Shown one piece after another: positions 1 to 64,000 of a stretch of DNA of 64,000 nucleotides. Position numbers and translations under genes: made by a program. The notes beneath the pieces were generated by a model. That model made no database searches, had not been told where the DNA came from, and saw only the letters and a list, made by a program, of their open reading frames with translations. Position 1 is the stretch's first letter. The number at the start of each line of letters is the position of its first letter. Source of the stretch: Syntrophorhabdaceae bacterium (GTDB lineage Bacteria > Desulfobacterota > Syntrophorhabdia > Syntrophorhabdales > Syntrophorhabdaceae); NCBI GenBank assembly GCA_035541755.1, contig DATKMQ010000093.1, positions 38,884-102,883 of the forward strand. Direction: 5' to 3'.

Positions 1-82
1 TGTGCCGGCTAATTTGGCCTCTTAAGCGTGCCCATACGAAAAGCGCCGGGGTCTTGAAACCATAATGAGGCGGGAGACTGTT

Positions 83-108
83 TAAGAAAAACTTTTATTT
101 TTCGATAA
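83..108 (+). promoter_or_regulatory. Possible sigma-28 (FliA-type) promoter of the chemotaxis receptor
   Basis: A TAAGAAAA box at 83-90 is followed after 10 bases by TTCGATAA at 101-108. This resembles the flagellar sigma-28 pattern (TAAAGTTT, about 11 bases, GCCGATAA), which often drives chemoreceptor genes. The -10 box matches at six of eight positions and the -35 box is weaker. It lies about 60 bases upstream of the receptor start. The rest of 1-163 shows no gene. Confidence 0.35.
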
Positions 109-169
109 ATTGTTTTAGAATGGGCTGATAAATTGAATATTGATCTGATTCCCAGGGAGGTACGTGAGA

Positions 170-1813
170 ATGGATGCAGCAAAGCTCACCATCAAGGCGC
201 GTCTGGCATGGGGTTTGGGATTAATAATCGTTTGCATGGCGGCACTGATACTTATAGGCGTATGGAGCTTAAAAAGTATCGACAATAAGCTCGAACAAAT
301 TCTTGCGACAAACAACTTAAAAATCTTTCTTGCTCACGAAATACGGGATACGACAACTTCCATTGACATGAGCGTCGTAACCACCGTTCTTTCCGCCGAT
401 GAGGCCACTACAAAAGAACAACGCCAGAAGATAGAGGCCTCTCGGGCAACACTTAACGGCGCCATGGAAAAACTTGAAAAACTGGAAAATACGAAGAAGG
501 GCAAAGACCTCATTGCCAAGATTAAGGAGAACTATGGCATAGCCCAGTCCACGAATGACAGGGTGATAGATTCGGTTGCCTCGGGCAACTCCTTAGTCGG
601 CGGCTCGCAAAGTCTTCAAGTGATGACGCTCGTCACAGCAAGTCTCCAACTATCCGAAATGCTCGGCGCAGCCTGCAAGGACCTGGCGAACTACCAGGAA
701 GAGCAGAGCGCTGTTGGGGGCAAAGAGGCAAAGAGAACTTACAGAATCGCTTTTATCTCCCTTGTGGGGTTCGGAGTGGTTGTGCTCGCGTTCAGCGTCC
801 TTCTTGCCTTGTGGCTCACGGCAAGCATCACAAACCCGTTGAGTCAGGGGGTCTTTGTGGCGAACAGGATAGCCGAAGGCGATTTGACGGCTACGATAGA
901 GAATATCGGCAGGGATGAAACGGGTCAGCTTCTCGGGGCACTCAAGGATATGGTGACAAAACTCCAGGTCATCATCGGCCAGGTGAAGAGCGCCGCCGAG
1001 AATATGGCATCGGCAAGCCACGAGCTCAATGCAAGTTCGGAACTCATGCTAAAAGGAGCGTCAGAACAAGCGGAGAGGGCTTCCCAGGTGGCTACCGCTT
1101 CGGAAGAGATGTCGCAAACCGTCCTCGATATTGCGAAAAATACGTCGAGTATAGAAACCTCAGCGACCGATACGGCCAAACTCGCAAAGGATGGGGAAGC
1201 GGTCGTAGACCGGTCAGTTGAGAAGGTAAAATCCATAGCACACACCATCGACCAGTCAGCCCAGTTAATAAAATCGCTCGGTGACCGCTCCAATCAGATA
1301 GGTCAAATAGTCAACGTGATCAATGAAATTGCCGATCAGACAAACCTTCTGGCGCTGAACGCCGCTATCGAAGCGGCACGCGCCGGTGACGCGGGTCGGG
1401 GATTTGCCGTGGTCGCTGATGAAGTGAAGAAGCTTGCCGAAAGGACCGGCAATTCCACCTCTGAAATAGGCGGAATGGTAAAATCCATACAGGGCGAGGT
1501 TCATCAGGTCGTCCTGTCCATGGAAAACATAACAAGGGAAGTGAAATCCGGTGTGGACTTGTCCGCTCAAGCCGGAGACGTTCTCAGAAACATCGTGAGT
1601 AGCGTGAACACGTTACACGTCATGGTGCAGCAGATAGCTTCAGCGACCGAAGAAATGGCGTCCACCTCGGAAGAGATCAACAAGGATATAGAGATGATTT
1701 CATCGCTATCCACGGAGACATCGGGCAGCTCGGGGCAGATCGCAAAAGCGTCGAGCGAATTGTCCATCCTGTCGGTGAATTTGAAAGATATGGTGAAAGG
1801 GTTTAAGGTCTAA
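170..1813 (+). CDS. Methyl-accepting chemotaxis protein
   Basis: Inner-membrane chemoreceptor that relays ligand binding to CheA/CheW. Counting from the in-frame GTG at 164, a first membrane segment spans about residues 15-36. A periplasmic four-helix-type sensor region follows to about 190, then a second membrane segment at about 192-215, a HAMP linker at about 216-270, and a long coiled-coil signalling domain. The conserved hairpin tip is clear near residues 385-430, with the motifs [20 protein letters not shown] and [11 protein letters not shown]. No C-terminal CheR-docking pentapeptide is visible. The GTG at 164 lies only three bases from the AGGGAGG ribosome site, whereas the ATG at 170 is nine bases away, so I prefer 170. 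Its stop overlaps the convergent livF stop. The ligand is unknown. Confidence 0.95.
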
Positions 1814-2499
1814 ACCATCAGGTATTTCTTCTTCACTTCTTCGTTGGCGTTGAGCTCGCTCACGGTCCCCTCAAACCTGATAGCACCCTCGTCGATAACA
1901 TAGACCCTGTCGATCAGCTTCAGGGCTGACCGCACATTTTGCTCCGACAGGAGAATGCTTATGCCCTGGTCCTTCAGTTTCAGGATTTGCTGCTCAAGGT
2001 CTCTCACGATAAGGGGCGCCAGGCCTTCCGTGGGTTCGTCGAGTAAGAGAAGCTCCGGACTTGTCATGAGCGCCCGGGCGATGGTGAGCATCTGTTGTTC
2101 TCCTCCGCTCAAGTTTCCCGCTCTTCTCGTTTGCATATGGGCGAGTGCCGGAAATAGGTCGTAGATCCGTTCTTTATTCCAATCATCGTTTCTCTTAAAG
2201 GCAATTTCCAGATTGTCATCCACGCTGAGACCGGCAAAAACCCTGCGATCGTCAGGCACGTACCCTATACCTTCCCGCACGAGGAGGTACGGCTTGCTTC
2301 CCGTTATCTCCCGCTCGTTAAAGGTAATGGCGCCCTTTTTGGGAGGGGTAAGTCCCATGATGCTTCTCATAGTCGTACTCTTGCCCGCCCCGTTTCTACC
2401 CAACAGGCCTACGATTTCACCTTTGGAAACCGTAAGTGATATGTCAAATAATATATGACTCAGGCCGTAATACGTGTGGATTCCTTTTACATTAAGCAT
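1810..2499 (-). CDS. livF: Branched-chain amino acid type ABC transporter ATPase LivF
   Basis: Second ATP-binding subunit of a LIV-type (HAAT family) importer at the cytoplasmic face of the membrane. Walker [10 protein letters not shown] lies at residues 34-42, the ABC signature LSGGEQQ near 135, and Walker B LLLLDEP with the following T-E-G-L near 155. The length of 229 residues is typical of LivF, and the E in DEPTEGL separates it from LivG (DEPTAGM). It is the last gene of livKHMGF; its start lies inside the end of livG with a 13-base overlap, which indicates translational coupling. The substrate may be an amino acid, but this family also imports aromatic acids, amides and urea, so the substrate is open. 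Confidence 0.95.
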
Positions 2500-3236
2500 A
2501 CGTCACTCCCGCCAAGATACGCGTCCTGTACCGCCTGATTACACCTGACTTCCTCGCAGGACCCCTGAATAATAGTGGTCCCCCGAACCATAACCATTAT
2601 TCTGTTCGAAATAGAAAATACAAGCTCCATATCATGTTCACAGAAAAGAATCGTGAGACCCATGTTTTCCGAAAGGCGTTTGATAAGCTCTATGCAGCGT
2701 ACCGTCTCTTCCGGGGCCATACCGGCGGTCGGCTCATCGAGAATCAGGAATTCGGGATTGCCCCCAAGGGCCATCGCGATTTCAAGCACCTTGCGATCGC
2801 CATGAGAGAGCGCCCCGCTCACGTCAGCCCGTTTGCCCGCGAGGCCTACACTCTCCAGGATACGGTCGGTCTCATCTATAACGAGTTTTTTTGAAGGTGT
2901 AAAAAGATTCCAGGTCTTGCCCTCCCTCGACAATACCGAAACCTGGACGTTTTCAAAAACGGAGAGCTTTTGAAATACATTCACCACCTGAAACGAACGG
3001 GTCATTCCCTTTCTACAGATGATATACGGTGGAAGTCCTGTTATCTCTTCGTTTTTGAAGAGCACGCTCCCGGAGTCCGGTTTTAGTATGCCGGTAATAA
3101 GGTTAAAAAGTGTGGTCTTGCCCGCGCCATTCGGACCGATGACGGCCACGATTTCTCCCTTCTTCACATCAAGGTTGGCCGCGTTAACAGCTCTGAACCC
3201 CCCGAACGATTTGGATAACGAGTTTATTTGTAGCAC
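2487..3236 (-). CDS. livG: Branched-chain amino acid type ABC transporter ATPase LivG
   Basis: First ATP-binding subunit of the LIV-type importer. Walker A GPNGAGKTT, a LivG-type LSHGDRK signature (S-H-G-D where classic ABC proteins have S-G-G-Q) and Walker B ILDEPTAGM are all present. The frame stays open upstream to 3293, but that would bury 53 bases in livM. The GTG at 3236 starts four bases after the livM stop, has an AGAGGTGA ribosome site overlapping that stop, and gives a protein beginning MLQINSLSKSFGG, where the family normally starts. I therefore place the start at 3236, giving 249 residues. It pairs with LivF to energise LivH/LivM. Confidence 0.93.
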   Translation of the reverse strand: MLQINSLSKSFGGFRAVNAANLDVKKGEIVAVIGPNGAGKTTLFNLITGILKPDSGSVLFKNEEITGLPPYIICRKGMTRSFQVVNVFQKLSVFENVQVSVLSREGKTWNLFTPSKKLVIDETDRILESVGLAGKRADVSGALSHGDRKVLEIAMALGGNPEFLILDEPTAGMAPEETVRCIELIKRLSENMGLTILFCEHDMELVFSISNRIMVMVRGTTIIQGSCEEVRCNQAVQDAYLGGSDVCLM

Positions 3237-3240
3237 GCGC

Positions 3241-4197
3241 TCACCTCTTTGCCGGTTGTTTATCGAGTTTTCCCGCGAACTTTCCCATGACATAACCGAG
3301 GATGCCGCTGGGAAGAAAAAAGATCACGGCCATGAGAATAATGCCCAAGATGAGCGACCAATATTCGGTATAGGAACTGACAAAAGTTCTGATCGATATG
3401 ATAAGCGCCGCACCCACCATCGGCCCCATGAACGTGAGCCATCCGCCAAGCAGGCACATGATCACGACTTCCATGGAAAGCGCCCAGAACATCATGCCGG
3501 GGAATACCGAGCTGTCAACGACAACGAAGAGAACGCCTGCAACGCCGGCAAAAAAGCCGCATATAATGAGTGCGGCAAGCTGGTGGCGCCTCACATTGAC
3601 CCCTATCATTTCGCTCCTCACCGGATTATCCCTGATACCCTGCAGCGCAATCCCGAAGGGGGCCTTTAAGATCTTGTAGATGACGAACATAGAAGCGGCG
3701 ACCACGAGAAAAGTGAAGTAGTACGCCCCTGTGGAGGAGCTGATGAGGTCCGGCACAGGTATGCCGTGAATCCCGTCTTCACCCCCCGTGAACGAGCGCC
3801 ATCGGTATATGACGGCCCATGCAAGGGAGCCTAAAGCAATCTGGAGCATACCGAAGTAAAGTTTGGAAAGACGAACACAGATTAGCCCCATAACGAGGCT
3901 CAAGATGGCTGCTACCACCGGCCCTGCTACAAAGCCGATCCATGGCGATATGCCCGTCTTGGTGAGCACAACGGCCGCGCCATAGGCCCCTATGCCATAG
4001 AAGACACAGTGGTGAAGCTGATAGATACCGCCAAAACCCAGGGCAAAATTATTGCTCGTGGCAAGAAGGCCGAAGAGCATAATAAGCGAAACCGTATAGA
4101 CCAGGAACCGGGGGAGCCCAAGGGGCAAAAGCAAAAGAATGATGATCCCCGCATATCCCAACATGCGACCTTTGCCTTCTCGAATGGCCTGTCCCAT
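3241..4197 (-). CDS. livM: Branched-chain amino acid type ABC transporter permease LivM
   Basis: Inner-membrane permease of the LIV-type importer with about eight to ten hydrophobic segments and the family signature around GIRDNPVRSEMIGVNVRRHQ near the coupling helix that contacts the ATPases. The frame is open to a GTG at 4218 that overlaps the livH stop. The ATG at 4197 has a strong GGAGGAG ribosome site six bases upstream and is the more likely start, giving 318 residues (beginning MGQAIREGKGRML). It sits between livH and livG in the same operon. LivM heterodimerises with LivH. Confidence 0.93.
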   Translation of the reverse strand: MGQAIREGKGRMLGYAGIIILLLLPLGLPRFLVYTVSLIMLFGLLATSNNFALGFGGIYQLHHCVFYGIGAYGAAVVLTKTGISPWIGFVAGPVVAAILSLVMGLICVRLSKLYFGMLQIALGSLAWAVIYRWRSFTGGEDGIHGIPVPDLISSSTGAYYFTFLVVAASMFVIYKILKAPFGIALQGIRDNPVRSEMIGVNVRRHQLAALIICGFFAGVAGVLFVVVDSSVFPGMMFWALSMEVVIMCLLGGWLTFMGPMVGAALIISIRTFVSSYTEYWSLILGIILMAVIFFLPSGILGYVMGKFAGKLDKQPAKR

Positions 4198-4211
4198 AAC
4201 CTGCTCCTCCG

Positions 4212-5111
4212 CTACCACGTTGATTTGAGAAGACCCGTCGGTCTAATCAGCAATACCACCACCACGGCGATATAGGGAAAAACGATACCGAATTGCGGCC
4301 ATATGAGGATACCCAGGGATTGGGTCAGGCCGAAGATCAGCGCACCCATGAGTGCCCCCCAGATATTGCCCAATCCACCGATAATAACGATGAGAAACCC
4401 CTCCATGATGAGGGTAGAATCCATGCCAAGGGTAACGCCGACGGTCGGGGCAATCAGCGCGCCGCCCAAGCCCGCCAAAAAACATCCGATCACAAAGACC
4501 GCAGCGAATACCCAACTCACGTTTATTCCAACCGCTCCGACCATCTCCCTGTCAACGGCGGCTGCCTGCGATATCTTGCCAACCTTGGTCTTGTTGACAA
4601 GAAACCAGATCCCGACCGCCACAATAGGGCCTACGACAAGAAGAAAGACATTATATAGAGGAAAGGGCAGTCCTCCGAACACGGAGACGAACCCCTTCAA
4701 TGCCTGGGGCACCGGCACCGTTTTGAAGTCGGCGCCCCAGACCATTTTTACTAGATCCCCAAAAACCAAGGAGACAGAAAAGGTAAACAGAATGAGCATG
4801 AGGTGCTCTCTCTCGTAGAGAAACTGGAAGAGGCCTCGTTCTACGGCAAGGCTCAGCAAGGCGACCCCCAGGGGGGCGCCGATAAGAGCCGCTATAAAGC
4901 CCGTGTATCCGCCACCCACGACATTTGTGATCGTGTAAGCCATAAAGGCCCCGATCATGTAAAGGGATCCGTGGAATACGTTCGGTATACGGAGCACGCC
5001 CAGTATGAGGCTTAAACCCGAAGAGACGATGAAGAGAATAACCGTACGACTGAGCCCCACCATAATCTGGGTCAGCACGCTTGCCGGGATAAACGAATAA
5101 ATAAAATCCAA
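4212..5111 (-). CDS. livH: Branched-chain amino acid type ABC transporter permease LivH
   Basis: Second inner-membrane permease of the importer, 299 residues with about eight hydrophobic helices. The conserved block near residues 180-215 (AAAVDREMVGAVGINVSWV) matches the coupling region of the LivH family. The start is a TTG at 5111 placed eight bases after a good AGGAGG ribosome site; no ATG is closer. It lies 24 bases downstream of the binding protein gene, so the order livK-livH-livM-livG-livF is complete and in one direction. Confidence 0.93.
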   Translation of the reverse strand: MDFIYSFIPASVLTQIMVGLSRTVILFIVSSGLSLILGVLRIPNVFHGSLYMIGAFMAYTITNVVGGGYTGFIAALIGAPLGVALLSLAVERGLFQFLYEREHLMLILFTFSVSLVFGDLVKMVWGADFKTVPVPQALKGFVSVFGGLPFPLYNVFLLVVGPIVAVGIWFLVNKTKVGKISQAAAVDREMVGAVGINVSWVFAAVFVIGCFLAGLGGALIAPTVGVTLGMDSTLIMEGFLIVIIGGLGNIWGALMGALIFGLTQSLGILIWPQFGIVFPYIAVVVVLLIRPTGLLKSTW

Positions 5112-5135
5112 GGCCCTTCCCTCCTTGTGGTGCTT

Positions 5136-6368
5136 CTACTTGGCTTTCGCCCTCAACTGCTCGATCTCTTCACAGGACGGATACCCCTGTCCCGGCGGCA
5201 CGGTCATAATGTCAGTACCGATGAGAAAATCTTTATACTCGGGCACTTTCTTGGTCATTCCGTAGTACACGGGAAGCATGAGCTGGTGATCACACTTTCT
5301 CATCTGGAGCTTTCCGATGGCGCTTGTATCCAGGGTCATGCCTTCCAGGGCGTTGATAAACTTTTCCTTATCTATGGCGCCTGCTTTCTCGTATGCCTTT
5401 GAAATGAACTGGGCTGCAGTGTACCCGTAGAAGGACGGCATAGTAGGCACCCTGTTATACTGCTTCTGATATTTGGCCACAAAGGCTTTATTTTCAGGGG
5501 TCTGCGGGTAATAGAACATATAGCTTGCCGTTCCCGCTACGTTCTCAGGTCCTTCAAGACCCAGTGAGGTAAGAACCGCAAATTCAATGGCTGTGTGCTG
5601 ATAGATGGGTACCTTGTCGATGAGCCCGGTGGCTTTAGCCGCTTTCTGAAAACCGATAACGCTGGCTCCGCTGTTACCCATGATAATGTAGTCCGGCTTG
5701 GCAGCCATAATCTGGGTGATGTAAGGAACAAAATCTGTCTCGCCGACTTTCCACCATGTTTCACCGAGAAGCTGTGCTTTCGGGTTAAGCTTTTTTACCG
5801 TGTTCCAGGTTGATTCGCAGATGGCATGGCCGTACTCCATATCGTCGCCGGCTATCCAGTATTTGGTGTAAGGCTTTTTGGCCAACACCGCCCCTGCAGC
5901 TCTGCCGGCCATGGCCGTATTCTCTGAAAAGGCAAATACATAGCGGTGGCCCTTCTCACCGGTGATCTTCTCACTCTTCGCATAGGTGACGAGGAAGGGA
6001 AGTTTTTCTCTCTTGGCGAAATCCGATATGGCAAGGGCGGACGCGCTACTGATGGTTCCCATCAGAAGGTCAACGTTCTCCTTCATCACGAGTTCCTTGG
6101 CCATAGCAAGCGCCACATCGGGCTGAAATTTCTCATCCCTCGTTACAATCTCAATCTTTTTACCGAGGACTCCCCCTTTTGCATTAATCTCATTCACACC
6201 CAGCCTGAATCCGTCGCGCATGTCGATCCCGAAGATGGCAGCCGGCCCGGAATAACTATCTACGATGCCTACTTTGATAGTCTTGCCTGCCGCATGGGAG
6301 GCCGGACAGACGAAAAAAAGGCCAAGGAAACCGATAAGACATAATGACAGCAGAAAATACCTTTTCAT
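5136..6368 (-). CDS. livK: Periplasmic substrate-binding protein of the LIV-type ABC importer
   Basis: Type I periplasmic binding protein (Leu/Ile/Val-binding or amide-binding class) of 410 residues. A signal peptide covers about residues 1-27 (MKRYFLLSLCLIGFLGLFF then a cleavage site after SHA). The mature protein begins with the family motif IKVGIVDSYSGPAA and contains DMRDGFRLGVNEINAKGG near residue 50. The ATG at 6368 has an AAGGAGGTAG ribosome site. It is the first gene of the transporter operon, and a GntR/FCD regulator lies 98 bases upstream on the same strand. The substrate cannot be read from the sequence; aromatic acid or acyl substrates are as likely as branched-chain amino acids in this context. 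Confidence 0.93.
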   Translation of the reverse strand: MKRYFLLSLCLIGFLGLFFVCPASHAAGKTIKVGIVDSYSGPAAIFGIDMRDGFRLGVNEINAKGGVLGKKIEIVTRDEKFQPDVALAMAKELVMKENVDLLMGTISSASALAISDFAKREKLPFLVTYAKSEKITGEKGHRYVFAFSENTAMAGRAAGAVLAKKPYTKYWIAGDDMEYGHAICESTWNTVKKLNPKAQLLGETWWKVGETDFVPYITQIMAAKPDYIIMGNSGASVIGFQKAAKATGLIDKVPIYQHTAIEFAVLTSLGLEGPENVAGTASYMFYYPQTPENKAFVAKYQKQYNRVPTMPSFYGYTAAQFISKAYEKAGAIDKEKFINALEGMTLDTSAIGKLQMRKCDHQLMLPVYYGMTKKVPEYKDFLIGTDIMTVPPGQGYPSCEEIEQLRAKAK

Positions 6369-6466
6369 ATGCTACCTCCTTGATTTTTTTGATACTACTG
6401 CTTGCCCCTATCATTCATTGAAACCACGCACAGTATAACTCCGCTTAATGCCAAACCTCCTGTTCT

Positions 6467-7147
6467 TCACGCACAAAGGTGTACCGCCTTGTCCGGATCA
6501 TAGCTGAGCAAATCTTCCTGGGCTTCCTGCAAATGCCGCTCCAGAGCGGCTACAGCGGCTTCCGGATCGGACCTTTCGATCGCCTGAAGGATGCGTTTAT
6601 GACCTTTCATGGATCTCACCGCGTTGTTTATCATATAGATACTCTGTCGTCTGAATCTTAACATGTGCCATCTCAACATGGGCGCCATCTCAAGCAGACG
6701 ATCGCTCCCGCTCAGCCTGGCACTGGCCTCATGAAACTGGCCGTCCAGTTCCGCATAAGCCCGAAGGTTCTCTTTTAAGATTTCCTTCTCCTGTTTCAGT
6801 ACGTTCTTTTTTAACTCTTCCGCAAGTTTCTTCTGCGACCTTTCGATGGCCCACCTAAGCGCCAATCCCTCGATGGCCATACGTATCTTACAGATCTCCT
6901 CCATCTCGCGTTCCTTCATGCGGGCAACCACATATCCCACCCTGGGAATCGCCTTGATAAGCCTCTCCCGTTCAAGGTTGTGGAGCGCTTCCCTGACGGG
7001 TGTTCTTGATATGCCTATCTCCCTGGCAAGTGTGGTTTCGATAAGACGTTCATCCGCCTCTATCTCTCCGTTCAAAATCTTTTCGCGGAGGTGGTCGAGC
7101 ACCTTCTTTCTCAGGGTGCCATTATCTTCAACGGTAAATTTTTTCAA
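6467..7147 (-). CDS. GntR family regulator, FadR/FCD subfamily
   Basis: Dimeric ligand-responsive transcription factor. The N-terminal winged helix-turn-helix covers about residues 8-75, with the GntR hallmark GISRTPVREALHNLERERLI. An all-helical FCD ligand domain covers about 85-215, with candidate metal/ligand residues (Asp and His) in ELDGQFHEA and a later H-K-R-I. Regulators of this class commonly control genes for organic-acid catabolism. It lies between the liv operon (same strand) and a divergent MaoC-like gene, both plausible targets. The apparent start is a TTG with no obvious ribosome site, so the N-terminus is less certain than the rest. Confidence 0.9.
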   Translation of the reverse strand: MKKFTVEDNGTLRKKVLDHLREKILNGEIEADERLIETTLAREIGISRTPVREALHNLERERLIKAIPRVGYVVARMKEREMEEICKIRMAIEGLALRWAIERSQKKLAEELKKNVLKQEKEILKENLRAYAELDGQFHEASARLSGSDRLLEMAPMLRWHMLRFRRQSIYMINNAVRSMKGHKRILQAIERSDPEAAVAALERHLQEAQEDLLSYDPDKAVHLCA

Positions 7148-7148
7148 G

Positions 7149-7160
7149 ATTGTATACTGT
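7149..7160. promoter_or_regulatory. Possible GntR/FCD operator between the divergent genes
   Basis: The intergenic region between the GntR gene and the MaoC-like gene holds ATTGTATACTGT right at the regulator start. FCD-type GntR proteins often bind palindromes built on TTGTATAC or TGGT-N3-ACCA, so this is a reasonable autoregulatory site. Only one arm is well conserved, so support is weak. Confidence 0.3.
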
Positions 7161-7265
7161 ACTTCAGCTATTTTTGCTCTGTCAACAAAATTTGTAAAAA
7201 ACTCTCTGTCTCTGAAATCTTAAGATCTTCCTCGCATTTCCCAGGTTTGACAGAGGGGAACGCGT

Positions 7266-7766
7266 GTGATAGCATTGGGCATCAACGCCAAAGAGGTGGC
7301 GATGCGAATGAGAGGACGTGGCAAGACCTTCGATGATCTCAATGTTGGCGATGAGGTCATCACCATGGGTAGAACAGTCACAGAGGCCGACGTGGTCAAT
7401 TTCGCCGGCATCTCCGGAGATTATCATCCCGAGCACACACATGAGGAATACGCGAGCAAGAGTCCGCTCGGCGGCCGGGTGGCCCACGGCATTCTCATCT
7501 CGGCGATGGCTTCCGGCATGGTCAATCAGACTGGCATAACGGAAGGGACGACCATCGCACTCCTCGAGATGAGAGAACGGTTTCTCAAGGCTGTCAGGTT
7601 CGGCGACACGATTCGGGCGGTATTCAGGATCGTAAACAAGAAGGAAACTAAAAAGCCGGACAGGGGGATTATCACGGCCAGTTTACAGGTGCTCAATCAA
7701 AGGGATGAGGCCGTTCTCGAGGCCGAGGTCGTAATCATGCTTTATAGAAGGGGTTATCCCCAATAG
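7266..7766 (+). CDS. MaoC-like (R)-hydratase / acyl dehydratase
   Basis: Single hot-dog-fold protein of the MaoC family. The hydratase 2 motif is visible in the middle: DVVNFAGISGDYHPEHTHEEYA (Asp and His as the catalytic pair), followed by LGGRVAHGILISAM. Enzymes of this family add water to trans-2-enoyl-CoA or dehydrate hydroxyacyl-CoA. The GTG at 7266 has an AGAGGGGAA site five bases away, but an ATG at 7302 with a GAGG site five bases away would also give a normal protein of 154 residues. The gene is divergent from the GntR/FCD regulator, which suggests joint control and a role in acyl-CoA catabolism. Confidence 0.9.
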   Translation: MIALGINAKEVAMRMRGRGKTFDDLNVGDEVITMGRTVTEADVVNFAGISGDYHPEHTHEEYASKSPLGGRVAHGILISAMASGMVNQTGITEGTTIALLEMRERFLKAVRFGDTIRAVFRIVNKKETKKPDRGIITASLQVLNQRDEAVLEAEVVIMLYRRGYPQ

Positions 7767-7876
7767 GCGCGGCTCTCCCCACGGAAATCAACAACGAGAA
7801 CGAAATAGTAAGAAACAAAAAGGGAAGGTCCCCGGAATCGAGAAACCCTCCCTCACAATACAATACCGGTCTAAAT

Positions 7877-8326
7877 TTACGCCATTGCTTTGAGTTTTTC
7901 CTGCAGGTTCTTCGTGGTCTCGGCCTCGATCTGTTTCGTCTTCTGTTTCATAATCCTGTCGCCGAACATGGCAAGTTTGCCTACGATGCTCACATCGACG
8001 GTATAGACGATCTCAACCTCGTCGCCGACCTGATTGAGCCTCACGTCCATCTTCATATTGAAACGACCGAGTTTCGTCATGTCTTCGCCGTCGCCTTCGT
8101 ACTTCATAAACTTCGGTTTTTCCGTTTCCACAAGGTGCATGGTGTACTTCATCTTCACGCCGAAGACGCCTACCTTCTGTTTCATCACTCCGGTATAGGT
8201 CTTGTCATCAATGATCGTGGGCGGCTCAGCGCCTGGCAGACAACCCATGATGCTCTCCGGTTTCATGACGAAATCGTACAGCTTGTCAATAGGGGCTTTT
8301 ACCTTTACACTACCTTCAAGAATCAT
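7877..8326 (-). CDS. CoxG-like SRPBCC protein
   Basis: Protein of 149 residues with the START/SRPBCC fold of the carbon monoxide dehydrogenase subunit G family. The start MILEGSVKVKAPIDKLYDFV and the motif SIMGCLPGAEPP near residue 30 are typical. CoxG-type proteins accompany molybdenum hydroxylases and are thought to help anchor or mature the enzyme; the class also binds hydrophobic ligands. Here it ends the molybdenum hydroxylase gene run on the same strand, 100 bases after a small zinc-finger protein. Its exact role is inferred from position. Confidence 0.88.
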   Translation of the reverse strand: MILEGSVKVKAPIDKLYDFVMKPESIMGCLPGAEPPTIIDDKTYTGVMKQKVGVFGVKMKYTMHLVETEKPKFMKYEGDGEDMTKLGRFNMKMDVRLNQVGDEVEIVYTVDVSIVGKLAMFGDRIMKQKTKQIEAETTKNLQEKLKAMA

Positions 8327-8376
8327 AGAAACCTCCTAGAATAGCCCTCACTTTATAGATCGGGCTTCATGCGGAT

Positions 8377-8401
8377 ACCTCCGGTCTTGCCGACCGGAGG
8401 T
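8377..8401. repeat. Intercistronic hairpin
   Basis: ACCTCCGGTC (8377-8386), a five-base loop and GACCGGAGGT (8392-8401) form a perfect 10-base-pair stem between the small zinc protein and the CoxG-like gene. No T-run follows on the minus strand, so it is more likely an mRNA-processing or stabilising hairpin, or a weak attenuator, than a strong terminator. Confidence 0.45.
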
Positions 8402-8426
8402 CTTCCGTATTCTTCTTCAAAGATGA

Positions 8427-8642
8427 TTACAGTTTACTCTGCGCCTTCTCTACGAGTTTGGCAACAGTTTCGTAGCTCGCATTTCCGGGGCTCGTGGCCT
8501 GCTGAACCAATAGGTCTGCGTATGATTCGCCCTCTGACTCCACCCACGCTCTATGAGGTTTATCGCCAGTCCCGAATATATGCCGCGCTACCTGCAGACT
8601 GAAATTCCACTGTTTTTTACACACAGGACATTTAAAGGCCAT
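8427..8642 (-). CDS. Small C2H2-like zinc-binding protein in the molybdenum hydroxylase operon
   Basis: A 71-residue protein. It begins MAFKCPVCKKQW and has two histidines further on (RHIFGTGDKPH), so a Cys2-His2 metal site over residues 5-30 is likely, followed by a helical tail. It starts 14 bases downstream of the molybdenum-binding subunit, has a GGAGGAGAG ribosome site, and is clearly part of the operon. I do not recognise a named family. A role in assembly or electron transfer for the hydroxylase is only a guess from its place. Confidence 0.75.
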   Translation of the reverse strand: MAFKCPVCKKQWNFSLQVARHIFGTGDKPHRAWVESEGESYADLLVQQATSPGNASYETVAKLVEKAQSKL

Positions 8643-8656
8643 TGTACTCTCCTCCC

Positions 8657-11029
8657 TTATTTTCCTTTTTTAGCACCTTTTGCTGCTTTGTCTTTCTCTT
8701 CCTTTTCCTTTAAGGCCTGGACTATCATATGCGGCCTGACCGGGCATTCTTTCATCTGAATGCCGAGGGCATGGAATATGGCGTTGCCGATTGCCGCAGC
8801 CGTCGGGTTCGTGAGGCCTTCACCCGCTTCTTTTGCTCCGTACGGTCCCTCGGGCTCGTACGTATCAATCTCAGCGATGGGCGTCTCAGGCATCTCGGTT
8901 GCCCTGATCATCTTATAGTCAACCAGGTTCGGGTTCATAAGTTTGCCGTCTTCATAAGGCATATACTCGAGGTATCCATATCCTGCTGCCATGGAGAATG
9001 CACCTTCGAGCTGACCGATAAGACCGAGGTGGTTAATCGGCGTACCGCAGTCGTGAGCGGTAAGGCTGTCAATGAGATCTATATGGCCTGTCTCTTTGTC
9101 GATCTCAACCTCTACCGCCTGCATCATGTAGCTGTAGGCCGGGGAAATCATACCTTTTCTGTGAGGAGTATAGAAACCTCTGCCGATAATTCTCTGGCCA
9201 TCTTTGCCGCGGGTCGCTATTTTACACAGCTCTTCCCATGGCATACCTCTTTCCGGACGCGCCACGATATGTACCCAGCGGTCCTTGATGTCGAGGTCGT
9301 AGACGATATTGAGTCCCATCTTCGCGTAGGCAAATTCAAGGATCTGCCTCTTTGCGTCTTCGCAGGCCCTCTTAGTGGCATTACCGGTCATCAGGGTCTG
9401 GCGGGAGCCCCAGGCGCCCAGGTCTGCAGGGCAGTGATCCGTATCGCCGGAGTGTACCGTGATATCCTCGACTTTTACTCCGAGGGTCTCAGCCGCAATG
9501 ATTGCCATGGTCGTGTTGGAACCCTGTCCGATTTCAGTAGCTCCTATGTGGAGAATGACGGTTCCGTCCTGATTGATGGTGACGACCGCCGAAGAGAATG
9601 AGTAGGGGGTATCGAACCAGTTAAAGATACCGCCGGACATAAAGCCCGCCGCCGAGTATCCGATGGCCCTGTTTGCAGGCAGTTTGCCCTTGGCTTTGAT
9701 CCATTCTTTGGTCTTGGTAAGCGCTTCATCAAGACCGCAACTTGCGATGTAGGCTTGGCCGGGAACTTCGTAGCCCGCATAGTGGCCATTCTTGCGTCTC
9801 ATCTCGATAGGATCAAGACCCAGGTCGGTGGCCATCCATTCGAGCTGCTGCTCGGAGCACCACATCGCCTGAGGAGCGCCAAAACCTCGCATGGAGGTAG
9901 ATGGCAGGGTGTTGGTGTAGACGCGGTAACCGTCATATCGGTATGCCGGCCATACGTAAGGGAAAGAGTGGAAGAAGCCGGTCAGATAAAGAGCTGTTGC
10001 TCCCATGCCGGTATACGCGCCGCCGTTACTCACGACCCTCGCTTCACGGGCACAGAAGGTGCCGTCTTTCTTTATACCTGTTCTGACCCAATAGTGCATG
10101 GGGGTACGGCGTTTCGTGGCAATAAAGTCTTCTTCTCTTGTATAGACTATTTTCACAGGCCTGAACAGCTTCATCGTAAGGATCGCGGTACAGAAAATCG
10201 CACCATCAAGCTCGAACTTTCCGCCGAAGCCGCCGCCCACGTATTTGGCGATGACGCGGATATCGCCCTCTCTGATACCGAGGACGCCTGCCATGAGTGC
10301 CTGCATATAATAAGCCGACTGGTTTGAATGATAAATGGTAAGTTTGCCTTCAGGGGTGTAGCTCGATACGGCCGCGCGGGTTTCCATGCACATGTGGGCC
10401 TGGCCACCACAGAAGAAGTTATCCTCTCTAATGTAGTCCGCTTCCTCAAAACCGCTTTCGACATCGCCCCATTCGATATGACGCGTCACGTTGATATTTC
10501 TTTCCACGCCCTCATGGATCGTGGGAGCATCTTTTTTCATCGCTTCCATGGGCTCAAAAACGCCGGGGAGCACCTCGTAGTCAACCTCGATAAGATCGAG
10601 TGCCGCCTCCGCGATCTCCTCTGTAGCGGCCGCAACTGCGGCAACAGGCTCGCCGATATAGCGTACCTTTTCCACCGGCAGTATCTGCTCATCGCAGAGT
10701 TCCTGATAACGCCGCCAGATACCCTGTTTGATACCGAGCGTGTCTTTGCCCGTTACAACAGCCTTGACGCCGTGGAGCGCTAAAGCTTTGCTTGCATCTA
10801 TGTTCTTTATTCTTGCATGGGCATGCGGGCTGCGCAGGATTTTACCGTAGAGCATACCGGGTAGCTTCGTGTCAAAGCTGTAGGTCGCCCGGCCTGTAAC
10901 CTTCGCAACGCCGTCTATATTGTGAACGTGTGTATTGAGGACAGTCAGCTTTTCTTTGGCGAGACCAAAGGTGGTCATCTCCTGTCCTTTTTTGGCTGTG
11001 GCCTCTTGTGCTTTCTTTGTCGTTGTCAT
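8657..11029 (-). CDS. Molybdenum hydroxylase large subunit (xanthine dehydrogenase / 4-hydroxybenzoyl-CoA reductase type)
   Basis: Molybdopterin-binding catalytic subunit, 790 residues. The N-terminal domain begins after about 35 extra residues at [13 protein letters not shown]. Molybdenum-pocket motifs follow: GGGFGGKF near 270, SMRGFGAPQ near 380, [11 protein letters not shown] near 505, and GAKEAGEGL near 731-739, where Glu 737 aligns with the catalytic glutamate of xanthine dehydrogenase. It overlaps the 2Fe-2S subunit gene by four bases. Such enzymes hydroxylate, or reductively dehydroxylate, aromatic or N-heterocyclic rings. The medium subunit lacks the extra 4Fe-4S insertion of true 4-hydroxybenzoyl-CoA reductase, so the substrate is left open. 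The lysine-rich C-terminal tail is unusual. Confidence 0.93.
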
Positions 11030-11511
11030 ACTGACCCCTCCTTATATTCACCTCTTGCCACTGCTTCGACAGCCCGTACGATACTGTTGTATCCTGTGCA
11101 ACGGCATATATTTCCTTCGATACTCTCTTTTATCTGATCCTTTGTCGGCTTTTTGTTTTCCTTGAGAAGTCCTGATGTCGCCATCAGCATACCCGATGTG
11201 CAGAAGCCGCACTGATAAGAACCGTTATCCAGAAATGCCTTTTGGATCGGGGCAAGCTTACCGTTTACTTCGAGCCCTTCGGAGGTGGTGATCTTCATTC
11301 CATCGCACTGTACGGCAAGGACGGAACATGATTTGACCGCCATATCGTTTACAAGCACCGTGCAGGCGCCGCAAGAAACCGTTTCACAACCCCTCTTTGT
11401 TCCAGTGAGGCCAACATGGTCCCTTATTGCCTCAACGAGAAGGGTTTTGGGGTTTACATATATTTCATACGCTTGTTCGTTAACTATCAATGTTATAAGT
11501 CTCTTTTCCAT
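11026..11511 (-). CDS. Molybdenum hydroxylase 2Fe-2S subunit
   Basis: Small electron-transfer subunit of 161 residues with two [2Fe-2S] domains. The plant-ferredoxin-type cluster is bound by Cys in [15 protein letters not shown] plus a Cys about 12 residues later. The second, helical domain carries [10 protein letters not shown] and CRCTGY. This is the standard CoxS/XdhC-like arrangement. The gene lies between the FAD subunit and the molybdenum subunit and overlaps the latter by ATGA, so all three are co-translated. It carries electrons between the molybdenum cofactor and FAD. Confidence 0.95.
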
Positions 11512-11531
11512 TTCTCAAACCTCCTTCACCC

Positions 11532-12401
11532 TTATTTGGAAGCCTGTTCCCAGGCTTTTTTTGCCATGCGCTTCGTGAGAACTTTGACGAGGTGGCGTCT
11601 ATATTCTTCAGATGCATGAATATCGGACACCGGATCCGCATCGGCAGCCGCGGCTTCTCCGGCCTGGGCAAACAGTGCGTCACTCAACTTCTTGCCTACG
11701 AGCACCTTCTCCGCGCTTTTGGCCCTGATCGGTGTGACGCCGGCATTACCGAGGACAACCCTCGCATCTTTGCAGGCGCCGCTCGCATCGGCAACCACGG
11801 ACACAGCCACGCCAACAACTCCCATATCGTTTCGCAGGAGGTTGAATTTCGTATATGCCACACCGCTTTTGGCGGGCATAGGGGGAACCTGGATTTCAAC
11901 GATCATCTCGTCATGTTCCATAACCGTTTCGAAAATGTCGGTGTAGAAATCTTCGAGCGGGACAAGCCTTTCACCCTTTGCCGAAGCAATTTTGACCTGT
12001 GCATTAAGCGTGGTGAGGACCGGAGCAGGATCTCCTGCCGCATCACCGTGGGCAAGGTTGCCGCCGATCGTGCCCCAGTTACGGGTCTGTGTGGAAGCGA
12101 GTCTGTCTTCCATCTCTACAAGAACAGGATAATGCTTTTTGATCACATCCGATTTCTCGATCATCCTGTGCGTCGTGGTGGCGCCCATCTTGAGGCCTTC
12201 TTTCGCGTCATACTTGATGTAGCTCAACTCATTGAGCCCTTTGATGTCGATCAAGTAGTCCGTGACTAATAGCCCTTGCCGCATCGGAATCAGCAATGAC
12301 TGACCGCCGCAGACGATCTTGCATTCATCTACATGGTCCGCGAGCATGGCCAGGGCTTCTTTGACGGAGCCGGGTTTTAGGTACGTAAAATCGTGTATCA
12401 T
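11532..12401 (-). CDS. Molybdenum hydroxylase FAD subunit
   Basis: FAD-binding medium subunit (CoxM type), 289 residues. The dinucleotide-binding motifs GGQSLLIPMR (about 32-41) and TIGGNLAHGDAAGDPAP (about 111-127) are intact, followed by the CO dehydrogenase flavoprotein C-terminal domain. There is no 4Fe-4S insertion, unlike HcrB of 4-hydroxybenzoyl-CoA reductase. It precedes the 2Fe-2S subunit by 20 bases. It passes electrons to or from an unknown partner. Confidence 0.95.
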   Translation of the reverse strand: MIHDFTYLKPGSVKEALAMLADHVDECKIVCGGQSLLIPMRQGLLVTDYLIDIKGLNELSYIKYDAKEGLKMGATTTHRMIEKSDVIKKHYPVLVEMEDRLASTQTRNWGTIGGNLAHGDAAGDPAPVLTTLNAQVKIASAKGERLVPLEDFYTDIFETVMEHDEMIVEIQVPPMPAKSGVAYTKFNLLRNDMGVVGVAVSVVADASGACKDARVVLGNAGVTPIRAKSAEKVLVGKKLSDALFAQAGEAAAADADPVSDIHASEEYRRHLVKVLTKRMAKKAWEQASK

Positions 12402-12482
12402 GCGTCTCTCCTTTCGTTAAATTTTCCGAATTCCTTATCTAGTAACTTATAGCATCATACGATACAATTGCCAGGACTCAAA

Positions 12483-12755
12483 CTACCGCACACCGAATTT
12501 CTCGAATTCCTCCGTTTCTATCATATCTTCCACATCGGTAATCACGTTGCGACTGGACAGAACCTCGGAAGGAACATCGACGGTGAAATTTCGAACGCCA
12601 TAAACCGTTTTTTCTTTGCCAGCTTTACCGCCCTCGCCTACCAGACATCCGCGATACTCCTTTTTGAAACACAAATAGTAGTGACTTCCCCTGTATACGG
12701 CGCAGTCTCTGCAGATCCGGTTTGAAAAAGGACACGTCATTGCTACTTTTGCCAT
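12483..12755 (-). CDS. Small cysteine-rich protein heading the molybdenum hydroxylase operon
   Basis: A 90-residue protein with clustered N-terminal cysteines (residues about 8, 15, 18, 29 and 36, in the segments TCPFSNRICRDCAVYRG and YYLCFKKEYRGC). They could bind a metal or an iron-sulfur cluster. An AGAGGTGA ribosome site precedes the ATG at 12755. It is 81 bases upstream of the FAD subunit on the same strand and is probably the first gene of the transcript. I recognise no named family; it may be an electron carrier or accessory protein. Confidence 0.7.
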   Translation of the reverse strand: MAKVAMTCPFSNRICRDCAVYRGSHYYLCFKKEYRGCLVGEGGKAGKEKTVYGVRNFTVDVPSEVLSSRNVITDVEDMIETEEFEKFGVR

Positions 12756-12935
12756 GTACCATCACCTCTCATAACGCATTTTTCACGACAAAAATCAAGG
12801 ACATTTTCCATGCTGCCTCATCTCTTTGCCGTGGGAGTTATTTGCCAGAGCTACCTTTTTCCGCTGTCCTGAAACACCTCTGAAGTTTCAATGGCTTATG
12901 TTCATTATTACGAATCATGCAACCCTTGCTTCCTT

Positions 12936-12964
12936 TTTATACTATAGTTTATATTCCTTATCAA
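12936..12964 (-). promoter_or_regulatory. Sigma-70 promoter for the molybdenum hydroxylase operon
   Basis: On the minus strand TTGATA (12959-12964) is followed after exactly 17 bases by TATAAA (12936-12941). Both boxes are one base from consensus. The predicted start near 12928 gives a long leader of about 170 bases before the small cysteine-rich gene. Confidence 0.6.
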
Positions 12965-13040
12965 GTTTTTTTTGAAGCATACCGCCTTTTATTGTTCAGT
13001 ATAGAGAACATTATATTCTCCGGTTGGACTCTGGATCATG

Positions 13041-13076
13041 ACGCATGTGCCGGGAATTTTTTCCCGGCACATGCGT
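13041..13076. terminator. Perfect 16-bp hairpin after the FAD oxidase operon
   Basis: ACGCATGTGCCGGGAA (13041-13056), loop TTTT, and the exact complement (13061-13076) form a 16-base-pair stem starting 19 bases after the stop of the 537-residue oxidase. No T-run follows on the minus strand, so it may end transcription by another route or protect the mRNA 3' end. It separates the oxidase operon from the molybdenum hydroxylase operon. Confidence 0.6.
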
Positions 13077-13094
13077 GAACTCGTGCAGATTATC

Positions 13095-14708
13095 TTACTT
13101 CCACTCAGGCATAGGGAGTTTCTTGGGGGCCTTCCAATCCTTCATGGATTTCATCCAGGGTGCTCGATCCACGAACTCGTCATGGGCAAGCGGAACCGGC
13201 GGATGGCAAACCCACAGCGGGTCAAATTCATCTTTCACCTTGAGAAGCCATTCGTGGTAGTTCGGTCCGTATTTGGGGCCCGTGAGGTAGAGGGGTTGAT
13301 GCGGGCCAAGAAGCGATGTATAGAACCGCTCTTTGATGTTCATCTTGGAGGTTTCAACATAGAACTGGTCTACGCCCGTTGTATCCTCATCCTGATCCCA
13401 GTACACGAGGAATTCCGAATATCCCTGATGGCCGAGCTCAAAGCTCTGGAACCAGCCCGGATCACCGTAATCGGGCATGAGAGGAGGCGTATAATTTCTT
13501 TTGGTCTTGGCATAGGATTCGCCATGTACCGTGGCCTGTGAGAGCGATTCGATGATGTAATCAACGGAGACATAAGAACCGCACATGAGCCACATACCCG
13601 CGGAGTCAGCATTCTTGATCCACGACTCGTCGAGCGGTCTTGTTGCCCTGGGTTTGGCGCCCAATTCTGCCATAATGTCGTTTAACACATTTTCATCGTA
13701 CTGCATCTGTTCTTCCGAGGTATAACCGATAAGGAGCACGCGCACGATAAAGAAGTTCTTGATCGTGTTCTCGTCTTCTTTGCCCCAGAGTTCCCAGAAC
13801 TCTTCTTTGGACTCCGCCTTATTGATCGCCCTCCAGAAAAGGGGCACCTTTGTGATGGCGCCCGCTACCTCGGCCTTTCCGACCTCAAACATGGCCTTTA
13901 CCTGGGCCGCTTTACTCGGCACCTGGTAGTTGATCCATTTGACCCGGTTCGTGGGGAGTTGCAGTCCCGTGTTCGGTGAAATGCCGGTGGGTACGAGCGG
14001 CTCGGGCTGGAAGGGAAGGGTCTTGATTGCCATTTTCGTTACAATTCCGAGGCAGCCACGCAGTCCCGTAAACCCGCGAAGAAGTCCTCTCAGGTCAGGA
14101 CCGGGACCGTCTCCCCAGAAGGGATCGCTGCCGTCGGCCAAAGAACCCATCTTCACGAGTTCTCCGTCAGGCAAAACAAGCTCGGTGCCGAGGATACGTC
14201 TGTGGGGCAGACCGATTCTGTGGCTCAACGGTGACCACCCATCGCCGATCAGGTTTGCGATCGCCGATGCCTGCGCCCCGCCGCCGCCGATGACTACGTA
14301 GGCGCCTTTGTTGAGTGCTTCCTGCTGGATCGGGGAATAAATAACGCCGGGGCCGACGACGATGTAGAAGTGTTTTTCGTCGATCTCGAAGTCATTCATC
14401 CGCTTCATGTCGATGAGCAATTCGTTCTCCACATGGCAATGGGAACGGGGTCCGTAAAAGCCGGTTGCATAGGGCACGTACGGAACTTTATACCGGTTGC
14501 ATATCTTTACGATCTTTTGCACGTCCTCGGTCGTCCTGGGCAGTATCACTGCGCCCGGGATTTTGGTCATGACCTTCTCATATCCGAGACCGCTTTCATA
14601 CCCGCCCGGTCCGGACCTGTATCCTTCGCAGACAGCAGGATCATCGGAGAGATACCTGGCGCCAACGACCGATTCTAATGCGTTGTATGCTGCTTTCTGT
14701 ATACTCAT
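13095..14708 (-). CDS. FAD-linked oxidase (GlcD / p-cresol methylhydroxylase superfamily), 537 residues
   Basis: Flavoprotein of the VAO/PCMH superfamily. The N-terminal FAD-binding domain shows PGAVILPRTTEDVQKIVKICN near residues 49-69, then VGPGVIYSPIQQEAL and the GGGGAQASAIANLIGDG loop that grips the FAD pyrophosphate. The C-terminal half matches the FAD-oxidase C-terminal domain in layout. It follows the CCG iron-sulfur gene by 11 bases and is the last gene of a three-gene operon with a second, shorter FAD oxidase. Such trios oxidise hydroxy acids (glycolate, lactate) or other alcohols and feed electrons through the iron-sulfur protein. The substrate is unknown; p-cresol-like phenols are possible but unproven. 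Confidence 0.88.
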   Translation of the reverse strand: MSIQKAAYNALESVVGARYLSDDPAVCEGYRSGPGGYESGLGYEKVMTKIPGAVILPRTTEDVQKIVKICNRYKVPYVPYATGFYGPRSHCHVENELLIDMKRMNDFEIDEKHFYIVVGPGVIYSPIQQEALNKGAYVVIGGGGAQASAIANLIGDGWSPLSHRIGLPHRRILGTELVLPDGELVKMGSLADGSDPFWGDGPGPDLRGLLRGFTGLRGCLGIVTKMAIKTLPFQPEPLVPTGISPNTGLQLPTNRVKWINYQVPSKAAQVKAMFEVGKAEVAGAITKVPLFWRAINKAESKEEFWELWGKEDENTIKNFFIVRVLLIGYTSEEQMQYDENVLNDIMAELGAKPRATRPLDESWIKNADSAGMWLMCGSYVSVDYIIESLSQATVHGESYAKTKRNYTPPLMPDYGDPGWFQSFELGHQGYSEFLVYWDQDEDTTGVDQFYVETSKMNIKERFYTSLLGPHQPLYLTGPKYGPNYHEWLLKVKDEFDPLWVCHPPVPLAHDEFVDRAPWMKSMKDWKAPKKLPMPEWK

Positions 14709-14719
14709 ATCATGCCTCC

Positions 14720-16039
14720 TTATTTATCCACTGAAGCAAGGATAAGCTCTGCTATATCCATTACTTTTACATTCTCGGCGTTCTCTTTTGCCGCCTGGCT
14801 GAAATTGCTCTTGCACCAGGGGCATGCGGACACGAGAACCTCAGCGCTCACTTCCTTGACCTCTTCCATTCGGTGCTCGGCAGAAAACTTCGCCAGTTCC
14901 GGAAAGGCCTCTTTTGTTCCTCTTCCGGCGCCGCAGCAGAAAGCGTTCTCTCTGGTCCTCGGCATCTCGACAAACTTGGCGCCCGGGATGGCGTTGAATA
15001 TATTTCTCGCCTCCAGATACAGGCCGGATTTGCCGCGCCTTCTCTTGAGTGTAGGGCTCACGCAGCCCATCCAGCCCCGCTCGCCTTTCCATGGCGTCCA
15101 GGGGTCGCAGAGCCTGCTCACGCCGCATGAATCATGATACGTGAAGCGGAAATCCACGGGTTTTTTCAACTTCAGGCTACCCTGTTTTATCGCCTCATCG
15201 GCGAACTCGATGAGATGGATCACTTTGAAGGGAAGATCATCCGTGGCAATCTCAAGCAGCTTCGGGTAATCGACCTTGAGCATGCGGTAGCACTCTGCGC
15301 AGCTCGTAATGACCGTTTTCGCCCCGGTCTTCTTGATCGCTTCAATGTTGCGTTTGGCAAGCGTTCTTGCTTCATCTATCATGCCCACGGAATAGATCGT
15401 GTTACCACAGCACCATTCGTCCTTCATAAGCTGGAAGCGCGCGCCCGATGCGTTGAGTATCTTGGCCGTGGCACGGGCTATGTCGGGATTCACGTAGGAA
15501 GCCGAGCAACCGGGAAAGTAGAGCAGATCAGCCTTGTCGGTAACCTTGATGTCTTTGGTAAGCCATTTGTGCCTGTTTTCGTGGGCTGATCCGAACTGGT
15601 TGTGCTTGGTGGCAATATTCTTGGCCACTTTCTTGTGCACGGGCATGGGACCCGCTCCATCCTTTACCGCCTTCACCCTCAGCGCCTCGAGGGTAAGCCC
15701 AATTTCCAGGTCAAGGTTGCGCTTGCATCCCACATCGCAGGCGCCGCAGAGCGGATCGGCGTAGATGATCTCGAGGAGCTTATCGGTCCACTCAAGCTTT
15801 TCTTCATTGATGGCGAGGCCAATTCTCATTTTTCCAAAGGCGCCATACGAATCAAAATCGTTCCAGGTATTGCTCGGGCATCTCGTTGAAAATTTGACGC
15901 CGGGCATATAGGTGTGTTCTACCCAGTAGCACCCCTTGCATTTAATACAGTGGTCCATATCGTAAACAAAATTGTCCAATTTTGTCACGTCCAGGCTTAC
16001 TTTCTTTTTTGGTGTATCATAGCGATCTTTTTTCTGCAT
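14720..16039 (-). CDS. CCG-domain iron-sulfur oxidoreductase (GlcF / HdrD-like)
   Basis: Protein of 439 residues. The N-terminal ferredoxin-like part has CIKCKGCYWV with a later Cys, and CGACDVGCKRN, enough for two [4Fe-4S] clusters. The C-terminal part has two cysteine-rich CCG modules: one with FPGC, then EWCCGNT and a C-A-E-C, and a second with HDSCGVSRLC, NAFCCGAGRG and CPWC. CCG modules bind noncubane 4Fe-4S clusters in heterodisulfide reductase. It lies between two FAD-oxidase genes with 10-11 base gaps, so it most likely takes electrons from both flavoproteins. No membrane anchor is seen. Confidence 0.9.
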   Translation of the reverse strand: MQKKDRYDTPKKKVSLDVTKLDNFVYDMDHCIKCKGCYWVEHTYMPGVKFSTRCPSNTWNDFDSYGAFGKMRIGLAINEEKLEWTDKLLEIIYADPLCGACDVGCKRNLDLEIGLTLEALRVKAVKDGAGPMPVHKKVAKNIATKHNQFGSAHENRHKWLTKDIKVTDKADLLYFPGCSASYVNPDIARATAKILNASGARFQLMKDEWCCGNTIYSVGMIDEARTLAKRNIEAIKKTGAKTVITSCAECYRMLKVDYPKLLEIATDDLPFKVIHLIEFADEAIKQGSLKLKKPVDFRFTYHDSCGVSRLCDPWTPWKGERGWMGCVSPTLKRRRGKSGLYLEARNIFNAIPGAKFVEMPRTRENAFCCGAGRGTKEAFPELAKFSAEHRMEEVKEVSAEVLVSACPWCKSNFSQAAKENAENVKVMDIAELILASVDK

Positions 16040-16049
16040 CGTATCCTCC

Positions 16050-17507
16050 TTAGAAACACAGATTGCCGGGGTTCATAATATTCTTGGGGTCAAAGACCTT
16101 CTTTACGCGCTTGAGTGCCATGGTGTAACCGGCGGCTCTATCGAATATTATGGGTGCCAGCTCTCCGTACGGTCTTGTGAAAAATGCACCTTCGTTCATC
16201 ATAGCCAACGCCGCCTCATGGTACATCCCCGCCACCAGGGCTCGCTCCGCTTCGTCTTTGGGATCATAGAAGAAGCTAAACTCAACCTGGCAAGCCCGGT
16301 TGTGTTCTATGGGCTGGATGTGGCTTCCTACATCGCTCATGGGATAGCCGTACTTGGCGGCCACAAACTCCATGATTTCGATGTACATCGGCGCCTGTAC
16401 CGGTTTGGTGATAAAGAAGAGATTCTGGAATCCGCCTTTGAGCCGGTTCTTCCAGTAAGGGGCGTTCGTGGGCCACGGCTTTCTCAGCATGGGCAAAAGT
16501 TTTCTCCCAAGACCGGGGAAACCGGGAAGGTTGTCTCCAAGGGGCAGTTTTGGGAATTCGTTTTTCAACACCTGCTTTAGAAAGTTTTCTTCGTACGCTA
16601 TCTTTTCCTCAGGTCTTCTCAAAAGACCACTTATGACGAGAACGAGTGACCAGGGGGGAAGTTCTGCACGGAGCCGCTCGAAATCCGAGGACATGTCGTC
16701 CGCGGCGAGCAGGGCAAGGTCTACGTTGTTGAGTAAGAGGCATTCCTGGCCTATCCTCCTGGGAAGAATCCTGTAAAGAAAATCGATGGCGTAGGGCAGA
16801 TCGTATACCGGGGCAAAGAATATCTTGTCCGTCCTCGGGGTGTACTCTGCCTTCAAACTTATCCATGTGACAACGCCCATGGTCCCCTGGGCACCCTGCA
16901 CGAATCGGTAGAAGTCAAGCCCCGGTCCGGACGGATTTGCGCCCCTTGACTTGGATTCGGGGAAACCGTTTACGCTCGCTGAGCCGCACCGGAAGACTTC
17001 GCCGGTGGGCCAGACGACCTCCAATGATTGCGTGGGTTCGCCGTAATCATAGACCGTATTTATGGGCACTTCCCTTTCGAGAGAGTCGGTCAGCACGGAG
17101 CGCTCACCATGAGGTAAAAGCGGCATGATAACTCTCATGCCCTTCTTCTCCAGCGCGCTCGTCAGCTGCTTCCAGGTAACCCCTGCTTCAAACCGCACCA
17201 AGCGGTTTTCCGTGTCGATCTCAAGGATCTTGTTCATCCTTTTGAGATCGACCACCACTCCGCCCTGCTTGGGTATGGAGCATCCGTAGAAGTGCGCCCT
17301 TGAACTGACGGGAACAACAGGGATGTTCTCCTGGTTGCACCATGTCACGATCTTTCCCACCTCCTGCGAGGTAGCCGGAAAGACCACGGCGTCAGGCATC
17401 CCGGGAGGAAGAAGACTCTGGTCCCGCGAATATTTCTCGCGATCCCCGATGCTGTCGCTCACGTACTCTTTACCAACAATCTTTGCAAGCTCATTTTTTA
17501 TTTCCAT
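16050..17507 (-). CDS. FAD-linked oxidase (GlcD-like), 485 residues
   Basis: First gene of the oxidase operon. The FAD-binding domain is recognisable by PDAVVFPATSQEVGKIVTWCN (about 38-58), VPVSSRAHFYGCS, FEAGVTWKQLTSAL and the segment after GAQGTMGVVTWISLKAEY. The C-terminus has the family ending KVFDPKNIMNPGNLCF. It is related to the 537-residue oxidase encoded downstream but is clearly distinct, so the two are probably different subunits of one complex with the CCG protein. An AGGAGGTACT site precedes the ATG. Confidence 0.88.
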   Translation of the reverse strand: MEIKNELAKIVGKEYVSDSIGDREKYSRDQSLLPPGMPDAVVFPATSQEVGKIVTWCNQENIPVVPVSSRAHFYGCSIPKQGGVVVDLKRMNKILEIDTENRLVRFEAGVTWKQLTSALEKKGMRVIMPLLPHGERSVLTDSLEREVPINTVYDYGEPTQSLEVVWPTGEVFRCGSASVNGFPESKSRGANPSGPGLDFYRFVQGAQGTMGVVTWISLKAEYTPRTDKIFFAPVYDLPYAIDFLYRILPRRIGQECLLLNNVDLALLAADDMSSDFERLRAELPPWSLVLVISGLLRRPEEKIAYEENFLKQVLKNEFPKLPLGDNLPGFPGLGRKLLPMLRKPWPTNAPYWKNRLKGGFQNLFFITKPVQAPMYIEIMEFVAAKYGYPMSDVGSHIQPIEHNRACQVEFSFFYDPKDEAERALVAGMYHEAALAMMNEGAFFTRPYGELAPIIFDRAAGYTMALKRVKKVFDPKNIMNPGNLCF

Positions 17508-17680
17508 AGTACCTCCTATAAAAGTTCACCTTGCAGGTCAGACGAGAATAATGCCCGCCTCGACATCCATTGCCTGTAATCTGTTTGACCCATTCCTTAT
17601 TTCCTCATGAACGCTGCCGACAAACACACGTATATTTGCATACCACAGGAAGGCACAATAAATCAATATATAAAATATCA

Positions 17681-17738
17681 ATGTATTTACTTTACATGTA
17701 TTTATTTTCTGGTATACAGGCACGTTACCTGATATAAT
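17681..17738 (+). promoter_or_regulatory. MarR-side promoter with tandem ATGTATTTA repeats
   Basis: The 274-base gap between the oxidase operon and the divergent marR-type gene is AT-rich. TATAAT lies at 17733-17738, about 44 bases before the MarR start; the -35 box is poor. Two direct copies of ATGTATTTA (17681-17689 and 17696-17704, 15 bases apart) lie just upstream and could bind the regulator for control of both directions. Confidence 0.35.
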
Positions 17739-17781
17739 AGCTACTTACTGCAATGAAAACGGAATTGGTTGAGGTGAGGCT

Positions 17782-18243
17782 ATGGCAAAGATCAACTATC
17801 GAAGCGACTTAAGCGGCGATGAGAATGTGCTCATGGCACTCGTTCGGGCTGCCGAGACCTTCAAGAGGGTAGTGTCGGCCATTTTCAGGAAGTATGACCT
17901 TTCCTTTCCGCAATACAACGTCTTGAGAGTGCTCGACGCCTCAAAAAACGGCCGAAACAGGATTACCGATGTAAGCAGGATCATGCTGGTGCCGGGCGCC
18001 AATATGACGGGCATAGCCAAGAGGCTCGAGAAGAGCGGCTTCATCGTGAGAAAGTCCGATCCCCGGGATGAGCGGGTAACCATCCTTGAGATTACCCAAA
18101 AGGGCAAGAAACTCCTTGGCAAGATTGAAAAGGAACGAGATCAGAATATGCATGCCATGCTCAGAGGCTTTACCGAGGAGCGGAAGCGCGGACTTCTCGA
18201 TAACGTGAAGCGACTTATCAGAAACAGCAGGCAGATATCTTAG
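17782..18243 (+). CDS. MarR family transcriptional regulator
   Basis: Winged helix regulator of 153 residues. The MarR core is clear: LSFPQYNVLRVLDASKN (helix alpha 2-3 region), VPGANMTGIAKRLEKSGFIVRKSDPRDERVTILEITQKGKKL, which contains the recognition helix and the beta-wing Asp-Pro-Arg-Asp turn. It is divergent from the FAD-oxidase operon 274 bases away, so control of that operon by a phenolic or acid ligand is likely. The ATG has a TTGAGGTGAGG ribosome site. Confidence 0.92.
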   Translation: MAKINYRSDLSGDENVLMALVRAAETFKRVVSAIFRKYDLSFPQYNVLRVLDASKNGRNRITDVSRIMLVPGANMTGIAKRLEKSGFIVRKSDPRDERVTILEITQKGKKLLGKIEKERDQNMHAMLRGFTEERKRGLLDNVKRLIRNSRQIS

Positions 18244-18358
18244 GGAAAATCCTACAACGCTAACGGGAATCCTAAGGAGGATCCATGGGAGGATCCTTAA
18301 GGGTTTGTGGTTTCTCTCATCTTATTACACTGCCTCGTCCGATCACAGATAGGGCAAC

Positions 18359-18769
18359 TCACGGTGTCTTCTTTTTGACGTACTCAAGGTAACACGCATA
18401 GCAGCAGTGGCCGCCCTCACGGTAATTGTGCTCACCACAGACCGAGCGCTCACAGTATTCGCACTGTCCTACGTTCTCGGTCGAAGAACAGCCCACTTCA
18501 TCGCATATCCGCCGGCCATTCTCATCGAACCGCCGGTTAAGCTCCCTTAACAATTCCTCATTTTGCTCCATCTTGTTGCGTTCCAACGCTGCCATTACGT
18601 CCGGTCGCATGACCGAGAAATACTCCCCCAGATAATATTCCAGGGTGGTTTTTCGTACGAGTTCATCCTTCTTGAGAGTCCCTGCCCGGTCCTTGAGTGC
18701 TTCTATTTCGTTCATATCGTCTTCGCTCAGTTCTATACCGAGTCTTTTTATGTCATCAAGTATCCCCAT
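18359..18769 (-). CDS. Hypothetical protein with C-terminal zinc ribbon
   Basis: A 136-residue protein. The first 85 residues are charged and helical; the last 50 hold a cysteine-rich zinc-binding segment with CSSTENVGQCEYCERSVCGE followed by a CCYACYL, plus several histidines, giving about eight candidate ligands. The layout resembles treble-clef or B-box-like fingers. I recognise no specific family. It stands alone between the MarR gene and the porin. Confidence 0.65.
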   Translation of the reverse strand: MGILDDIKRLGIELSEDDMNEIEALKDRAGTLKKDELVRKTTLEYYLGEYFSVMRPDVMAALERNKMEQNEELLRELNRRFDENGRRICDEVGCSSTENVGQCEYCERSVCGEHNYREGGHCCYACYLEYVKKKTP

Positions 18770-18914
18770 GTGCTTTGCGCCTCCGTTTCGTGGCCGTGTG
18801 CGTCAAACGCGCCCGAAGAGGGATAGTTTATGTGTTTTTTTGTGTCCTGTCAATTCCGTGGGGTTTGAAAGTCGTTCAGCCGTTTTTTGCCAATGGTCTT
18901 TGAAAAAAAGGCGT

Positions 18915-18942
18915 AAAAAAGGGGGCCAAATGGCCCCCTTTT
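18915..18942 (-). terminator. Intrinsic terminator of the porin gene
   Basis: GGGGGCC (18921-18927), loop AAAT, GGCCCCC (18932-18938) with A6 on the left and T4 on the right. Read on the minus strand it is a seven-base-pair GC stem followed by TTTTTT, 23 bases after the porin stop. The symmetric A and T tracts would also let it work for plus-strand transcripts. Confidence 0.9.
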
Positions 18943-18964
18943 GGAAAGCAGTTTGTATCTCCTC

Positions 18965-20299
18965 TTAGAAGAAATACGTAACGCGGAAACGGGCTGTATT
19001 CAGCGTTCCGTATGTCTGGTATGACTGTACGCCGTTTACATAGCCTGGAGCCGCAAACTTGTTATAAAGCGATGAGAACTCAGCACCGAATCTCAATGCA
19101 GGGTTTACATCATAGAAGAAGGCTAGGTTGTACATGTCTTCCCGTATGACCGTATCCGGGTTAGCTGCAGAGCCGGCAGGAAGCAGCGCGTTGTTCACCG
19201 TAGCATTCCGCCATGCATTGCTCACGTTCATCCACTGTGTGGACCAGGTCGGGGCCATAAAGAAGCTGTCTGTAAAGTAGAAGAATGCACCCGCCCAGAA
19301 ACCACCACCGGCAGGCGGTACAAAACTGCCATCCGGCCTCTGAAAGGCTGCCGGGTTCCACGGGTTCTCGTAACCGCCATTCTGGCCCCAACCGAATCCT
19401 GCGGTGAAGCCGAGAGCGCCAGCCTTATTGTTGTTCTTCTCGGGGATAATAGGGATATAGGTGTAAACCACCGCGGACCATGAGTCCTCATTGTCTGAGG
19501 AGAACCGCTGGGCGTTACCCGCGTTATCCAGTACGCCTGTCGCGGCGTTGGTCACGTACTTCGCGCGTCCGTAGTAACCGCCCGCGCCGAAGAGGAGCTG
19601 CTGGGGACCGATCTTTCCGCATGCGCCGGAGGTATATTCCACAACGCCGAAGAGGTTCGGTATATCCGACCTTGTGTAAGCGTCAACGTAGTTCTGTCCG
19701 AGGGCGCCCAGAGAGTTAGTGTAGTTGGCAAACTGTCTGCCCTGATACTCGATACCGAGGATGGTCTTGAAGGTCGGGCCAAACTGGTGTGTCCATCTCA
19801 TCTGGGGAACACGGTTGGATTTGCCGAATGCAGGCAGGTTCCACCCAATGAGGCCGAGCGGAGGTGTGCCGCCAAGCCAGCCTGTCCAGAACTCACCAAA
19901 GAGCAACTGGTCATTGGCCCAGTCCATTCTCACGTAAGCGTGTCTCAATGAGGCACCGCCCTGAACGTATGAACCACCTGTGCTTGAGCCCTGGAAATCG
20001 TATTCGATGAAGGCCCTTGTCTTGGCACCGAACGCATCCGGACCCAAAACGAGGAAGTTCAGACGGGTCTCAGACACCTTGGCGTACCAGTTATTGAACT
20101 CGGCATCGATGTTCTGTTTCGAGCCTGATTCCCTGACGCCCGCCTTATAGTCTGCGCCGGCCTGCTGGTTCGCATAGCCGTAATCAAATGCGACGTATCC
20201 GCCGATGGTCATGTCCCATCTGCTGGTCGCGCTGCCTGCATAACTCAATGCTGGCAACATAAGAAGCAGTGCAAATGCAACAATTACGAGTTTCTTCAT
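18965..20299 (-). CDS. Outer-membrane porin-like beta-barrel protein
   Basis: Exported protein of 444 residues. The signal peptide MKKLVIVAFALLLMLPALSYA is followed by WDMTIGGYVAFDYGYANQ, an early beta strand. Alternating hydrophobic strands and aromatic residues run throughout, and the chain ends in RFRVTYFF, the terminal Phe that the BAM complex recognises. The frame opens at 20335, but ATG 20299 has an AAGGAGG site and starts the signal peptide, so I use it. Neighbouring catabolic genes suggest uptake of organic acids, but specificity cannot be seen. A strong terminator follows. Confidence 0.85.
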   Translation of the reverse strand: MKKLVIVAFALLLMLPALSYAGSATSRWDMTIGGYVAFDYGYANQQAGADYKAGVRESGSKQNIDAEFNNWYAKVSETRLNFLVLGPDAFGAKTRAFIEYDFQGSSTGGSYVQGGASLRHAYVRMDWANDQLLFGEFWTGWLGGTPPLGLIGWNLPAFGKSNRVPQMRWTHQFGPTFKTILGIEYQGRQFANYTNSLGALGQNYVDAYTRSDIPNLFGVVEYTSGACGKIGPQQLLFGAGGYYGRAKYVTNAATGVLDNAGNAQRFSSDNEDSWSAVVYTYIPIIPEKNNNKAGALGFTAGFGWGQNGGYENPWNPAAFQRPDGSFVPPAGGGFWAGAFFYFTDSFFMAPTWSTQWMNVSNAWRNATVNNALLPAGSAANPDTVIREDMYNLAFFYDVNPALRFGAEFSSLYNKFAAPGYVNGVQSYQTYGTLNTARFRVTYFF

Positions 20300-20572
20300 T
20301 CTTTCCTCCTTGTATATTTTTGAAAAACTACCCACGCCACCTCCTTTTTCATTAAAATCTGTTAATAGAGAAGGTTATAGCAAGCAGAGTGACACTTGTC
20401 AAGAAAAAAATTAAAAGATTTTAAATAATATTTCCAAGGGCTTAGCTTGACCGAGGCACATCCCATGGGTGGTCGCTTGATGGAGCCACGTAACCCATTG
20501 AAACCAAACAATAAAATCCCCGTGACCAGCTGCTTTCAGGAACACGCGGTGAAGGTTAGGTTTCGTTAGGGC

Positions 20573-21385
20573 CTAATGTCTGTGATACAGGTAATGAGAG
20601 TGCCGGTGGGCGTGGGCCAGCACGCCATGGTAATGCATATGCTCGTGGATGAGATTTACCCGCAACAAAAGATCTTCATCCCCGAGTATCGCATCTGCCG
20701 CCCCCACCCTCTCTATGGTGTGCTCCTCCGAGAGCACCCCCACGGTGGGCTGCAATTCATCAACAAGGGTGAGATCATGAGTGCTCACCAGAATAGTCTT
20801 CCCCGCCTCATTGAGCTCGAATATCAGTTCCGTAAGGAAACATTGTGTCCTCGGGTCGAGGCCTCCTGTGGGTTCATCAAGAAGCAGCACCTCGGGATTC
20901 ATGGTCAACACGGAACCCACGGCAACCTTCTTCTTTTCCCCTTCCGAGAGCATGTACGGGGGCCTCTTTGTGAGCGCTTCGATGTGGAGCATCTTGATTA
21001 CCGCCTGTGCCCGCTCTAACGCCTCAACGTGTGGTATCCCCAACTGCATGGGACCGAAAACGAGTTCATCAAGGACGGTCGGGCTAAAGAGCTGTACGTC
21101 CGGATCCTGAAATATATAGCCCACACCGGCGCGGAAAAACTTCAGAAAACCTCTCTGTCTTAAGGACCGCTCAGTCACCTCTCTGCCCTTAAAGAAGATC
21201 CTGCCTGAGTCAGGTAAAAGAAGGCCGCTCATCACTCGAAGCAGGGTTGATTTTCCGCTTCCATTGGTCCCGATCAGGGCAAATTTTTCACCTTGCTTGA
21301 GACTCAAACTCACGTTAAGGAGGGCTGGAATCGTATCATGATACCGGTAGCTCACCCGTTCCACGTTAAGTATCGGTTCTTCCAT
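20573..21385 (-). CDS. cbiO: ECF nickel/cobalt transporter ATPase (CbiO/NikO)
   Basis: ATP-binding subunit of 270 residues. Walker A GTNGSGKST lies near residues 38-46, with YIFQDPDVQLF (the ECF Q-loop), a LSEGEKKKVAV signature and LLLDEPTGGLDP. The last 25 residues are very histidine-rich (HEHMHYHGVLAHAHRHSHYLYHRH region with at least ten His), which suggests a nickel-binding tail. It is the last gene of a NikR-led operon, so nickel is the likely cargo. Confidence 0.93.
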   Translation of the reverse strand: MEEPILNVERVSYRYHDTIPALLNVSLSLKQGEKFALIGTNGSGKSTLLRVMSGLLLPDSGRIFFKGREVTERSLRQRGFLKFFRAGVGYIFQDPDVQLFSPTVLDELVFGPMQLGIPHVEALERAQAVIKMLHIEALTKRPPYMLSEGEKKKVAVGSVLTMNPEVLLLDEPTGGLDPRTQCFLTELIFELNEAGKTILVSTHDLTLVDELQPTVGVLSEEHTIERVGAADAILGDEDLLLRVNLIHEHMHYHGVLAHAHRHSHYLYHRH

Positions 21386-21395
21386 AAGTCTTTCC

Positions 21396-22325
21396 TTATG
21401 TTAGGATGAGGCACATACCGGCGACGAGCATGAAAGCTCCCGCCACAATGTCGGCCGATTTCATATTGTGCAACTCGCCAAACACCATGTCGCCGCTAAA
21501 ACCACGGGCAAGCATGGCCTCATAGATCTTCTCGCAATGCGCACGCGTTTTGCGGAATAAAAAGGCGAGCCTCTGTGCAATCCAGTCTCTGGTTTCGGAT
21601 GCATCTGCCTCCACCACCTTGCTCTTCCTTGCAAGATGGAAATCTTCGACGGTCTCAGCAAAGACGAAGATGTATTTGTAAGACAGGGTAATGATCATGA
21701 GAAAAAGATCAGGCACACGCAGGGCTTTAAGGGCCTTGATAATTTCGGAAAAGGGCGTGGTGTGTATGATAAGAAAAGAGAGAGAAAGGGAATTGATTAC
21801 CCTCACTGTAATGAGAAGAACCCCTTCAAGGCCTTGCCTCGTGATACCTATGGTTTGCGGTATCCGGTAGATCCAGATCTCGTATTGCCTGGAGAGATGG
21901 ATAAGGGGCCATGCCACGGATCCGCCGCTAACCAGATTCAAACAGGAGGGAAGTACCACGAGAAAACCAAAGAAAAAGCCGAGAAACAGGACCTTTGAGT
22001 AGAAAGCTGCGAGGTTGAGACGGGAGAGGCCGGCAAGGATAAGGATGAAAAGACCGATAGCAGCTTCCGGCATAACGGTCTTCTTGGCGCTGATAATTGC
22101 CATAAAGACAAAAAGAAACATGAGTTTCACCCTGGGATCGAGCTGTTGCATCAACCCTTGTCTCTGAGCGCCGTCCCAGTGGATACAGGTGCTTTTGATA
22201 AAGGCGGCGAAATGGTCAAGACTCCGGTCGAAGAAGCGCGACCCCCGTGTCCTGCCCTTGGTACAGGGGGAACCGTAGCTGTCATTTGATCTTTTTAGAA
22301 GAAACTCAGGGATCTGGCTTCTCAT
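21396..22325 (-). CDS. cbiQ: ECF nickel/cobalt transporter transmembrane protein (CbiQ/NikQ)
   Basis: T-component of 309 residues. After a hydrophilic N-terminus the motif LMQQLDPRVKLMFLFVFM marks the start of the membrane part. The coupling motifs are present further on (LARKSKVVEADASETRDWI and EAMLARGFSG), including an A-R-G-like motif that contacts the ATPase. A last hydrophobic helix ends the protein. The long N-terminus fits the NikQ variety. It overlaps the CbiN-like gene by ATGA. Confidence 0.9.
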   Translation of the reverse strand: MRSQIPEFLLKRSNDSYGSPCTKGRTRGSRFFDRSLDHFAAFIKSTCIHWDGAQRQGLMQQLDPRVKLMFLFVFMAIISAKKTVMPEAAIGLFILILAGLSRLNLAAFYSKVLFLGFFFGFLVVLPSCLNLVSGGSVAWPLIHLSRQYEIWIYRIPQTIGITRQGLEGVLLITVRVINSLSLSFLIIHTTPFSEIIKALKALRVPDLFLMIITLSYKYIFVFAETVEDFHLARKSKVVEADASETRDWIAQRLAFLFRKTRAHCEKIYEAMLARGFSGDMVFGELHNMKSADIVAGAFMLVAGMCLILT

Positions 22326-22651
22326 GTCTTCCTTAACATTTTCACGATGAAGCTGAGAACGATCGAGGCCATCGCAATACCCACAAAACCGGAGAGGGCG
22401 TACGAAATGATCCGGACACCGTCTTTACTGTCTTCACCCCCCAAGCCATAATCAGCCATGGGCGCCTTCCACATGCCCGACTCCTTCTTCAAACCCTGGG
22501 GGGTATAACCGAGCTTCCCCCGGATAGTATCAGAATTCCATTCTCCCCACGCCTGGCCGGCCCTAAATTTCTCAGGAAGGATGATGCCCAGGGGAGAAAC
22601 AAGGGTGAGCACGATAATCCCGATCCAGAGTCTCTTCTGGGTTCTTGTCAT
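22322..22651 (-). CDS. Small two-helix component of the nickel ECF transporter (CbiN/NikN-like)
   Basis: A 109-residue protein with a membrane helix at about residues 8-27, a periplasmic loop (GQAWGEW, then LGYTPQGLKKESGMWKAP) and a second helix at about 82-104. This two-helix hairpin is the form of CbiN/NikN accessory subunits that open CbiM for loading. It overlaps cbiM upstream and cbiQ downstream by four bases each. Confidence 0.8.
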   Translation of the reverse strand: MTRTQKRLWIGIIVLTLVSPLGIILPEKFRAGQAWGEWNSDTIRGKLGYTPQGLKKESGMWKAPMADYGLGGEDSKDGVRIISYALSGFVGIAMASIVLSFIVKMLRKT

Positions 22652-23337
22652 ATCGGATCACCCCGCCGCAGGGCGTAGATCTGTGCTGGTTCGTGGCGGA
22701 GAAGATACTTGAAAAGCAAGGCGGTGATGATACCCTCTATCACACCGAATAAGGCCAAATGTTCGATAGCCATTGCGGGGACCGCGACCGAAAGGGGATA
22801 AGGCGCATACAGGGGCCTGCCATCTACCCCCCGGGCTATGAGGGGTTGAATGCCGAATTCGAATCCCGTCATTATTGCGGCCGCGCAAAGCCCTGTATAT
22901 CCCGCAACAAATGCGGCCACGTAGGGTCGTACCCCTTCCATCTTTTTCCCGTTGACGGCTCTAAACATCCAATAGGCCATAAAAGGCATGACAACCGCCA
23001 TGTTGAAGCAGTTGGCGCCGATAGCCGTAACGCCACCATCGCCGAACACTATTGCCTGGATCATGACGACAACGGAGATGGCAATCACGGCAGTCCAGGG
23101 ACCGAGGAATATGGCTACAATGCCGCCACCCACCGCGTGGCCCGTGGTGCCTCCAGGGATGGGGATATTGAACATCATGATGAGAAACGAGAAGGATGCG
23201 GCCATGGCCAGGTACGGGACCTGTCTCGTGGAAAGCTCCCTCTTCACTTTCTTGAGCGCAATCGACCAGAATACAAGGGAAATTCCCCAGAGGGGCCCGT
23301 AGCTTTGAGGGCTTAAATATCCGTCGGGTATATGCAC
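22648..23337 (-). CDS. cbiM: ECF nickel/cobalt substrate-binding membrane protein (CbiM/NikM)
   Basis: S-component of 229 residues. The protein starts MHIPDGYLSP; in this family the N-terminal amine, His 2 and a later His coordinate the Ni or Co ion in a buried site, and the second His is seen in GTTGHAVGGGI near residue 66. About seven membrane helices follow. The presence of NikR at the head of the operon points to nickel rather than cobalt. Confidence 0.95.
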   Translation of the reverse strand: MHIPDGYLSPQSYGPLWGISLVFWSIALKKVKRELSTRQVPYLAMAASFSFLIMMFNIPIPGGTTGHAVGGGIVAIFLGPWTAVIAISVVVMIQAIVFGDGGVTAIGANCFNMAVVMPFMAYWMFRAVNGKKMEGVRPYVAAFVAGYTGLCAAAIMTGFEFGIQPLIARGVDGRPLYAPYPLSVAVPAMAIEHLALFGVIEGIITALLFKYLLRHEPAQIYALRRGDPI

Positions 23338-23352
23338 CGGGACTCTACCTTC

Positions 23353-24108
23353 TCACCACAGTTTGTCGCTCACGAGCCTTAGGCCCATTCCCACAAAGGT
23401 ATTCAGCTGCTCGCTGCCAAAAAGCCCTGAGCCTGTGGTCATGTCGATCTGGATCTTATCGCTCACGATATATCGAAACCCCGCCTGGAAGGCCCCGCCT
23501 GTCTTTCCTGCGTAAGGATCGTTGTAGAATACTTCAAATACGCCGTTGAGCCCTCCTATCATACGGATCTGAGTACCGACGCCCCATGTAGCCACTGTTG
23601 CAGGGTTGGTGGTCGAAATGCCGATGTTGCCATGGATAAGCACACGCTCCTTGTCAAAGAGCGATTCTGTTGCAGCGAGGTAGAGAAACTCGCTCCACCT
23701 GTTGGGCCTTAGATCGCCTCTACCCCAGGGCGGGGATGCACCTGTGGCGAAAGCCATGCCCGGATACCCGTTCGGTTTCGCCTCCCAGAGCAAGTATTTG
23801 TACTGAATGAGGGGTCCTGTTATGGAGAAACTCCGGTTGGACTCGACATCAAGGGGAAACCCATCAACGAAACCCATGGTTATTTCAGATTTTTTGACAG
23901 GGCTCATGGCAACAAGGTTCAAGTTCGTGAAAACATCCTTGTCGTAGCGGACCGAAGCCTCGAGCTGCATCGTATGTTCATCGAGAATACGGGCGTCATC
24001 AGTCACAAAAGGACGGACGGCCAAAGCCCGACGGGCAAAGACACCTGCGAGAATAACCGAGACAAAGACAGCGACAAGGATTCTCGTGAGCGAAATAGAT
24101 TTCTCCAT
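23353..24108 (-). CDS. Exported, probably outer-membrane, protein within the nickel operon
   Basis: A 251-residue protein with an N-terminal signal peptide (about residues 1-30, ending ARRALA) and then VRPFVTDDARILDEHTMQLE, the start typical of small beta-barrels of the transporter/OMP class. The rest alternates polar and hydrophobic residues and ends in an aromatic residue (KLW). It lies between nikR and cbiM in the same direction, so it may let nickel or a nickel chelate through the outer membrane. The function is inferred from position. Confidence 0.7.
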   Translation of the reverse strand: MEKSISLTRILVAVFVSVILAGVFARRALAVRPFVTDDARILDEHTMQLEASVRYDKDVFTNLNLVAMSPVKKSEITMGFVDGFPLDVESNRSFSITGPLIQYKYLLWEAKPNGYPGMAFATGASPPWGRGDLRPNRWSEFLYLAATESLFDKERVLIHGNIGISTTNPATVATWGVGTQIRMIGGLNGVFEVFYNDPYAGKTGGAFQAGFRYIVSDKIQIDMTTGSGLFGSEQLNTFVGMGLRLVSDKLW

Positions 24109-24130
24109 AGTACGGCCTCCCCAAGAAAAT

Positions 24131-24547
24131 TTATTTCAGACGTTTGCCTGTTGTTGTTGCGGTCAACTTTCCGTGCTTTACGCCCTTTGTTCCAATAAGT
24201 CTGTCGGCAATCTCTTTAATGTCTCTCGTCTTTCCCTTTACGATAATCACCTCAAGGCAATTGTGCTTATCAAGATGTACGTGCATGGTCGACACGATGG
24301 ACCTGTGGTGCTGGTGCTGGAGGTCCGTCAAGGTGTCCGTCAGCTCATGCGTTTCGTGAGAGTAGACGATGGTTATGGTTCCAACGGCTTCAACGGACGA
24401 TGATTCCCATTCTTCCGCGACAAGACTGTTTCTGATAAGGTCGCGGATCGCTTCACTGCGGTTCGAATAGCCTTTTTTCTTTATAAGGTCGTCGAATTTC
24501 GTAAGCAGGGGGTTTTCGATAGATGTACCGAAGCGTGCAACCGACAT
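24131..24547 (-). CDS. nikR: Nickel-responsive regulator NikR
   Basis: Ribbon-helix-helix regulator with an ACT-like nickel-binding domain. The start [19 protein letters not shown] and [11 protein letters not shown] form the DNA-binding domain. The nickel site is visible as [17 protein letters not shown] (aligning with His 87, His 89 and Cys 95 of the E. coli protein). The ATG at 24547 has an AAAGGAG ribosome site, giving 138 residues, the usual size, so the upstream extension to 24604 is dropped. It heads the nickel uptake operon and is probably autoregulated through the CGTGTTACT repeats at its promoter. Confidence 0.95.
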
Positions 24548-24577
24548 CGTGTTACTATCTCCTTTTTTCGTGTTACT
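24548..24577. promoter_or_regulatory. Candidate NikR operator: tandem CGTGTTACT repeats
   Basis: Two identical nine-base copies CGTGTTACT lie at 24548-24556 and 24569-24577, 21 bases apart (two helical turns), between the -10 box and the start codon of nikR. GTGTTAC/GTAACAC half-sites resemble NikR sites proposed in deltaproteobacteria; here they are in direct, not inverted, order. Their place over the transcription start fits repression. Confidence 0.55.
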
Positions 24578-24604
24578 TATACCAGCCTTTTTTGCCTTTG
24601 TCAA
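24576..24604 (-). promoter_or_regulatory. Sigma-70 promoter of the nikR operon
   Basis: On the minus strand a perfect TTGACA (24599-24604) is followed after exactly 17 bases by TATAAG (24576-24581). The predicted start falls between the two CGTGTTACT repeats. Confidence 0.75.
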
Positions 24605-24721
24605 TGCGCATGTGTATCTTAACCTCTTCGTGCTGGCGCTCGCGGTATCCCAAAACCGCCCAGAGGCCTCACATCAAGAAAGCGCAAGGGAATCGAATCA
24701 ATTGACGAGCTTATTTTGTGT

Positions 24722-24750
24722 TTGCTCAACGCGTTTTCCTGTGTTACAGT
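24722..24750 (+). promoter_or_regulatory. Possible promoter of the RND efflux operon
   Basis: TTGCTC (24722-24727), 17 bases, TACAGT (24745-24750). Both boxes deviate from consensus, but spacing is ideal. A single GTGTTAC half-site (24741-24747) overlaps the -10 box. Confidence 0.4.
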
Positions 24751-24761
24751 ATAAAACGGTT

Positions 24762-25052
24762 ATGGGCAGGGCAATGAGGGGCTTACGATTTGTCATTTTG
24801 TGTTTTCTCGTCATCTTCTTGCTGGACATACTTACCGTGGAATCGCATGAGGCTGCGAAAGGCTCCTTCAGGAACCGCCTGCCCACCTGCGTTGAGAGCA
24901 CGGTGGCGTTTGCGCTTAATTCCAGCCCTACCGGGCCATTTCATTCGTTTCCCTTTGTTGGCCATTTTGTGGCCAACGCGAACACCGAGGACATTCGCCA
25001 GTCTGTGATATTTTTTGACCACGGCAACCGAGCACCCCCGCTTTTCCTCTAA
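24762..25052 (+). CDS. Possible small exported protein before the efflux operon
   Basis: From the ATG at 24762 the frame would give 96 residues: a charged start (MGRAMRGLR), a strong hydrophobic stretch at about residues 8-22 that could be a signal peptide, then a Cys-containing region with no recognisable motif. It lies after a plausible promoter and 130 bases before the TolC-like gene, a place where small periplasmic metal proteins are common. There is no good ribosome site and I do not recognise a family, so it may be a chance frame. Confidence 0.35.
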   Translation: MGRAMRGLRFVILCFLVIFLLDILTVESHEAAKGSFRNRLPTCVESTVAFALNSSPTGPFHSFPFVGHFVANANTEDIRQSVIFFDHGNRAPPLFL

Positions 25053-25130
25053 ACAATCTTCTTAATAACCACCTGCAGACTCGACTTGGTATTTTAGTTG
25101 CGTGCCCGCGCTTGTCACATCAGCGCTTCT

Positions 25131-25178
25131 CTCTTACGGGTTTAAGGAACTGATTTTCCTCTTACGGATGTAAGGAGG
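25131..25178 (+). repeat. Tandem repeat forming a hairpin over the ribosome site of the TolC-like gene
   Basis: CTCTTACGGGTTTAAGGA (25131-25148) and CTCTTACGGATGTAAGGA (25159-25176) match at 16 of 18 bases with a 28-base period. In the second copy CTTAC-GGAT-GTAAG is a perfect inverted repeat, and with one bulge the stem extends to pair CCT with the AGG of the ribosome site GGAGG (25174-25178). The fold would hide the ribosome site of the gene starting at 25183. Confidence 0.55.
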
Positions 25179-25182
25179 TCAC

Positions 25183-26508
25183 GTGTCAGACTCAAGAACT
25201 TATTTTGGCAGGGCAGGCGTCCCCATAGGGCCGCCACGCTGGCGTTCCCTGCCGTTTTCCCTTTCGTCGGCTCTTTTCACGATATTGCTCATGTTATCAT
25301 CGAGCCTATGGCTCGCCCTGCCGTCACCTGCCGCCGGAGCAGAACAAGTAACTCTCGATCAGGCCCTTGCGCGTTTCTACCGGAGCAACTACGATATTCT
25401 CGTCAACCGGTATGAGGTGGACAAGGCCTACGCCGACTACGTCAGTGCGAAACTGATACCGAACCCGAATCTGTCGGTCAATTACACCAACCTTGAAATC
25501 TCACAAGGCGGCACCAACCGGGGAGACAATACCCAGTTGACGGTACGGGTTGACCAGGTGATCGAAACAGCAGGGAAAAGAGGTCTGAGAACCAGCGCAG
25601 CCTCGGAATCTTTCGAAGCCGCCAAGATGCAACACAGAGACGTGATCCGAAATCTTCTCACAAGTTTCTACACCCTCTACTATACGATCAATCTTGATAA
25701 GCTCAACACCGATTTTGCGAAAGATGAGGTGAGCCGATATGACAGGCTCCTCCAGATTGCAGCCAAGCGCTACAGCGCAGGGTTCTTGTCCGAAATAGAT
25801 TTTACCAAACTGAAACTCGGCAAGATTGAGCTCGAGAACAATCTCACCAATCTGGAAAATGACCTGCATAATGATATGGATTCTTTTAATCTGCTGCTTG
25901 CAAGCGATGACCCGTTAACGTTTCATGAGGTTGAAGTGCACGGCACCTTCCCATCCTTGCGCGATGAAGATCTCATAGAGACCGGCATTGAGAACCGGTT
26001 CGATCTGTTGACGCTTCGGCAGCAGTTGAAAGCGGCTGAGCACAACCTTTCCCTGGCCAAGGCGATGAGAATCCCCGATGTGAGTTTGGGCGGTGAATAT
26101 GATTCAATCGGTAACCCTTCCAAATCCGGCATTGGCGGCGGTATCAGTCTCAATATCCCCCTGTTCACAAGGGCACAGGGCGACATCCTGAAACGGACAG
26201 CGGAAAAGAAACAGGTTGAGCTTCAGATAGAACAGACAAAAAGAAAGATTTCTTCCGAAATACGTCAGGCGCTTAACAGCTATCGTACCGCGGTAAAGGT
26301 TTTTGCATCATACAATACCGGCAAAGAGGAGATGGACAGGCTCGCGGATAAAAGTGCACAGGCATTTGCCCTGGGCGGCATAACCGTTCTCGAACTCCTC
26401 GACGCACAGAAGACATACAAGGATTTCATGATCAAATATCACCAGGCTTTTACGCAATCCGCGCTGAATCAAGAGCTTATCAAAGTATACACAGGAGAGA
26501 TGAAATGA
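25183..26508 (+). CDS. TolC-family outer-membrane channel of a heavy-metal RND pump
   Basis: Outer-membrane efflux protein of 441 residues (CusC/CzcC class). A long signal region ends near residue 52 (PSPAAGA), followed by VTLDQALARFYRSNYDI, the first helix of the OEP repeat. Two OEP repeats follow with long coiled-coil helices. The start is a GTG with a TAAGGAGG site that also lies in a hairpin. It overlaps the adaptor gene by ATGA. Together with the next two genes it forms a tripartite export system spanning both membranes. Confidence 0.92.
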   Translation: MSDSRTYFGRAGVPIGPPRWRSLPFSLSSALFTILLMLSSSLWLALPSPAAGAEQVTLDQALARFYRSNYDILVNRYEVDKAYADYVSAKLIPNPNLSVNYTNLEISQGGTNRGDNTQLTVRVDQVIETAGKRGLRTSAASESFEAAKMQHRDVIRNLLTSFYTLYYTINLDKLNTDFAKDEVSRYDRLLQIAAKRYSAGFLSEIDFTKLKLGKIELENNLTNLENDLHNDMDSFNLLLASDDPLTFHEVEVHGTFPSLRDEDLIETGIENRFDLLTLRQQLKAAEHNLSLAKAMRIPDVSLGGEYDSIGNPSKSGIGGGISLNIPLFTRAQGDILKRTAEKKQVELQIEQTKRKISSEIRQALNSYRTAVKVFASYNTGKEEMDRLADKSAQAFALGGITVLELLDAQKTYKDFMIKYHQAFTQSALNQELIKVYTGEMK

Positions 26509-27584
26509 GAAAATACGCGGGTTTCCTTTTGCTCGTTGCTGTTCTATCCCTTGCTGTATGGAGTTGCAGCAAATCCGGACAGGGCAAGGAGTCAAGGCAG
26601 AAGCAGGATATCAAGACTCATAAGGTTACCGTTCATGAGATACAGTCCTATATAGACGCCACGGGCAGCGTGCAGGCGGACCTCGAGGGAACCTCGCGGG
26701 TAATCAGCAATCTAGCCGGCAATGTCAGTCAGATTATCGTTAAGGTCGGCGATCGGGTCACAAAAGGGGACCCTATCCTTATTATTAAGAGTCCCGACGC
26801 AACGGACACGTATTCCTCCTATCTTTCTCAGCTCGCCCAGTTGAAACAATCCGAGCGCATCTATACCCTCAACAAACAGCTCTTCGAAATCGGCGCCGTC
26901 ACGAAAAATGATCTTTTGAACAGTGAGGCGGCCTACGAACAGATGCGTGCAATAACAGAGGGTCTCAAAAGAAAATTGGCCATTTATGGATGTGCCCCTG
27001 AGAACGTTTCTGCGGCGGGGCCTACAAATTGCTCGGACACGATTACCGTCCGAGCGCCAATCGGCGGTTACGTGGCCGACATTCAGGCCCACATGGGAGA
27101 CAGAGTCGACCAGTCCACTACCCTTTTGACGGTAGCGGACCCGAAGAATGTAGTGATCGTGGCCAATATCTATGACACGGACGTACCGAAGATCAAGAAG
27201 GGGAGCAATGTGACCTTCAACGTAGACACTTATCCCGACATTAAGTTCAGAGGGATTGTATCCTACGTAAGCGACGTGTCGGACACGGACTCAAAAACGG
27301 TTAAGACCTTCATCAAAATACTCGACAGAAAAGATCTATTCAAACAAAATATGTTCTTACGGTTGAAGATAGAAGACCAAAAAAAACTGCTTCCCCTCAT
27401 TCCGCAATCGGCCATGCTTTATAAGGAAGGCAAATTCTACGTCTATCAACCAACCAAAGACGGTAAGAACGAGCTTAAAGAAGTCAAGCCCATAAAAGAA
27501 CTACCAGAAAGAGTGGTGGCCGTAGAAGGATTGCGCCAGGGAGATGAAATTGTTTTGAGCGCAATTGAGTTGGAAAAGCCATGA
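26505..27584 (+). CDS. Periplasmic adaptor of a heavy-metal RND pump (CusB/CzcB class)
   Basis: Membrane fusion protein of 359 residues. A lipoprotein-type signal is seen (VLSLAVWSCSK; Cys about residue 21). A barrel-sandwich half-motif GNVSQIIVKVGDRVTKGDPILIIKSPD precedes the alpha hairpin (about 105-160); the second half-motif APIGGYVADIQAHMGDRVDQSTTLLTVAD follows, then a beta-barrel. It overlaps both neighbours by four bases. It links the RND pump to the TolC-like channel. Confidence 0.92.
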   Translation: MRKYAGFLLLVAVLSLAVWSCSKSGQGKESRQKQDIKTHKVTVHEIQSYIDATGSVQADLEGTSRVISNLAGNVSQIIVKVGDRVTKGDPILIIKSPDATDTYSSYLSQLAQLKQSERIYTLNKQLFEIGAVTKNDLLNSEAAYEQMRAITEGLKRKLAIYGCAPENVSAAGPTNCSDTITVRAPIGGYVADIQAHMGDRVDQSTTLLTVADPKNVVIVANIYDTDVPKIKKGSNVTFNVDTYPDIKFRGIVSYVSDVSDTDSKTVKTFIKILDRKDLFKQNMFLRLKIEDQKKLLPLIPQSAMLYKEGKFYVYQPTKDGKNELKEVKPIKELPERVVAVEGLRQGDEIVLSAIELEKP

Positions 27585-30500
27585 GAAAGTGGACCGTTTT
27601 TATAACAACGCATGGTCTCCTCCTGTTGATACTAACGGGCACGGCCTTTCTTGTGTCCCTTCTCGCCGCAAGGGACCTCAATGTGGAGGCTTTCCCCGAT
27701 CCTTCTGCACCGAGCATTGAAATCGTAGCTATATACGAGGGCAAATCCGCCGAAGAGGTGGAAAGACGTATCACCATACCGCTCGAGGTTGGCCTGGCAG
27801 GCATTCGGGGCATGCAGAGGCTTGCCTCTGTTTCTATCTATGGCCTGTCGGATGTGAAGTGTACGTTTTCATATGACATACCATATCGCGAGGCAAAGCA
27901 GGAAGTCATAAACAGGTTCGCCGACATGTCTTTGCCGGATGGCGTGCAGCCAAACATCATAGCGAGCGACATGGGAGAAGTCATGCAGTATGCTGTATAC
28001 GGCTCCAATAACCTCATGGAGCTTAGGACCTTGCAGGACTGGACCATAGCACGTTATATCAAGACCGCCCAGGGGGTTGAAGATGTGGCAAGTTATGGCG
28101 GGTACATTAAGGCGTACGTTGTGAAGGTAATTCCCGAGCGCCTTATCAAGTATGGGATAACCCTCTCCCAGGTCATAGACTCGCTCTCAAAATCAAACGT
28201 GAACGTCGGAGGAAGAACAATAGAGTTAGGGGACCAGTATTATATGGTACGCGGGATCGGGCTCATAAAGAGCATCGAGGATATCGAAAATAATGTAGTC
28301 AGCTACAAGAATGGAAAAGCGCTGCTCATCAAGAATATCGCACAGGTAAGCCTGGGAAATATTCCGCGGACCGGGATAATCATACACGATTATCACGACG
28401 ACGTGGTCATGGGTAACGTGATCCTTCGCAGAGGAGAAAAGAGCATACCTTCCATCAAGGCGATCAACGCGAAGATCGCAGAGTTGAATAATAAGATACT
28501 TCCTAAGGGAATAAAAATCGTCCCTTATTATGAGCGATGGGGACTTATCACCACTGTCATCAAAAAGGTTGTGGAATCCGCATCCCTCGGTATACTTTTG
28601 GTGGCGCTTACTCTATTCATCTTTCTGGGGAACGTTCGTGCGGCCCTGGTCACCGCATTCGTCATTCCCATTTCCCTGGCGATCACGCTTGCCGTGATGG
28701 CTTTTACCGGCGATTCGGCAAATCTGTTGTCCATCGGCGCTATCGATTTCGGAATTATCGCCGATATTGCCCTCGTCCTTACCGAGAATTATATCCGTGT
28801 CGCACGCAAGCACGGGTCCTCCGGTGCTATACAGGCGCATGCCGTGAAGGAGAGGTCCCTCGTGAAATCGACCAGAGAAGTAGGGGCACCGATAATCCTT
28901 CTCGTCTTCATTATTTTTATCGCCTTCATCCCTATATTCACCATGAAAGGAGCGGAGAAACAGATATTCGCCCCTATGGCCAAGACTTACTCTTACGCCC
29001 TCTTCTTTACGCTGCTTCTCACTTTTACGTACCTGATAGCATCGATTCACATTTTTATCGAGGGACACGAGGGCACCGGTTTTCGGTTTGTCGAAAGGAT
29101 GAGCGATTATTATGTTCGAATGGTCATGTTTCTCATGCATAGATCTAAGACCGTGCTTTCCTGCGCGGCCGGGGTTATCCTGTGCGGTTTTCTGATTGGA
29201 TACGCGATATTGGGCACGCAGTTTCTCCCCAACATGGACGAGGGCAACGTATACATCAGAATCACCCTACCGTACTCCATAGCGCTCAACAAAACACATG
29301 ACGTGGCCAAAAAGGTACGGGATATTCTCATGGAGTTTCCCGAGACCAAATCGGTGGCTGTCCGGGTCGGACGGCCCGAGGATGGAACGGAAGCTACGGG
29401 ACCCTTCAACAGCGAATACTATATGAATCTCCATCCGTATAAAAGTTGGAAGAGATCGATAACCAAGGAGGAGCTGGAAAACGAAGTGAGAGAAAAACTC
29501 ACAAAATTGCTGCCCAATGCCAACATAAACCTTTCCCAGTACATGGAGGACAATCTCGAAGAGGAGAATTCGGGGGTCAAAGGCGGCGAGAATGTAGCGA
29601 AGATTTTCGGCGACGACCTTCAGGCTTTGGATGAGGCCGCAAAAGACGTGAAGAGTAGAATTGAAAACGTTGCGGGCATTAAGGACGTGGGGGTCTATAA
29701 AGAGCTCGGCCAGCCAAATCTTTTGATAGAGGTCGACAGAGAGGGGGCAGCGGGTGTGGGTCTGAGTGTAACGGAGGTGCTGGACATGGTGTCCGCAGCC
29801 CTGGGCGGTAAGGTTGCAAGTCAGATCGTGGAGGGCGACAAAAACTTTGACCTTCTTGTGAGCTTTCCCTTTGACTACAGGAGTGAACCGGAGAAGATAG
29901 GAAATATCCCCATAGTGCTCCCCGGCGGAGGGGTGGTCCCCCTTTCCAGGGTGGCTAAAATACGGTTTGAAACCGGCGCGTCAACCATCTTCAGAGAAAA
30001 CCACAGGCGCTTCATACCGGTAAAGTTCGGTGTAGCTTCCAACGATTTGGGGGGTACGGTGGAGAGGGCGCAGAAAGAGGCCATGAAAGCAAAGATGCCT
30101 GAAGGGTATTTCATAGAATGGAGCGGCATATTCGATGCCATGAAAGAGGCGTTCAGGAGATTCTACCTGTCAATACCTCTCGCCATTTTTCTGATTTTTA
30201 TATTGCTTTACGTATTTCACGGGAATATGAGAAATGTGGTCATCACCGCGGTCGCCCCGCTCTGCGCCGTGTTCGGCGGCATCATCAGCCTCCTTGTTAC
30301 CGGCCAATCCCTGAGCATATCGGCAATCGTTGGCTTCATTTCGATAATCGGTATATCAACGTTCAAAACGTGTATCCTCATCGGCCATTATATGGAATCA
30401 TATAAGGAAAAGAAAAACCATCACGAGGCCATCATCGAAACTGTAAGGGAGAAATTCAGGTCCGTCCTTATGGTCGGCCTCACCGCATCGTTGGGGCTTC

Positions 30501-30643
30501 TCCCCGCCGCCCTGTCTCGCGGCGTAGGCAGCCAAATACAAAAACCACTGGCGATCGTGGTCGTAGGCGGTATGCTGATCGGAACAAGCATGATCTTACT
30601 TGTTGTGCCTTTGCTTTTTAGATTCGTGCGAATGAGCGAATAA
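27581..30643 (+). CDS. Heavy-metal efflux RND transporter (CusA/CzcA class)
   Basis: Proton-driven inner-membrane pump of 1020 residues with twelve expected membrane helices and two large periplasmic domains. The start (LRDLNVEAFPDPSAPSIEI-like segment at residues 28-50) matches HME-RND proteins. The proton-relay helix has DFGIIADIALVLTEN near residue 388, which keeps the Asp, Asp and Glu of CzcA (spacing 6 and 7) that define metal transporters. Cargo cannot be told from sequence alone; nickel or cobalt is attractive because the nickel importer operon is divergent. Confidence 0.93.
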   Translation: MRKWTVFITTHGLLLLILTGTAFLVSLLAARDLNVEAFPDPSAPSIEIVAIYEGKSAEEVERRITIPLEVGLAGIRGMQRLASVSIYGLSDVKCTFSYDIPYREAKQEVINRFADMSLPDGVQPNIIASDMGEVMQYAVYGSNNLMELRTLQDWTIARYIKTAQGVEDVASYGGYIKAYVVKVIPERLIKYGITLSQVIDSLSKSNVNVGGRTIELGDQYYMVRGIGLIKSIEDIENNVVSYKNGKALLIKNIAQVSLGNIPRTGIIIHDYHDDVVMGNVILRRGEKSIPSIKAINAKIAELNNKILPKGIKIVPYYERWGLITTVIKKVVESASLGILLVALTLFIFLGNVRAALVTAFVIPISLAITLAVMAFTGDSANLLSIGAIDFGIIADIALVLTENYIRVARKHGSSGAIQAHAVKERSLVKSTREVGAPIILLVFIIFIAFIPIFTMKGAEKQIFAPMAKTYSYALFFTLLLTFTYLIASIHIFIEGHEGTGFRFVERMSDYYVRMVMFLMHRSKTVLSCAAGVILCGFLIGYAILGTQFLPNMDEGNVYIRITLPYSIALNKTHDVAKKVRDILMEFPETKSVAVRVGRPEDGTEATGPFNSEYYMNLHPYKSWKRSITKEELENEVREKLTKLLPNANINLSQYMEDNLEEENSGVKGGENVAKIFGDDLQALDEAAKDVKSRIENVAGIKDVGVYKELGQPNLLIEVDREGAAGVGLSVTEVLDMVSAALGGKVASQIVEGDKNFDLLVSFPFDYRSEPEKIGNIPIVLPGGGVVPLSRVAKIRFETGASTIFRENHRRFIPVKFGVASNDLGGTVERAQKEAMKAKMPEGYFIEWSGIFDAMKEAFRRFYLSIPLAIFLIFILLYVFHGNMRNVVITAVAPLCAVFGGIISLLVTGQSLSISAIVGFISIIGISTFKTCILIGHYMESYKEKKNHHEAIIETVREKFRSVLMVGLTASLGLLPAALSRGVGSQIQKPLAIVVVGGMLIGTSMILLVVPLLFRFVRMSE

Positions 30644-30670
30644 ACATTATTACATTAGGAGGGGGTTAAA

Positions 30671-30901
30671 ATGGCTCAGTTCATCAGGGTTAAACGCTAC
30701 GTAATCAATCTCGATACGCTCACCTATATCCGCATCGAGGAAGACCACATCGATTTCGGTTTTACATTTCCCACACAGAAGCCTGGTGGTCAGAACTACG
30801 TGCGCCTGGAAAAAGGCGTGGACTTGCAGGACCCCGAGTTCAACGAGGTCAAGGATTTCGTCTTGCAACTGCCCGACCCGGACAGGGTCATCGTGGTGTA
30901 G
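30671..30901 (+). CDS. Small hypothetical protein after the RND pump
   Basis: A 76-residue, mostly beta protein (MAQFIRVKRYVINLDTLTYI, then alternating hydrophobic strands) with no membrane segment or cysteine. A strong AGGAGGGGG ribosome site precedes the ATG and the gene lies 28 bases after the RND pump gene, so it is probably the last gene of the operon. I recognise no named family; the fold could be a small PH-like or stand-alone beta sheet. Confidence 0.7.
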   Translation: MAQFIRVKRYVINLDTLTYIRIEEDHIDFGFTFPTQKPGGQNYVRLEKGVDLQDPEFNEVKDFVLQLPDPDRVIVV

Positions 30902-30941
30902 TAAGCCGCCGTCACGTTCCTGCGGGTAATCCGCGACATTA

Positions 30942-32501
30942 TCAATCTGTATCGGGCATGACCTCTTCCCGTCTGTCCCTGTGCGTGTCGGTAACAAACA
31001 GAACGAGTGGTATGGCAATAAAGAATACGACGGCAATATAGAGATAGACCTGGTTATAGGCAAGCATGCCCGCCTGCCTCTCCACCATACTCTCCATAAG
31101 CGCTAACGCCCCTTTGTCCGCTGTAAAAGGATCCAACCCCCTTGAAAGAAGGTGAGAAGAAAGGGCATCAAGAGACCGTGATGCGGTATCTGTAAATGGC
31201 GTAACGTGCCCCATGAGCAGGGCCCTATTTAAGGTCTCTCCCCGCGTGAGAGCTGTAGCCGCAAGGGCAATACCAACGCTTCCGGATACATGCCGCACGA
31301 CCGTGAAGAGCCCCACCGCCGCCGTCATGAGGGGTTTTTGGATAGTGGACATGCCTGCCGTTGCCAGGGAGACGAAAATAAAGGAAAACCCTACCCCCTG
31401 GGCAAACTGCGGTACAAAGATGTCCCAGTAGCCCGCATCCAGGGAAAGGCGCGAGAACTCATAGAAGGAAAGGGCATTCACGAAAAGGCCCGTTGCCACG
31501 AGAAGCTTTGGCCCGGCCCTGTTATAGAGCCTGCCTGCAACCGGCATGCAAATTGCCATGGCAAGGCTCCTTGGCACGAGCGCGAGCCCGGAGTTGAAGG
31601 CAGGATAGTGCAAAATCTGCTGGAGAAAAAGGGGAAGGACGAATACGCCCCCAAAAAGACCCATGCCGAGGATACCATTCAGAGCCGTGGCGGAAGTGAA
31701 GTTGGTGTCCCGCAGGATCTTCAGGTTCACCGCCGGTTTGTCCGCGGTCAATTCCCGCCAGATGAACAGCGCAAGACCTACACAGGCGGCCATAGCCAGA
31801 TATCTGATGAAACCCGAGGCAAGCCAGTCCTTTTCGTTGCCTCTCTCGAGCACTATCTGGAGCGCTCCCAGGCCCACAGCCATAAACAAAAGGCCCGCCC
31901 AATCAGGCTTACCTTTTTCCCGCACGAGATAGGGAGGGTCTTCAATAAACTGCATCATCATGATAATGTTGATAATCCCGATAGGTACATTGATGTAGAA
32001 AATCCACGGCCACGAATAGTTATCCGTAATCCATCCGCCAAGCGTTGGCCCTAAAGCCGGGCCCATGATCGACCCTATGCCGAAGATGCCCGTGGCGATG
32101 CCCTGTTCATCGGGAGGAAATGTTTCCCGGAGAATCGCCTGCGAAACGGGTATGAGGGTGCCGCCGCCTAAGCCCTGGAGGATACGGAAGGCAATGACTG
32201 ATGGCAGGCTCCAGGCGATCCCGCACAGCATCGAAGCTGAGGTGAAAAGCAGTACAGAGAAGATACAGAACCGTTTTCGACCAAAACGGGAGCTCATAAA
32301 CGCAATGATCGGCATGATAATGACGCTTGAGAGGATATAGCCCGTGGCGACCCAGGCGATCTCTTCCACGGAGGCGCCGAGCGTTCCGCGCATGCTCGGC
32401 AGGGCCACATTCACGATGTTGGCATCGAGCGTGGCCATGGTGGTCCCGATCATGACCGTAATGGTAACGAGCCATTTATTGGGTTTACGGGTGTGATCCA
32501 T
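30942..32501 (-). CDS. MFS multidrug transporter, DHA2/EmrB type
   Basis: Proton antiporter of 519 residues with 14 expected membrane helices. Motif A-like segments are seen (LSSVIIMPIIAFMSSRFGRKRF near residue 65), with the early TLDANIVNVALPSM and the motif C region GIGSIMGPALGPTLGGWI near 145. This matches the EmrB/QacA subfamily. It lies five bases after a matching EmrA-like adaptor, together an exporter of hydrophobic compounds. Confidence 0.93.
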   Translation of the reverse strand: MDHTRKPNKWLVTITVMIGTTMATLDANIVNVALPSMRGTLGASVEEIAWVATGYILSSVIIMPIIAFMSSRFGRKRFCIFSVLLFTSASMLCGIAWSLPSVIAFRILQGLGGGTLIPVSQAILRETFPPDEQGIATGIFGIGSIMGPALGPTLGGWITDNYSWPWIFYINVPIGIINIIMMMQFIEDPPYLVREKGKPDWAGLLFMAVGLGALQIVLERGNEKDWLASGFIRYLAMAACVGLALFIWRELTADKPAVNLKILRDTNFTSATALNGILGMGLFGGVFVLPLFLQQILHYPAFNSGLALVPRSLAMAICMPVAGRLYNRAGPKLLVATGLFVNALSFYEFSRLSLDAGYWDIFVPQFAQGVGFSFIFVSLATAGMSTIQKPLMTAAVGLFTVVRHVSGSVGIALAATALTRGETLNRALLMGHVTPFTDTASRSLDALSSHLLSRGLDPFTADKGALALMESMVERQAGMLAYNQVYLYIAVVFFIAIPLVLFVTDTHRDRREEVMPDTD

Positions 32502-32506
32502 GCATA

Positions 32507-33580
32507 CTATCTGGCGGGCTGGCTAAGTGAAGAAGACAGCTTGGGGCCGGTGGCTCGGCTCACGTCCACCGTGGGAATAACAGAGAGACCCGGCCATAAA
32601 GGATGAGCGTTGTCGCTCTTCGATTCCATGACAATCTTAACGGGGACTCGCTGCACCACTTTGACAAAGTTGCCCGTGGCGTTCTCCGGCGGCAGCAAGC
32701 TGAAGACGGAACCGGTACCCGGCTGTAGACTATCCACGTGTCCCTTGAACGTGATCCCCGGATACGCGTCAACCTTCACCTCCACAGGCTGCCCTATGGC
32801 CATCTTCTTAATCTGCGTCTCTTTGAAATTGGCGATTATCCAGGTTTCTCCTTCCACAATGGAGAGAAGGGGTTGTCCCGGTTGTACGTACTTCCCGGCA
32901 TCGACGTTTTTCTTGGCGATGGTGCCCGATACAGGGGCCCTGACAAAAGTCCGTTTCAGATCCAATTGGGCTCTATCCAACGAAGCCTCTGCCTCTTTGA
33001 TTTTGAAACCCTGCGTGGTAAGACGCGCCTGTGCGGTTTCCAGCGCGGCCCCGGTCTCTGCAAGGGCAGCCTCTGAGGCGTCCCGTCTGGCCCGCGCCAC
33101 CTTAAAACGTCCCTCGGCATTATCATACTGGCTCGCCGATACCACGTCTTCCTTACGGAGGTTTTCGTAGCGCTTCAATTCTTTTGCCGCCAGAGTTTCA
33201 TCGGCGCGATTTGCCTCCACATTGGCCTCAGCCTGCGTCAAGGATCTCTTCTTCTCGGCGATGAGCGCCCGCAACTCACGCTCTTCTGCCTCAAACCGCG
33301 AGACCGTCTCTTTCTTTTCTGTGAGGGTACTCATATAATCTTCCGGGAAGATTTCAAGGAGCAGCATGCCGGCGGTCACCTGCTTGTTGTCATCCACGTA
33401 GACGTTCACTACCCTGCCCTTAACCTCGGCGGCTATGGGAACAATGACCCCTGCCGTATAAGCGTCGTCGGTGGTCTCGTGGGATAGGGAGTGGACAAAC
33501 CGCGCTATCGAATAAACCAACGCTGCCAAGATAGCCAGGATGATCAATACTCTGAAGGACCATTTGCGCATTAACAACAC
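32507..33580 (-). CDS. HlyD/EmrA-type membrane fusion protein
   Basis: Adaptor of 357 residues, anchored by one N-terminal helix (about 8-27), followed by DDAYTAGVIVPIAAEVKGRVVNVYVDDNK (biotinyl-lipoyl-like half), a long coiled coil (about 85-200) and RAPVSGTIAKKNVDAGKYVQPGQPLL. This is the EmrA layout that pairs with the downstream EmrB-like MFS gene. The apparent GTG start at 33580 has no good ribosome site; the ATG at 33571 (beginning MRKWSFRVLI) is equally possible. Confidence 0.92.
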   Translation of the reverse strand: MLLMRKWSFRVLIILAILAALVYSIARFVHSLSHETTDDAYTAGVIVPIAAEVKGRVVNVYVDDNKQVTAGMLLLEIFPEDYMSTLTEKKETVSRFEAEERELRALIAEKKRSLTQAEANVEANRADETLAAKELKRYENLRKEDVVSASQYDNAEGRFKVARARRDASEAALAETGAALETAQARLTTQGFKIKEAEASLDRAQLDLKRTFVRAPVSGTIAKKNVDAGKYVQPGQPLLSIVEGETWIIANFKETQIKKMAIGQPVEVKVDAYPGITFKGHVDSLQPGTGSVFSLLPPENATGNFVKVVQRVPVKIVMESKSDNAHPLWPGLSVIPTVDVSRATGPKLSSSLSQPAR

Positions 33581-33786
33581 GACTCATTCTACTGCGCACG
33601 TCAGCATCTGTCAAGCCATGTTGTTGACCTTCCGGAAGAGATTGCTCGCGTCCATATGGGAGACTACCAAAAGATTGCCAAACAATGGTGAATACACTAT
33701 ACTATGCGTCTCGGGGAAAAAGATATCGGGTTACGCAGCTATTTTCAAAGCAAGCGGCGTCTCCCAGGCGAACTTCCGGGCAAGGT

Positions 33787-34281
33787 ATGGAAAAAAGAAA
33801 AGCTTTCATATTCATATGCGCAATGGTCACATGTGCCGCATTCCTGTTTGCGGCAGGCTGCAGATCAAAAGAAGAGCCCGTAAAAATTACCATCTCTGTT
33901 GAAGGAGAAGAGTTCTCCGATGCGGAAATGGCTATCGACGGACAATCCGCCGGTCACTTCACGCAAACACTCGTTAAATCCAACGGGGAGCTTTACATTG
34001 ACGGAAGCCTGGTTACCACATTGCCGCCCGATTCACCTCAACGTACCAAAGAAGACACGTGGTCGGGATCAACAGATTCGATCACGCTCAAGCCGGGAGT
34101 TCATGCTATCGTCCTTCAGACAAGTGAAGGTAAGAGCCTTGAGATTACCGGAACCTTTTCGTCCGGCTACCACCTGATTACGTATTTCCCGGACGACGGG
34201 ACTTTACGGTGTGATGGCGAATCCATTCCCGCAACCCCTGGGACGCCCATCAGCATAAAGGCCAAAACCAGGTCAAAATGA
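33787..34281 (+). CDS. Hypothetical lipoprotein
   Basis: A 164-residue exported protein. MEKRKAFIFICAMVTCAAFLFAAGC is a lipoprotein signal with the lipobox FAAGC, so the mature protein begins at Cys 25 (text gives it in parts only). The rest is a beta-rich domain with ISVEGEEFSDAEMAIDG and GVHAIVLQTSEGK, like PEGA or carbohydrate-binding folds, but I recognise no named family. The open frame runs back to 33685; the ATG at 33787 starts the signal and has an AAGG site. Confidence 0.7.
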   Translation: MEKRKAFIFICAMVTCAAFLFAAGCRSKEEPVKITISVEGEEFSDAEMAIDGQSAGHFTQTLVKSNGELYIDGSLVTTLPPDSPQRTKEDTWSGSTDSITLKPGVHAIVLQTSEGKSLEITGTFSSGYHLITYFPDDGTLRCDGESIPATPGTPISIKAKTRSK

Positions 34282-34344
34282 GCACGATTGCGTGCGTTTC
34301 CGGTATGCCGCCGCGAGACAACTCGCGAATCTCTAAAATAATCG

Positions 34345-34373
34345 TTGCGTTTGCTTGAGTCCTGTGCAATACT
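34345..34373 (+). promoter_or_regulatory. Possible promoter of the cold shock gene
   Basis: TTGCGT (34345-34350), 17 bases, AATACT (34368-34373), about 115 bases before the cold shock gene. A long leader is usual for cold shock genes, whose 5' untranslated region controls stability and translation with temperature. Confidence 0.4.
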
Positions 34374-34487
34374 ATTGCTGGAGTTTCGGAAGTATCTGTT
34401 CGTTGCAACCACATGAGTTTTTCTTTTGTAGTCTCTTCGTAACACAGTTCCGTATTCTTCCACATTCTAAAAAGGAGGTATGTCCAC

Positions 34488-34688
34488 ATGGCAAAAGGAT
34501 CTGTGAAATGGTTCAACGAATCCAAAGGCTTCGGTTTCATCACGAGCGATGACAACGGCGATGTCTTCGTGCACTATTCCGCCATCCAGGACAGCGGCTT
34601 CAAATCCCTGTCCGAAGGCGAGATCGTGACCTTTGACGTGGTAAAGGGCCCGAAAGGCCTTGCAGCCGCAAACGTAAAGAAAGGCTAA
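34488..34688 (+). CDS. cspA: Cold shock protein, CspA family
   Basis: Single-domain OB-fold nucleic-acid chaperone of 66 residues. RNP1 (KGFGFIT) and RNP2 (VFVHYSAI) are intact, with the usual opening [17 protein letters not shown]. The ribosome site AAAGGAGG is strong. It is followed by a clean intrinsic terminator, so it is a single-gene unit. Confidence 0.97.
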
Positions 34689-34694
34689 TTTCGC

Positions 34695-34730
34695 AAAGCA
34701 GGTTCGACTCATCGGACCTGCTTTCTCTTT
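34695..34730 (+). terminator. Intrinsic terminator of the cold shock gene
   Basis: AAAGCAGGT (34695-34703) pairs with ACCTGCTTT (34716-34724), nine base pairs with TCG/CGA extension inside, followed by CTCTTT. It starts six bases after the stop codon. Confidence 0.85.
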
Positions 34731-34891
34731 CCAATCAACCTCGACGCTCTTTATCCACACGCCAATGTATTCGTGCTTGACCTTGCCCGCCATTATTGGT
34801 ACAAAATTCTTTTGGATAGGAGAGGGCTTTCTCTCCCGTATTCGACGAATCCGATCGCATGCGCAATAATGATTTGTGAGGAGGGTATGCT

Positions 34892-35467
34892 ATGAAAGTC
34901 ATGGCCTTTAACGGAAGCGCCAGAAAAGACGGCAACACGGCCATATTGATTAATCATGCACTTCATGAACTTGCTCAGGAAGGCATCGATACCGAGCTCA
35001 TCCAGTTTGCCGGTAAGAAGGTTTCGGGGTGCATTGCCTGTTATAAGTGCGCTGAGCTGAAAGACGGTACGTGCGCCGTTAAGGACGATCCGGTCAACGA
35101 ATGGATAGACAAGATGCGGGCCGCAGACGCCGTCATTCTCGGGTCGCCGGTCTACTTTTCCGATCTCACGGCAGGCATTAAAGGTTTTATCGAGAGAGCG
35201 GGCATGGTATCGAGAACGGGAGGAGATTTTCTCAAGCACAAAATCGGCGCAGCGGTTGTTGCCGTGCGCAGGGCCGGTGCTATTCATGCTTTTGACTCGA
35301 TGAACCATTTCTTTCTTATCACGCAGATGATTATCGTGGGAGCCAATTACTGGAACACGGGCATCGGGAGAAATGTCGGGGAAGTGGAGAGCGACCGAGA
35401 AGGCATCGAGACCATGCAAGTACTCGGCAGGAACATGGCCTGGCTTTTAAAACAACTTCACCCATAG
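34892..35467 (+). CDS. Iron-sulfur flavoprotein (Isf family, flavodoxin fold)
   Basis: A 191-residue FMN protein. The phosphate-binding loop is FNGSARKDGNTA (residues 5-16). The segment CIACYKCAELKDGTC gives the compact Cys pattern C-x2-C-x2-C-x7-C characteristic of archaeal and anaerobic iron-sulfur flavoproteins, so a [4Fe-4S] cluster next to FMN is likely. GSPVYFSDLTAGIKGFIERAG is the second FMN contact. Isf proteins take electrons from ferredoxin to reduce O2, H2O2 or other acceptors. GGAGGGTATGCT precedes the ATG. Confidence 0.88.
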   Translation: MKVMAFNGSARKDGNTAILINHALHELAQEGIDTELIQFAGKKVSGCIACYKCAELKDGTCAVKDDPVNEWIDKMRAADAVILGSPVYFSDLTAGIKGFIERAGMVSRTGGDFLKHKIGAAVVAVRRAGAIHAFDSMNHFFLITQMIIVGANYWNTGIGRNVGEVESDREGIETMQVLGRNMAWLLKQLHP

Positions 35468-35538
35468 CAAAAGGCGGTACCCAAGTTTTCATTGTGTCAT
35501 CCGGGTGAAGGCAGGGATACTGCAGCAAAGAGGCGGTA

Positions 35539-37569
35539 ATGGGAAATAAGTATTCGCTGATAGGCAGCGGCGTTCGTCGATGCATCCTCTGCGCGCTTTT
35601 GCTTATCGGAAGCTATGTCGCGCCGGTACACGCGAGCGACACAGGCCAGGTCCCTTTGGCGGGCAGCGTCTCAGGCTATAAGACAAAACACATATTTATC
35701 GTTGTCATGGATGGGGTTCGGTACTCGGAGACCTTCGGCGACCCAACCCATACATTGATCCCGCACCTCTACAATGATCTCAAGCCGGAAGGTGTTCTCT
35801 TCACAAACTTCTATAACAGAGGCGTCACCATTACCCGCCCCGGGCATAGCACGCTCATCTCCGGCACCTGGCAGGCAGCGCCGAACGGAGGTTCGCGCGT
35901 CACGCGCCCTACGCTCTTTGAGTATTACCGGGACGAGAAGGGTGCGCCCGCCACCAAGTGCTGGTCCATCTTTGGAAAAGGTCGCTACGCCTTTGAACCT
36001 TACAGTTCTCATCCGGCTTACGGAAGTCGATTCGCCCCTCAGCATGTAAACGGAGGTGGAAGAGATAATCCGCTCTCCGAAGATACGCCCGAGGGAAATG
36101 TTGCCGTCTTGAACAAGGTAATCGAGGTCATGAAAAAAGATCAGCCTGATGTCGTGCTCATCAATTTCGGGTACACGGACCACGTTGCCCACGTTTCACC
36201 GGACATCGGAAATTATTACGCAGCGATCAAAAATTGCGATGAGCAAATGTGGAGGCTTTGGAACGCTATCCAGACCGATCCTCACTACCGTGATTCAACG
36301 ACGGTCTTCTTCACCAACGATCATGGCCGCCATACATATGATTTCCAGAATCATGGCGATCACTGCGACGGGTGTGAGCATGTGATGCTCCTTGTTATCG
36401 GCCCGGATATCAAGAAAGGTGTGGTGATCGATAAAGAAGCCTTGCAGATAGACGTGGCGCCGACTGCCGCCGAGCTTCTCGGGATCGAGACCCCTCTGTC
36501 GACAGGCAAGGTGTTGAGTGAGTCCATGATCAAGTATTTAAAGCTCAATAAAAAAGAAGCGAGAACGGAGGCAGCTTTCAAGGCCATAAGGGTGGAAAAA
36601 CTCGCAGATCGAGACCTGATAAAGGCTGCCGCCGACTTTGTGCTCGCAGCGGTAAAACCCGAGTCCATTTATGCGAATCAGGAGGGGGAACTCACACTTA
36701 CCGGTATGATTCGAGCCTACAGAGAGACAAAAGATCAACGGTATTTTGAATTCGTACAAAGATGGATTGACAGCCACAATGCGTCCGGCACCGTGGATGA
36801 ACAGATCACGCTCGCAAGGGTGATCGTTGCATTGCCTGCCGAGGCCCGTCAATTCTACCTCACGCTGGCCCGGGTGGTTGCCGATCGCGCAGCCGAAGGA
36901 CAAATCGAGCCGTCAGAACGAAACCGCGCATTACAGCTCGCGGTTCTCTTAGGGCATTTCTCGGAGATAACGCATAAACCGCTATACTACGAGGCCGGGC
37001 TCAAAATCCTCAAGGCGGCTTTGACCCGTTCGTCTTCAAAGCATTCTACCCCGCGCGAAAACGCCCTCGATTTCATCCTTCTGGGACAGGCCGCCGCAGT
37101 CTTCAAGGACGACAGCACCGTCATGAGGACTTATATCCTGGCGCAGGCGAGAACTCTGCTCGATATGAAGGAAGAAGGTGCGCTCTGGGAAGACCCGATC
37201 CTGTCGGTCTTAAATCTTTGCGGCGTTGAAGCTCCGAAGCGCCGCGGAGCGCTCAAGGAATTCGTCAGGGCAAAACCAGGGGAAGTAAGGTCCGTTCCAT
37301 CTTCGGTGCAGACGATGACGGAGCAGGACCTAAGAGCCTTGTTCCCGGAGCGGCCCCGCGCGCCTTTTACCAATCTGCAGAGCCAACTTATCGACCTTGT
37401 GGCTGAGCGAGGCAAACAGAATATCGCCTTCAGCCTTGATATGCTCCGTTACGCGGTGAACGAGGCGGGCGCCTATGCCGATGGCTCGTTCGCAGCACAG
37501 GGCGGTTTTCTCACCTCCTACAGGAAGCTCGACTGGCATTACGGCGGCAGCGCCTGGCCCGGACGATAG
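35539..37569 (+). CDS. Exported alkaline phosphatase superfamily protein with extra C-terminal domain
   Basis: A 676-residue periplasmic protein with a signal peptide (about residues 1-33, ending VHA). The catalytic part (about 50-330) has the superfamily metal and nucleophile motifs: VVMDGVRYSE (Asp), TRPGHSTLISG (Thr nucleophile), FGYTDHVAH (Asp, His) and FTNDHGRH (Asp, His). Such enzymes hydrolyse phosphate mono- or diesters, sulfates or phosphonates. The long helical C-terminal region (about 345-676) is not recognised and may bind substrate or other glycans. Confidence 0.82.
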   Translation: MGNKYSLIGSGVRRCILCALLLIGSYVAPVHASDTGQVPLAGSVSGYKTKHIFIVVMDGVRYSETFGDPTHTLIPHLYNDLKPEGVLFTNFYNRGVTITRPGHSTLISGTWQAAPNGGSRVTRPTLFEYYRDEKGAPATKCWSIFGKGRYAFEPYSSHPAYGSRFAPQHVNGGGRDNPLSEDTPEGNVAVLNKVIEVMKKDQPDVVLINFGYTDHVAHVSPDIGNYYAAIKNCDEQMWRLWNAIQTDPHYRDSTTVFFTNDHGRHTYDFQNHGDHCDGCEHVMLLVIGPDIKKGVVIDKEALQIDVAPTAAELLGIETPLSTGKVLSESMIKYLKLNKKEARTEAAFKAIRVEKLADRDLIKAAADFVLAAVKPESIYANQEGELTLTGMIRAYRETKDQRYFEFVQRWIDSHNASGTVDEQITLARVIVALPAEARQFYLTLARVVADRAAEGQIEPSERNRALQLAVLLGHFSEITHKPLYYEAGLKILKAALTRSSSKHSTPRENALDFILLGQAAAVFKDDSTVMRTYILAQARTLLDMKEEGALWEDPILSVLNLCGVEAPKRRGALKEFVRAKPGEVRSVPSSVQTMTEQDLRALFPERPRAPFTNLQSQLIDLVAERGKQNIAFSLDMLRYAVNEAGAYADGSFAAQGGFLTSYRKLDWHYGGSAWPGR

Positions 37570-37698
37570 CCCTCAGGCCTCATTCCCACCCGAAACGTCT
37601 CTTTTGTTCCTCTCCAAAAACAGATCGTGGCAATCCGTTGCATCGCCCTGTCATGATGACGATATTTTACTCATTAACCGACCGCACGGGAGGTGGGT

Positions 37699-38112
37699 AT
37701 GAAAAGGTCAGAGCAATTGGAACAGATTGAGAAACAACTGGTCGAAAGGAAGAACAGGGTCTTTCAAGCGCACAGAAAGGCTGAAGAGGGTCGTAAGGAA
37801 TTGATGGAGCCCGACTCGGAGTTCGAGGAGACCGCCCAGAAAGAGTCCATGGAAGACGTGCTGGCAGCGCTCGACGAGCGCGAGAAAGAAGAGATCGAGG
37901 CCATAGACCTGGCACTGTCCAGGATTGAGCTCGGCGAATACGGCCTGTGCGAAATCTGCGGCAGAAGGATTTCCATCGGCCGTCTTAAGGCAATCCCCTG
38001 GACATCACTCTGCAGTCAACATGCAAGGACCTGGTCGAATCCGGCGGCCACCGTCGGCGCAGGACGCTTTAAGGCCACGATCCCTTCTGTAGAGAAACGT
38101 GCACCCAGATAG
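37699..38112 (+). CDS. TraR/DksA-type zinc-finger protein
   Basis: A 137-residue protein: an N-terminal coiled coil (about 1-85, with an acidic tip sequence ALDEREKEEIEAIDLALSRI) and a zinc finger CEICGRRISIGRLKAIPWTSLC followed by SQH. The last ligand may be His rather than Cys, slightly off the C4 pattern of DksA. These proteins bind the RNA polymerase secondary channel or act as stress regulators. ATG 37699 with GGGAGG fits better than the GTG at 37693. Confidence 0.85.
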   Translation: MKRSEQLEQIEKQLVERKNRVFQAHRKAEEGRKELMEPDSEFEETAQKESMEDVLAALDEREKEEIEAIDLALSRIELGEYGLCEICGRRISIGRLKAIPWTSLCSQHARTWSNPAATVGAGRFKATIPSVEKRAPR

Positions 38113-38246
38113 GCAAAAAAGTACCTCGTGAGGTTCCTCTACGGACCCGAATGAGCGTTACCACGTCATGGCACGGGCAAGGGTTGCAAAAGAAGTGTCC
38201 TCAGTGTTATTTTTAACTATAAGCTTAAGGGCCTTGAGGAGGAGAT

Positions 38247-39683
38247 ATGCAGAGCAATTTAGAGATTTGTTGGATCAAACGAATTCATATAGCCGCTCTC
38301 ACCGTTACGCTTGTTGTGCTCCTCGTTTTCTACGCAGCCGGCACGTGTGCCGCTGCCACGGCAGAGGACCTCACAACAGCTTTCGTGCGTGTAGCTAAAG
38401 AAGCTATTCCTGCGGTGGTACATGTAGAGGTAACCGAACGTAGAGAGGTTGCAAATCCGCTTCTACCTTTTGAAAACGACCCGTTCTACCGGTATTTCTT
38501 TGGCGGGCCCAAGATGCCGAAGAAGTTCAAACAGGAGGTAAAGGGACTTGGCACCGGCATGATCATGGATGCGCAGGGCCATATCCTTACCAATTATCAT
38601 GTGGCGGGCGGGGCCACAAAGATCGAGGTCCAGCTTTCGACGGGTCAAAGATATACAGCGAGGCTTATAGGCGGCGACCCTAAAACGGATCTCGCAGTGA
38701 TAAGCATCGATACAAAAGAAAGGCTTCCCTTCGTGAAGTTCGGAAATTCGGACAAGATGGAAGTAGGTCAATGGGTAGTGGCGATCGGCGCGCCCCGCGG
38801 GCTTGATCAGACCGTAACGCAGGGAATCATAAGCGCTAAGCACCGAACGGGTATCACTGACCCGACCAGTTATCAGGATTTTCTCCAGACCGACGCAGCC
38901 ATCAACCCGGGTAATAGCGGTGGTCCGCTTCTCAATCTGCAAGGGGAGGTAATCGGGGTGAACTCCGCAATAGCCTCTTCTTCGGGCGGCTTCGAAGGGA
39001 TCGGTTTTGCGATCCCCAGTAATATCGCCGTGCATATCGGCAGGACGTTGATTGCCCACGGTAAGGTGGAACGGGGATGGCTCGGAGTTTCCGTGGGGGA
39101 TATAACCTATGAACAGGCACAATCATTCGGCATGAGTGTGCCCAAGGGCGCTCATGTGGAAGATGTTATGAAAGATAGTCCGGCGGCAAGGGCAGGATTA
39201 AAGAAAGGCGATGTAATAACCGTATTCGACAACAAGGAGGTTGCCAACTCGAGCGAACTGCGCAATCAAGTGGCAGTTACCCCTATCGGCAGTACGGTCA
39301 ATCTGACCGTGTTGAGAGACCACAAGCCGTACGTTCTTTCGGTGAAAATAGGCAACCTCGATGACGCCACCAAGACCTTGCTCACATCTGTTGAATCAAA
39401 ACTCGGGGCAGGTTTCCGACCCACAACCGCAAGCGAGCAGGACAAATACAGCTTGAGTGCTGGTCAGGGGGTCGCCGTTACCCGTGTTGATCCCAAGGGG
39501 CCTCTTGGCGAATCGGGCTTCGAGAAAGACGACATCATAGTGGAAGTAAACGGGCAGGCAGTAGCAGGCATGGAGAGTTTTGTGGGGATGATAAATACTC
39601 TTGAGCCCAAACGTCAGGCCACCTTTCTCGCCATCGACCATAATACGGGCAACTCAGGCTATGTGGCCGTAACGATCAAGTAA
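38247..39683 (+). CDS. Periplasmic serine protease, DegP/DegQ (HtrA) type
   Basis: A 478-residue protease-chaperone. The signal region ends near residue 42 (TCAAATA). The trypsin-like domain has the catalytic triad: His in ILTNYHVAGG, Asp in DPKTDLAVIS, Ser in NPGNSGGPLLNL. Two PDZ domains follow (about 270-365 and 380-478) with GWLGVSVGDITYEQAQ and GVAVTRVDPKGPL. It removes misfolded envelope proteins. A GGAGGAGAT ribosome site precedes the ATG. Confidence 0.95.
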   Translation: MQSNLEICWIKRIHIAALTVTLVVLLVFYAAGTCAAATAEDLTTAFVRVAKEAIPAVVHVEVTERREVANPLLPFENDPFYRYFFGGPKMPKKFKQEVKGLGTGMIMDAQGHILTNYHVAGGATKIEVQLSTGQRYTARLIGGDPKTDLAVISIDTKERLPFVKFGNSDKMEVGQWVVAIGAPRGLDQTVTQGIISAKHRTGITDPTSYQDFLQTDAAINPGNSGGPLLNLQGEVIGVNSAIASSSGGFEGIGFAIPSNIAVHIGRTLIAHGKVERGWLGVSVGDITYEQAQSFGMSVPKGAHVEDVMKDSPAARAGLKKGDVITVFDNKEVANSSELRNQVAVTPIGSTVNLTVLRDHKPYVLSVKIGNLDDATKTLLTSVESKLGAGFRPTTASEQDKYSLSAGQGVAVTRVDPKGPLGESGFEKDDIIVEVNGQAVAGMESFVGMINTLEPKRQATFLAIDHNTGNSGYVAVTIK

Positions 39684-39698
39684 CGCGCTGCGCACCCT

Positions 39699-41312
39699 AT
39701 GAGGCAACGCGCGACAGGGGGTTTTGAAACCGTGGCCAAGTATGCCGTAGCGGGAACATACTGTCGCATTGCGGTTATTCTAGCGGCGCTGACGGGCATT
39801 CTGTACACGGGTGCCCCTCAGGGTGCCAGAGCCGCTGAGGAGGCGCAGGACAGAACCGTAGTCTCGTCCGATAGCAAGCCTTCCAAAGCACCCGCCGAGG
39901 CGTCTTTCGACACAAAACTTTCAGTTACCCGTCACAGCCTCGAAATTGACGGCACGACTCTGAAATACGAGGCTACGGCCGGTTATATGCCCCTTAAAGA
40001 GTCTTCCGGCAAAACAGAGGCGTACATCTTCTTCACCGCCTACACAAAGAACAATGGGGATGAAGAATCACTTAGGCCGGTCACATTCGTGTTCAACGGC
40101 GGCCCGGGCGCGGCATCCCTCTGGCTGCACATCGGGGCGCTGGGTCCGAAGAGGGTCCCTATTGACCACGAGATGAGGGTCGCACTTCCCCCGTACCGCC
40201 TGGTGGCGAATCGCGAGACATGGCTCGATTTCACGGACCTCGTCTTTATTGACCCTGTGGGAACAGGATATAGCCGGCCCGCTCACGGCGTGGACCCAAA
40301 ACAATTCTACACGGTAAAGGGTGATATTGAATCGATCGGCGAATTCATAAGGCTCTACTGCACAAGGTACGACCGCTGGCTCTCCCCCAAATTTCTGGCC
40401 GGGGAAAGCTATGGGACGACACGGGCCGCGGGTTTGTCCGGTTTTCTTCAGGATACGCTCGGCATGTATCTCAACGGGATCATTCTGATCTCGTCGGCTC
40501 TCGATTTCCAGACGATCACTTTTTCGGCTAAGAACGACCTTCCCTACGCGCTCTATCTGCCCGCTTACACGAACGCGGCCTGGTACCACAGGAGGCTCTC
40601 CCCTCCCCTCCAGGAGAATCTTGCAAAAACCAGGAAGGAGGTTGAGGAGTTTGCTCTCACCGAATATCTGACCGCACTGGCAAAAGGCGCGGAGCTTACC
40701 GTCCCGGAGCGCGAGAAGATCGTCGACAAGCTTTCGCTCTTCACGGGTCTCTCAAAGACGTATGTGAGGAATGCGGACCTGCGTATCGGGCGCGATGGAT
40801 TCGTAGCGGAGTTGCTCCGCGACGAGCATCAGAGAATCGGTACCCTCGATGCCCGGATTACGGGACCTTACGAATTCAGGCGCTTCATGGACGATCCGAG
40901 CGTCTTTGACGTGGCGGGGCCGCTCGTTGCGGCCTACAATCAGTACGCCCGCAACGAACTCAAGTATGAGAACGACGCGACCTATGAGTTTCTGTCTACC
41001 AAGGTCAATGAATCATGGAACTGGGGGTCGGCGGCAGAGGGATATGTGAACGTTGCCGATGTATTGGCGCGAGCCATGAAGAAAAACGACTCCTTGAGGG
41101 TCTTTGTGGGGAGCGGTTACTACGACCTGGATACGTCCTATTTCGGCGCCATGTTCACGGTGAACCACCTGGGCTCGGATCCCGCCCTTCAGACACGTGT
41201 CACCATGGCATTCTATGACGCGGGGCACCAGATGTACACTCACGGCTCTTCTCTCACAAAGCTCAAAGTTGACGTAGCCAACTTCTTCAAGGCCTGTTTG
41301 CCGACCCGGTGA
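39699..41312 (+). CDS. Exported serine carboxypeptidase, peptidase S10 family
   Basis: A 537-residue alpha/beta hydrolase with a signal peptide (about 1-47, ending ARAAE). Oxyanion and nucleophile motifs are clear: FNGGPGAASLWLHIGALGP, DPVGTGYSRP, GESYGTTRAAGLSGFL (Ser in GESYG) and the C-terminal DAGHQMYTH with the catalytic His; an Asp is expected in VGSGYYDLDT. S10 peptidases are usual in eukaryotes and less common in bacteria. It is 15 bases after the protease and may share its transcript. The start could be GTG 39733, which has a GGGGG site. Confidence 0.88.
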   Translation: MRQRATGGFETVAKYAVAGTYCRIAVILAALTGILYTGAPQGARAAEEAQDRTVVSSDSKPSKAPAEASFDTKLSVTRHSLEIDGTTLKYEATAGYMPLKESSGKTEAYIFFTAYTKNNGDEESLRPVTFVFNGGPGAASLWLHIGALGPKRVPIDHEMRVALPPYRLVANRETWLDFTDLVFIDPVGTGYSRPAHGVDPKQFYTVKGDIESIGEFIRLYCTRYDRWLSPKFLAGESYGTTRAAGLSGFLQDTLGMYLNGIILISSALDFQTITFSAKNDLPYALYLPAYTNAAWYHRRLSPPLQENLAKTRKEVEEFALTEYLTALAKGAELTVPEREKIVDKLSLFTGLSKTYVRNADLRIGRDGFVAELLRDEHQRIGTLDARITGPYEFRRFMDDPSVFDVAGPLVAAYNQYARNELKYENDATYEFLSTKVNESWNWGSAAEGYVNVADVLARAMKKNDSLRVFVGSGYYDLDTSYFGAMFTVNHLGSDPALQTRVTMAFYDAGHQMYTHGSSLTKLKVDVANFFKACLPTR

Positions 41313-41353
41313 AAAAGACTCTTATCTGCCGCTGACGGAAGTTATCCGACTAT

Positions 41354-41971
41354 ATGATTGATGTCATGACCACACTAAAACCCTATTTCGAGCATTACGG
41401 ATACTGGGCTATTGTTGCCGCCGTTCTCCCTGCGGGGTTCGGTATTCCTACGCCGGGTGAAACAACCCTCATCGTGGCGACAATTCTTGCCGTAAAAGGG
41501 GAATTGTCCTTGAGCCTTGTGATCGTCACCGCGCTCTGTTCAACCATCGCAGGAAACACTGTCGGTTATTGTCTCGGTTATTATGGTGGACGACCCATCA
41601 TCCTCCGATGGGGCCGATACCTCGGGGTTACGGAAGGTCGCCTTTCCGGCACCGAGCTTTTTTTTGTGAAGCATGGCGGCAAGGTGCTCCTCTTTGCCCG
41701 CTTTTTTGACGTGTTCCGGCAGTTAAACGGCATCGTGGCCGGTGTGGCCCGCATGGGTCCCGTGCGTTTTCAGGTGTACAACACCTTCGGCGGATTCCTG
41801 TGGGTAGGATGCTGGGCCGGAGCCGTCTATGCGTTAGGCCACAGGATGAGAGAGCTTCACCGGGTTTTCGTAAAGGTCGAATCTGTTCTTGTTATCGCCC
41901 TTGTCATCGCATCGATAGCGCTTGCGCTCCGCCTGTTCCGTCGACACACCTCGCGGCAACAACCGCCATAG
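41354..41971 (+). CDS. DedA family membrane protein
   Basis: A 205-residue inner-membrane protein of the DedA/SNARE-associated (VTT) family. The motif FGIPTPGETTLIVATILAVKG holds the membrane acidic residue, and GYCLGYYGGRPIILRWGRYLG followed by FFDVFRQLNGIVAGVARM holds the re-entrant loop with the conserved Arg. DedA proteins take part in lipid flipping and envelope homeostasis. The next gene is convergent. Confidence 0.93.
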   Translation: MIDVMTTLKPYFEHYGYWAIVAAVLPAGFGIPTPGETTLIVATILAVKGELSLSLVIVTALCSTIAGNTVGYCLGYYGGRPIILRWGRYLGVTEGRLSGTELFFVKHGGKVLLFARFFDVFRQLNGIVAGVARMGPVRFQVYNTFGGFLWVGCWAGAVYALGHRMRELHRVFVKVESVLVIALVIASIALALRLFRRHTSRQQPP

Positions 41972-41993
41972 ACTTGAAAAAACAGGAGCTCCC

Positions 41994-42740
41994 TCACACC
42001 TGAATTCTTGAGAAGAAGAAACTTCCCAGGGCCATGAGTGCCGAGGCGACAAGAGCGAGCACGATAAAATCGGTGATGAGCCCCAGGTGGGCGCCGTGTA
42101 TCAGGATCCCTCGCAAGGCGTCCACGCCGTAAGCGAGTGGATTGACTGCCGCTATAAAACCCACCGCCCGGGGCAGGCTTTCCATGGGAAAGAGGGCGCC
42201 GGACAGAAAGAACGTGGGCATGATGAGAAAGTTGATGATCAGTTGAAACCCCTGCATGTCCTCGATGAAACAGGCTATGGCCGTTCCGAGGGCGCAAAAC
42301 ATGACCGCAATGAGGCTCATGTAGACGAGCGCAAGGGGCAAAAGGGTCATGCTCGCAGGGCGAAACCCGATAAGGAGCGACAGGAAAAACACAATGATAC
42401 CCTGAAGCACGGCTACGGTGGCTCCCCCCAAAGTTCTACCGACCATTATCCTGGTCCTCGAAACCGGCGCCACGAGAATCTCTTTGAGAAAACCGAACTG
42501 TCTGTCCCAGAGCACTTCAATTCCGGAGAAGGTTGCCGTAAAGAGGATGCTCATCGCAATAATACCCGGCGCCAAGAACTGTACGTAGTTGCCGCCGCCC
42601 GCTTTTGTGTAAATGGGCCCGAAGCCAAAGCCGAGGGCAACAAGAAAGAGAAGTGGCTGGCCCAGGGAACCTATGATCCTTGCTTTTGAGCGGGAATACC
42701 GCTTTAACTGCCTCAACCAGAGTACGTAGATCGCCCTCAC
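41994..42740 (-). CDS. ABC-2 type transporter permease
   Basis: A 248-residue integral membrane protein with six hydrophobic segments and the ABC-2 signature region GGATVAVLQGIIVFFLSLLIGF, and FFLSGALFPMESLPRAV near residues 175-195. This is the DrrB-like type. It overlaps the ATPase gene by four bases; together they form an exporter of unknown substrate. Confidence 0.92.
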   Translation of the reverse strand: MRAIYVLWLRQLKRYSRSKARIIGSLGQPLLFLVALGFGFGPIYTKAGGGNYVQFLAPGIIAMSILFTATFSGIEVLWDRQFGFLKEILVAPVSRTRIMVGRTLGGATVAVLQGIIVFFLSLLIGFRPASMTLLPLALVYMSLIAVMFCALGTAIACFIEDMQGFQLIINFLIMPTFFLSGALFPMESLPRAVGFIAAVNPLAYGVDALRGILIHGAHLGLITDFIVLALVASALMALGSFFFSRIQV

Positions 42741-43582
42741 CGGCCGCGCCCCCTGAAGAATCTCCGCCGTGTCCTCAAACGCTCGAGGCTATCCGGCTCC
42801 TCTGTCCGGATGTCACGACCCGTGAGCGCAATGAAGGCATCCTCAAGGCTTGAGGTGTTTGTCTTGTCTTTGAGTTCGTCAGGAGTTCCCTGAACCATGA
42901 TCTTTCCGTGATCGATGATCGCTATGCGACGGGCCACACGTTCCGCCTCTTCCATATAATGAGTGGTAAAGAAGACCGTTACGCCTTCCCGGGCATTGAG
43001 CTCCTTGATGTAGTTCCAGATAAGATTCCTGGTCTGGGGGTCAAGGCCCAGGGTCGGCTCATCGAGGAACAGGATACTCGGGTGATGGAGGAGGCCTCGG
43101 GCGATCTCCAGCCTTCTTTTCATCCCTCCTGAGAAGTTCTTGACGAAATCGTTCCTCCGGCTCCATAACTCCACGATGGTGAGCAGTTCTTCGATCCTTT
43201 CTACCCTCGTCTCTCTGGGCACGTTGTACAGTATGCCGTGGTATTCCATGTTTTCATAGGCAGTGAGTTCCTCGTCGAGGCTCGGGTCCTGAAATACGAT
43301 GCCGAAAGTCTGCCGCACCTTATGCGGCGAAGTAACCGGATCGTAGCCATTCATCGAGAGTTTGCCCGTCGTGGGACTAAGGAGCGTGGTGAGAATCTTG
43401 ATTGTCGTGGATTTACCCGCCCCGTTGGGGCCCAGGAATGCGAATATCTCGCCCGCTTTTACGAAGAAGGTGATATGATCGACGGCAACAAATCCGTCGA
43501 ATCTTTTGGTGAGATCGTTGACGGAGATAATATATTCTTCATCGGGTTTTACTACAGCCTCTTTCAACATATGTCTCTGCAA
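42737..43582 (-). CDS. ABC-2 type transporter ATPase (DrrA-like)
   Basis: A 281-residue ATP-binding subunit. Walker A GPNGAGKST near 52-60, the Q-loop in GIVFQDPSLDEEL, signature FSGGMKRRLEIA, Walker B ILFLDEPTLGLDPQTRN and the switch His in FTTHYMEEA are all there. The DrrA-like C-terminal part after about 220 is short. Overlapping ATGA couples it to the permease. Substrate is not readable. Confidence 0.93.
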   Translation of the reverse strand: MQRHMLKEAVVKPDEEYIISVNDLTKRFDGFVAVDHITFFVKAGEIFAFLGPNGAGKSTTIKILTTLLSPTTGKLSMNGYDPVTSPHKVRQTFGIVFQDPSLDEELTAYENMEYHGILYNVPRETRVERIEELLTIVELWSRRNDFVKNFSGGMKRRLEIARGLLHHPSILFLDEPTLGLDPQTRNLIWNYIKELNAREGVTVFFTTHYMEEAERVARRIAIIDHGKIMVQGTPDELKDKTNTSSLEDAFIALTGRDIRTEEPDSLERLRTRRRFFRGRGR

Positions 43583-43790
43583 GTCATGAACTGTCCCGCA
43601 CTCTCTGCCCTCGTTTGCATGGCGTTCACCGGGAACCTCCCGCGCCGATGCCCTTAAGCCAAGAGTATGAAAGATTGCACGTCAGCTTGTCAAGGAGTAA
43701 ACACAGAGGCGGCGCATGGGAGGCGGCACCCTGACCGCGAGGCGCATCAAGCCTTGTCGAGATTAAGACCGCAGGCTATCGAAAGTCAAC

Positions 43791-44870
43791 CTAGCGGCGT
43801 CCGCCGCCGCCGTGAGAGGGCGCCTGTGCACCCGAACCGCCGCGTGAAGCGCCGCCGGTCTGTGACCCGGACCGCATAGACGGGGACGGTGCTCCACGAG
43901 AAACAGGCCTTGCGTTTGCACGCGGGGCAGCCCCTCCCATTGAGCCCCCGCGCAAAGACGGGTTGGCTGTCCGCGGCGCCGGGGATGCCATCCTCTCGGC
44001 GGGCGAAGGTGTGTTCAATGAACCCCCCCTGCGAAAGGGCGGGGTGACCGTCCTTGCGTTCGGCACCGCCATGCGTTCGTGGGGCGCATGAAACACCCTG
44101 GTTGCGGCGCCGGGGACCCCTGTGGAGATAAAATTCCCCGAACGCGGCGCGCCCACACCGGCAAACGTTCGTCCGTTATATCTGCCCATAGGATCGATTC
44201 TGAACACCCTGTGGGCTGTGATATCATTGAAATGGTTTGATAAGAAAACGGCCCTGTGATGAAAGAAAATGGTCCTGTGAAAGTCGTGGAGGATAAAATA
44301 TCCGGGAAACCAGAAACCACCGCACCAGAATGGAAAGGGTATCCAGGCATACAGGTAATAAAAATCAGGCGGAGGCGCATAGTACGTGATCACGGGCGGT
44401 CCCTCATCATAATAGTAGTTGTTGATTGCAGCGGGATCCGGGTAATTTTCCGCGCCGGCTATTTGGGGTTGTCCCGATCCGGTATACGGAGAAATCGCCA
44501 GACCCATCTGGGTGTCCACGTCATTGAGTCTTCTTAAGGCTTCATCCCTGTTCACGGACAATCTTCCACCCAGGGCCGCATCGCTCACCGCATTCTGCAA
44601 TTCACCCATAACATCGGGCGTAACAGGGTAATCGGCAATCCATCCGTTCCGGGGGGCTATGCCGATTTGACCGAGCCGTGTCTCGGCTTCCACTTCATCG
44701 TCGGTCGTTCCGAGACCGAGGGCGGACGTGAGCGCCACGGCAAAATCGCCCTCACGCACCGTTTGTGCCCCTACCGGCGGCGGCCCCGATTGGGCATGAA
44801 GCACTGGCGGCGTAAATACGAATAAAAGGCCGATAATGATCGCCCCCTTTCTTCGAAAGGATATTTTCAT
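43791..44870 (-). CDS. Exported hypothetical protein with low-complexity C-terminus
   Basis: A 359-residue secreted protein. MKISFRRKGAIIIGLLFVFTP is a signal peptide. Residues about 30-140 are helical and acidic. A central Tyr/Pro/Phe-rich block (ITYYAPPPDFYYLYAWIPFP, then FHRTIFFHHR) resembles DUF3300-type exported proteins. The last 110 residues are rich in Gly, Ser, Arg and Pro and probably disordered. The AAGGAGG ribosome site is good. I cannot assign a function. Confidence 0.7.
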   Translation of the reverse strand: MKISFRRKGAIIIGLLFVFTPPVLHAQSGPPPVGAQTVREGDFAVALTSALGLGTTDDEVEAETRLGQIGIAPRNGWIADYPVTPDVMGELQNAVSDAALGGRLSVNRDEALRRLNDVDTQMGLAISPYTGSGQPQIAGAENYPDPAAINNYYYDEGPPVITYYAPPPDFYYLYAWIPFPFWCGGFWFPGYFILHDFHRTIFFHHRAVFLSNHFNDITAHRVFRIDPMGRYNGRTFAGVGAPRSGNFISTGVPGAATRVFHAPHERMAVPNARTVTPPFRRGGSLNTPSPAERMASPAPRTANPSLRGGSMGGAAPRANARPVSRGAPSPSMRSGSQTGGASRGGSGAQAPSHGGGGRR

Positions 44871-45138
44871 GATATCTACCTCCTTACCGGATAATTTCCC
44901 CCTGTCGCACTATTCCAATTAAATGCTCAAAATGGTCGAGCGGCTGCGCCTCAATACCCGATAAACCTAAGGCTCGAATCACAACTTGTAAAGGGAACCG
45001 CGCAAATATGGGAGGGCATGCCTCACAGGGCCTGCCTTACGCGTTATCGCTGTATTGTGCTCTTAACAAATGGACCTGCTGTCATGAATGTCTCACGCCT
45101 GTCGCGACGCGCAGGCGATCAGTACCTCCACGGACCCG

Positions 45139-45561
45139 CTATTTCTTGAGGCTTGAAAACCACATGTATCCGTCATAGATGTCTTCGTCCAGAAAAACGA
45201 ATAGAAACTTTCTTCTGTCGTCGGTAATAGTATCCTCATCATAATAGTAAGACCAGAGCGTTCTCACCTTAAGCCCTAAGGGGAGCTTTTCCTTGCCCTT
45301 ACCGAAAGGCTCCCCGAGAACTTTCAGCACATCTTCTCCGGTGGACACACCCGGCTGCAAGGATGTCTCGAGGGGCGTGATCTCAGGCAGCCTCCCTGCA
45401 CGCGCATGTACGTCACAACCCGCGGCCAGAACCATCATGGCCATGAGACAGGTGAGTGTGATCCCCTTTTTCTCCCAGGAATTCTTCCTGCGCCCGTCCG
45501 GTAGTGCACGCGAGACCCTGGTCCTGGCTCTTTGGTTTCCCTTATCGCCTTTTTTCATCAC
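45139..45561 (-). CDS. SmpA/BamE-like small lipoprotein
   Basis: A 140-residue protein. A hydrophobic signal with lipobox VLAAGC (Cys about 49) follows an unusually long, basic N-terminus, so the true start may be downstream or non-ATG. The mature part (PLETSLQPGVSTGEDVLKVLGEP) has the SmpA/OmlA beta-alpha pattern seen in BamE and related envelope lipoproteins. It stands alone. Confidence 0.65.
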   Translation of the reverse strand: MMKKGDKGNQRARTRVSRALPDGRRKNSWEKKGITLTCLMAMMVLAAGCDVHARAGRLPEITPLETSLQPGVSTGEDVLKVLGEPFGKGKEKLPLGLKVRTLWSYYYDEDTITDDRRKFLFVFLDEDIYDGYMWFSSLKK

Positions 45562-45894
45562 ATCCGATGCGTATAGCTTGATGGGGATACGCTCTCTTTG
45601 TTCCGCGGGATCTTTGAGCTACTTGCAAAAGTGGGGGGTATGAGAATCATGAACCGGACAGACGGACGACATAACACCATCAGCCTGCCCGGCGTCTTGC
45701 GACCCCCCGTTTTTCTCCGCTCGACACACCTGTTCGGACCTTTTACGCGCCCTTTACCGATGTTCACGCATCCCCTCCAGCCGCCTCATGTCTCTGTGAT
45801 AGCAAAATCATCATGGGGTAAGTATACGGGGAAACGATAAGGCCGTGTATACCGGTTTGGTGCGCACTTAGTACTTAGGCAAATTAGGTATTTA
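45562..45894. other. Intergenic stretch with nothing recognised
   Basis: These 333 bases between the lipoprotein and the PAS-LuxR gene hold only short frames without a signal peptide, ribosome site or motif. No terminator or repeat was seen apart from a short palindromic TTAGTACTTA near 45870. Confidence 0.4.
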
Positions 45895-47697
45895 CTATGA
45901 TAGAGATAATAAATAGGACTGGAGATTTATCTTTTTATTCGCTATATTGAGCTTTCGTCTGATGTTGTAGCGATGAATATCGATGGTTCTGGGGGAAAGG
46001 TTTAATATCTGCGATATTTCTTTGGTCGTCTTGCCTTTCTTCATGAGATCCGCTATCTGGATCTCTTTGGGCGTAAAATTCTCATACCGTGAAGCCATGC
46101 TCCTGATAAACGGCGAGAGTATATTGTTGAGGTTTGATTCGATAATGTCCACAATGGCCCTGTCCTGAGGGCGACCCGCTTTGAGCCTGTCAACGTAAGG
46201 CAGGACAAGTTCCTTGATATTGTGAAAGATCTTCCCCTCAAGCTCGCTGTTGTCCTTTTCACGATGTTGTAAGAGAACGCGCAGGGCGGCATTTGTCTCC
46301 TCAAGGCTTCTCGACTTGTTTTCGATCTCTTCCTGCATCTTTTTCCGTTCCGTAATATCGACGACTGTACCCTCGTAAAACAAATCCTTGCCGTCTGAGC
46401 TCCTTACCATCCGCGCGTTCATGCTGACCCACATCGTATTTCCATCACGATTGCGGCAGTGAAGTTCAAAATCATGCACCTGTCCGAATTTTGCAAGCCG
46501 GCCTACGAGTTCGGTCCGTTGGGCAGGGTCAGCGTAAATCTCATACGTTACATCCTTTACCCGCCTCTTCATATCTTGAGCGGACTTGTATCCAAACAGT
46601 GCAGCGAAGGCAGGGTTAGCACTTAAGATATCGCCCTCAACGGTCGTCTGAAAAATGCCCTCTCTTGCCTTCTCAAAAATATGGCGGTATTTTTCCTCTG
46701 AGGCCATGAGCGCCGCCTCTGCCTTTTTACGTTCCGTTATATCGGTGAATGATGCAATATTCTTCCTGGTGCCGGGGATACGTGCGATATTAATAAAGAC
46801 GTCTCTCGCCTTTCCATACCTGTCAACGATCTTCAACTCATAGCTTCCCGGGGCCTTGTCCGGATCGAGTGCGCGTATTTGCTGATATTCCTGGATCCTT
46901 TGCAAGTCGTTCTTGGCTGCAAATTCGATGGCCTTTCTTTTGCCTTCCAGGGCCTCGGGCGGGTACCCGACGAATCTGATCGATTCTCTGTTTGACAGGG
47001 ATATGGTGGTATCCTCTTCCATGATTATCATAGCAGTTCCGGTATTCTGGAAGATTGTCCGGTAATAGATTTCGGAATGCTTCAGCGCCTCCTCAGTCTT
47101 CTTATGTTCGTTGATTTCGAGTTGCAGTCGCTCGTTCGCTCCGGACAGCTCTTTGGTACGGGTCTTCACAAGTTCCTCAAGATTGTCCCGATAGAGCTTC
47201 AATTCCTCCTCGATCTTCTTGCGGTCATTGATGTCGCGGGAAAGCACGAGGATGCCCATCAAGGTGCCGTCGTATATCAGGGGTGTGGCATTGATCTCGG
47301 TCCATCTGGGACCCGACGCCGTGTTATAGTAAAGTTCGAAGGCCGGTACCGCCTCCCCTCGCACTACTGCATTGAGGCCCTCTTGCACCGCCCGTCTGTC
47401 CTGTTTTTGCACCATGTCAAGACAGCTTCTCCCCATGAACCATTCTCTCGGATAACCGGCCCGCTCGAGCAGCACGTGGTTTACAAACATGAAACGACCT
47501 TCGGTATCCAGGACAAAGAGGCTGTCGTACATGTTCTCTATAACCAGTCTGTAGAGAATACTGTTCTTTTGCAGGATATCCTCCATCTGCAGGCGGTCTT
47601 TGGACTGAGCGCTCGCAATCTTCTGTGCAGGGGTTATTTTTCGGGGGCGAGCCTTACGTTGCGGCGGGGTCTTTTGCTTTTTGCGCGTGCGTTCCAT
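45895..47697 (-). CDS. PAS-domain regulator with LuxR-type DNA-binding domain
   Basis: A 600-residue cytoplasmic regulator. Three PAS/PAC modules lie at about 40-165, 205-325 and 330-455 ([50 protein letters not shown]). A coiled coil joins them to a C-terminal LuxR helix-turn-helix: [21 protein letters not shown] and [19 protein letters not shown]. No kinase or receiver domain is present, so it works as a one-component sensor. The basic N-terminus (first 35 residues) is probably disordered. Confidence 0.9.
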
Positions 47698-47847
47698 GGG
47701 GGCGTCCTGAATCCTTCTAATGCTATCAAAGAGCCCCTGCAGGTGTCAACAGCAAAGAAAGCGGTCGGGCTTAGTCCTTGTGGGGGGTATGCCCAATATG
47801 ATATGTTCTATCGTAGCATCTTATGAGCTATCCGTGGGGGCCACAAA

Positions 47848-48996
47848 TTGTTGAACGGGAACACGGAAGATCCTCTTGAAATATCGATTCACGGCGTTCG
47901 ATCGCTTCTTAAGGAGAAGACGGCCGGCGTGCATCTTGTTGACATTCGGGAGCATGAAGAGCTTGCTGTCGGCTTCATTGACACATCTGTATCCATCCCG
48001 AACAGCGCGTTACGAGAAACCGTGCAACACGTTTTGCCCGATAAGAATGCGCCTCTCATACTGTATTGCGCCTCCGGGGCACGTTCCCTTCGCGCCGCCA
48101 CAGCGCTGAAAGGGATGGGCTATCAAGATGTGCGGTCCATGGCCGGAGGATTCAACGCCTGGGTTGAAGCGGGCTTCGATATCAAAACAAAGGGCGTGAT
48201 GACAACCGATCAGATCAAGCGCTATAGCCGACAACTCTTAATGCCTGAAATCGGCGAACAGGGCCAGTTAAGGTTGCTCCGCTCACGGGTGCTCGTGGTG
48301 GGCGCCGGCGGATTGGGGAGCCCCGTCGCTTTCTATCTCGCCGCCGCGGGGGTAGGAACCCTGGGAATCGTCGACTTTGACAGGGTCGATCTTTCCAATC
48401 TGCACAGGCAGATACTTTACGACACGAAGGATGTGGGACAACCGAAGACCGCGTCAGCCAGACGGACGATCCACCGGATAAACCCCGATATATCGGTCAT
48501 CGCCTATCAGGAACGGTTCACAGCGGATCGAGCTTTGGAAATTATCGCCCCCTACGATATCGTTGTGGACGGATCGGATAATTTTGGCACCAAGTTTCTC
48601 GCCAACGACGCGGCCTTCTTTGCGGGAAAACCATTCGTCTTCGGAGGCGCTATAAGATTTGAAGGACAGGCGAGCGTCTTTTTCCCAAAGGCAGGCGGAC
48701 CGTGCCTGCGCTGTATGATGCCTGAGATTCCGGCGCCGGAGACTGCGCCGTCATGAAGCGAAGTGGGCGTGCTCGGGGTCGTTCCCGGGCAGATCGGCCT
48801 GGTTCAGGCCGCTGAAGTCATCAAGCTGATCTTGAAAAAAGGCAGATCTCTCACCGGTCGTTTCCTGATCTACGATTTAATGGAGGCTGATTTCAGGACT
48901 TTTACGGTGGAAAGAAACCCGGTCTGTCCTCTCTGTGGGGGTAAGCCAACGATCAGAGACCTGACAGGCGACTACCAGGGCGTGTGCAGCGATTAA
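47848..48996 (+). CDS. moeB: Rhodanese-MoeB/ThiF fusion, candidate selenoprotein (Sec at the E1 catalytic position)
   Basis: One gene of 382 codons read through a UGA at 48754-48756 (codon 303). Residues 1-115 are a rhodanese domain with the active Cys 74 in LYCASGARS. From about 118 an E1-like adenylating domain begins, with the ATP motif GAGGLGSP at 152-159, the R-Q-I-L-Y contact, and zinc ligands in CLRCMMPE and CPLCGG. In MoeB and ThiF the motif is (S)C-x-x-A/V-G-V-L-G-x-x-P/V-G; here the reading is PS-UGA-SEVGVLGVVPG, so UGA replaces the catalytic Cys exactly. Both halves stay in one frame. A SECIS-like hairpin follows. The protein should activate the C-terminus of MoaD, ThiS or another sulfur carrier. 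The TTG start has a GGGGG site; selenocysteine-specific machinery is not in this window. A pseudogene or base error is the alternative. Confidence 0.82.
48754..48791 (+). promoter_or_regulatory. Candidate bacterial SECIS element
   Basis: After the in-frame UGA (48754-48756), TGCTCGGG (48770-48777) pairs with CCCGGGCA (48784-48791): eight base pairs with one U-G. The six-base apical loop GTCGTT starts with G. The loop begins 21 bases after UGA, within the 16-37 base range of bacterial SECIS elements, and the loop has the required early G. Confidence 0.75.
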
Positions 48997-49002
48997 TAGA
49001 GT

Positions 49003-49476
49003 TCAACGGCCAACATCCTCTTTACCCGTCATCTCCTCTACGTCTATCCTGACAACCGCCGTGAGATCGAGCTTCTCATCGGGGATTTTCCCGTAGCCGC
49101 CCTCGGGCTGGTATTTCTCCATAAGGCCTTTAAGCGCACGGATCTTTTCCTGCCTGTCTTCCAGGATAAAAGCCCTCCCTTTCATGATGACGCTGCGATA
49201 TCGGTACGCGGCCTTGCAGGGGCTACCGCTCGTCTTTACATACGAGATAGGAAAGTCCACCTCGAAGCAAACCCGGTTATCTTGCTTGATGTCTTCTATC
49301 TTCTCTCCTTCTTGCGCGGAGTGTATGTAGATCTTCCCTTCGTCATAAAGGAAATTGAGGGGCTTTATCACGGGATAGCCGTCGTGTCGGTTCGTGGCGA
49401 GTCGTCCCACATAGGCCTCTGACAGTAGCCTGATTAATATGTTCTTGTCTTTGATCTCCTTTCTTGCCACTCGCAT
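49003..49476 (-). CDS. Pyridoxamine 5'-phosphate oxidase-family flavin protein
   Basis: A 157-residue split-barrel FMN-binding protein. AYVGRLATNRHDGYPVIKPLNF starts the barrel, GKIYIHSAQEGEKIEDIKQDNRVCFEVD continues it, and SVIMKGRAFI-like strands follow. This family (nitroimidazole resistance/PNPOx-like) holds FMN, heme or F420, and the precise reaction is unknown. It is convergent with the candidate selenoprotein gene, only six bases apart. An AGGGAGGG ribosome site precedes the ATG. Confidence 0.85.
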   Translation of the reverse strand: MRVARKEIKDKNILIRLLSEAYVGRLATNRHDGYPVIKPLNFLYDEGKIYIHSAQEGEKIEDIKQDNRVCFEVDFPISYVKTSGSPCKAAYRYRSVIMKGRAFILEDRQEKIRALKGLMEKYQPEGGYGKIPDEKLDLTAVVRIDVEEMTGKEDVGR

Positions 49477-49529
49477 CAGTTCCCTCCCTCTGTCTCAATT
49501 CAGTTTCCGGAAGATCGTATCTTAGCCGA

Positions 49530-50186
49530 TCAGCCGGCGTCTCGTCCGCAAGAACAGGCGCTTATGATTTTAAGAAACGTCCGGCACGTGCCCGGGATAT
49601 TATCCGACATGGTAACGGCTGTGACCACAGCCACGCCATGGGCGCCTGCTTCAATAACGCTACGGCAATTGCCAAGGTTGATGCCCCCGATTCCGATGAC
49701 AGGCAGGTTGACGCTCCGCCTGATCTCTGCCACACCGATAAGCCCCGGAAGGTATCCCAGATCATCCTTGGTTGCCGTGGGAAAAACGCCGTTAACCGCT
49801 ACGTAGTCCGCGCCGTTTAAGGCCGCTCCTATCGCCTGTTTCGCCGTCTTCACGGACACACCAATGATGAGATCGTCGCCAAGCAGTCTGCGCGCCTCCC
49901 GTAATGGCACGTCCTCCTGACCCAGGTGGAGTCCGTCGGCCTGTACCTCTCTCACCACCTCCACCGCATCATTGATAATCAGGAACGCATTATAAGATCG
50001 CGTCATGTTAAGGGCTTCCCGGGCTTCTCTTACAAAATCCTCATGAGGCAACTCCTTTTCCCGAAGCTGGATGATTCGGATTCCCCCCTCAAGCGCGAGC
50101 TTTACCTGTTCGAGCACCGGGTATCCTTTATGCAGGCGGGAATCGGTCACGAGATATAAGCGATAATCAGAGGGGACGGGTTTCAT
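49530..50186 (-). CDS. thiE: Thiamine-phosphate synthase ThiE
   Basis: TIM-barrel enzyme of 218 residues that joins HMP-diphosphate and thiazole phosphate into thiamine phosphate. Motifs: IIQLREKELP (about 37), LIINDAVEVVREVQADGLHLGQED (about 70-92), GVSVKTAKQA, and the phosphate loop PVIGIGGINLGN with VAVVTAVTMS. It lies 37 bases after thiM. No TPP riboswitch was recognised upstream of either gene. Confidence 0.95.
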   Translation of the reverse strand: MKPVPSDYRLYLVTDSRLHKGYPVLEQVKLALEGGIRIIQLREKELPHEDFVREAREALNMTRSYNAFLIINDAVEVVREVQADGLHLGQEDVPLREARRLLGDDLIIGVSVKTAKQAIGAALNGADYVAVNGVFPTATKDDLGYLPGLIGVAEIRRSVNLPVIGIGGINLGNCRSVIEAGAHGVAVVTAVTMSDNIPGTCRTFLKIISACSCGRDAG

Positions 50187-50223
50187 CAGTCACACCCACC
50201 GTTCATCAGTATGATCTGCCACG

Positions 50224-51036
50224 CTATCTATATCGGAGATTGAGCTTCTTCATCATGGTCTTGTCAGATAGGCTAAAAAGTGCATCGTAGAGGGCAACCT
50301 GGAAGCTCCCCGGTCCCTGTGACAGTCGCGCCGCTTCCTCGCCCGCAAGTCCGTAATAGGCGAGTGCACACGCAGTGGCCGTGAGGGTATCCGGTTCTAC
50401 AGCACAGAAACACGAAATGGCTGTGGTTGCCCCGCACCCCGTGCCGGTTACCCGTCCGAACATGGGATGGCCGTTTCTCACCTCTATCGCATCTTTCCCG
50501 TCTGTTACATAGTCGACTGCACCGGTCACGGCGATAACCTTCTTCAAATTCCGCGCGTGTGCGAGTGCCCCGTCCCGCACCGCATCCACTGTTTCGAGGG
50601 AATCCACGCCCCGGATCTTGATCTCATCGCTGATAAGAGACATGATCTCCGACGCGTTACCCCTCAAGACCGTTACCGGGACTTCCGCGAGGATGCGCCT
50701 CACCGTATCGGTCCTGAACGGTGTGGCCCCGGAACCGACCGGATCCAGCACGATCGGTATGCCTCTTTTGCCGGCGGCGGCCCCTGCAATCAGCATGGAC
50801 CTGATCCATTCTTCAGTCAGTGTGCCGATATTGAGATTCAACGCGCTCGCGAAAGAGGCCACGGCCTCCATCTCTTCAGGCGCATGCGCCATGATCGGGG
50901 ATGCTCCGATGGCGAGAGTCACGTTGGCCGTAGAGTTCATCACGACAAAATTCGTGATGTGATGAATCAGGGGCTGCTGTTTCCTGATCTCACGCACTAT
51001 TTCTACGGTCTTTCTTGATAGCTCCTGTTCGTTCAC
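50224..51036 (-). CDS. thiM: Hydroxyethylthiazole kinase ThiM
   Basis: Salvages the thiazole moiety for thiamine synthesis by ATP-dependent phosphorylation. PLIHHITNFVVMNSTANVTLAIGASPIMAHAPEEM at residues about 20-55 (given as landmarks only) and VLDPVGSGATPFRT, LRGNASEI and GTGCGATTAI (the anion hole with the catalytic Cys-like turn) are characteristic. The open frame runs back to 51258, overlapping nifS; the GTG at 51036 has a GAGGAG site and gives the normal size of 270 residues. It shares direction with the upstream nif cluster. Confidence 0.94.
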   Translation of the reverse strand: MNEQELSRKTVEIVREIRKQQPLIHHITNFVVMNSTANVTLAIGASPIMAHAPEEMEAVASFASALNLNIGTLTEEWIRSMLIAGAAAGKRGIPIVLDPVGSGATPFRTDTVRRILAEVPVTVLRGNASEIMSLISDEIKIRGVDSLETVDAVRDGALAHARNLKKVIAVTGAVDYVTDGKDAIEVRNGHPMFGRVTGTGCGATTAISCFCAVEPDTLTATACALAYYGLAGEEAARLSQGPGSFQVALYDALFSLSDKTMMKKLNLRYR

Positions 51037-51133
51037 GTCTTTCTCCTCGGGTTCATTCCCGCCATCTCTGTCGTTGATTTCTGTCCTACGGGTTGCGATA
51101 CTTACGGGCGGCCATTCGTTCGGCGCGACCGTA

Positions 51134-52318
51134 CTATGATGCAGTGGCGCATACGTTACTTTCCACGTTCCAGTAAGGCGACATAGATCGGAGCCGCTCG
51201 ATAACGGGCGGCAGCTTTTCAATGACAAAGTCGATCTCCTCCTCGGTATTGTAAACACTGAGGCTGAATCTCACCGACCCGTGGGCCATGGTATAGGGTA
51301 CACCCATGGCGCGCAGTACGTGGGAAGGCTGAAGTGATCCGGACGTGCAGGCCGAACCGGAGGACGCGCAGATGCCATGGCCGTCCATGAGCAGAAGGAT
51401 GCTTTCCCCCTCAATGAACTCGAAGCTGATATTTGTGGTATTGGGAAGACGTAGTGCCCCTCCCCCGTTTACCTTACAGTTTGAGATGCGCTTGAGAAGT
51501 TCCTTTTCAAGCTTGTCCCGAAGCTGTCTCACTCGGGTATTTTCCTGTTTCATGTTACTTGAAGCCAGTTCGCATGCCTTGCCCAGGGCTACGATGCTCG
51601 GGGTGTTTTCCGTGCCGCCCCTGCGACCCTTCTCCTGATGGCCTCCGATAAGAAAAGAGGAAAATTTCGTACCCTTCCGAAGATAGAGCACGCCTATGCC
51701 TTTGGGGGCATGAAGCTTATGCCCCGATAACGAGAGCATATCAATGCTATTCTCTTTCATATTGATGGGTACCTTGCCCACGGCCTGTACTGCGTCTGTA
51801 TGAAAAAGGGCACCCCGTTCCCGGGCGAACTGAGCCGCTTCTTCAACAGGGAAGATAACGCCCGTTTCATTATTTGCCCACATGAGGCTCACCACAGCCG
51901 TATCCGCTGAAAGGCTTTTCTTATACTGGTCCATGTCCAGGTTCCCGTCGGCATCGACCTCCAGGGTCGTCACCCGGTAGTTGCTCTCGGCGAGATGCTC
52001 GCAAAGGGCCTTCACAGCGGGGTGCTCCACACGGCTCGTAATGATGTGCCGTTTGTCCGGTTTCACAGAGAGGGCCGAACGAATGGCGGTATTGTCGCTT
52101 TCTGTGCCACAGCTCGTAAAGATGATCTCGTCCGGGCTAGCCCCGATCAAGGCCGCCACCTGTGCGCGGGCTTGGGCAAGCTTTTTGGCTACCTGCCCCC
52201 CGAAACTGTGCATACTCGATGGATTTCCGTAGAATTCGGAAAAATATGGTGTCATCTCGGCGAGCACCTCGGGGGCGACCCGCGTCGTAGCGTTATTATC
52301 GAGGTATATGGTTTTCAT
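51134..52318 (-). CDS. nifS: Cysteine desulfurase NifS/IscS type
   Basis: PLP enzyme of 394 residues that takes sulfur from cysteine for iron-sulfur clusters. MKTIYLDNNATTRVAPEVL starts the family fold. PLP Lys is in LSLSGHKLHAPKGIG, and the persulfide Cys in GICASSGSACTSGS. The frame extends to 52411 but the ATG at 52318 overlaps the nifU stop by ATGA and has a GGAGG site, so I use it. It is in one run with iscR and nifU. Confidence 0.95.
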   Translation of the reverse strand: MKTIYLDNNATTRVAPEVLAEMTPYFSEFYGNPSSMHSFGGQVAKKLAQARAQVAALIGASPDEIIFTSCGTESDNTAIRSALSVKPDKRHIITSRVEHPAVKALCEHLAESNYRVTTLEVDADGNLDMDQYKKSLSADTAVVSLMWANNETGVIFPVEEAAQFARERGALFHTDAVQAVGKVPINMKENSIDMLSLSGHKLHAPKGIGVLYLRKGTKFSSFLIGGHQEKGRRGGTENTPSIVALGKACELASSNMKQENTRVRQLRDKLEKELLKRISNCKVNGGGALRLPNTTNISFEFIEGESILLLMDGHGICASSGSACTSGSLQPSHVLRAMGVPYTMAHGSVRFSLSVYNTEEEIDFVIEKLPPVIERLRSMSPYWNVESNVCATAS

Positions 52319-53151
52319 TGCGAAACCTCCTCCACAACGAGTTCGGGTGAAACAAGCTCGCGGAGCTTGGTCTCGACAAAGCCTTTGAGCGTGAGTTGTG
52401 ACGCCTGGCAAACTGCACAGGCACCCCGCGTGGCCACAAGAACCCTGTTGCCAACGATATCGACGAGATCGATATCGCCGCCGTCGTGTCGTAATGACGG
52501 ACGTATTTCTCTGTCTATGATTTCTTCGATCATCCGTATCTTCTTCAAGTTCGTAAGCCTCGGCTTTGCCGATTCTAAAGCTTCCTGCTCGGGTTGCGCA
52601 TATATCCTGTCGATGAGCTCCTGAATCTTCTCATGACACTTCTTGCAGCCGCCGCCCGCTTTGGTGTAATTCGTAACTTCATCTACCGTTGTCAGGTGGT
52701 TCTCTCTTACGGCTCGCTCGATCTCCTTGTCGGTGACGCCGAAGCACTCGCACACAATCTCCCCTTCTTTCTTGGGTGACTCGGAGCCTCTATAGTGTTC
52801 GATGGCCTTTTCCAGGGCTTCCTGTCCCAGGACGGAGCAGTGCATCTTCTCGGCAGGCAGGCCGCCAAGATAGTCGGCAATGTCCTGGTTGGTGATCTTC
52901 ATGGCATCCTCTATGGTCATGCCCTTGATCATTTCCGTCATGGCCGAAGCCGATGCGATGGCGCTTGCACATCCGAAGGTCTTGAATTTGGCATCGACTA
53001 TCTTTTTGTTTTCGTCCAGCTTAAAAGTGAGTTTTAAGGCGTCTCCACAGGCGATAGATCCTACCTCGGCCACGCCATCGGGGTTCTCAATCTCCCCTAC
53101 GTTCCGGGGATTGAGAAAATGTTCTTTCACTTTATCGGTGTATTCCCACAT
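52315..53151 (-). CDS. nifU: Iron-sulfur scaffold protein NifU
   Basis: A 278-residue scaffold with all three NifU parts: an IscU-like N-terminal domain (about 1-125, with Cys in SIACGDAL, FGCASAIAS and KMHCSVLG), a central BFD-type [2Fe-2S] domain (about 130-185; CECFGVTDKEIERAV, then GGGCKKCHEKI), and a C-terminal Nfu domain with CAVCQASQLTL. Full-length NifU is known from nitrogen fixers but also occurs as the general Fe-S scaffold of epsilon- and deltaproteobacteria. No nif structural genes are seen here, so housekeeping assembly is likely. Confidence 0.95.
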   Translation of the reverse strand: MWEYTDKVKEHFLNPRNVGEIENPDGVAEVGSIACGDALKLTFKLDENKKIVDAKFKTFGCASAIASASAMTEMIKGMTIEDAMKITNQDIADYLGGLPAEKMHCSVLGQEALEKAIEHYRGSESPKKEGEIVCECFGVTDKEIERAVRENHLTTVDEVTNYTKAGGGCKKCHEKIQELIDRIYAQPEQEALESAKPRLTNLKKIRMIEEIIDREIRPSLRHDGGDIDLVDIVGNRVLVATRGACAVCQASQLTLKGFVETKLRELVSPELVVEEVSQ

Positions 53152-53287
53152 AGTCCTCTCCTTGCGATTCCATCTTCGCGCCCGTCCATATCCGATGATC
53201 CGGGGGCATCCAATAAAAAGCTGTACTCCTAATTATAACTATCGGCGATCTGAATGGCAAATCGGCTCATACGGCATTCCATGCGCC

Positions 53288-53734
53288 TCAAATATAATAC
53301 ATGGGGTTCTCTGTCCCTATTTTATGACTCTGCGCATTCACGATGTCTTGAAGGGTATATTGTGACAGGGTCTCGGCGATTCTGTTGTTTAAGACTGTCC
53401 AGACGTCCCTGGCCGAGCAAATTGCTGATTTTTCGCAGAAGCCTGGTTTTCCCACGCAATCTACCACATTGATCGGGCCTTCAAGTATCTCGATGATCTC
53501 GCTCAACTTTATTTCGTCCGCCGGTTTGTTGAGGAGATACCCGCCCCTCCTTCCCCTGACAGTCTTGACGAGACCTGATTTGTGGAGCCGACCGGCAATC
53601 TGCTCGAGATACTTTTCCGATATGCCCTGGCGTCGTGCGATGTCCGAAAGCAAGACCGGAGCCCCCTTGTTGCCATGGGTTGACAGATCGATCAAAGCCC
53701 TGAGCCCGTACCTGCCCTTGGTGGATATCTTCAT
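53288..53734 (-). CDS. iscR: Rrf2 family regulator, IscR-like
   Basis: A 148-residue winged helix regulator. KISTKGRYGLRALIDLSTHG and QGISEKYLEQIAGRLHKSGLVKTVRGRRGGYLL are standard Rrf2 segments. Three cysteines in VDCVGKPGFCEKSAICSAR have the spacing of the IscR [2Fe-2S] site. It precedes nifU by 136 bases and has its own perfect promoter, so it should sense cluster status and control nifUS. Confidence 0.93.
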   Translation of the reverse strand: MKISTKGRYGLRALIDLSTHGNKGAPVLLSDIARRQGISEKYLEQIAGRLHKSGLVKTVRGRRGGYLLNKPADEIKLSEIIEILEGPINVVDCVGKPGFCEKSAICSARDVWTVLNNRIAETLSQYTLQDIVNAQSHKIGTENPMYYI

Positions 53735-53772
53735 GAGCTTTCACCCCGTAAATCGATCAAGCGAAACTGTCC

Positions 53773-53799
53773 GAGTTTTATTCGTTAGTCTACAAACTC
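53773..53799. promoter_or_regulatory. Inverted repeat near the iscR start, candidate IscR operator
   Basis: GAGTTT (53773-53778) and AAACTC (53794-53799) form an inverted repeat with 15 bases between, lying just downstream of the iscR promoter's -10 box. The place fits autorepression. It is not the classical E. coli IscR consensus. Confidence 0.4.
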
Positions 53800-53806
53800 T
53801 ATATGA

Positions 53807-53835
53807 ATTATAGACATACAACGACCATCTGTCAA
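53807..53835 (-). promoter_or_regulatory. Consensus sigma-70 promoter of the iscR-nifU-nifS cluster
   Basis: On the minus strand a perfect TTGACA (53830-53835), 17 bases, and a perfect TATAAT (53807-53812). This is the best promoter in the window. Confidence 0.85.
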
Positions 53836-54060
53836 GTTCGCATGATACCGTTTTCATTGGGAAAGTCGTCTTTGTCTGAAGCCTGTCATTCCGGCGTATT
53901 GGCGGCAACCCATGTATCCCCCACGCTTATCCAACTCTCCTCAGATGCACGCCGGTGGTTACGGGTTATTCATGACCTGAGCACAGATAAATCGGTCTGG
54001 TGGTTTTTTTGAAAGCAGCATTCATTGTGCGTGTGAATACAGACATAACCCCATTGCCTC

Positions 54061-54291
54061 TTACAGGCATTCTACGGTGTAGGCTTCCGCTCTTCCATTC
54101 AACACTTTTTCAAGCAGATCGCCGTGTTCAGGTAAAAATCTTATACAGACACCGCAATCAGAGCTTATCTTTCTCGGCACCGGGATGATCTTATGCGGCA
54201 CTTGTGCTTCTTTCAAGATACGCTCGGCAGAAATCACATGGCTCACCGACTTGAAAAGCGCTACAAGATACTCTATTTGAGGTTCCGTCAT
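54061..54291 (-). CDS. DUF3343, Se/S-carrier-like protein
   Basis: A 76-residue protein of the DUF3343 family, proposed as a small selenium or sulfur carrier and often found beside YedF and SelD. A single domain with beta-alpha-beta layout; the key part is SSDCGVCIRFLPEH with the C-G-x-C motif. It overlaps yedF by ATGA and is the last gene of the six-gene operon. Function is family-level inference. Confidence 0.85.
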   Translation of the reverse strand: MTEPQIEYLVALFKSVSHVISAERILKEAQVPHKIIPVPRKISSDCGVCIRFLPEHGDLLEKVLNGRAEAYTVECL

Positions 54292-54905
54292 GGCTGAACG
54301 ATCCGTCCCGCCCCGGAAAGAGTGACCGCGATATCATACATATTTGAGACCTCACCGGCTGCAATTTTTCCGGTAAGGTTGTAATAGTTGACGCATGTGC
54401 CGCACACAAGCATTTTGACTCCCTTGTCTTCAAGCTTCTTCAGATCGTCCAGAAAATCCGACCCTTCCGCCGCGAGCTTCGCACCGGAGTTGTAGAATAT
54501 CATCACGTCCGGACCGGCCTTAAGTTCGGTCGCCGTATGAATAAAGGCTTTCATGAGGGTAACACCGAGTTCGTCGCTTCCCTTGCCCATGGTGTCGGCG
54601 GCAATAACAAACACAGTGGGGCCGAAGGCTGGAAGGGAAACATCGGCCGGGCAGGAAAGATAGTCCGGCGCGGCTTCATCTGTGGCTCTGCCGCCCTCCT
54701 TCTTCAGGTCTACCCTGAATATGCCTCCCGACTCGCGGGCAACTTCAACGGAACAGCCGGCGCCCGCAGCCAACCGTTTGATATTCTCCACCGCAGTCGC
54801 ATTGTCCACGAGCACGGTAATTTCATTTGATGTCTCGAGGGCCTTTTTCGCAAGAATCACCGGCTCAGGGCAGGCGAGTCCTTTTGCATTGATTGTCTCT
54901 GACAT
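54288..54905 (-). CDS. yedF: Selenium metabolism protein YedF (TusA-DsrE fusion)
   Basis: A 205-residue fusion. The N-terminal TusA/SirA domain has the active Cys in LACPEPVILAKKAL. The C-terminal DsrE-like domain (about 95-205) has VFVIAADTMGKGSDELG, MIFYNSGAKLAAEGSDFLDD and VCGTCVNYY, a second redox or persulfide cysteine pair. YedF proteins occur with SelD and with selenium-dependent molybdenum hydroxylases. The ATG at 54905 has AAGGAGG; the longer frame to 54965 overlaps the desulfurase gene and is not used. Confidence 0.9.
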   Translation of the reverse strand: MSETINAKGLACPEPVILAKKALETSNEITVLVDNATAVENIKRLAAGAGCSVEVARESGGIFRVDLKKEGGRATDEAAPDYLSCPADVSLPAFGPTVFVIAADTMGKGSDELGVTLMKAFIHTATELKAGPDVMIFYNSGAKLAAEGSDFLDDLKKLEDKGVKMLVCGTCVNYYNLTGKIAAGEVSNMYDIAVTLSGAGRIVQP

Positions 54906-54933
54906 ATAATCCTCCTTGTGGCGGTGCATAACT

Positions 54934-56103
54934 TCATTTTCTATTCTCCCATGAAAGCGTTTCAATGGCTTTTATGGCCGTGTTAATTTCCTCTTCCGTG
55001 GTGAACAGGCCGAGACTTAAACGCACTGTCCCTTGAGGAAACGTGCCAATGGTACGGTGCGCCGCCGGAGCGCAGTGCAGCCCCGGCCTCGACATGATAT
55101 TGAAGCGTTCATCTAGATGGAGCGAGACATCCGATGGGCTCATCGACTCGACTGTAAATGATACGATACCAATCCGTTGCGCCGGATCCGTACCCCCATA
55201 TATCTTGACTCCCTTGATCGAACGGATCCCGTCCGTAAGAAGGCCTGTCAGAGCGATCTCCCTCGCGCGTATCAAATCCACGCCACGGTCGGCTACGAAC
55301 CGGACGCCCGCGCCAAGCCCTGCTATACCGATAGTGTTCGGCGTGCCGGATTCAAAACGGTCGGGCATAAATTCGGGCTGTTCTTCAAACTCGGATCCGC
55401 TGCCCGTGCCTCCATATTCGAGGGGACTCACCATTTTTTGGAGCCCCCCGCGGATATAGAATCCGCCTGTGCCCTGCGGTCCGTTTAATGATTTGTGTCC
55501 GGTAAAGACCAGTATATCGATGTCGTCGCGCATAACATGTATCGGAATGCTGCCCGCGGTCTGGGAGGCATCAACACATAGAATCGTATCGTTTGCGTGC
55601 GCTATTTTCGCAATATCAGCCACAGGTGTAATGGCTCCGGTGACGTTAGACGCGTGGGTAACTACGACCATCCTGGTATTCTTCTTCATCGCGGCTTTAA
55701 TATCGTCAGGATCAATATAGCCGGCGTCAGAGCATCTCGTTACGCTTAGTTCCAACCCCTGCCGCTCAAGGGCGCGCAAGGGCCTCATGACGGAATTATG
55801 TTCCATACCGGACGTAACCACATGGTCTTTCAGCAGCAGGCTGCCTAAGAGTATCGTGTTCAAAGCCTCTGTCGCGTTCCTCGCGAAGACCACCCTCAGA
55901 GGATCATCTGCGTTAAGTAAAGAGGCTACGCCCTCACGGGCATCAAAGACAATGCGGGCCGCATCCATTGAAAGCCTGTGACCCGAGCGTCCGGGATTTG
56001 CTCCCACATTCTCGTTGAAATCGATCATGGCCTTGATCACTGGATGTGGCTTGGGCCATGATGTGGCCGCGTTATCTAAGTAAATCAAGCCGTCTTTACT
56101 CAT
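54934..56103 (-). CDS. Cysteine desulfurase / selenocysteine lyase-like (SufS/CsdB type)
   Basis: A 389-residue group II PLP enzyme. The PLP Lys is in LVFTGHKSLNGPQGTGG, the active Cys in SRPGLHCAPAAHRT, plus the family opening MSKDGLIYLDNAATSWPKP. Versions next to yedF and DUF3343 are thought to release selenium (or sulfur) from selenocysteine or cysteine. It lies 76 bases after the 386-residue double-cubane-type reductase and 28 before yedF, so it belongs to the same operon. This is the second desulfurase in 5 kb. Confidence 0.92.
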   Translation of the reverse strand: MSKDGLIYLDNAATSWPKPHPVIKAMIDFNENVGANPGRSGHRLSMDAARIVFDAREGVASLLNADDPLRVVFARNATEALNTILLGSLLLKDHVVTSGMEHNSVMRPLRALERQGLELSVTRCSDAGYIDPDDIKAAMKKNTRMVVVTHASNVTGAITPVADIAKIAHANDTILCVDASQTAGSIPIHVMRDDIDILVFTGHKSLNGPQGTGGFYIRGGLQKMVSPLEYGGTGSGSEFEEQPEFMPDRFESGTPNTIGIAGLGAGVRFVADRGVDLIRAREIALTGLLTDGIRSIKGVKIYGGTDPAQRIGIVSFTVESMSPSDVSLHLDERFNIMSRPGLHCAPAAHRTIGTFPQGTVRLSLGLFTTEEEINTAIKAIETLSWENRK

Positions 56104-56179
56104 ATAGCTTTGTCCTCACCTCGTCTTGCCCTCACTCGATTTTTGAGCGCGCCTCGATATGGCATATCCGATCCATCGC

Positions 56180-57340
56180 TCAACAGGACTCCAGCAACGC
56201 CTCGACGCGTGTGCGTATCTGGCCCACGTCGCTCTGTGAAAAGTCGGTCACAATCTTGAGAAACGGCAGACCGTGGTTCTTCTGCACGTGTTCTCCCACT
56301 TTGTAAGATTCGATGTTGTACGAATGACAGGCCTGAAGTACAACGTCGACGACAGCGTCCGGTTTAAATCTTTCGATGATACGGGTGATCTCGGTTAAGC
56401 GCCGCATATTCGGCGTCATGCACGAACAGGGTATCTTGAGAGACCGTGCGGCGATCGCCCTCATAGGGTCCCCGGTCTTCTCCTCGATGTCTGTCGCAAA
56501 GGGCTTAAACCCTGAACAGGAATCGAGGGCGACAATGGTCCCTCCTCCCTCCTCGATGATGTTGAAGACTTTTTGAGCATCCCCCCCAACAGGACAGCCC
56601 GTTACGAGTATCCGCGGAGCCCCGCTCGGCCCGTAGGTATATCCGGCAGCCTTCCGTTCCTCAAGTTTTCTTTTTGCTTCAATCAGTACAGGCTCCATCT
56701 CTTTCCCTGTTACTCCATGAGACAGAAAACACAGATCGTACAAGTCCCGCCAGCCCACGACAGGAGGGTTAAGGGCGGCATAGTCGATGACCGTTCGCAT
56801 CATCGCGTTCTTGTGGTTGGTATCTTTGATGGCGGCTTCGATCTCATCATCAGTCGCGTACGCATTGAAAGTGCGTTCAAGAAATTTCTGCAACTTCCGT
56901 ATCATGATGGTCCAGTTATTCAGGGCCTCCTCCTCGTCCGGCAACTGGGGCAAGTCCATGATATGGGTGGGCTTGCGTTCTCCGATGAGTTCGAACATTT
57001 TCTTCTTACCGTCGCAGGTGGTCTCCCCTATCACCGCGTCGGATATTCCGTAAAACGGGCAGGTATCAGTGATCACGAAACCAAAACTCGATTTTATGAG
57101 AGGACACAGGTTGACAGGAAGCACAGCTTCCGCAGCCTCAATGGTCGCGTTGGAAAAGGCGCAGAGCGATGCCGGCACGATACCCATAGCGCGGATCAGT
57201 TCTGTCGGGGCGTAACCGCAATAGATCCCGGCGATCTTTTTGCCTTCTTCGCGTTTCGCCTGCAGGTGGGCAAGCACCCTTTTTGTAGGTGGCTCACCCG
57301 TGAATTCGTCCTGGATAAGCGGTGCGGGCGTTTCGTTCAT
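56180..57340 (-). CDS. Double-cubane-type 2-hydroxyacyl-CoA dehydratase family reductase, 386 residues
   Basis: Anaerobic reductase of the HgdB/BcrC (2-hydroxyacyl-CoA dehydratase D-component) family. Cys-containing motifs in order: GIYCGYAPTELIRAMG, LPVNLCPLIKSSFGF, TDTCPFYGISDAV, GETTCDGKKKMFE, VTGCPVGGDAQ, ALDSCSGFKPF, IPCSCMTPNMRRL and LQACHSYNIESYKV. These give many candidate cluster ligands, as in the [Fe8S9] double-cubane proteins, which with an ASKHA activator drive low-potential reductions. The activator gene lies 36 bases upstream. Whether it acts on small molecules or on an acyl-CoA is unknown. Confidence 0.85.
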   Translation of the reverse strand: MNETPAPLIQDEFTGEPPTKRVLAHLQAKREEGKKIAGIYCGYAPTELIRAMGIVPASLCAFSNATIEAAEAVLPVNLCPLIKSSFGFVITDTCPFYGISDAVIGETTCDGKKKMFELIGERKPTHIMDLPQLPDEEEALNNWTIMIRKLQKFLERTFNAYATDDEIEAAIKDTNHKNAMMRTVIDYAALNPPVVGWRDLYDLCFLSHGVTGKEMEPVLIEAKRKLEERKAAGYTYGPSGAPRILVTGCPVGGDAQKVFNIIEEGGGTIVALDSCSGFKPFATDIEEKTGDPMRAIAARSLKIPCSCMTPNMRRLTEITRIIERFKPDAVVDVVLQACHSYNIESYKVGEHVQKNHGLPFLKIVTDFSQSDVGQIRTRVEALLESC

Positions 57341-57376
57341 ATCGACACCTCCATGTCTCTTTTGTTACGACTCGTA

Positions 57377-58156
57377 TTACGTGTTTCCACCCGAGGCCCG
57401 TTCATCCGGCCGCGATGCACCGTACAGCGCCGCTCCAAGGGCGCCCACGATTTGAGGATCTTGAGGTACAAATATCTCTCTACCCGTCTCCCGGGCGAGA
57501 AGCGTCCTCACGCAGGCATTGAGTGCCACTCCTCCGGCAAAGAATACCTCGCCCGTGGGGGCCACGCGATTCAAAATCGAGACCGAGCGACTTACAATTG
57601 CTTTATGGATGCCCAGCGCCACCTCTTCACGCCGGGATCCCTGATTGGTCAAGGAAATTACCTCTGATTCGGCAAAGACGGTACACGTGCTGTTAATCTT
57701 CTCGGCCTTTTCGGTGGACAGTGCAGATTCGGCAAATTCACCGAGGGCATAGCCGAGCGCGTGAGCCATGATCTCAAGAAAGCGGCCCGTTCCGGCGGCA
57801 CACTTATCGTTCATTTCGAATTTACTCATGTCCCCGGTTTCGTGAAGCGCGATGGCCTTCGTGTCCTGGCCTCCGATATCGAGGATAGCACGGCAGTCAG
57901 CCGATAACCGACGCGCCCCCAGGGCGAAGGCCTTGATTTCGCTTATGACCGGGCAGTCAAATCTGGTTTTGATCAAATGCCTGCCATACCCGGTGGCCAC
58001 GAGTCTGCCCGGATCAATATCCTGCATGAGAGCCGCTGCGGTTTCGAGGGGACTGTGCGATGAGTGTGCCTTGCGGGTAAGGACGATCTCGCCATCCTCC
58101 AATACAGCGAGCTTGACTGTGCGTGATCCTATGTCAATCCCCGATGTTCTCATCAC
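57377..58156 (-). CDS. ASKHA activator ATPase of the double-cubane reductases
   Basis: A 259-residue BadF/HgdC-type activator (archerase). MMRTSGIDIGSRTVKLAVLEDG is the ATPase phosphate 1 loop, ILDIGGQDTKAI the phosphate 2 loop and FFAGGVALNACV the adenosine motif. Two Cys, in NDKCAAGTGRFLE and NSTCTVFAESEV, hold the [4Fe-4S] cluster shared by the dimer. It hydrolyses ATP to push an electron into its partner. It overlaps the 425-residue reductase upstream by four bases and lies before the 386-residue one, so a single activator may serve both. Confidence 0.95.
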   Translation of the reverse strand: MMRTSGIDIGSRTVKLAVLEDGEIVLTRKAHSSHSPLETAAALMQDIDPGRLVATGYGRHLIKTRFDCPVISEIKAFALGARRLSADCRAILDIGGQDTKAIALHETGDMSKFEMNDKCAAGTGRFLEIMAHALGYALGEFAESALSTEKAEKINSTCTVFAESEVISLTNQGSRREEVALGIHKAIVSRSVSILNRVAPTGEVFFAGGVALNACVRTLLARETGREIFVPQDPQIVGALGAALYGASRPDERASGGNT

Positions 58157-59430
58157 TCATTTATCCGTTCCACAAACGCCTCTATACGCGTTTTCAGCTG
58201 ACCCACGTCCTCCTGGCTGTAATCAGTCTCCAGTCGCAGGGTTGGGACGCCCGCTTTTTCCAGTTCGGCTTCAGCGGGCATACTTTCTACGATATACGGA
58301 TGGCAGAACTGAAGACTGTAATGAATCACTCCCTGTGCGTTGAGTCTTCCCGTCATTTCTTTCACATATTCGACCCGTGAAGGGTTGGGCGTGAAGACAG
58401 CGCAGTCAATATTGAAATACCGGTCCACGACGTTTTCAAGGAGTTCTTCTACCGTGCTGCCCCTGTCTTCCGTGAGCCAACGCGAGCCGCGTTCTCCAAC
58501 GCAGGATTCTTCCCCCACGATGACCGCACCGCCTGTCTCCACGAGCATAGGCACTTTCCAGTTGGGGACCGCCATAGGACATCCCGATATGATCACCCTG
58601 GGCGTGCCTGTATCGGCCACCCCTATCCCGTTTTGCACGCGCTCTTCCAGTTCGTCGCAGAGCTTGTTCACAGACTCGGTAAAACGCACAGGATCATCGT
58701 AGAAGAAAATCTGATTTATGAGCAGCGCGTCAAGCCCTGAAATGGGAGCAGGATCAGCTTTGCGTATCTCTGCAAGACGTTTTACCGCCTTGCGTTTTGC
58801 ATTGGTAATCTCAATTCCTTTTTTTAATGATTCGACGGTAATCTTTTTGCCGCTTGCAGCCTCGAGTTTTTGAGCAAATTTCCTGTATTCCTCTTTGAGC
58901 AGGGCCTTTCCCGCCTCACTCTTCATCTGCGGCAGATCTATGATATACAGATCGCTGACAAGCGGGCCGAGCACTTCGTACGCCTTTTTCTTGCCGTCGC
59001 ACGTGTTCTCCCCGACGACTACGTCGCATGCCTCCACGTAGGGACACACCTTTCCGAGCTTAAACCCGAAAGCAGATTTGATAAGGGAGCAGATATTTCT
59101 CGGAAGTACATTCTCGGCGCCTTCAAAATTAAACTCCGCGCCGGCGCATAATCCCACGGAGACCCCATCTACGGCAAGGATAAACTCTTCAGGAACAAAT
59201 ACGCAGTATGACCCGATGATCTTTCTTCCCTGCGCCTTCGCGTCAAGAAGCTCCTTTATGCGCAGGCCGTGCACCTCGCTCATGACGAAATCGAAATACT
59301 TCATCCCTTCGGGACGCTTCTTCTGGGACAGAAACACGTCCTGATAGGCGCTGCCAAGGACGGAAAGCAGGGCGTCGTGGGCCTTAAGATCAAGACCCAG
59401 GCTTGACCACATCTGTGTGTAATCTGACAT
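58153..59430 (-). CDS. Double-cubane-cluster-containing reductase, 425 residues
   Basis: First gene of the six-gene operon. Cys-motifs GSYCVFVPEEFILAVDG, LPRNICSLIKSAFGF, KVCPYVEACDVVVGENTCDGKK, ISGCPMAVPNWK, VGEESCVGERGSRW and LQFCHPYIVE resemble those of the 386-residue paralogue but differ in spacing; VVGEESC followed by a W/R pair is typical of the double-cubane proteins known to reduce small molecules such as acetylene or azide with ATP. The frame extends to a TTG at 59448 that lies upstream of its own ribosome site (CACAGGAGGTTTTTC), so the ATG at 59430 is the true start. Confidence 0.87.
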   Translation of the reverse strand: MSDYTQMWSSLGLDLKAHDALLSVLGSAYQDVFLSQKKRPEGMKYFDFVMSEVHGLRIKELLDAKAQGRKIIGSYCVFVPEEFILAVDGVSVGLCAGAEFNFEGAENVLPRNICSLIKSAFGFKLGKVCPYVEACDVVVGENTCDGKKKAYEVLGPLVSDLYIIDLPQMKSEAGKALLKEEYRKFAQKLEAASGKKITVESLKKGIEITNAKRKAVKRLAEIRKADPAPISGLDALLINQIFFYDDPVRFTESVNKLCDELEERVQNGIGVADTGTPRVIISGCPMAVPNWKVPMLVETGGAVIVGEESCVGERGSRWLTEDRGSTVEELLENVVDRYFNIDCAVFTPNPSRVEYVKEMTGRLNAQGVIHYSLQFCHPYIVESMPAEAELEKAGVPTLRLETDYSQEDVGQLKTRIEAFVERINE

Positions 59431-59448
59431 GAAAAACCTCCTGTGCAA

Positions 59449-59484
59449 TAAAAAATCCGGCCGCGGATTTCCGCGCCGGATTCC
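59449..59484 (-). terminator. Intrinsic terminator in the leader of the double-cubane operon
   Basis: Read on the minus strand: AATCCGGC-GCGG, loop AAAT, CCGC-(bulge)-GCCGGATT, then TTTTTT. That is 12 base pairs with one bulged base, followed by a T-run that ends at 59450. The ribosome site AGGAGG of the first gene (59437-59442) starts seven bases later. A terminator between promoter and start codon is the form of an attenuator or riboswitch. Confidence 0.8.
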
Positions 59485-59580
59485 TAAGGAGGAGGCGGTT
59501 AGGTTAAGGCGGAGAAACGGCGGACACGGTTATAACGGGAAGCCACCCGGGCTCCCTAAACGCCTTTCACCGCAATGGGA
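59485..59580 (-). ncRNA. Structured 5' leader of the double-cubane operon, candidate riboswitch/attenuator
   Basis: Nested helices can be drawn by eye on the minus-strand RNA. Helix 1: GCGGU (59569-59573) with ACCGC (59495-59499). Helix 2: AAGGCG (59561-59566) with CGCCUU (59506-59511). Inside is a stem GGGAGCC/GGCUUCCC (59550-59556 with 59537-59544, one bulge). A CCUCCUCC stretch after the structure (59485-59494) could pair with the AGGAGG ribosome site. The domain is followed at once by the terminator. I see no TPP, cobalamin, FMN, SAM, glycine, THF, Moco or T-box signature, so the class is unassigned. Confidence 0.45.
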
Positions 59581-59818
59581 TGTATATATAGCTATTCGTT
59601 TTCATACCTCTTCTAATCTTAATTGCAGGTCGGATCAAAGTCAAGCGTTTTGTACCCGCCGAATGGGAGCCGGGGCGTTCAAAAGACGCACGGCGCTTCT
59701 CTAGCAACACATCGATCTGTTTTCTCGGTCGAATATGTGTGCTACTATGTTAGAAACAATGCGGCGAACTATTCTTGCGAGGTTGTGTGGCCGATTGGCC
59801 TTCCTATCGAGGAGGACA

Positions 59819-60556
59819 ATGCGAATGGGGAATGCACTCGGCTTTGTAGAGCCCTATCTTGCCATAATGAAACCTGCGGCCATGGCGTGCCTTATGGCAC
59901 CATGTTTGATATTGGGAGGCTGCGCCGTATTCAAGGCGCCCTATACCATCGTCGCGGGAACGGTAAAGGGTACCTACTATGCAGTAAAAGGTACCTATGA
60001 GTTTACCGCCGGCACCACAAGGATCGCCTACAAGGTTGGAGAGTTTACCTTCAAGGTCGTGAAGGCCCCACTCGACTGGGCGCTCGTCAATGAAGACATC
60101 GATACAATCGGCGGTCTACCCCCCAAAGAGGCTATCAGCAAGGGGCGCGTGAAAACGGCCCCCTACACGGTGAAGGGCAAAACGTATCATCCCATGTCCG
60201 TGGAACAGGCAAAATCGTATGAACAGACCGGCACCGCCTCCTGGTACGGATACGAGACCCTCCACCACAACAAAGGACGCATGACCGCCAATGGCGAAGT
60301 CTTTGATCCCAACGGACTCACGGCTGCGCACAAATATCTGCCCCTGCCCACGCACGTTAAGGTCACGAACCTCGAAAACAATCGATCGATCATCGTAAGA
60401 GTGAACGACAGGGGACCGTTCCCGAGCGATCGTAACCCTTCATCAGGCGACAGAATCATCGATCTCTCCGCCGGCGCGGCAAAAAAACTCGGCTATTATC
60501 AGAGGGGCATCGCCCGGGTCAGGGTAGAAACCATAGAGCTGCGCGAAGAAGGCTGA
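59819..60556 (+). CDS. rlpA: RlpA-like septal/envelope lipoprotein
   Basis: A 245-residue lipoprotein. The signal ends at lipobox LILGGC (Cys about 35). A middle stretch (KAPYTIVAGTVKGTYYAVKG) is repetitive. The C-terminal RlpA double-psi beta-barrel has QTGTASWYGYETLHHNKGR, MTANGEVFDPNGLTAAHKYLP and VRVNDRGPFP, with the catalytic-type residues of lytic transglycosylases. The start at 59819 has a GAGGAGG site; the earlier ATG at 59735 adds a hydrophilic piece and is unlikely. It cuts naked glycans at the septum. Confidence 0.9.
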   Translation: MRMGNALGFVEPYLAIMKPAAMACLMAPCLILGGCAVFKAPYTIVAGTVKGTYYAVKGTYEFTAGTTRIAYKVGEFTFKVVKAPLDWALVNEDIDTIGGLPPKEAISKGRVKTAPYTVKGKTYHPMSVEQAKSYEQTGTASWYGYETLHHNKGRMTANGEVFDPNGLTAAHKYLPLPTHVKVTNLENNRSIIVRVNDRGPFPSDRNPSSGDRIIDLSAGAAKKLGYYQRGIARVRVETIELREEG

Positions 60557-60561
60557 CCAAT

Positions 60562-60581
60562 ACGTGTCCCGTCAGACACGT
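60562..60581. repeat. Short hairpin after rlpA
   Basis: ACGTGTC (60562-60568) and GACACGT (60575-60581) form a seven-base-pair hairpin with a six-base loop, six bases after the rlpA stop, followed by GAGGTATTTCTTCTT. It may end rlpA transcription weakly before the tetR promoter. Confidence 0.4.
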
Positions 60582-60594
60582 GAGGTATTTCTTC

Positions 60595-60623
60595 TTGACA
60601 AATTCAAACAACTGTTTTATACT
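60595..60623 (+). promoter_or_regulatory. Sigma-70 promoter of the tetR-efflux operon
   Basis: TTGACA (60595-60600), 17 bases, TATACT (60618-60623). The spacer and -10 box lie inside the palindromic operator. Confidence 0.8.
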
Positions 60624-60633
60624 TTTGTTTGAA
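60603..60633. promoter_or_regulatory. Palindromic operator of the TetR-type regulator
   Basis: TTCAAACAA (60603-60611) and TTGTTTGAA (60625-60633) are exact inverted copies with 13 bases between, covering the spacer and -10 box of the tetR promoter. This is the usual form and place for a TetR-family autorepression site. Confidence 0.7.
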
Positions 60634-60659
60634 ACTATTGTTTTAAACCAAGGAGCAAC

Positions 60660-61325
60660 ATGATCGAGCCGACGCATCCTGTGTCTGAAACAAAGAAGCG
60701 CATTCTTGAAGCGGCCTGCAAGGTGTTTGCTCAGTCAGGATTTCAAAACGCCACGGTCCGGGAAATATGCACGCTGGCCGGTGTGAACGTTGCCGCCATT
60801 AACTACCATTTCGGCGACAAGAAGAGCCTCTACCTCGACACGCTTAAACATTTCCAGGGTGCCGTTGGCGTGAAATATCCTCTCACCTCCGATGCGACAA
60901 AATCTCGTACACCCGAAGAACGTCTCGAGTTCTTCGTCTCTCAATTCATAAGACGGGTACAGGACTGCCACGAAGAAACATCCCCACGGTTTAGACAACT
61001 CGTAGTAAGGGAGCTTATGGAGCCAACCGAGGGGCTCGATGTGATTATCGAGGAAACCATACGACCCCTGGCAGCCCTTCTCTCGTCCATTGTACGTGAG
61101 CTTCTCGGAAAGAATGTCACGGAACCTCTGGTGCGTCTGTGCTGCGCGAGCATTATGGGCCAATCCCTCTTCTTTTTCTACGCCGAGCCCATCATAACGA
61201 GGTTATTCCCCGGGGTAAAAGCGGCCCACGATGCCAAACGCAAATTGATAGCCGACCATATCACCCGTTTTTCTTTGAGTGCAATTGAGTCCCTGGCGGC
61301 GCACAAGAAAGGAGTCCGGTCATGA
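60660..61325 (+). CDS. TetR family regulator with CecR/YbiH-like ligand domain
   Basis: A 221-residue repressor. The helix-turn-helix is clear: KKRILEAACKVFAQSGFQNATVREICTLAGVNVAAINYHFGDKK at about residues 12-55 (landmarks). The C-terminal domain has RQLVVRELMEPTEGLDVIIEETIRP, like the CecR (YbiH) subfamily that controls efflux genes ybhG-F-S-R. The downstream HlyD adaptor and ABC ATPase match that operon type. The stop overlaps the next gene by ATGA. Confidence 0.93.
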   Translation: MIEPTHPVSETKKRILEAACKVFAQSGFQNATVREICTLAGVNVAAINYHFGDKKSLYLDTLKHFQGAVGVKYPLTSDATKSRTPEERLEFFVSQFIRRVQDCHEETSPRFRQLVVRELMEPTEGLDVIIEETIRPLAALLSSIVRELLGKNVTEPLVRLCCASIMGQSLFFFYAEPIITRLFPGVKAAHDAKRKLIADHITRFSLSAIESLAAHKKGVRS

Positions 61326-62767
61326 ACTTTTTTTATTTTAAGAAGACAAAGCTCGCTCGGGCCTTTGCAGCAGCCGCTACTTTGGCCTCTGTCCTTATAG
61401 TTCTTCCCGTCCCGTCGGTAGCCGCGAACAGACAGGTAGAAGCGCAGGAAACAAAAGGAGTCGAGCAGTCACAAGCAAAACCTTCCTCCCCCGTATCTCA
61501 AGGCGAGCGATACGATCTTCCATCAATCATTCGTTACGCACTCAAACATAATCCGGACCTCAAGATAGCCGGCAGGAATATCGAGACGGAAACATACGGG
61601 ATCGACTCGGCTAAAGCCGACAGGGCGCCCAAGATAAATTTCGGGGCGGGCATCACCCGGTATCGCTATGATACCCCCATAGCCCCTGTCATTATTGAGC
61701 TGCCTCTTACCCCCAGCACTGAATTCCCTCCTTTCAGGAGGACCATACAGGACACCGCCGTGTCTTTCCAGTTTCCCCTGTTCAAGGGCGGACGACTCGT
61801 AAGGGGCGTCACCATTGCCGAAGTAAGAAAGGCCATCGCTCAAGACAGCTACCGAATGACGAGACAGGACCTCGTCTATAACCTTACCGGTCTCTACTAT
61901 AAAATCGAGCAGCTCGAGGCCCTCATTCGCGCCAATAATGCTTCCGTAGAGCAGCTTGAATCTCACAAGAAAAATGTCGAACTCTACGTTAAAACCGGCA
62001 CAGCGCCCAGGCTCGATCTTCTCAAAACCGAGGTTGAACTGTCTCACGCACTGGAAAACAGACTACTCGTGCAGAACAATCTTGCGAGCGCGTACGAGCT
62101 TCTAAAGACGCTCATGGGCATGGATGACATGGGCAGAGATATCGTCGTGGTGGAAGACAAGAACGCCGCTCCATTTTCGGCCGTGCTCGACGACAGTCTG
62201 AGGAAAGCCTTTGCACAGAGATCAGATTACCGGGCCGTTGCGAACAAGAAACTCATCGCTGAAATGCAGGTGAAGATCGCACAGGGCAAGCGCCTTCCTG
62301 AGATCGCGGCTATGGGCCAGTACGGCGGCAAGGCTGGAAGCGACACGGGGTTCAGGGAGGACTGGTATTATGGCCTGCGCTTCACCATACCCTTACTCGA
62401 CGGCGGGCTCATACGCTCCGAAATTAACAAGCAGAAGGTGGAACTGGAAAAAGTGAAAGAGGAAGAGCGTTCCCTGCGGCTTGCCATCACCCGGGATGTG
62501 CGTGACGCCCATCTCAATATCGCCAACGCGGAGGAAAGGATAGACGTGACGGGCAAGGCCATCGAGAGCGCAGAGGAGAACCTGAGGGTCGAACGACTCA
62601 AGTATGAGACGGGCGCCGGCACGACCACGGACGTGATCGATGCCGAGACGGCCTCCCTCAGGGCGGAAACGGACTACTGCCAGGCGGTCTTTGACAAGGC
62701 CGTTGCTGTCGCCTATTTGAAGAAAGCTATGGGTGAGGACGAGTATAACGAGGAGGTACACGAATGA
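61322..62767 (+). CDS. TolC-family outer-membrane channel
   Basis: A 481-residue outer-membrane efflux protein. The signal peptide covers about residues 1-34 (ending SVAA). Two OEP repeats follow, opening with RYDLPSIIRYALKHNPDLKIAGR (about 62-84), and the C-terminal NAEERIDVTGKAIESAEENLRVERLKYETGAG segment with TTTDVIDAET is typical. It sits between the TetR and HlyD genes, overlapping both. Confidence 0.93.
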   Translation: MNFFYFKKTKLARAFAAAATLASVLIVLPVPSVAANRQVEAQETKGVEQSQAKPSSPVSQGERYDLPSIIRYALKHNPDLKIAGRNIETETYGIDSAKADRAPKINFGAGITRYRYDTPIAPVIIELPLTPSTEFPPFRRTIQDTAVSFQFPLFKGGRLVRGVTIAEVRKAIAQDSYRMTRQDLVYNLTGLYYKIEQLEALIRANNASVEQLESHKKNVELYVKTGTAPRLDLLKTEVELSHALENRLLVQNNLASAYELLKTLMGMDDMGRDIVVVEDKNAAPFSAVLDDSLRKAFAQRSDYRAVANKKLIAEMQVKIAQGKRLPEIAAMGQYGGKAGSDTGFREDWYYGLRFTIPLLDGGLIRSEINKQKVELEKVKEEERSLRLAITRDVRDAHLNIANAEERIDVTGKAIESAEENLRVERLKYETGAGTTTDVIDAETASLRAETDYCQAVFDKAVAVAYLKKAMGEDEYNEEVHE

Positions 62768-63750
62768 AGAGAAGGAGATTAATCGTAGCCGCGATCGTCA
62801 TTGTTATCGCCATAGCCCTTTTGGTCATAAACGGCATGAGAAACCACCGCGATGACGCATCTATGGCTCTCTCGGGAAATGTTGAAATAACAGAAACGAA
62901 CGTGGGCTTCAAGATATCCGGCAGGATCACAAAACTGCTCGTGGACGAAGGTGCCACGGTGAAGGCGGGCGATGCCATCGCGGAGCTCGACAACGCTGAG
63001 CTCGCCTCCCTCATGGCGCAAAACAAGGCATCAATGGAGGAGACGGTTACCAGGCTTTCGGAGCTTAAAGCGGGCGTAAGAAACCAGGAATTGGAACAGG
63101 CGAAAGCGAGCGTAGGGGCACAGGAGGCCGAGCTCAAGAAAGTGAGACAGGACTATGAGCGGGCAGATACTCTTTACAAGAACGGGGCCATCTCTCAGGC
63201 CCAGTACGATGACGCAAAAAGTGCGTTCGACACCCGCATGGCCTTGCGAAAAAGTGCCGTGGAGGCTTTGAGCCTCGCTCAAGAGGGTACGCGGAAAGAA
63301 GAAATCAAGATAGCGGAACATCGCGTGGCCCAGGCAAAGGCGACCCTTTCCGCATCGGAGGTACGATTCAGGGATGCCGTGATTTACGCCCCCATAGATG
63401 GCGTGGTCTTAAGAAAGAATGTCGAGGTCGGCGAAACCGTGGCGCAGGGGACCCCGGTTTTTACCATAGGGGACCTGAAAAGCCCCTGGATCAAGGTGTA
63501 CGTGAAGGAAGACAGGCTCGCCCTCGTCAAACTGGGACAGAAGGCGATCGTGACGGTCGACAGCTACAAAGGCAAAACTTATGAAGGCGTAGTCTCGTAT
63601 ATATCCTCAGAAGCGGAGTTCACTCCCAAAACCGTCCAGACTCCGGAGGAAAGGGTAAAACTGGTCTTCGGCGTCAAGGTACAGGTGAAGAACGAGGCGG
63701 GCGATCTCAAGCCGAGTATGCCCGCAGACGTGAAGATTCTTCTGAAATAA
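62764..63750 (+). CDS. HlyD/YbhG-type membrane fusion protein
   Basis: A 328-residue adaptor with one N-terminal anchor helix (about 5-22). The biotinyl-lipoyl halves are ISGRITKLLVDEGATVKAGDAIAELDN (about 51-77) and APIDGVVLRKNVEVGETVAQGTPVFTIGD, around a long coiled coil (about 85-200). This matches YbhG-type adaptors of ABC exporters. It overlaps tolC by ATGA, and its stop overlaps the ABC gene start (TAATG). Confidence 0.93.
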   Translation: MKRRRLIVAAIVIVIAIALLVINGMRNHRDDASMALSGNVEITETNVGFKISGRITKLLVDEGATVKAGDAIAELDNAELASLMAQNKASMEETVTRLSELKAGVRNQELEQAKASVGAQEAELKKVRQDYERADTLYKNGAISQAQYDDAKSAFDTRMALRKSAVEALSLAQEGTRKEEIKIAEHRVAQAKATLSASEVRFRDAVIYAPIDGVVLRKNVEVGETVAQGTPVFTIGDLKSPWIKVYVKEDRLALVKLGQKAIVTVDSYKGKTYEGVVSYISSEAEFTPKTVQTPEERVKLVFGVKVQVKNEAGDLKPSMPADVKILLK

Positions 63751-64000
63751 TGGCCGCAGGGGTTACTCTGGTGAACCACACTATCTCTATCAAGACGTCG
63801 GGCCTAACAAAGGCCTTCGGAACGAATGTAGCCGTGTCAGGTCTCAACCTCGAAATCCGTAAGGGAGAGCTCTTCGGTCTCGTGGGACCGGATGGGGCAG
63901 GCAAGACAACGATAATGAGGCTGCTCACCGCCATACTGACGCCCACCTCCGGAGATGCCTGGGTATCGGGACACTCTATTTTGAAGGAACAAGAGAGCAT
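63750..64000 (+). CDS. ABC transporter ATPase, partial (cut by the window edge)
   Basis: Open to the right edge, so only the first 83 residues are visible. The ATG at 63750 overlaps the TAA of the adaptor gene. ISIKTSGLTKAFGTNVAVSG leads to Walker A GPDGAGKTT (Asp in place of the usual Asn, as in the YbhF/CcmA-type ATPases with GPDGAGKTT). It should be the ATPase of the tetR-tolC-hlyD exporter, with ABC-2 permeases expected beyond the window. Confidence 0.92.
   Translation, partial: MAAGVTLVNHTISIKTSGLTKAFGTNVAVSGLNLEIRKGELFGLVGPDGAGKTTIMRLLTAILTPTSGDAWVSGHSILKEQES

Follow-up and report, generated by a model that had tools for sequence, protein, structure and literature searches.

A rhodanese-fused E1 enzyme with a predicted selenocysteine at its crossover loop in a Syntrophorhabdaceae genome and its relatives

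The read-through gene and its surroundings

The stretch of Syntrophorhabdaceae DNA analyzed here (64,000 nucleotides; the window) contains on its forward strand a gene at 47848..48996 which, when read through a single TGA, encodes a predicted rhodanese-E1 selenoprotein of 382 residues. The frame starts at TTG 47848 or TTG 47851 and stops at TAA 48994-48996, and its sole internal stop is TGA 48754-48756 at codon 303, in the context PS-TGA-SEVGVLGVVPGQIG. The original prediction, that both halves lie in one frame and are split by this TGA alone, was confirmed as to coordinates, frame, and motif. An N-terminal rhodanese domain (residues 25-107, 47920..48168, + strand; Pfam PF00581, 62.6 bits, cut-off 22.2) is followed by an E1/ThiF adenylation domain (residues 126-361, 48223..48930, + strand; PF00899, 273.2 bits, cut-off 28.1), the match to which spans the TGA uninterrupted. 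The read-through protein scores 465.6 bits (cut-off 449) against NCBIfam NF006444, a model of rhodanese-MoeB fusions.

The GxGGxG loop and the two CxxC motifs of the E1/MoeB-ThiF class are all present, namely GAGGLG (residues 152-157, 48301..48318, + strand), a nucleotide-binding loop by homology, a first CxxC (Cys286 and Cys289, 48703..48714, + strand), and, 3' of the TGA, a second CxxC (Cys360 and Cys363, 48925..48936, + strand), each invariant in 25 aligned homologues. The TGC at 48067..48069 (+ strand) encodes Cys74. In the alignment this residue falls on the active-site position of rhodaneses (YCASGARS), and from the rhodanese motif we take it to be the active-site cysteine. Codon 303 (48754..48756, + strand; predicted Sec303) is aligned with the crossover-loop cysteine of E. 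coli MoeB (1jw9), E. coli ThiF (1zfn), and Chaetomium Uba4 (6yub), which places the TGA exactly on the E1 catalytic cysteine, as had been claimed. The Uba4 partner is taken as Cys202, from chain index 200 in the alignment and an inferred offset of 2.

An AlphaFold2 model of the read-through protein (25-row alignment) has a mean pLDDT of 89.8, and its nearest solved folds are those of ThiF, MoeB, and Uba4. Residues 301-310 are among the less confident regions (67), in keeping with a flexible loop. Two clusters of database proteins, P0002 (2 contigs, 302 aa) and P0003 (one 995-base contig, 275 aa), both stop at codon 303, and a sequencing error is disfavored because they stop at that same codon.

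The gene is surrounded by iscS-nifU, thiamine, and selenium-trafficking genes. On the minus strand lie an IscS/NifS-like class V aminotransferase (51134..52411; PF00266, 312.9 bits), possibly a source of sulfane sulfur, a NifU-like Fe-S scaffold (52315..53151; PF01592, PF04324, PF01106), an Rrf2-family regulator (53288..53734; PF02082, 133.6 bits), a putative Se/S carrier protein (54061..54291; PF11823, 67.3 bits), the selenium-metabolism protein YedF (54288..54965; TIGR03527, 192.9 bits, cut-off 110), and a second class V aminotransferase, putatively of the cysteine desulfurase or selenocysteine lyase type (54934..56103; PF00266, 311.9 bits). No ubiquitin-like carrier (Ubl), JAMM, or CysM gene was found within 5 kb of the gene, and only the Rrf2 and IscS-like members of the carrier-cluster gene list are near it, both on the other strand.

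The minus strand also encodes a Pyridoxamine-5-phosphate-oxidase-like protein (49003-49476) with weak likeness to NimABCDEF models, which is not called a resistance gene because its score is 86.3 versus a cut-off of 260. Three ORFs at 56180-59448 (minus strand) resemble, judged by eye alone, 2-hydroxyacyl-CoA dehydratase / benzoyl-CoA reductase subunits and their activator. Scans of the 64-kb window gave no tRNA with ARAGORN and no match with Rfam.

Recurrence of the TGA and its exchange with cysteine

TGA occurs at codon 303 in 16 loci from 15 related genomes, the window's own included. Other related loci have Cys (n = 16) or Ser (L004 and L036) at this position, and the rest, distant ThiF homologues, have gaps or other residues there. 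The codon reads TGA, TGC, TGT, or AGT, and TAA or TAG in none of the relatives, which agrees with the original prediction. Between residues 6 and 350, the relatives' TGA loci contain only one further in-frame stop, a TGA at the rhodanese Cys (L015). When 395 genomes were drawn evenly across the phylum, the matches listed included 34 places spanning query residues <=30 to >=370, 16 with a TGA inside and 18 with none.

A scan of named genomes with a TGA-bearing motif returned at least 116 stretches, and all 116 of those listed are E1 genes with TGA at 303, comprising 115 distinct 72-nt sequences; some are the same records as loci of the relatives (e.g., L124 and L015). As the motif itself required TGA, the scan shows breadth and not the ratio of TGA to Cys. 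Record labels among the 116 matches listed cover about a dozen phyla: Poribacteria (n = 27), Rokuibacteriota (n = 21), Verrucomicrobiota (n = 19), Myxococcota (n = 7, all titled Deltaproteobacteria, which makes the label doubtful), Thermodesulfobacteriota (n = 6), Actinomycetota (n = 6), Planctomycetota (n = 5), Latescibacterota (n = 4), Methylomirabilota (n = 4), Tectimicrobiota (n = 3), Chloroflexota (n = 2), Gemmatimonadota (n = 1), and Nitrospinota (n = 1), with 10 unlabeled, 6 of them SAR324.

The rhodanese is N-terminal in 80 of the 116 matches listed, while 11 are cut by the end of the stretch and 25 have upstream room but no rhodanese. A downstream rhodanese match on the same strand and in frame was found in 21 of the 116, and since no stop intervenes in any of the 21, these are C-terminal fusions in the Uba4/MoeZ order. 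The view that a Sec-containing E1 fused to a rhodanese is unusual was therefore not upheld among the matches listed. Among the 80 N-terminal rhodaneses listed, 72 have Cys at position 74, 4 have Gly, 3 have TGA, and 1 has a gap. The genes with TGA at both codon 74 and codon 303 are L124 (= L015, G079; labeled Deltaproteobacteria), L076, and L168 (both Planctomycetota); they have no further in-frame stop in the aligned gene, and SelB is over cut-off in their genomes.

Some departures from this pattern were seen. Four loci from Latescibacterota and Gemmatimonadota (L056, L080, L096, and L142) have Gly at the rhodanese site and keep TGA at 303, and L056, L096, and L142 have an IscS-like gene within about 1 kb of the Sec E1 gene. 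Ala is found at both 74 and 303 in the rhodanese-E1 homologues P0022, P0027, P0028, and P0036, both catalytic sites being lost together. Two protein records have Gly at 74: P0014 with Cys at 303, and P0013 with Gly at 303 as well, perhaps from a TGA=Gly gene-caller table applied to a double-TGA gene.

A quick tree was built from E1 domains (102 rows, trait column masked; its finer branches are unsure). Sec versus the rest requires 12 changes on this tree, at least 7 of them forced by starred branches, and all three labels require 14 changes, compared with a shuffled mean of 44.3. Sec and Cys alternate on the tree, and the near relatives of the window protein have Sec (L003), Cys (P0004-P0007), or Ser (L004).

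The Ser of L004 is encoded by AGT in a genome (G022) with SelB and tRNA-Sec over cut-off. Given this Ser in a gene closely related to that of the window, the residue may be dispensable there. P0008 likewise has Ser at 303, and P0017 shares the residues before that codon and terminates there.

The codons 3' of the TGA are under purifying selection. Between the window gene and L003, pN is 0.13 and pS 0.70 after the TGA, against 0.19 and 0.77 before it; in the seven pairs compared, the codons after the TGA have a pN of 0.02-0.21 and a pS of 0.10-0.78.

Selenocysteine machinery and the hairpin downstream of the TGA

The source genome (G000; 3.85 Mb, 180 contigs, 95.8% complete) contains SelA (494.6 bits, cut-off 22.8) on the same contig as the window, SelB (377.6 bits, cut-off 242.25), SelD (373 bits, cut-off 125), and tRNA-Sec (76.3 bits, gathering 47). 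All components on which the original prediction depended are thus over cut-off; among 14 control genomes, the tRNA-Sec model was over cut-off in 5 and SelB in 2. The SelD gene (L214, C90:12310-13221) has a single in-frame TGA in the context GGG-TGA-ASKIGP, presumably SelD's own Sec site, and the G000 SelD is likely a selenoprotein itself.

SelB is over cut-off in 14 of the 15 TGA relatives, the exception being G008, and tRNA-Sec is not over cut-off in G031 and G043. Both are so common in the window's phylum (SelB in 128 and tRNA-Sec in 131 of 148 genomes) that co-occurrence there proves little, and a verrucomicrobial order was used instead. Forty genomes were picked from the 116 matches listed to spread over phyla; SelB is over cut-off in 37 of these and not in G437, G452, and G458, although for the last a partial match lies at the edge of a contig. 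Of 75 genomes drawn from the verrucomicrobial order to which G437 belongs, 16 have SelB over cut-off. It is over cut-off in 6 of 7 verrucomicrobial TGA genomes versus 16 of 74 others of the order (G437 left out of the latter; Fisher p 0.0013), and SelB thus tracks the TGA in this order.

A bSECIS-like hairpin is located at +14 to +35 after the TGA (48770..48791, + strand). Its minimum free energy (MFE) of -15.3 kcal/mol, against -7.9 expected, was reached in 0 of 300 recodings. Passages of PMC13188914 give as bSECIS rules an apical loop of 3-9 nt, a stem of 4-16 bp, a distance of 16-37 nt from the UGA, an MFE <= -7.5, and a G in the first two loop positions. Besides its low MFE, the window hairpin has a 9-bp stem, a 4-nt loop, and a spacing of 21-22 nt; its MFE loop, UCGU, is without the wanted G, which appears only when the terminal G-U pair is opened to give GUCGUU at a cost of 0.8 kcal/mol.

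The consensus of the Sec genes pairs +14..+20 with +27..+33 around a loop at +21..+26, where the CGUGCU type dominates (85/125), positions +22 and +23 being G and U. At least 5 of these 7 family pairs are formed in 109 of 125 Sec genes versus 2 of 16 Cys genes. In a recoding test using synonymous codons drawn by each gene's own usage outside the hairpin, the 125 Sec genes had 5.85 of the 7 pairs versus 4.46 expected, and 25 Cys genes had 3.84 versus 4.10; the MFE was below the recoding expectation in 116 of the 125 Sec genes and 13 of the 25 Cys genes, with related and so not independent sequences among them. A bSECIS-like hairpin is thus favored in Sec genes and not in their Cys homologues. 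The signal is modest, with a single-gene p <0.05 in only 26 of 125 Sec genes, nearly as much pairing one column off register (0.797 vs 0.816), and no separation of Sec from Cys genes by whole-stretch MFE with pooled codon usage (p 0.22). Of the 7 family pairs, the window gene forms only 4, where 4.5 would be expected; its own hairpin is one column off register.

A SECIS at the rhodanese TGA was also considered. L124 (= L015) has a hairpin there with the loop CGUGCU, the commonest at the E1 site; because L076 and L168 are without it, no SECIS is claimed at this position.

The Sec machinery, the recurrence of the TGA, and the exchange of Cys and Sec support the proposal that the in-frame UGA is a Sec codon. 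Likely, the UGA at codon 303 is read as selenocysteine, and the gene encodes one whole selenoprotein.

Proposed mechanism, alternatives, and known systems

The CysO/MoeZ-type set, in which a carrier, CysM, and JAMM lie beside the E1, is absent at the window copy and present in relatives. In relatives of family f10 and others, such as L179 (Syntrophaceae), an Rrf2 regulator is followed by a threonine-synthase-like PALP, a ThiS-NIL carrier, the Sec E1, a JAMM peptidase, a CysM-like synthase, and Thi4, and in the window's own family, several E1 genes lie behind Rrf2-metY-metX-metW. Within 5 kb of 138 Sec loci (duplicates included), the carrier (Ubl) was found at 19, JAMM at 17, CysM at 18, ThrC at 15, Rrf2 at 15, MetY at 8, MetX at 6, and MetW at 6. 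For the 40 Sec loci flanked on each side by 2.5 kb or more, the corresponding counts are 6, 6, 9, 5, 12, 5, 4, and 4. The majority of Sec loci have none of the carrier-cluster genes, a count that may overlook distant homologues in other phyla, the neighbor reference proteins being from Thermodesulfobacteriota and Chloroflexota. The Rrf2/thrC/Ubl/JAMM/cysM or metY-metX-metW clusters of the relatives suggest that carrier-borne sulfur is used for cysteine or homocysteine.

The ubiquitin-like carrier of L179 (4946-5461, - strand; ThiS, with the SAMP1 model over cut-off) carries a NIL domain at its C-terminal end, behind an internal GG, and it adjoins the JAMM peptidase, which might expose this GG. 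G000 encodes, on C148 and C140, two carriers whose last residues are GGG, and its best JAMM match in a genome-wide profile search is 21.9 bits (cut-off 25). An uninterrupted Cys paralogue (L034/L192, 49% identical) lies in a metY-metX-metW cluster of G000.

We consider it highly probable that the window gene encodes one selenoprotein, a rhodanese-fused E1 with Sec303 at its crossover loop, which would form an acyl-selenoester and, through the rhodanese Cys74 persulfide, a thiocarboxylated carrier. Uba4, as described in passages of PMC7527816, adenylates Urm1 and forms a thioester on Cys202, from which the carrier passes to the rhodanese persulfide as an acyl-disulfide and then becomes a thiocarboxylate. 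By analogy with Uba4 (PMC7527816), once UGA 48754-48756 is read as selenocysteine at the loop position, the E1 would adenylate a ubiquitin-like sulfur carrier at its C-terminal glycine and hold it as an acyl-selenoester on Sec303, which the Cys74 persulfide would attack. The thiocarboxylated carrier would then be released, and in the relatives' genomes, judging by the neighboring genes there, the thiocarboxylate may feed cysteine or homocysteine synthesis. Selenoesters are more reactive than thioesters, and selenolates are ionized at neutral pH. The swap to Sec would thus speed transfer or better survive oxidation.

More tentatively, and with chances somewhat below even, these proteins may form an E1 class that works through selenium with an acyl-selenoester carrier, making the protein thiocarboxylates from which anaerobes and many uncultured phyla would build cysteine or homocysteine. 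In the double-Sec L124, L076, and L168, the sulfur-donating residue of the rhodanese and the carrier-accepting residue of the E1 would then both be selenocysteine, giving a selenium-to-selenium relay.

A rather unlikely alternative is that Sec is inserted at the loop as a protective or redox residue, acting against self-conjugation or oxidation, and not as an acyl-selenoester carrier. Passages of PMC7527816 report that Cys202 of Uba4 is not needed for adenylation and binding and that its loss leads to more self-conjugation under oxidants, and the Ser at 303 in L004 and P0008 and the Ala at both sites in four homologues are consistent with a protective role. However, the same passages argue that the Cys202 thioester precedes thiocarboxylation, and most of the homologues seen carry Cys or Sec at position 303.

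It is improbable that the enzyme moves selenium and not sulfur, giving a selenocarboxylated carrier. Such a role would fit the set of YedF, Se/S carrier, and class V aminotransferase genes about 5 kb from the window gene and the TGA at the rhodanese site in three genomes, but the neighbor sets of the relatives consist of sulfur amino-acid genes, and the selenium genes near the window gene are encoded on the other strand and did not turn up beside the relatives.

Even less probable is a pseudogene, with the TGA as a plain nonsense mutation and a truncated protein of 302 residues as the sole product. This protein is present in databases, and the uninterrupted Cys paralogue in the met cluster would make a loss tolerable; yet the TGA recurs at the same codon in 16 loci from 15 relatives and in at least 116 motif stretches, the only other in-frame stop in the relatives' TGA loci (residues 6-350) is the TGA at the rhodanese Cys, and pN is far under pS 3' of the TGA. 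A reassigned code in which TGA simply stands for Gly or Trp has next to no chance, for while the protein record of P0013 shows Gly at positions 74 and 303 alike, which a TGA=Gly table would produce, G000 has all of the Sec machinery along with a SelD gene that itself carries a TGA, and the gene's only in-frame TGA falls on a position where homologues have Cys.

E1 enzymes for ubiquitin-like proteins depend on one nucleophilic cysteine, where nature appears repeatedly to swap sulfur for selenium. The Cys versions beside Sec on the tree are a ready-made test of the role of the loop residue, as the step sped by selenium (acyl transfer, persulfide exchange, or oxidation protection) should become apparent when matched Sec, Cys, and Ser forms of the enzyme are compared. 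Selenium supply would be tied to sulfur-carrier metabolism, and annotations which now split these genes in two would be corrected.

In the full-text literature searched (many subscription journals and preprints lie outside it), nothing was found on rhodanese-fused or double-Sec E1 selenoproteins, or on a Sec E1 in Rrf2/thrC/Ubl/JAMM/cysM or metY-metX-metW clusters. The rhodanese-MoeB fusions of NF006444 (PRK08762) share the N-terminal rhodanese and E1 with the window protein but have Cys at the loop, where the window protein has a predicted Sec. Uba4 / MOCS3 with Urm1 (6yub, 6yuc; passages of PMC7527816) also combines E1 and rhodanese, and its loop Cys202 aligns with Sec303 under the inferred offset of 2. 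It has Cys and not Sec, serves eukaryotic tRNA thiolation, and carries its rhodanese C-terminally, as do 21 of the 116 Sec loci among the matches listed, whereas that of the window protein is N-terminal.

In the mycobacterial MoeZR/CysO/CysM/Mec+ system, as described in passages of PMC3227635, the E1-rhodanese MoeZR sulfurates CysO, the carrier of CysM, CysM uses the sulfurated CysO, and the JAMM-type peptidase Mec+ frees cysteine. The same gene set lies beside relatives of the window gene; MoeZR, however, is a Cys enzyme, the relatives' carrier has a C-terminal NIL domain, and the window copy is without such neighbors. Rhodanese-family selenoproteins of UxxG and UxxS forms (PMC13188914) have Sec at the rhodanese site, as in L124, L076, and L168, but their fusion to a Sec E1 is not described in the passages retrieved from that paper.

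That MoeB-like selenoproteins occur in marine surveys, as stated in the original prediction, is borne out by the family of 11 sequences reported in 2005 (PMC1088965) and of 19 in 2008 (PMC2398784). They also appear, with MBT7809913.1, in lists excerpted from PMC9312934 and PMC13188914, and are not named in the excerpts of PMC1794560 and PMC8318568. Compared by description, the marine-survey proteins resemble the window protein in being MoeB/ThiF-type with a predicted Sec for Cys and a bacterial SECIS, but the survey passages describe no rhodanese domain, gene cluster, or function for them. This marine-survey group may correspond to the SAR324 and verrucomicrobial loci of the present scan. MoeB selenoproteins have been known since 2005, and the rhodanese-fused form is a variant of that kind.
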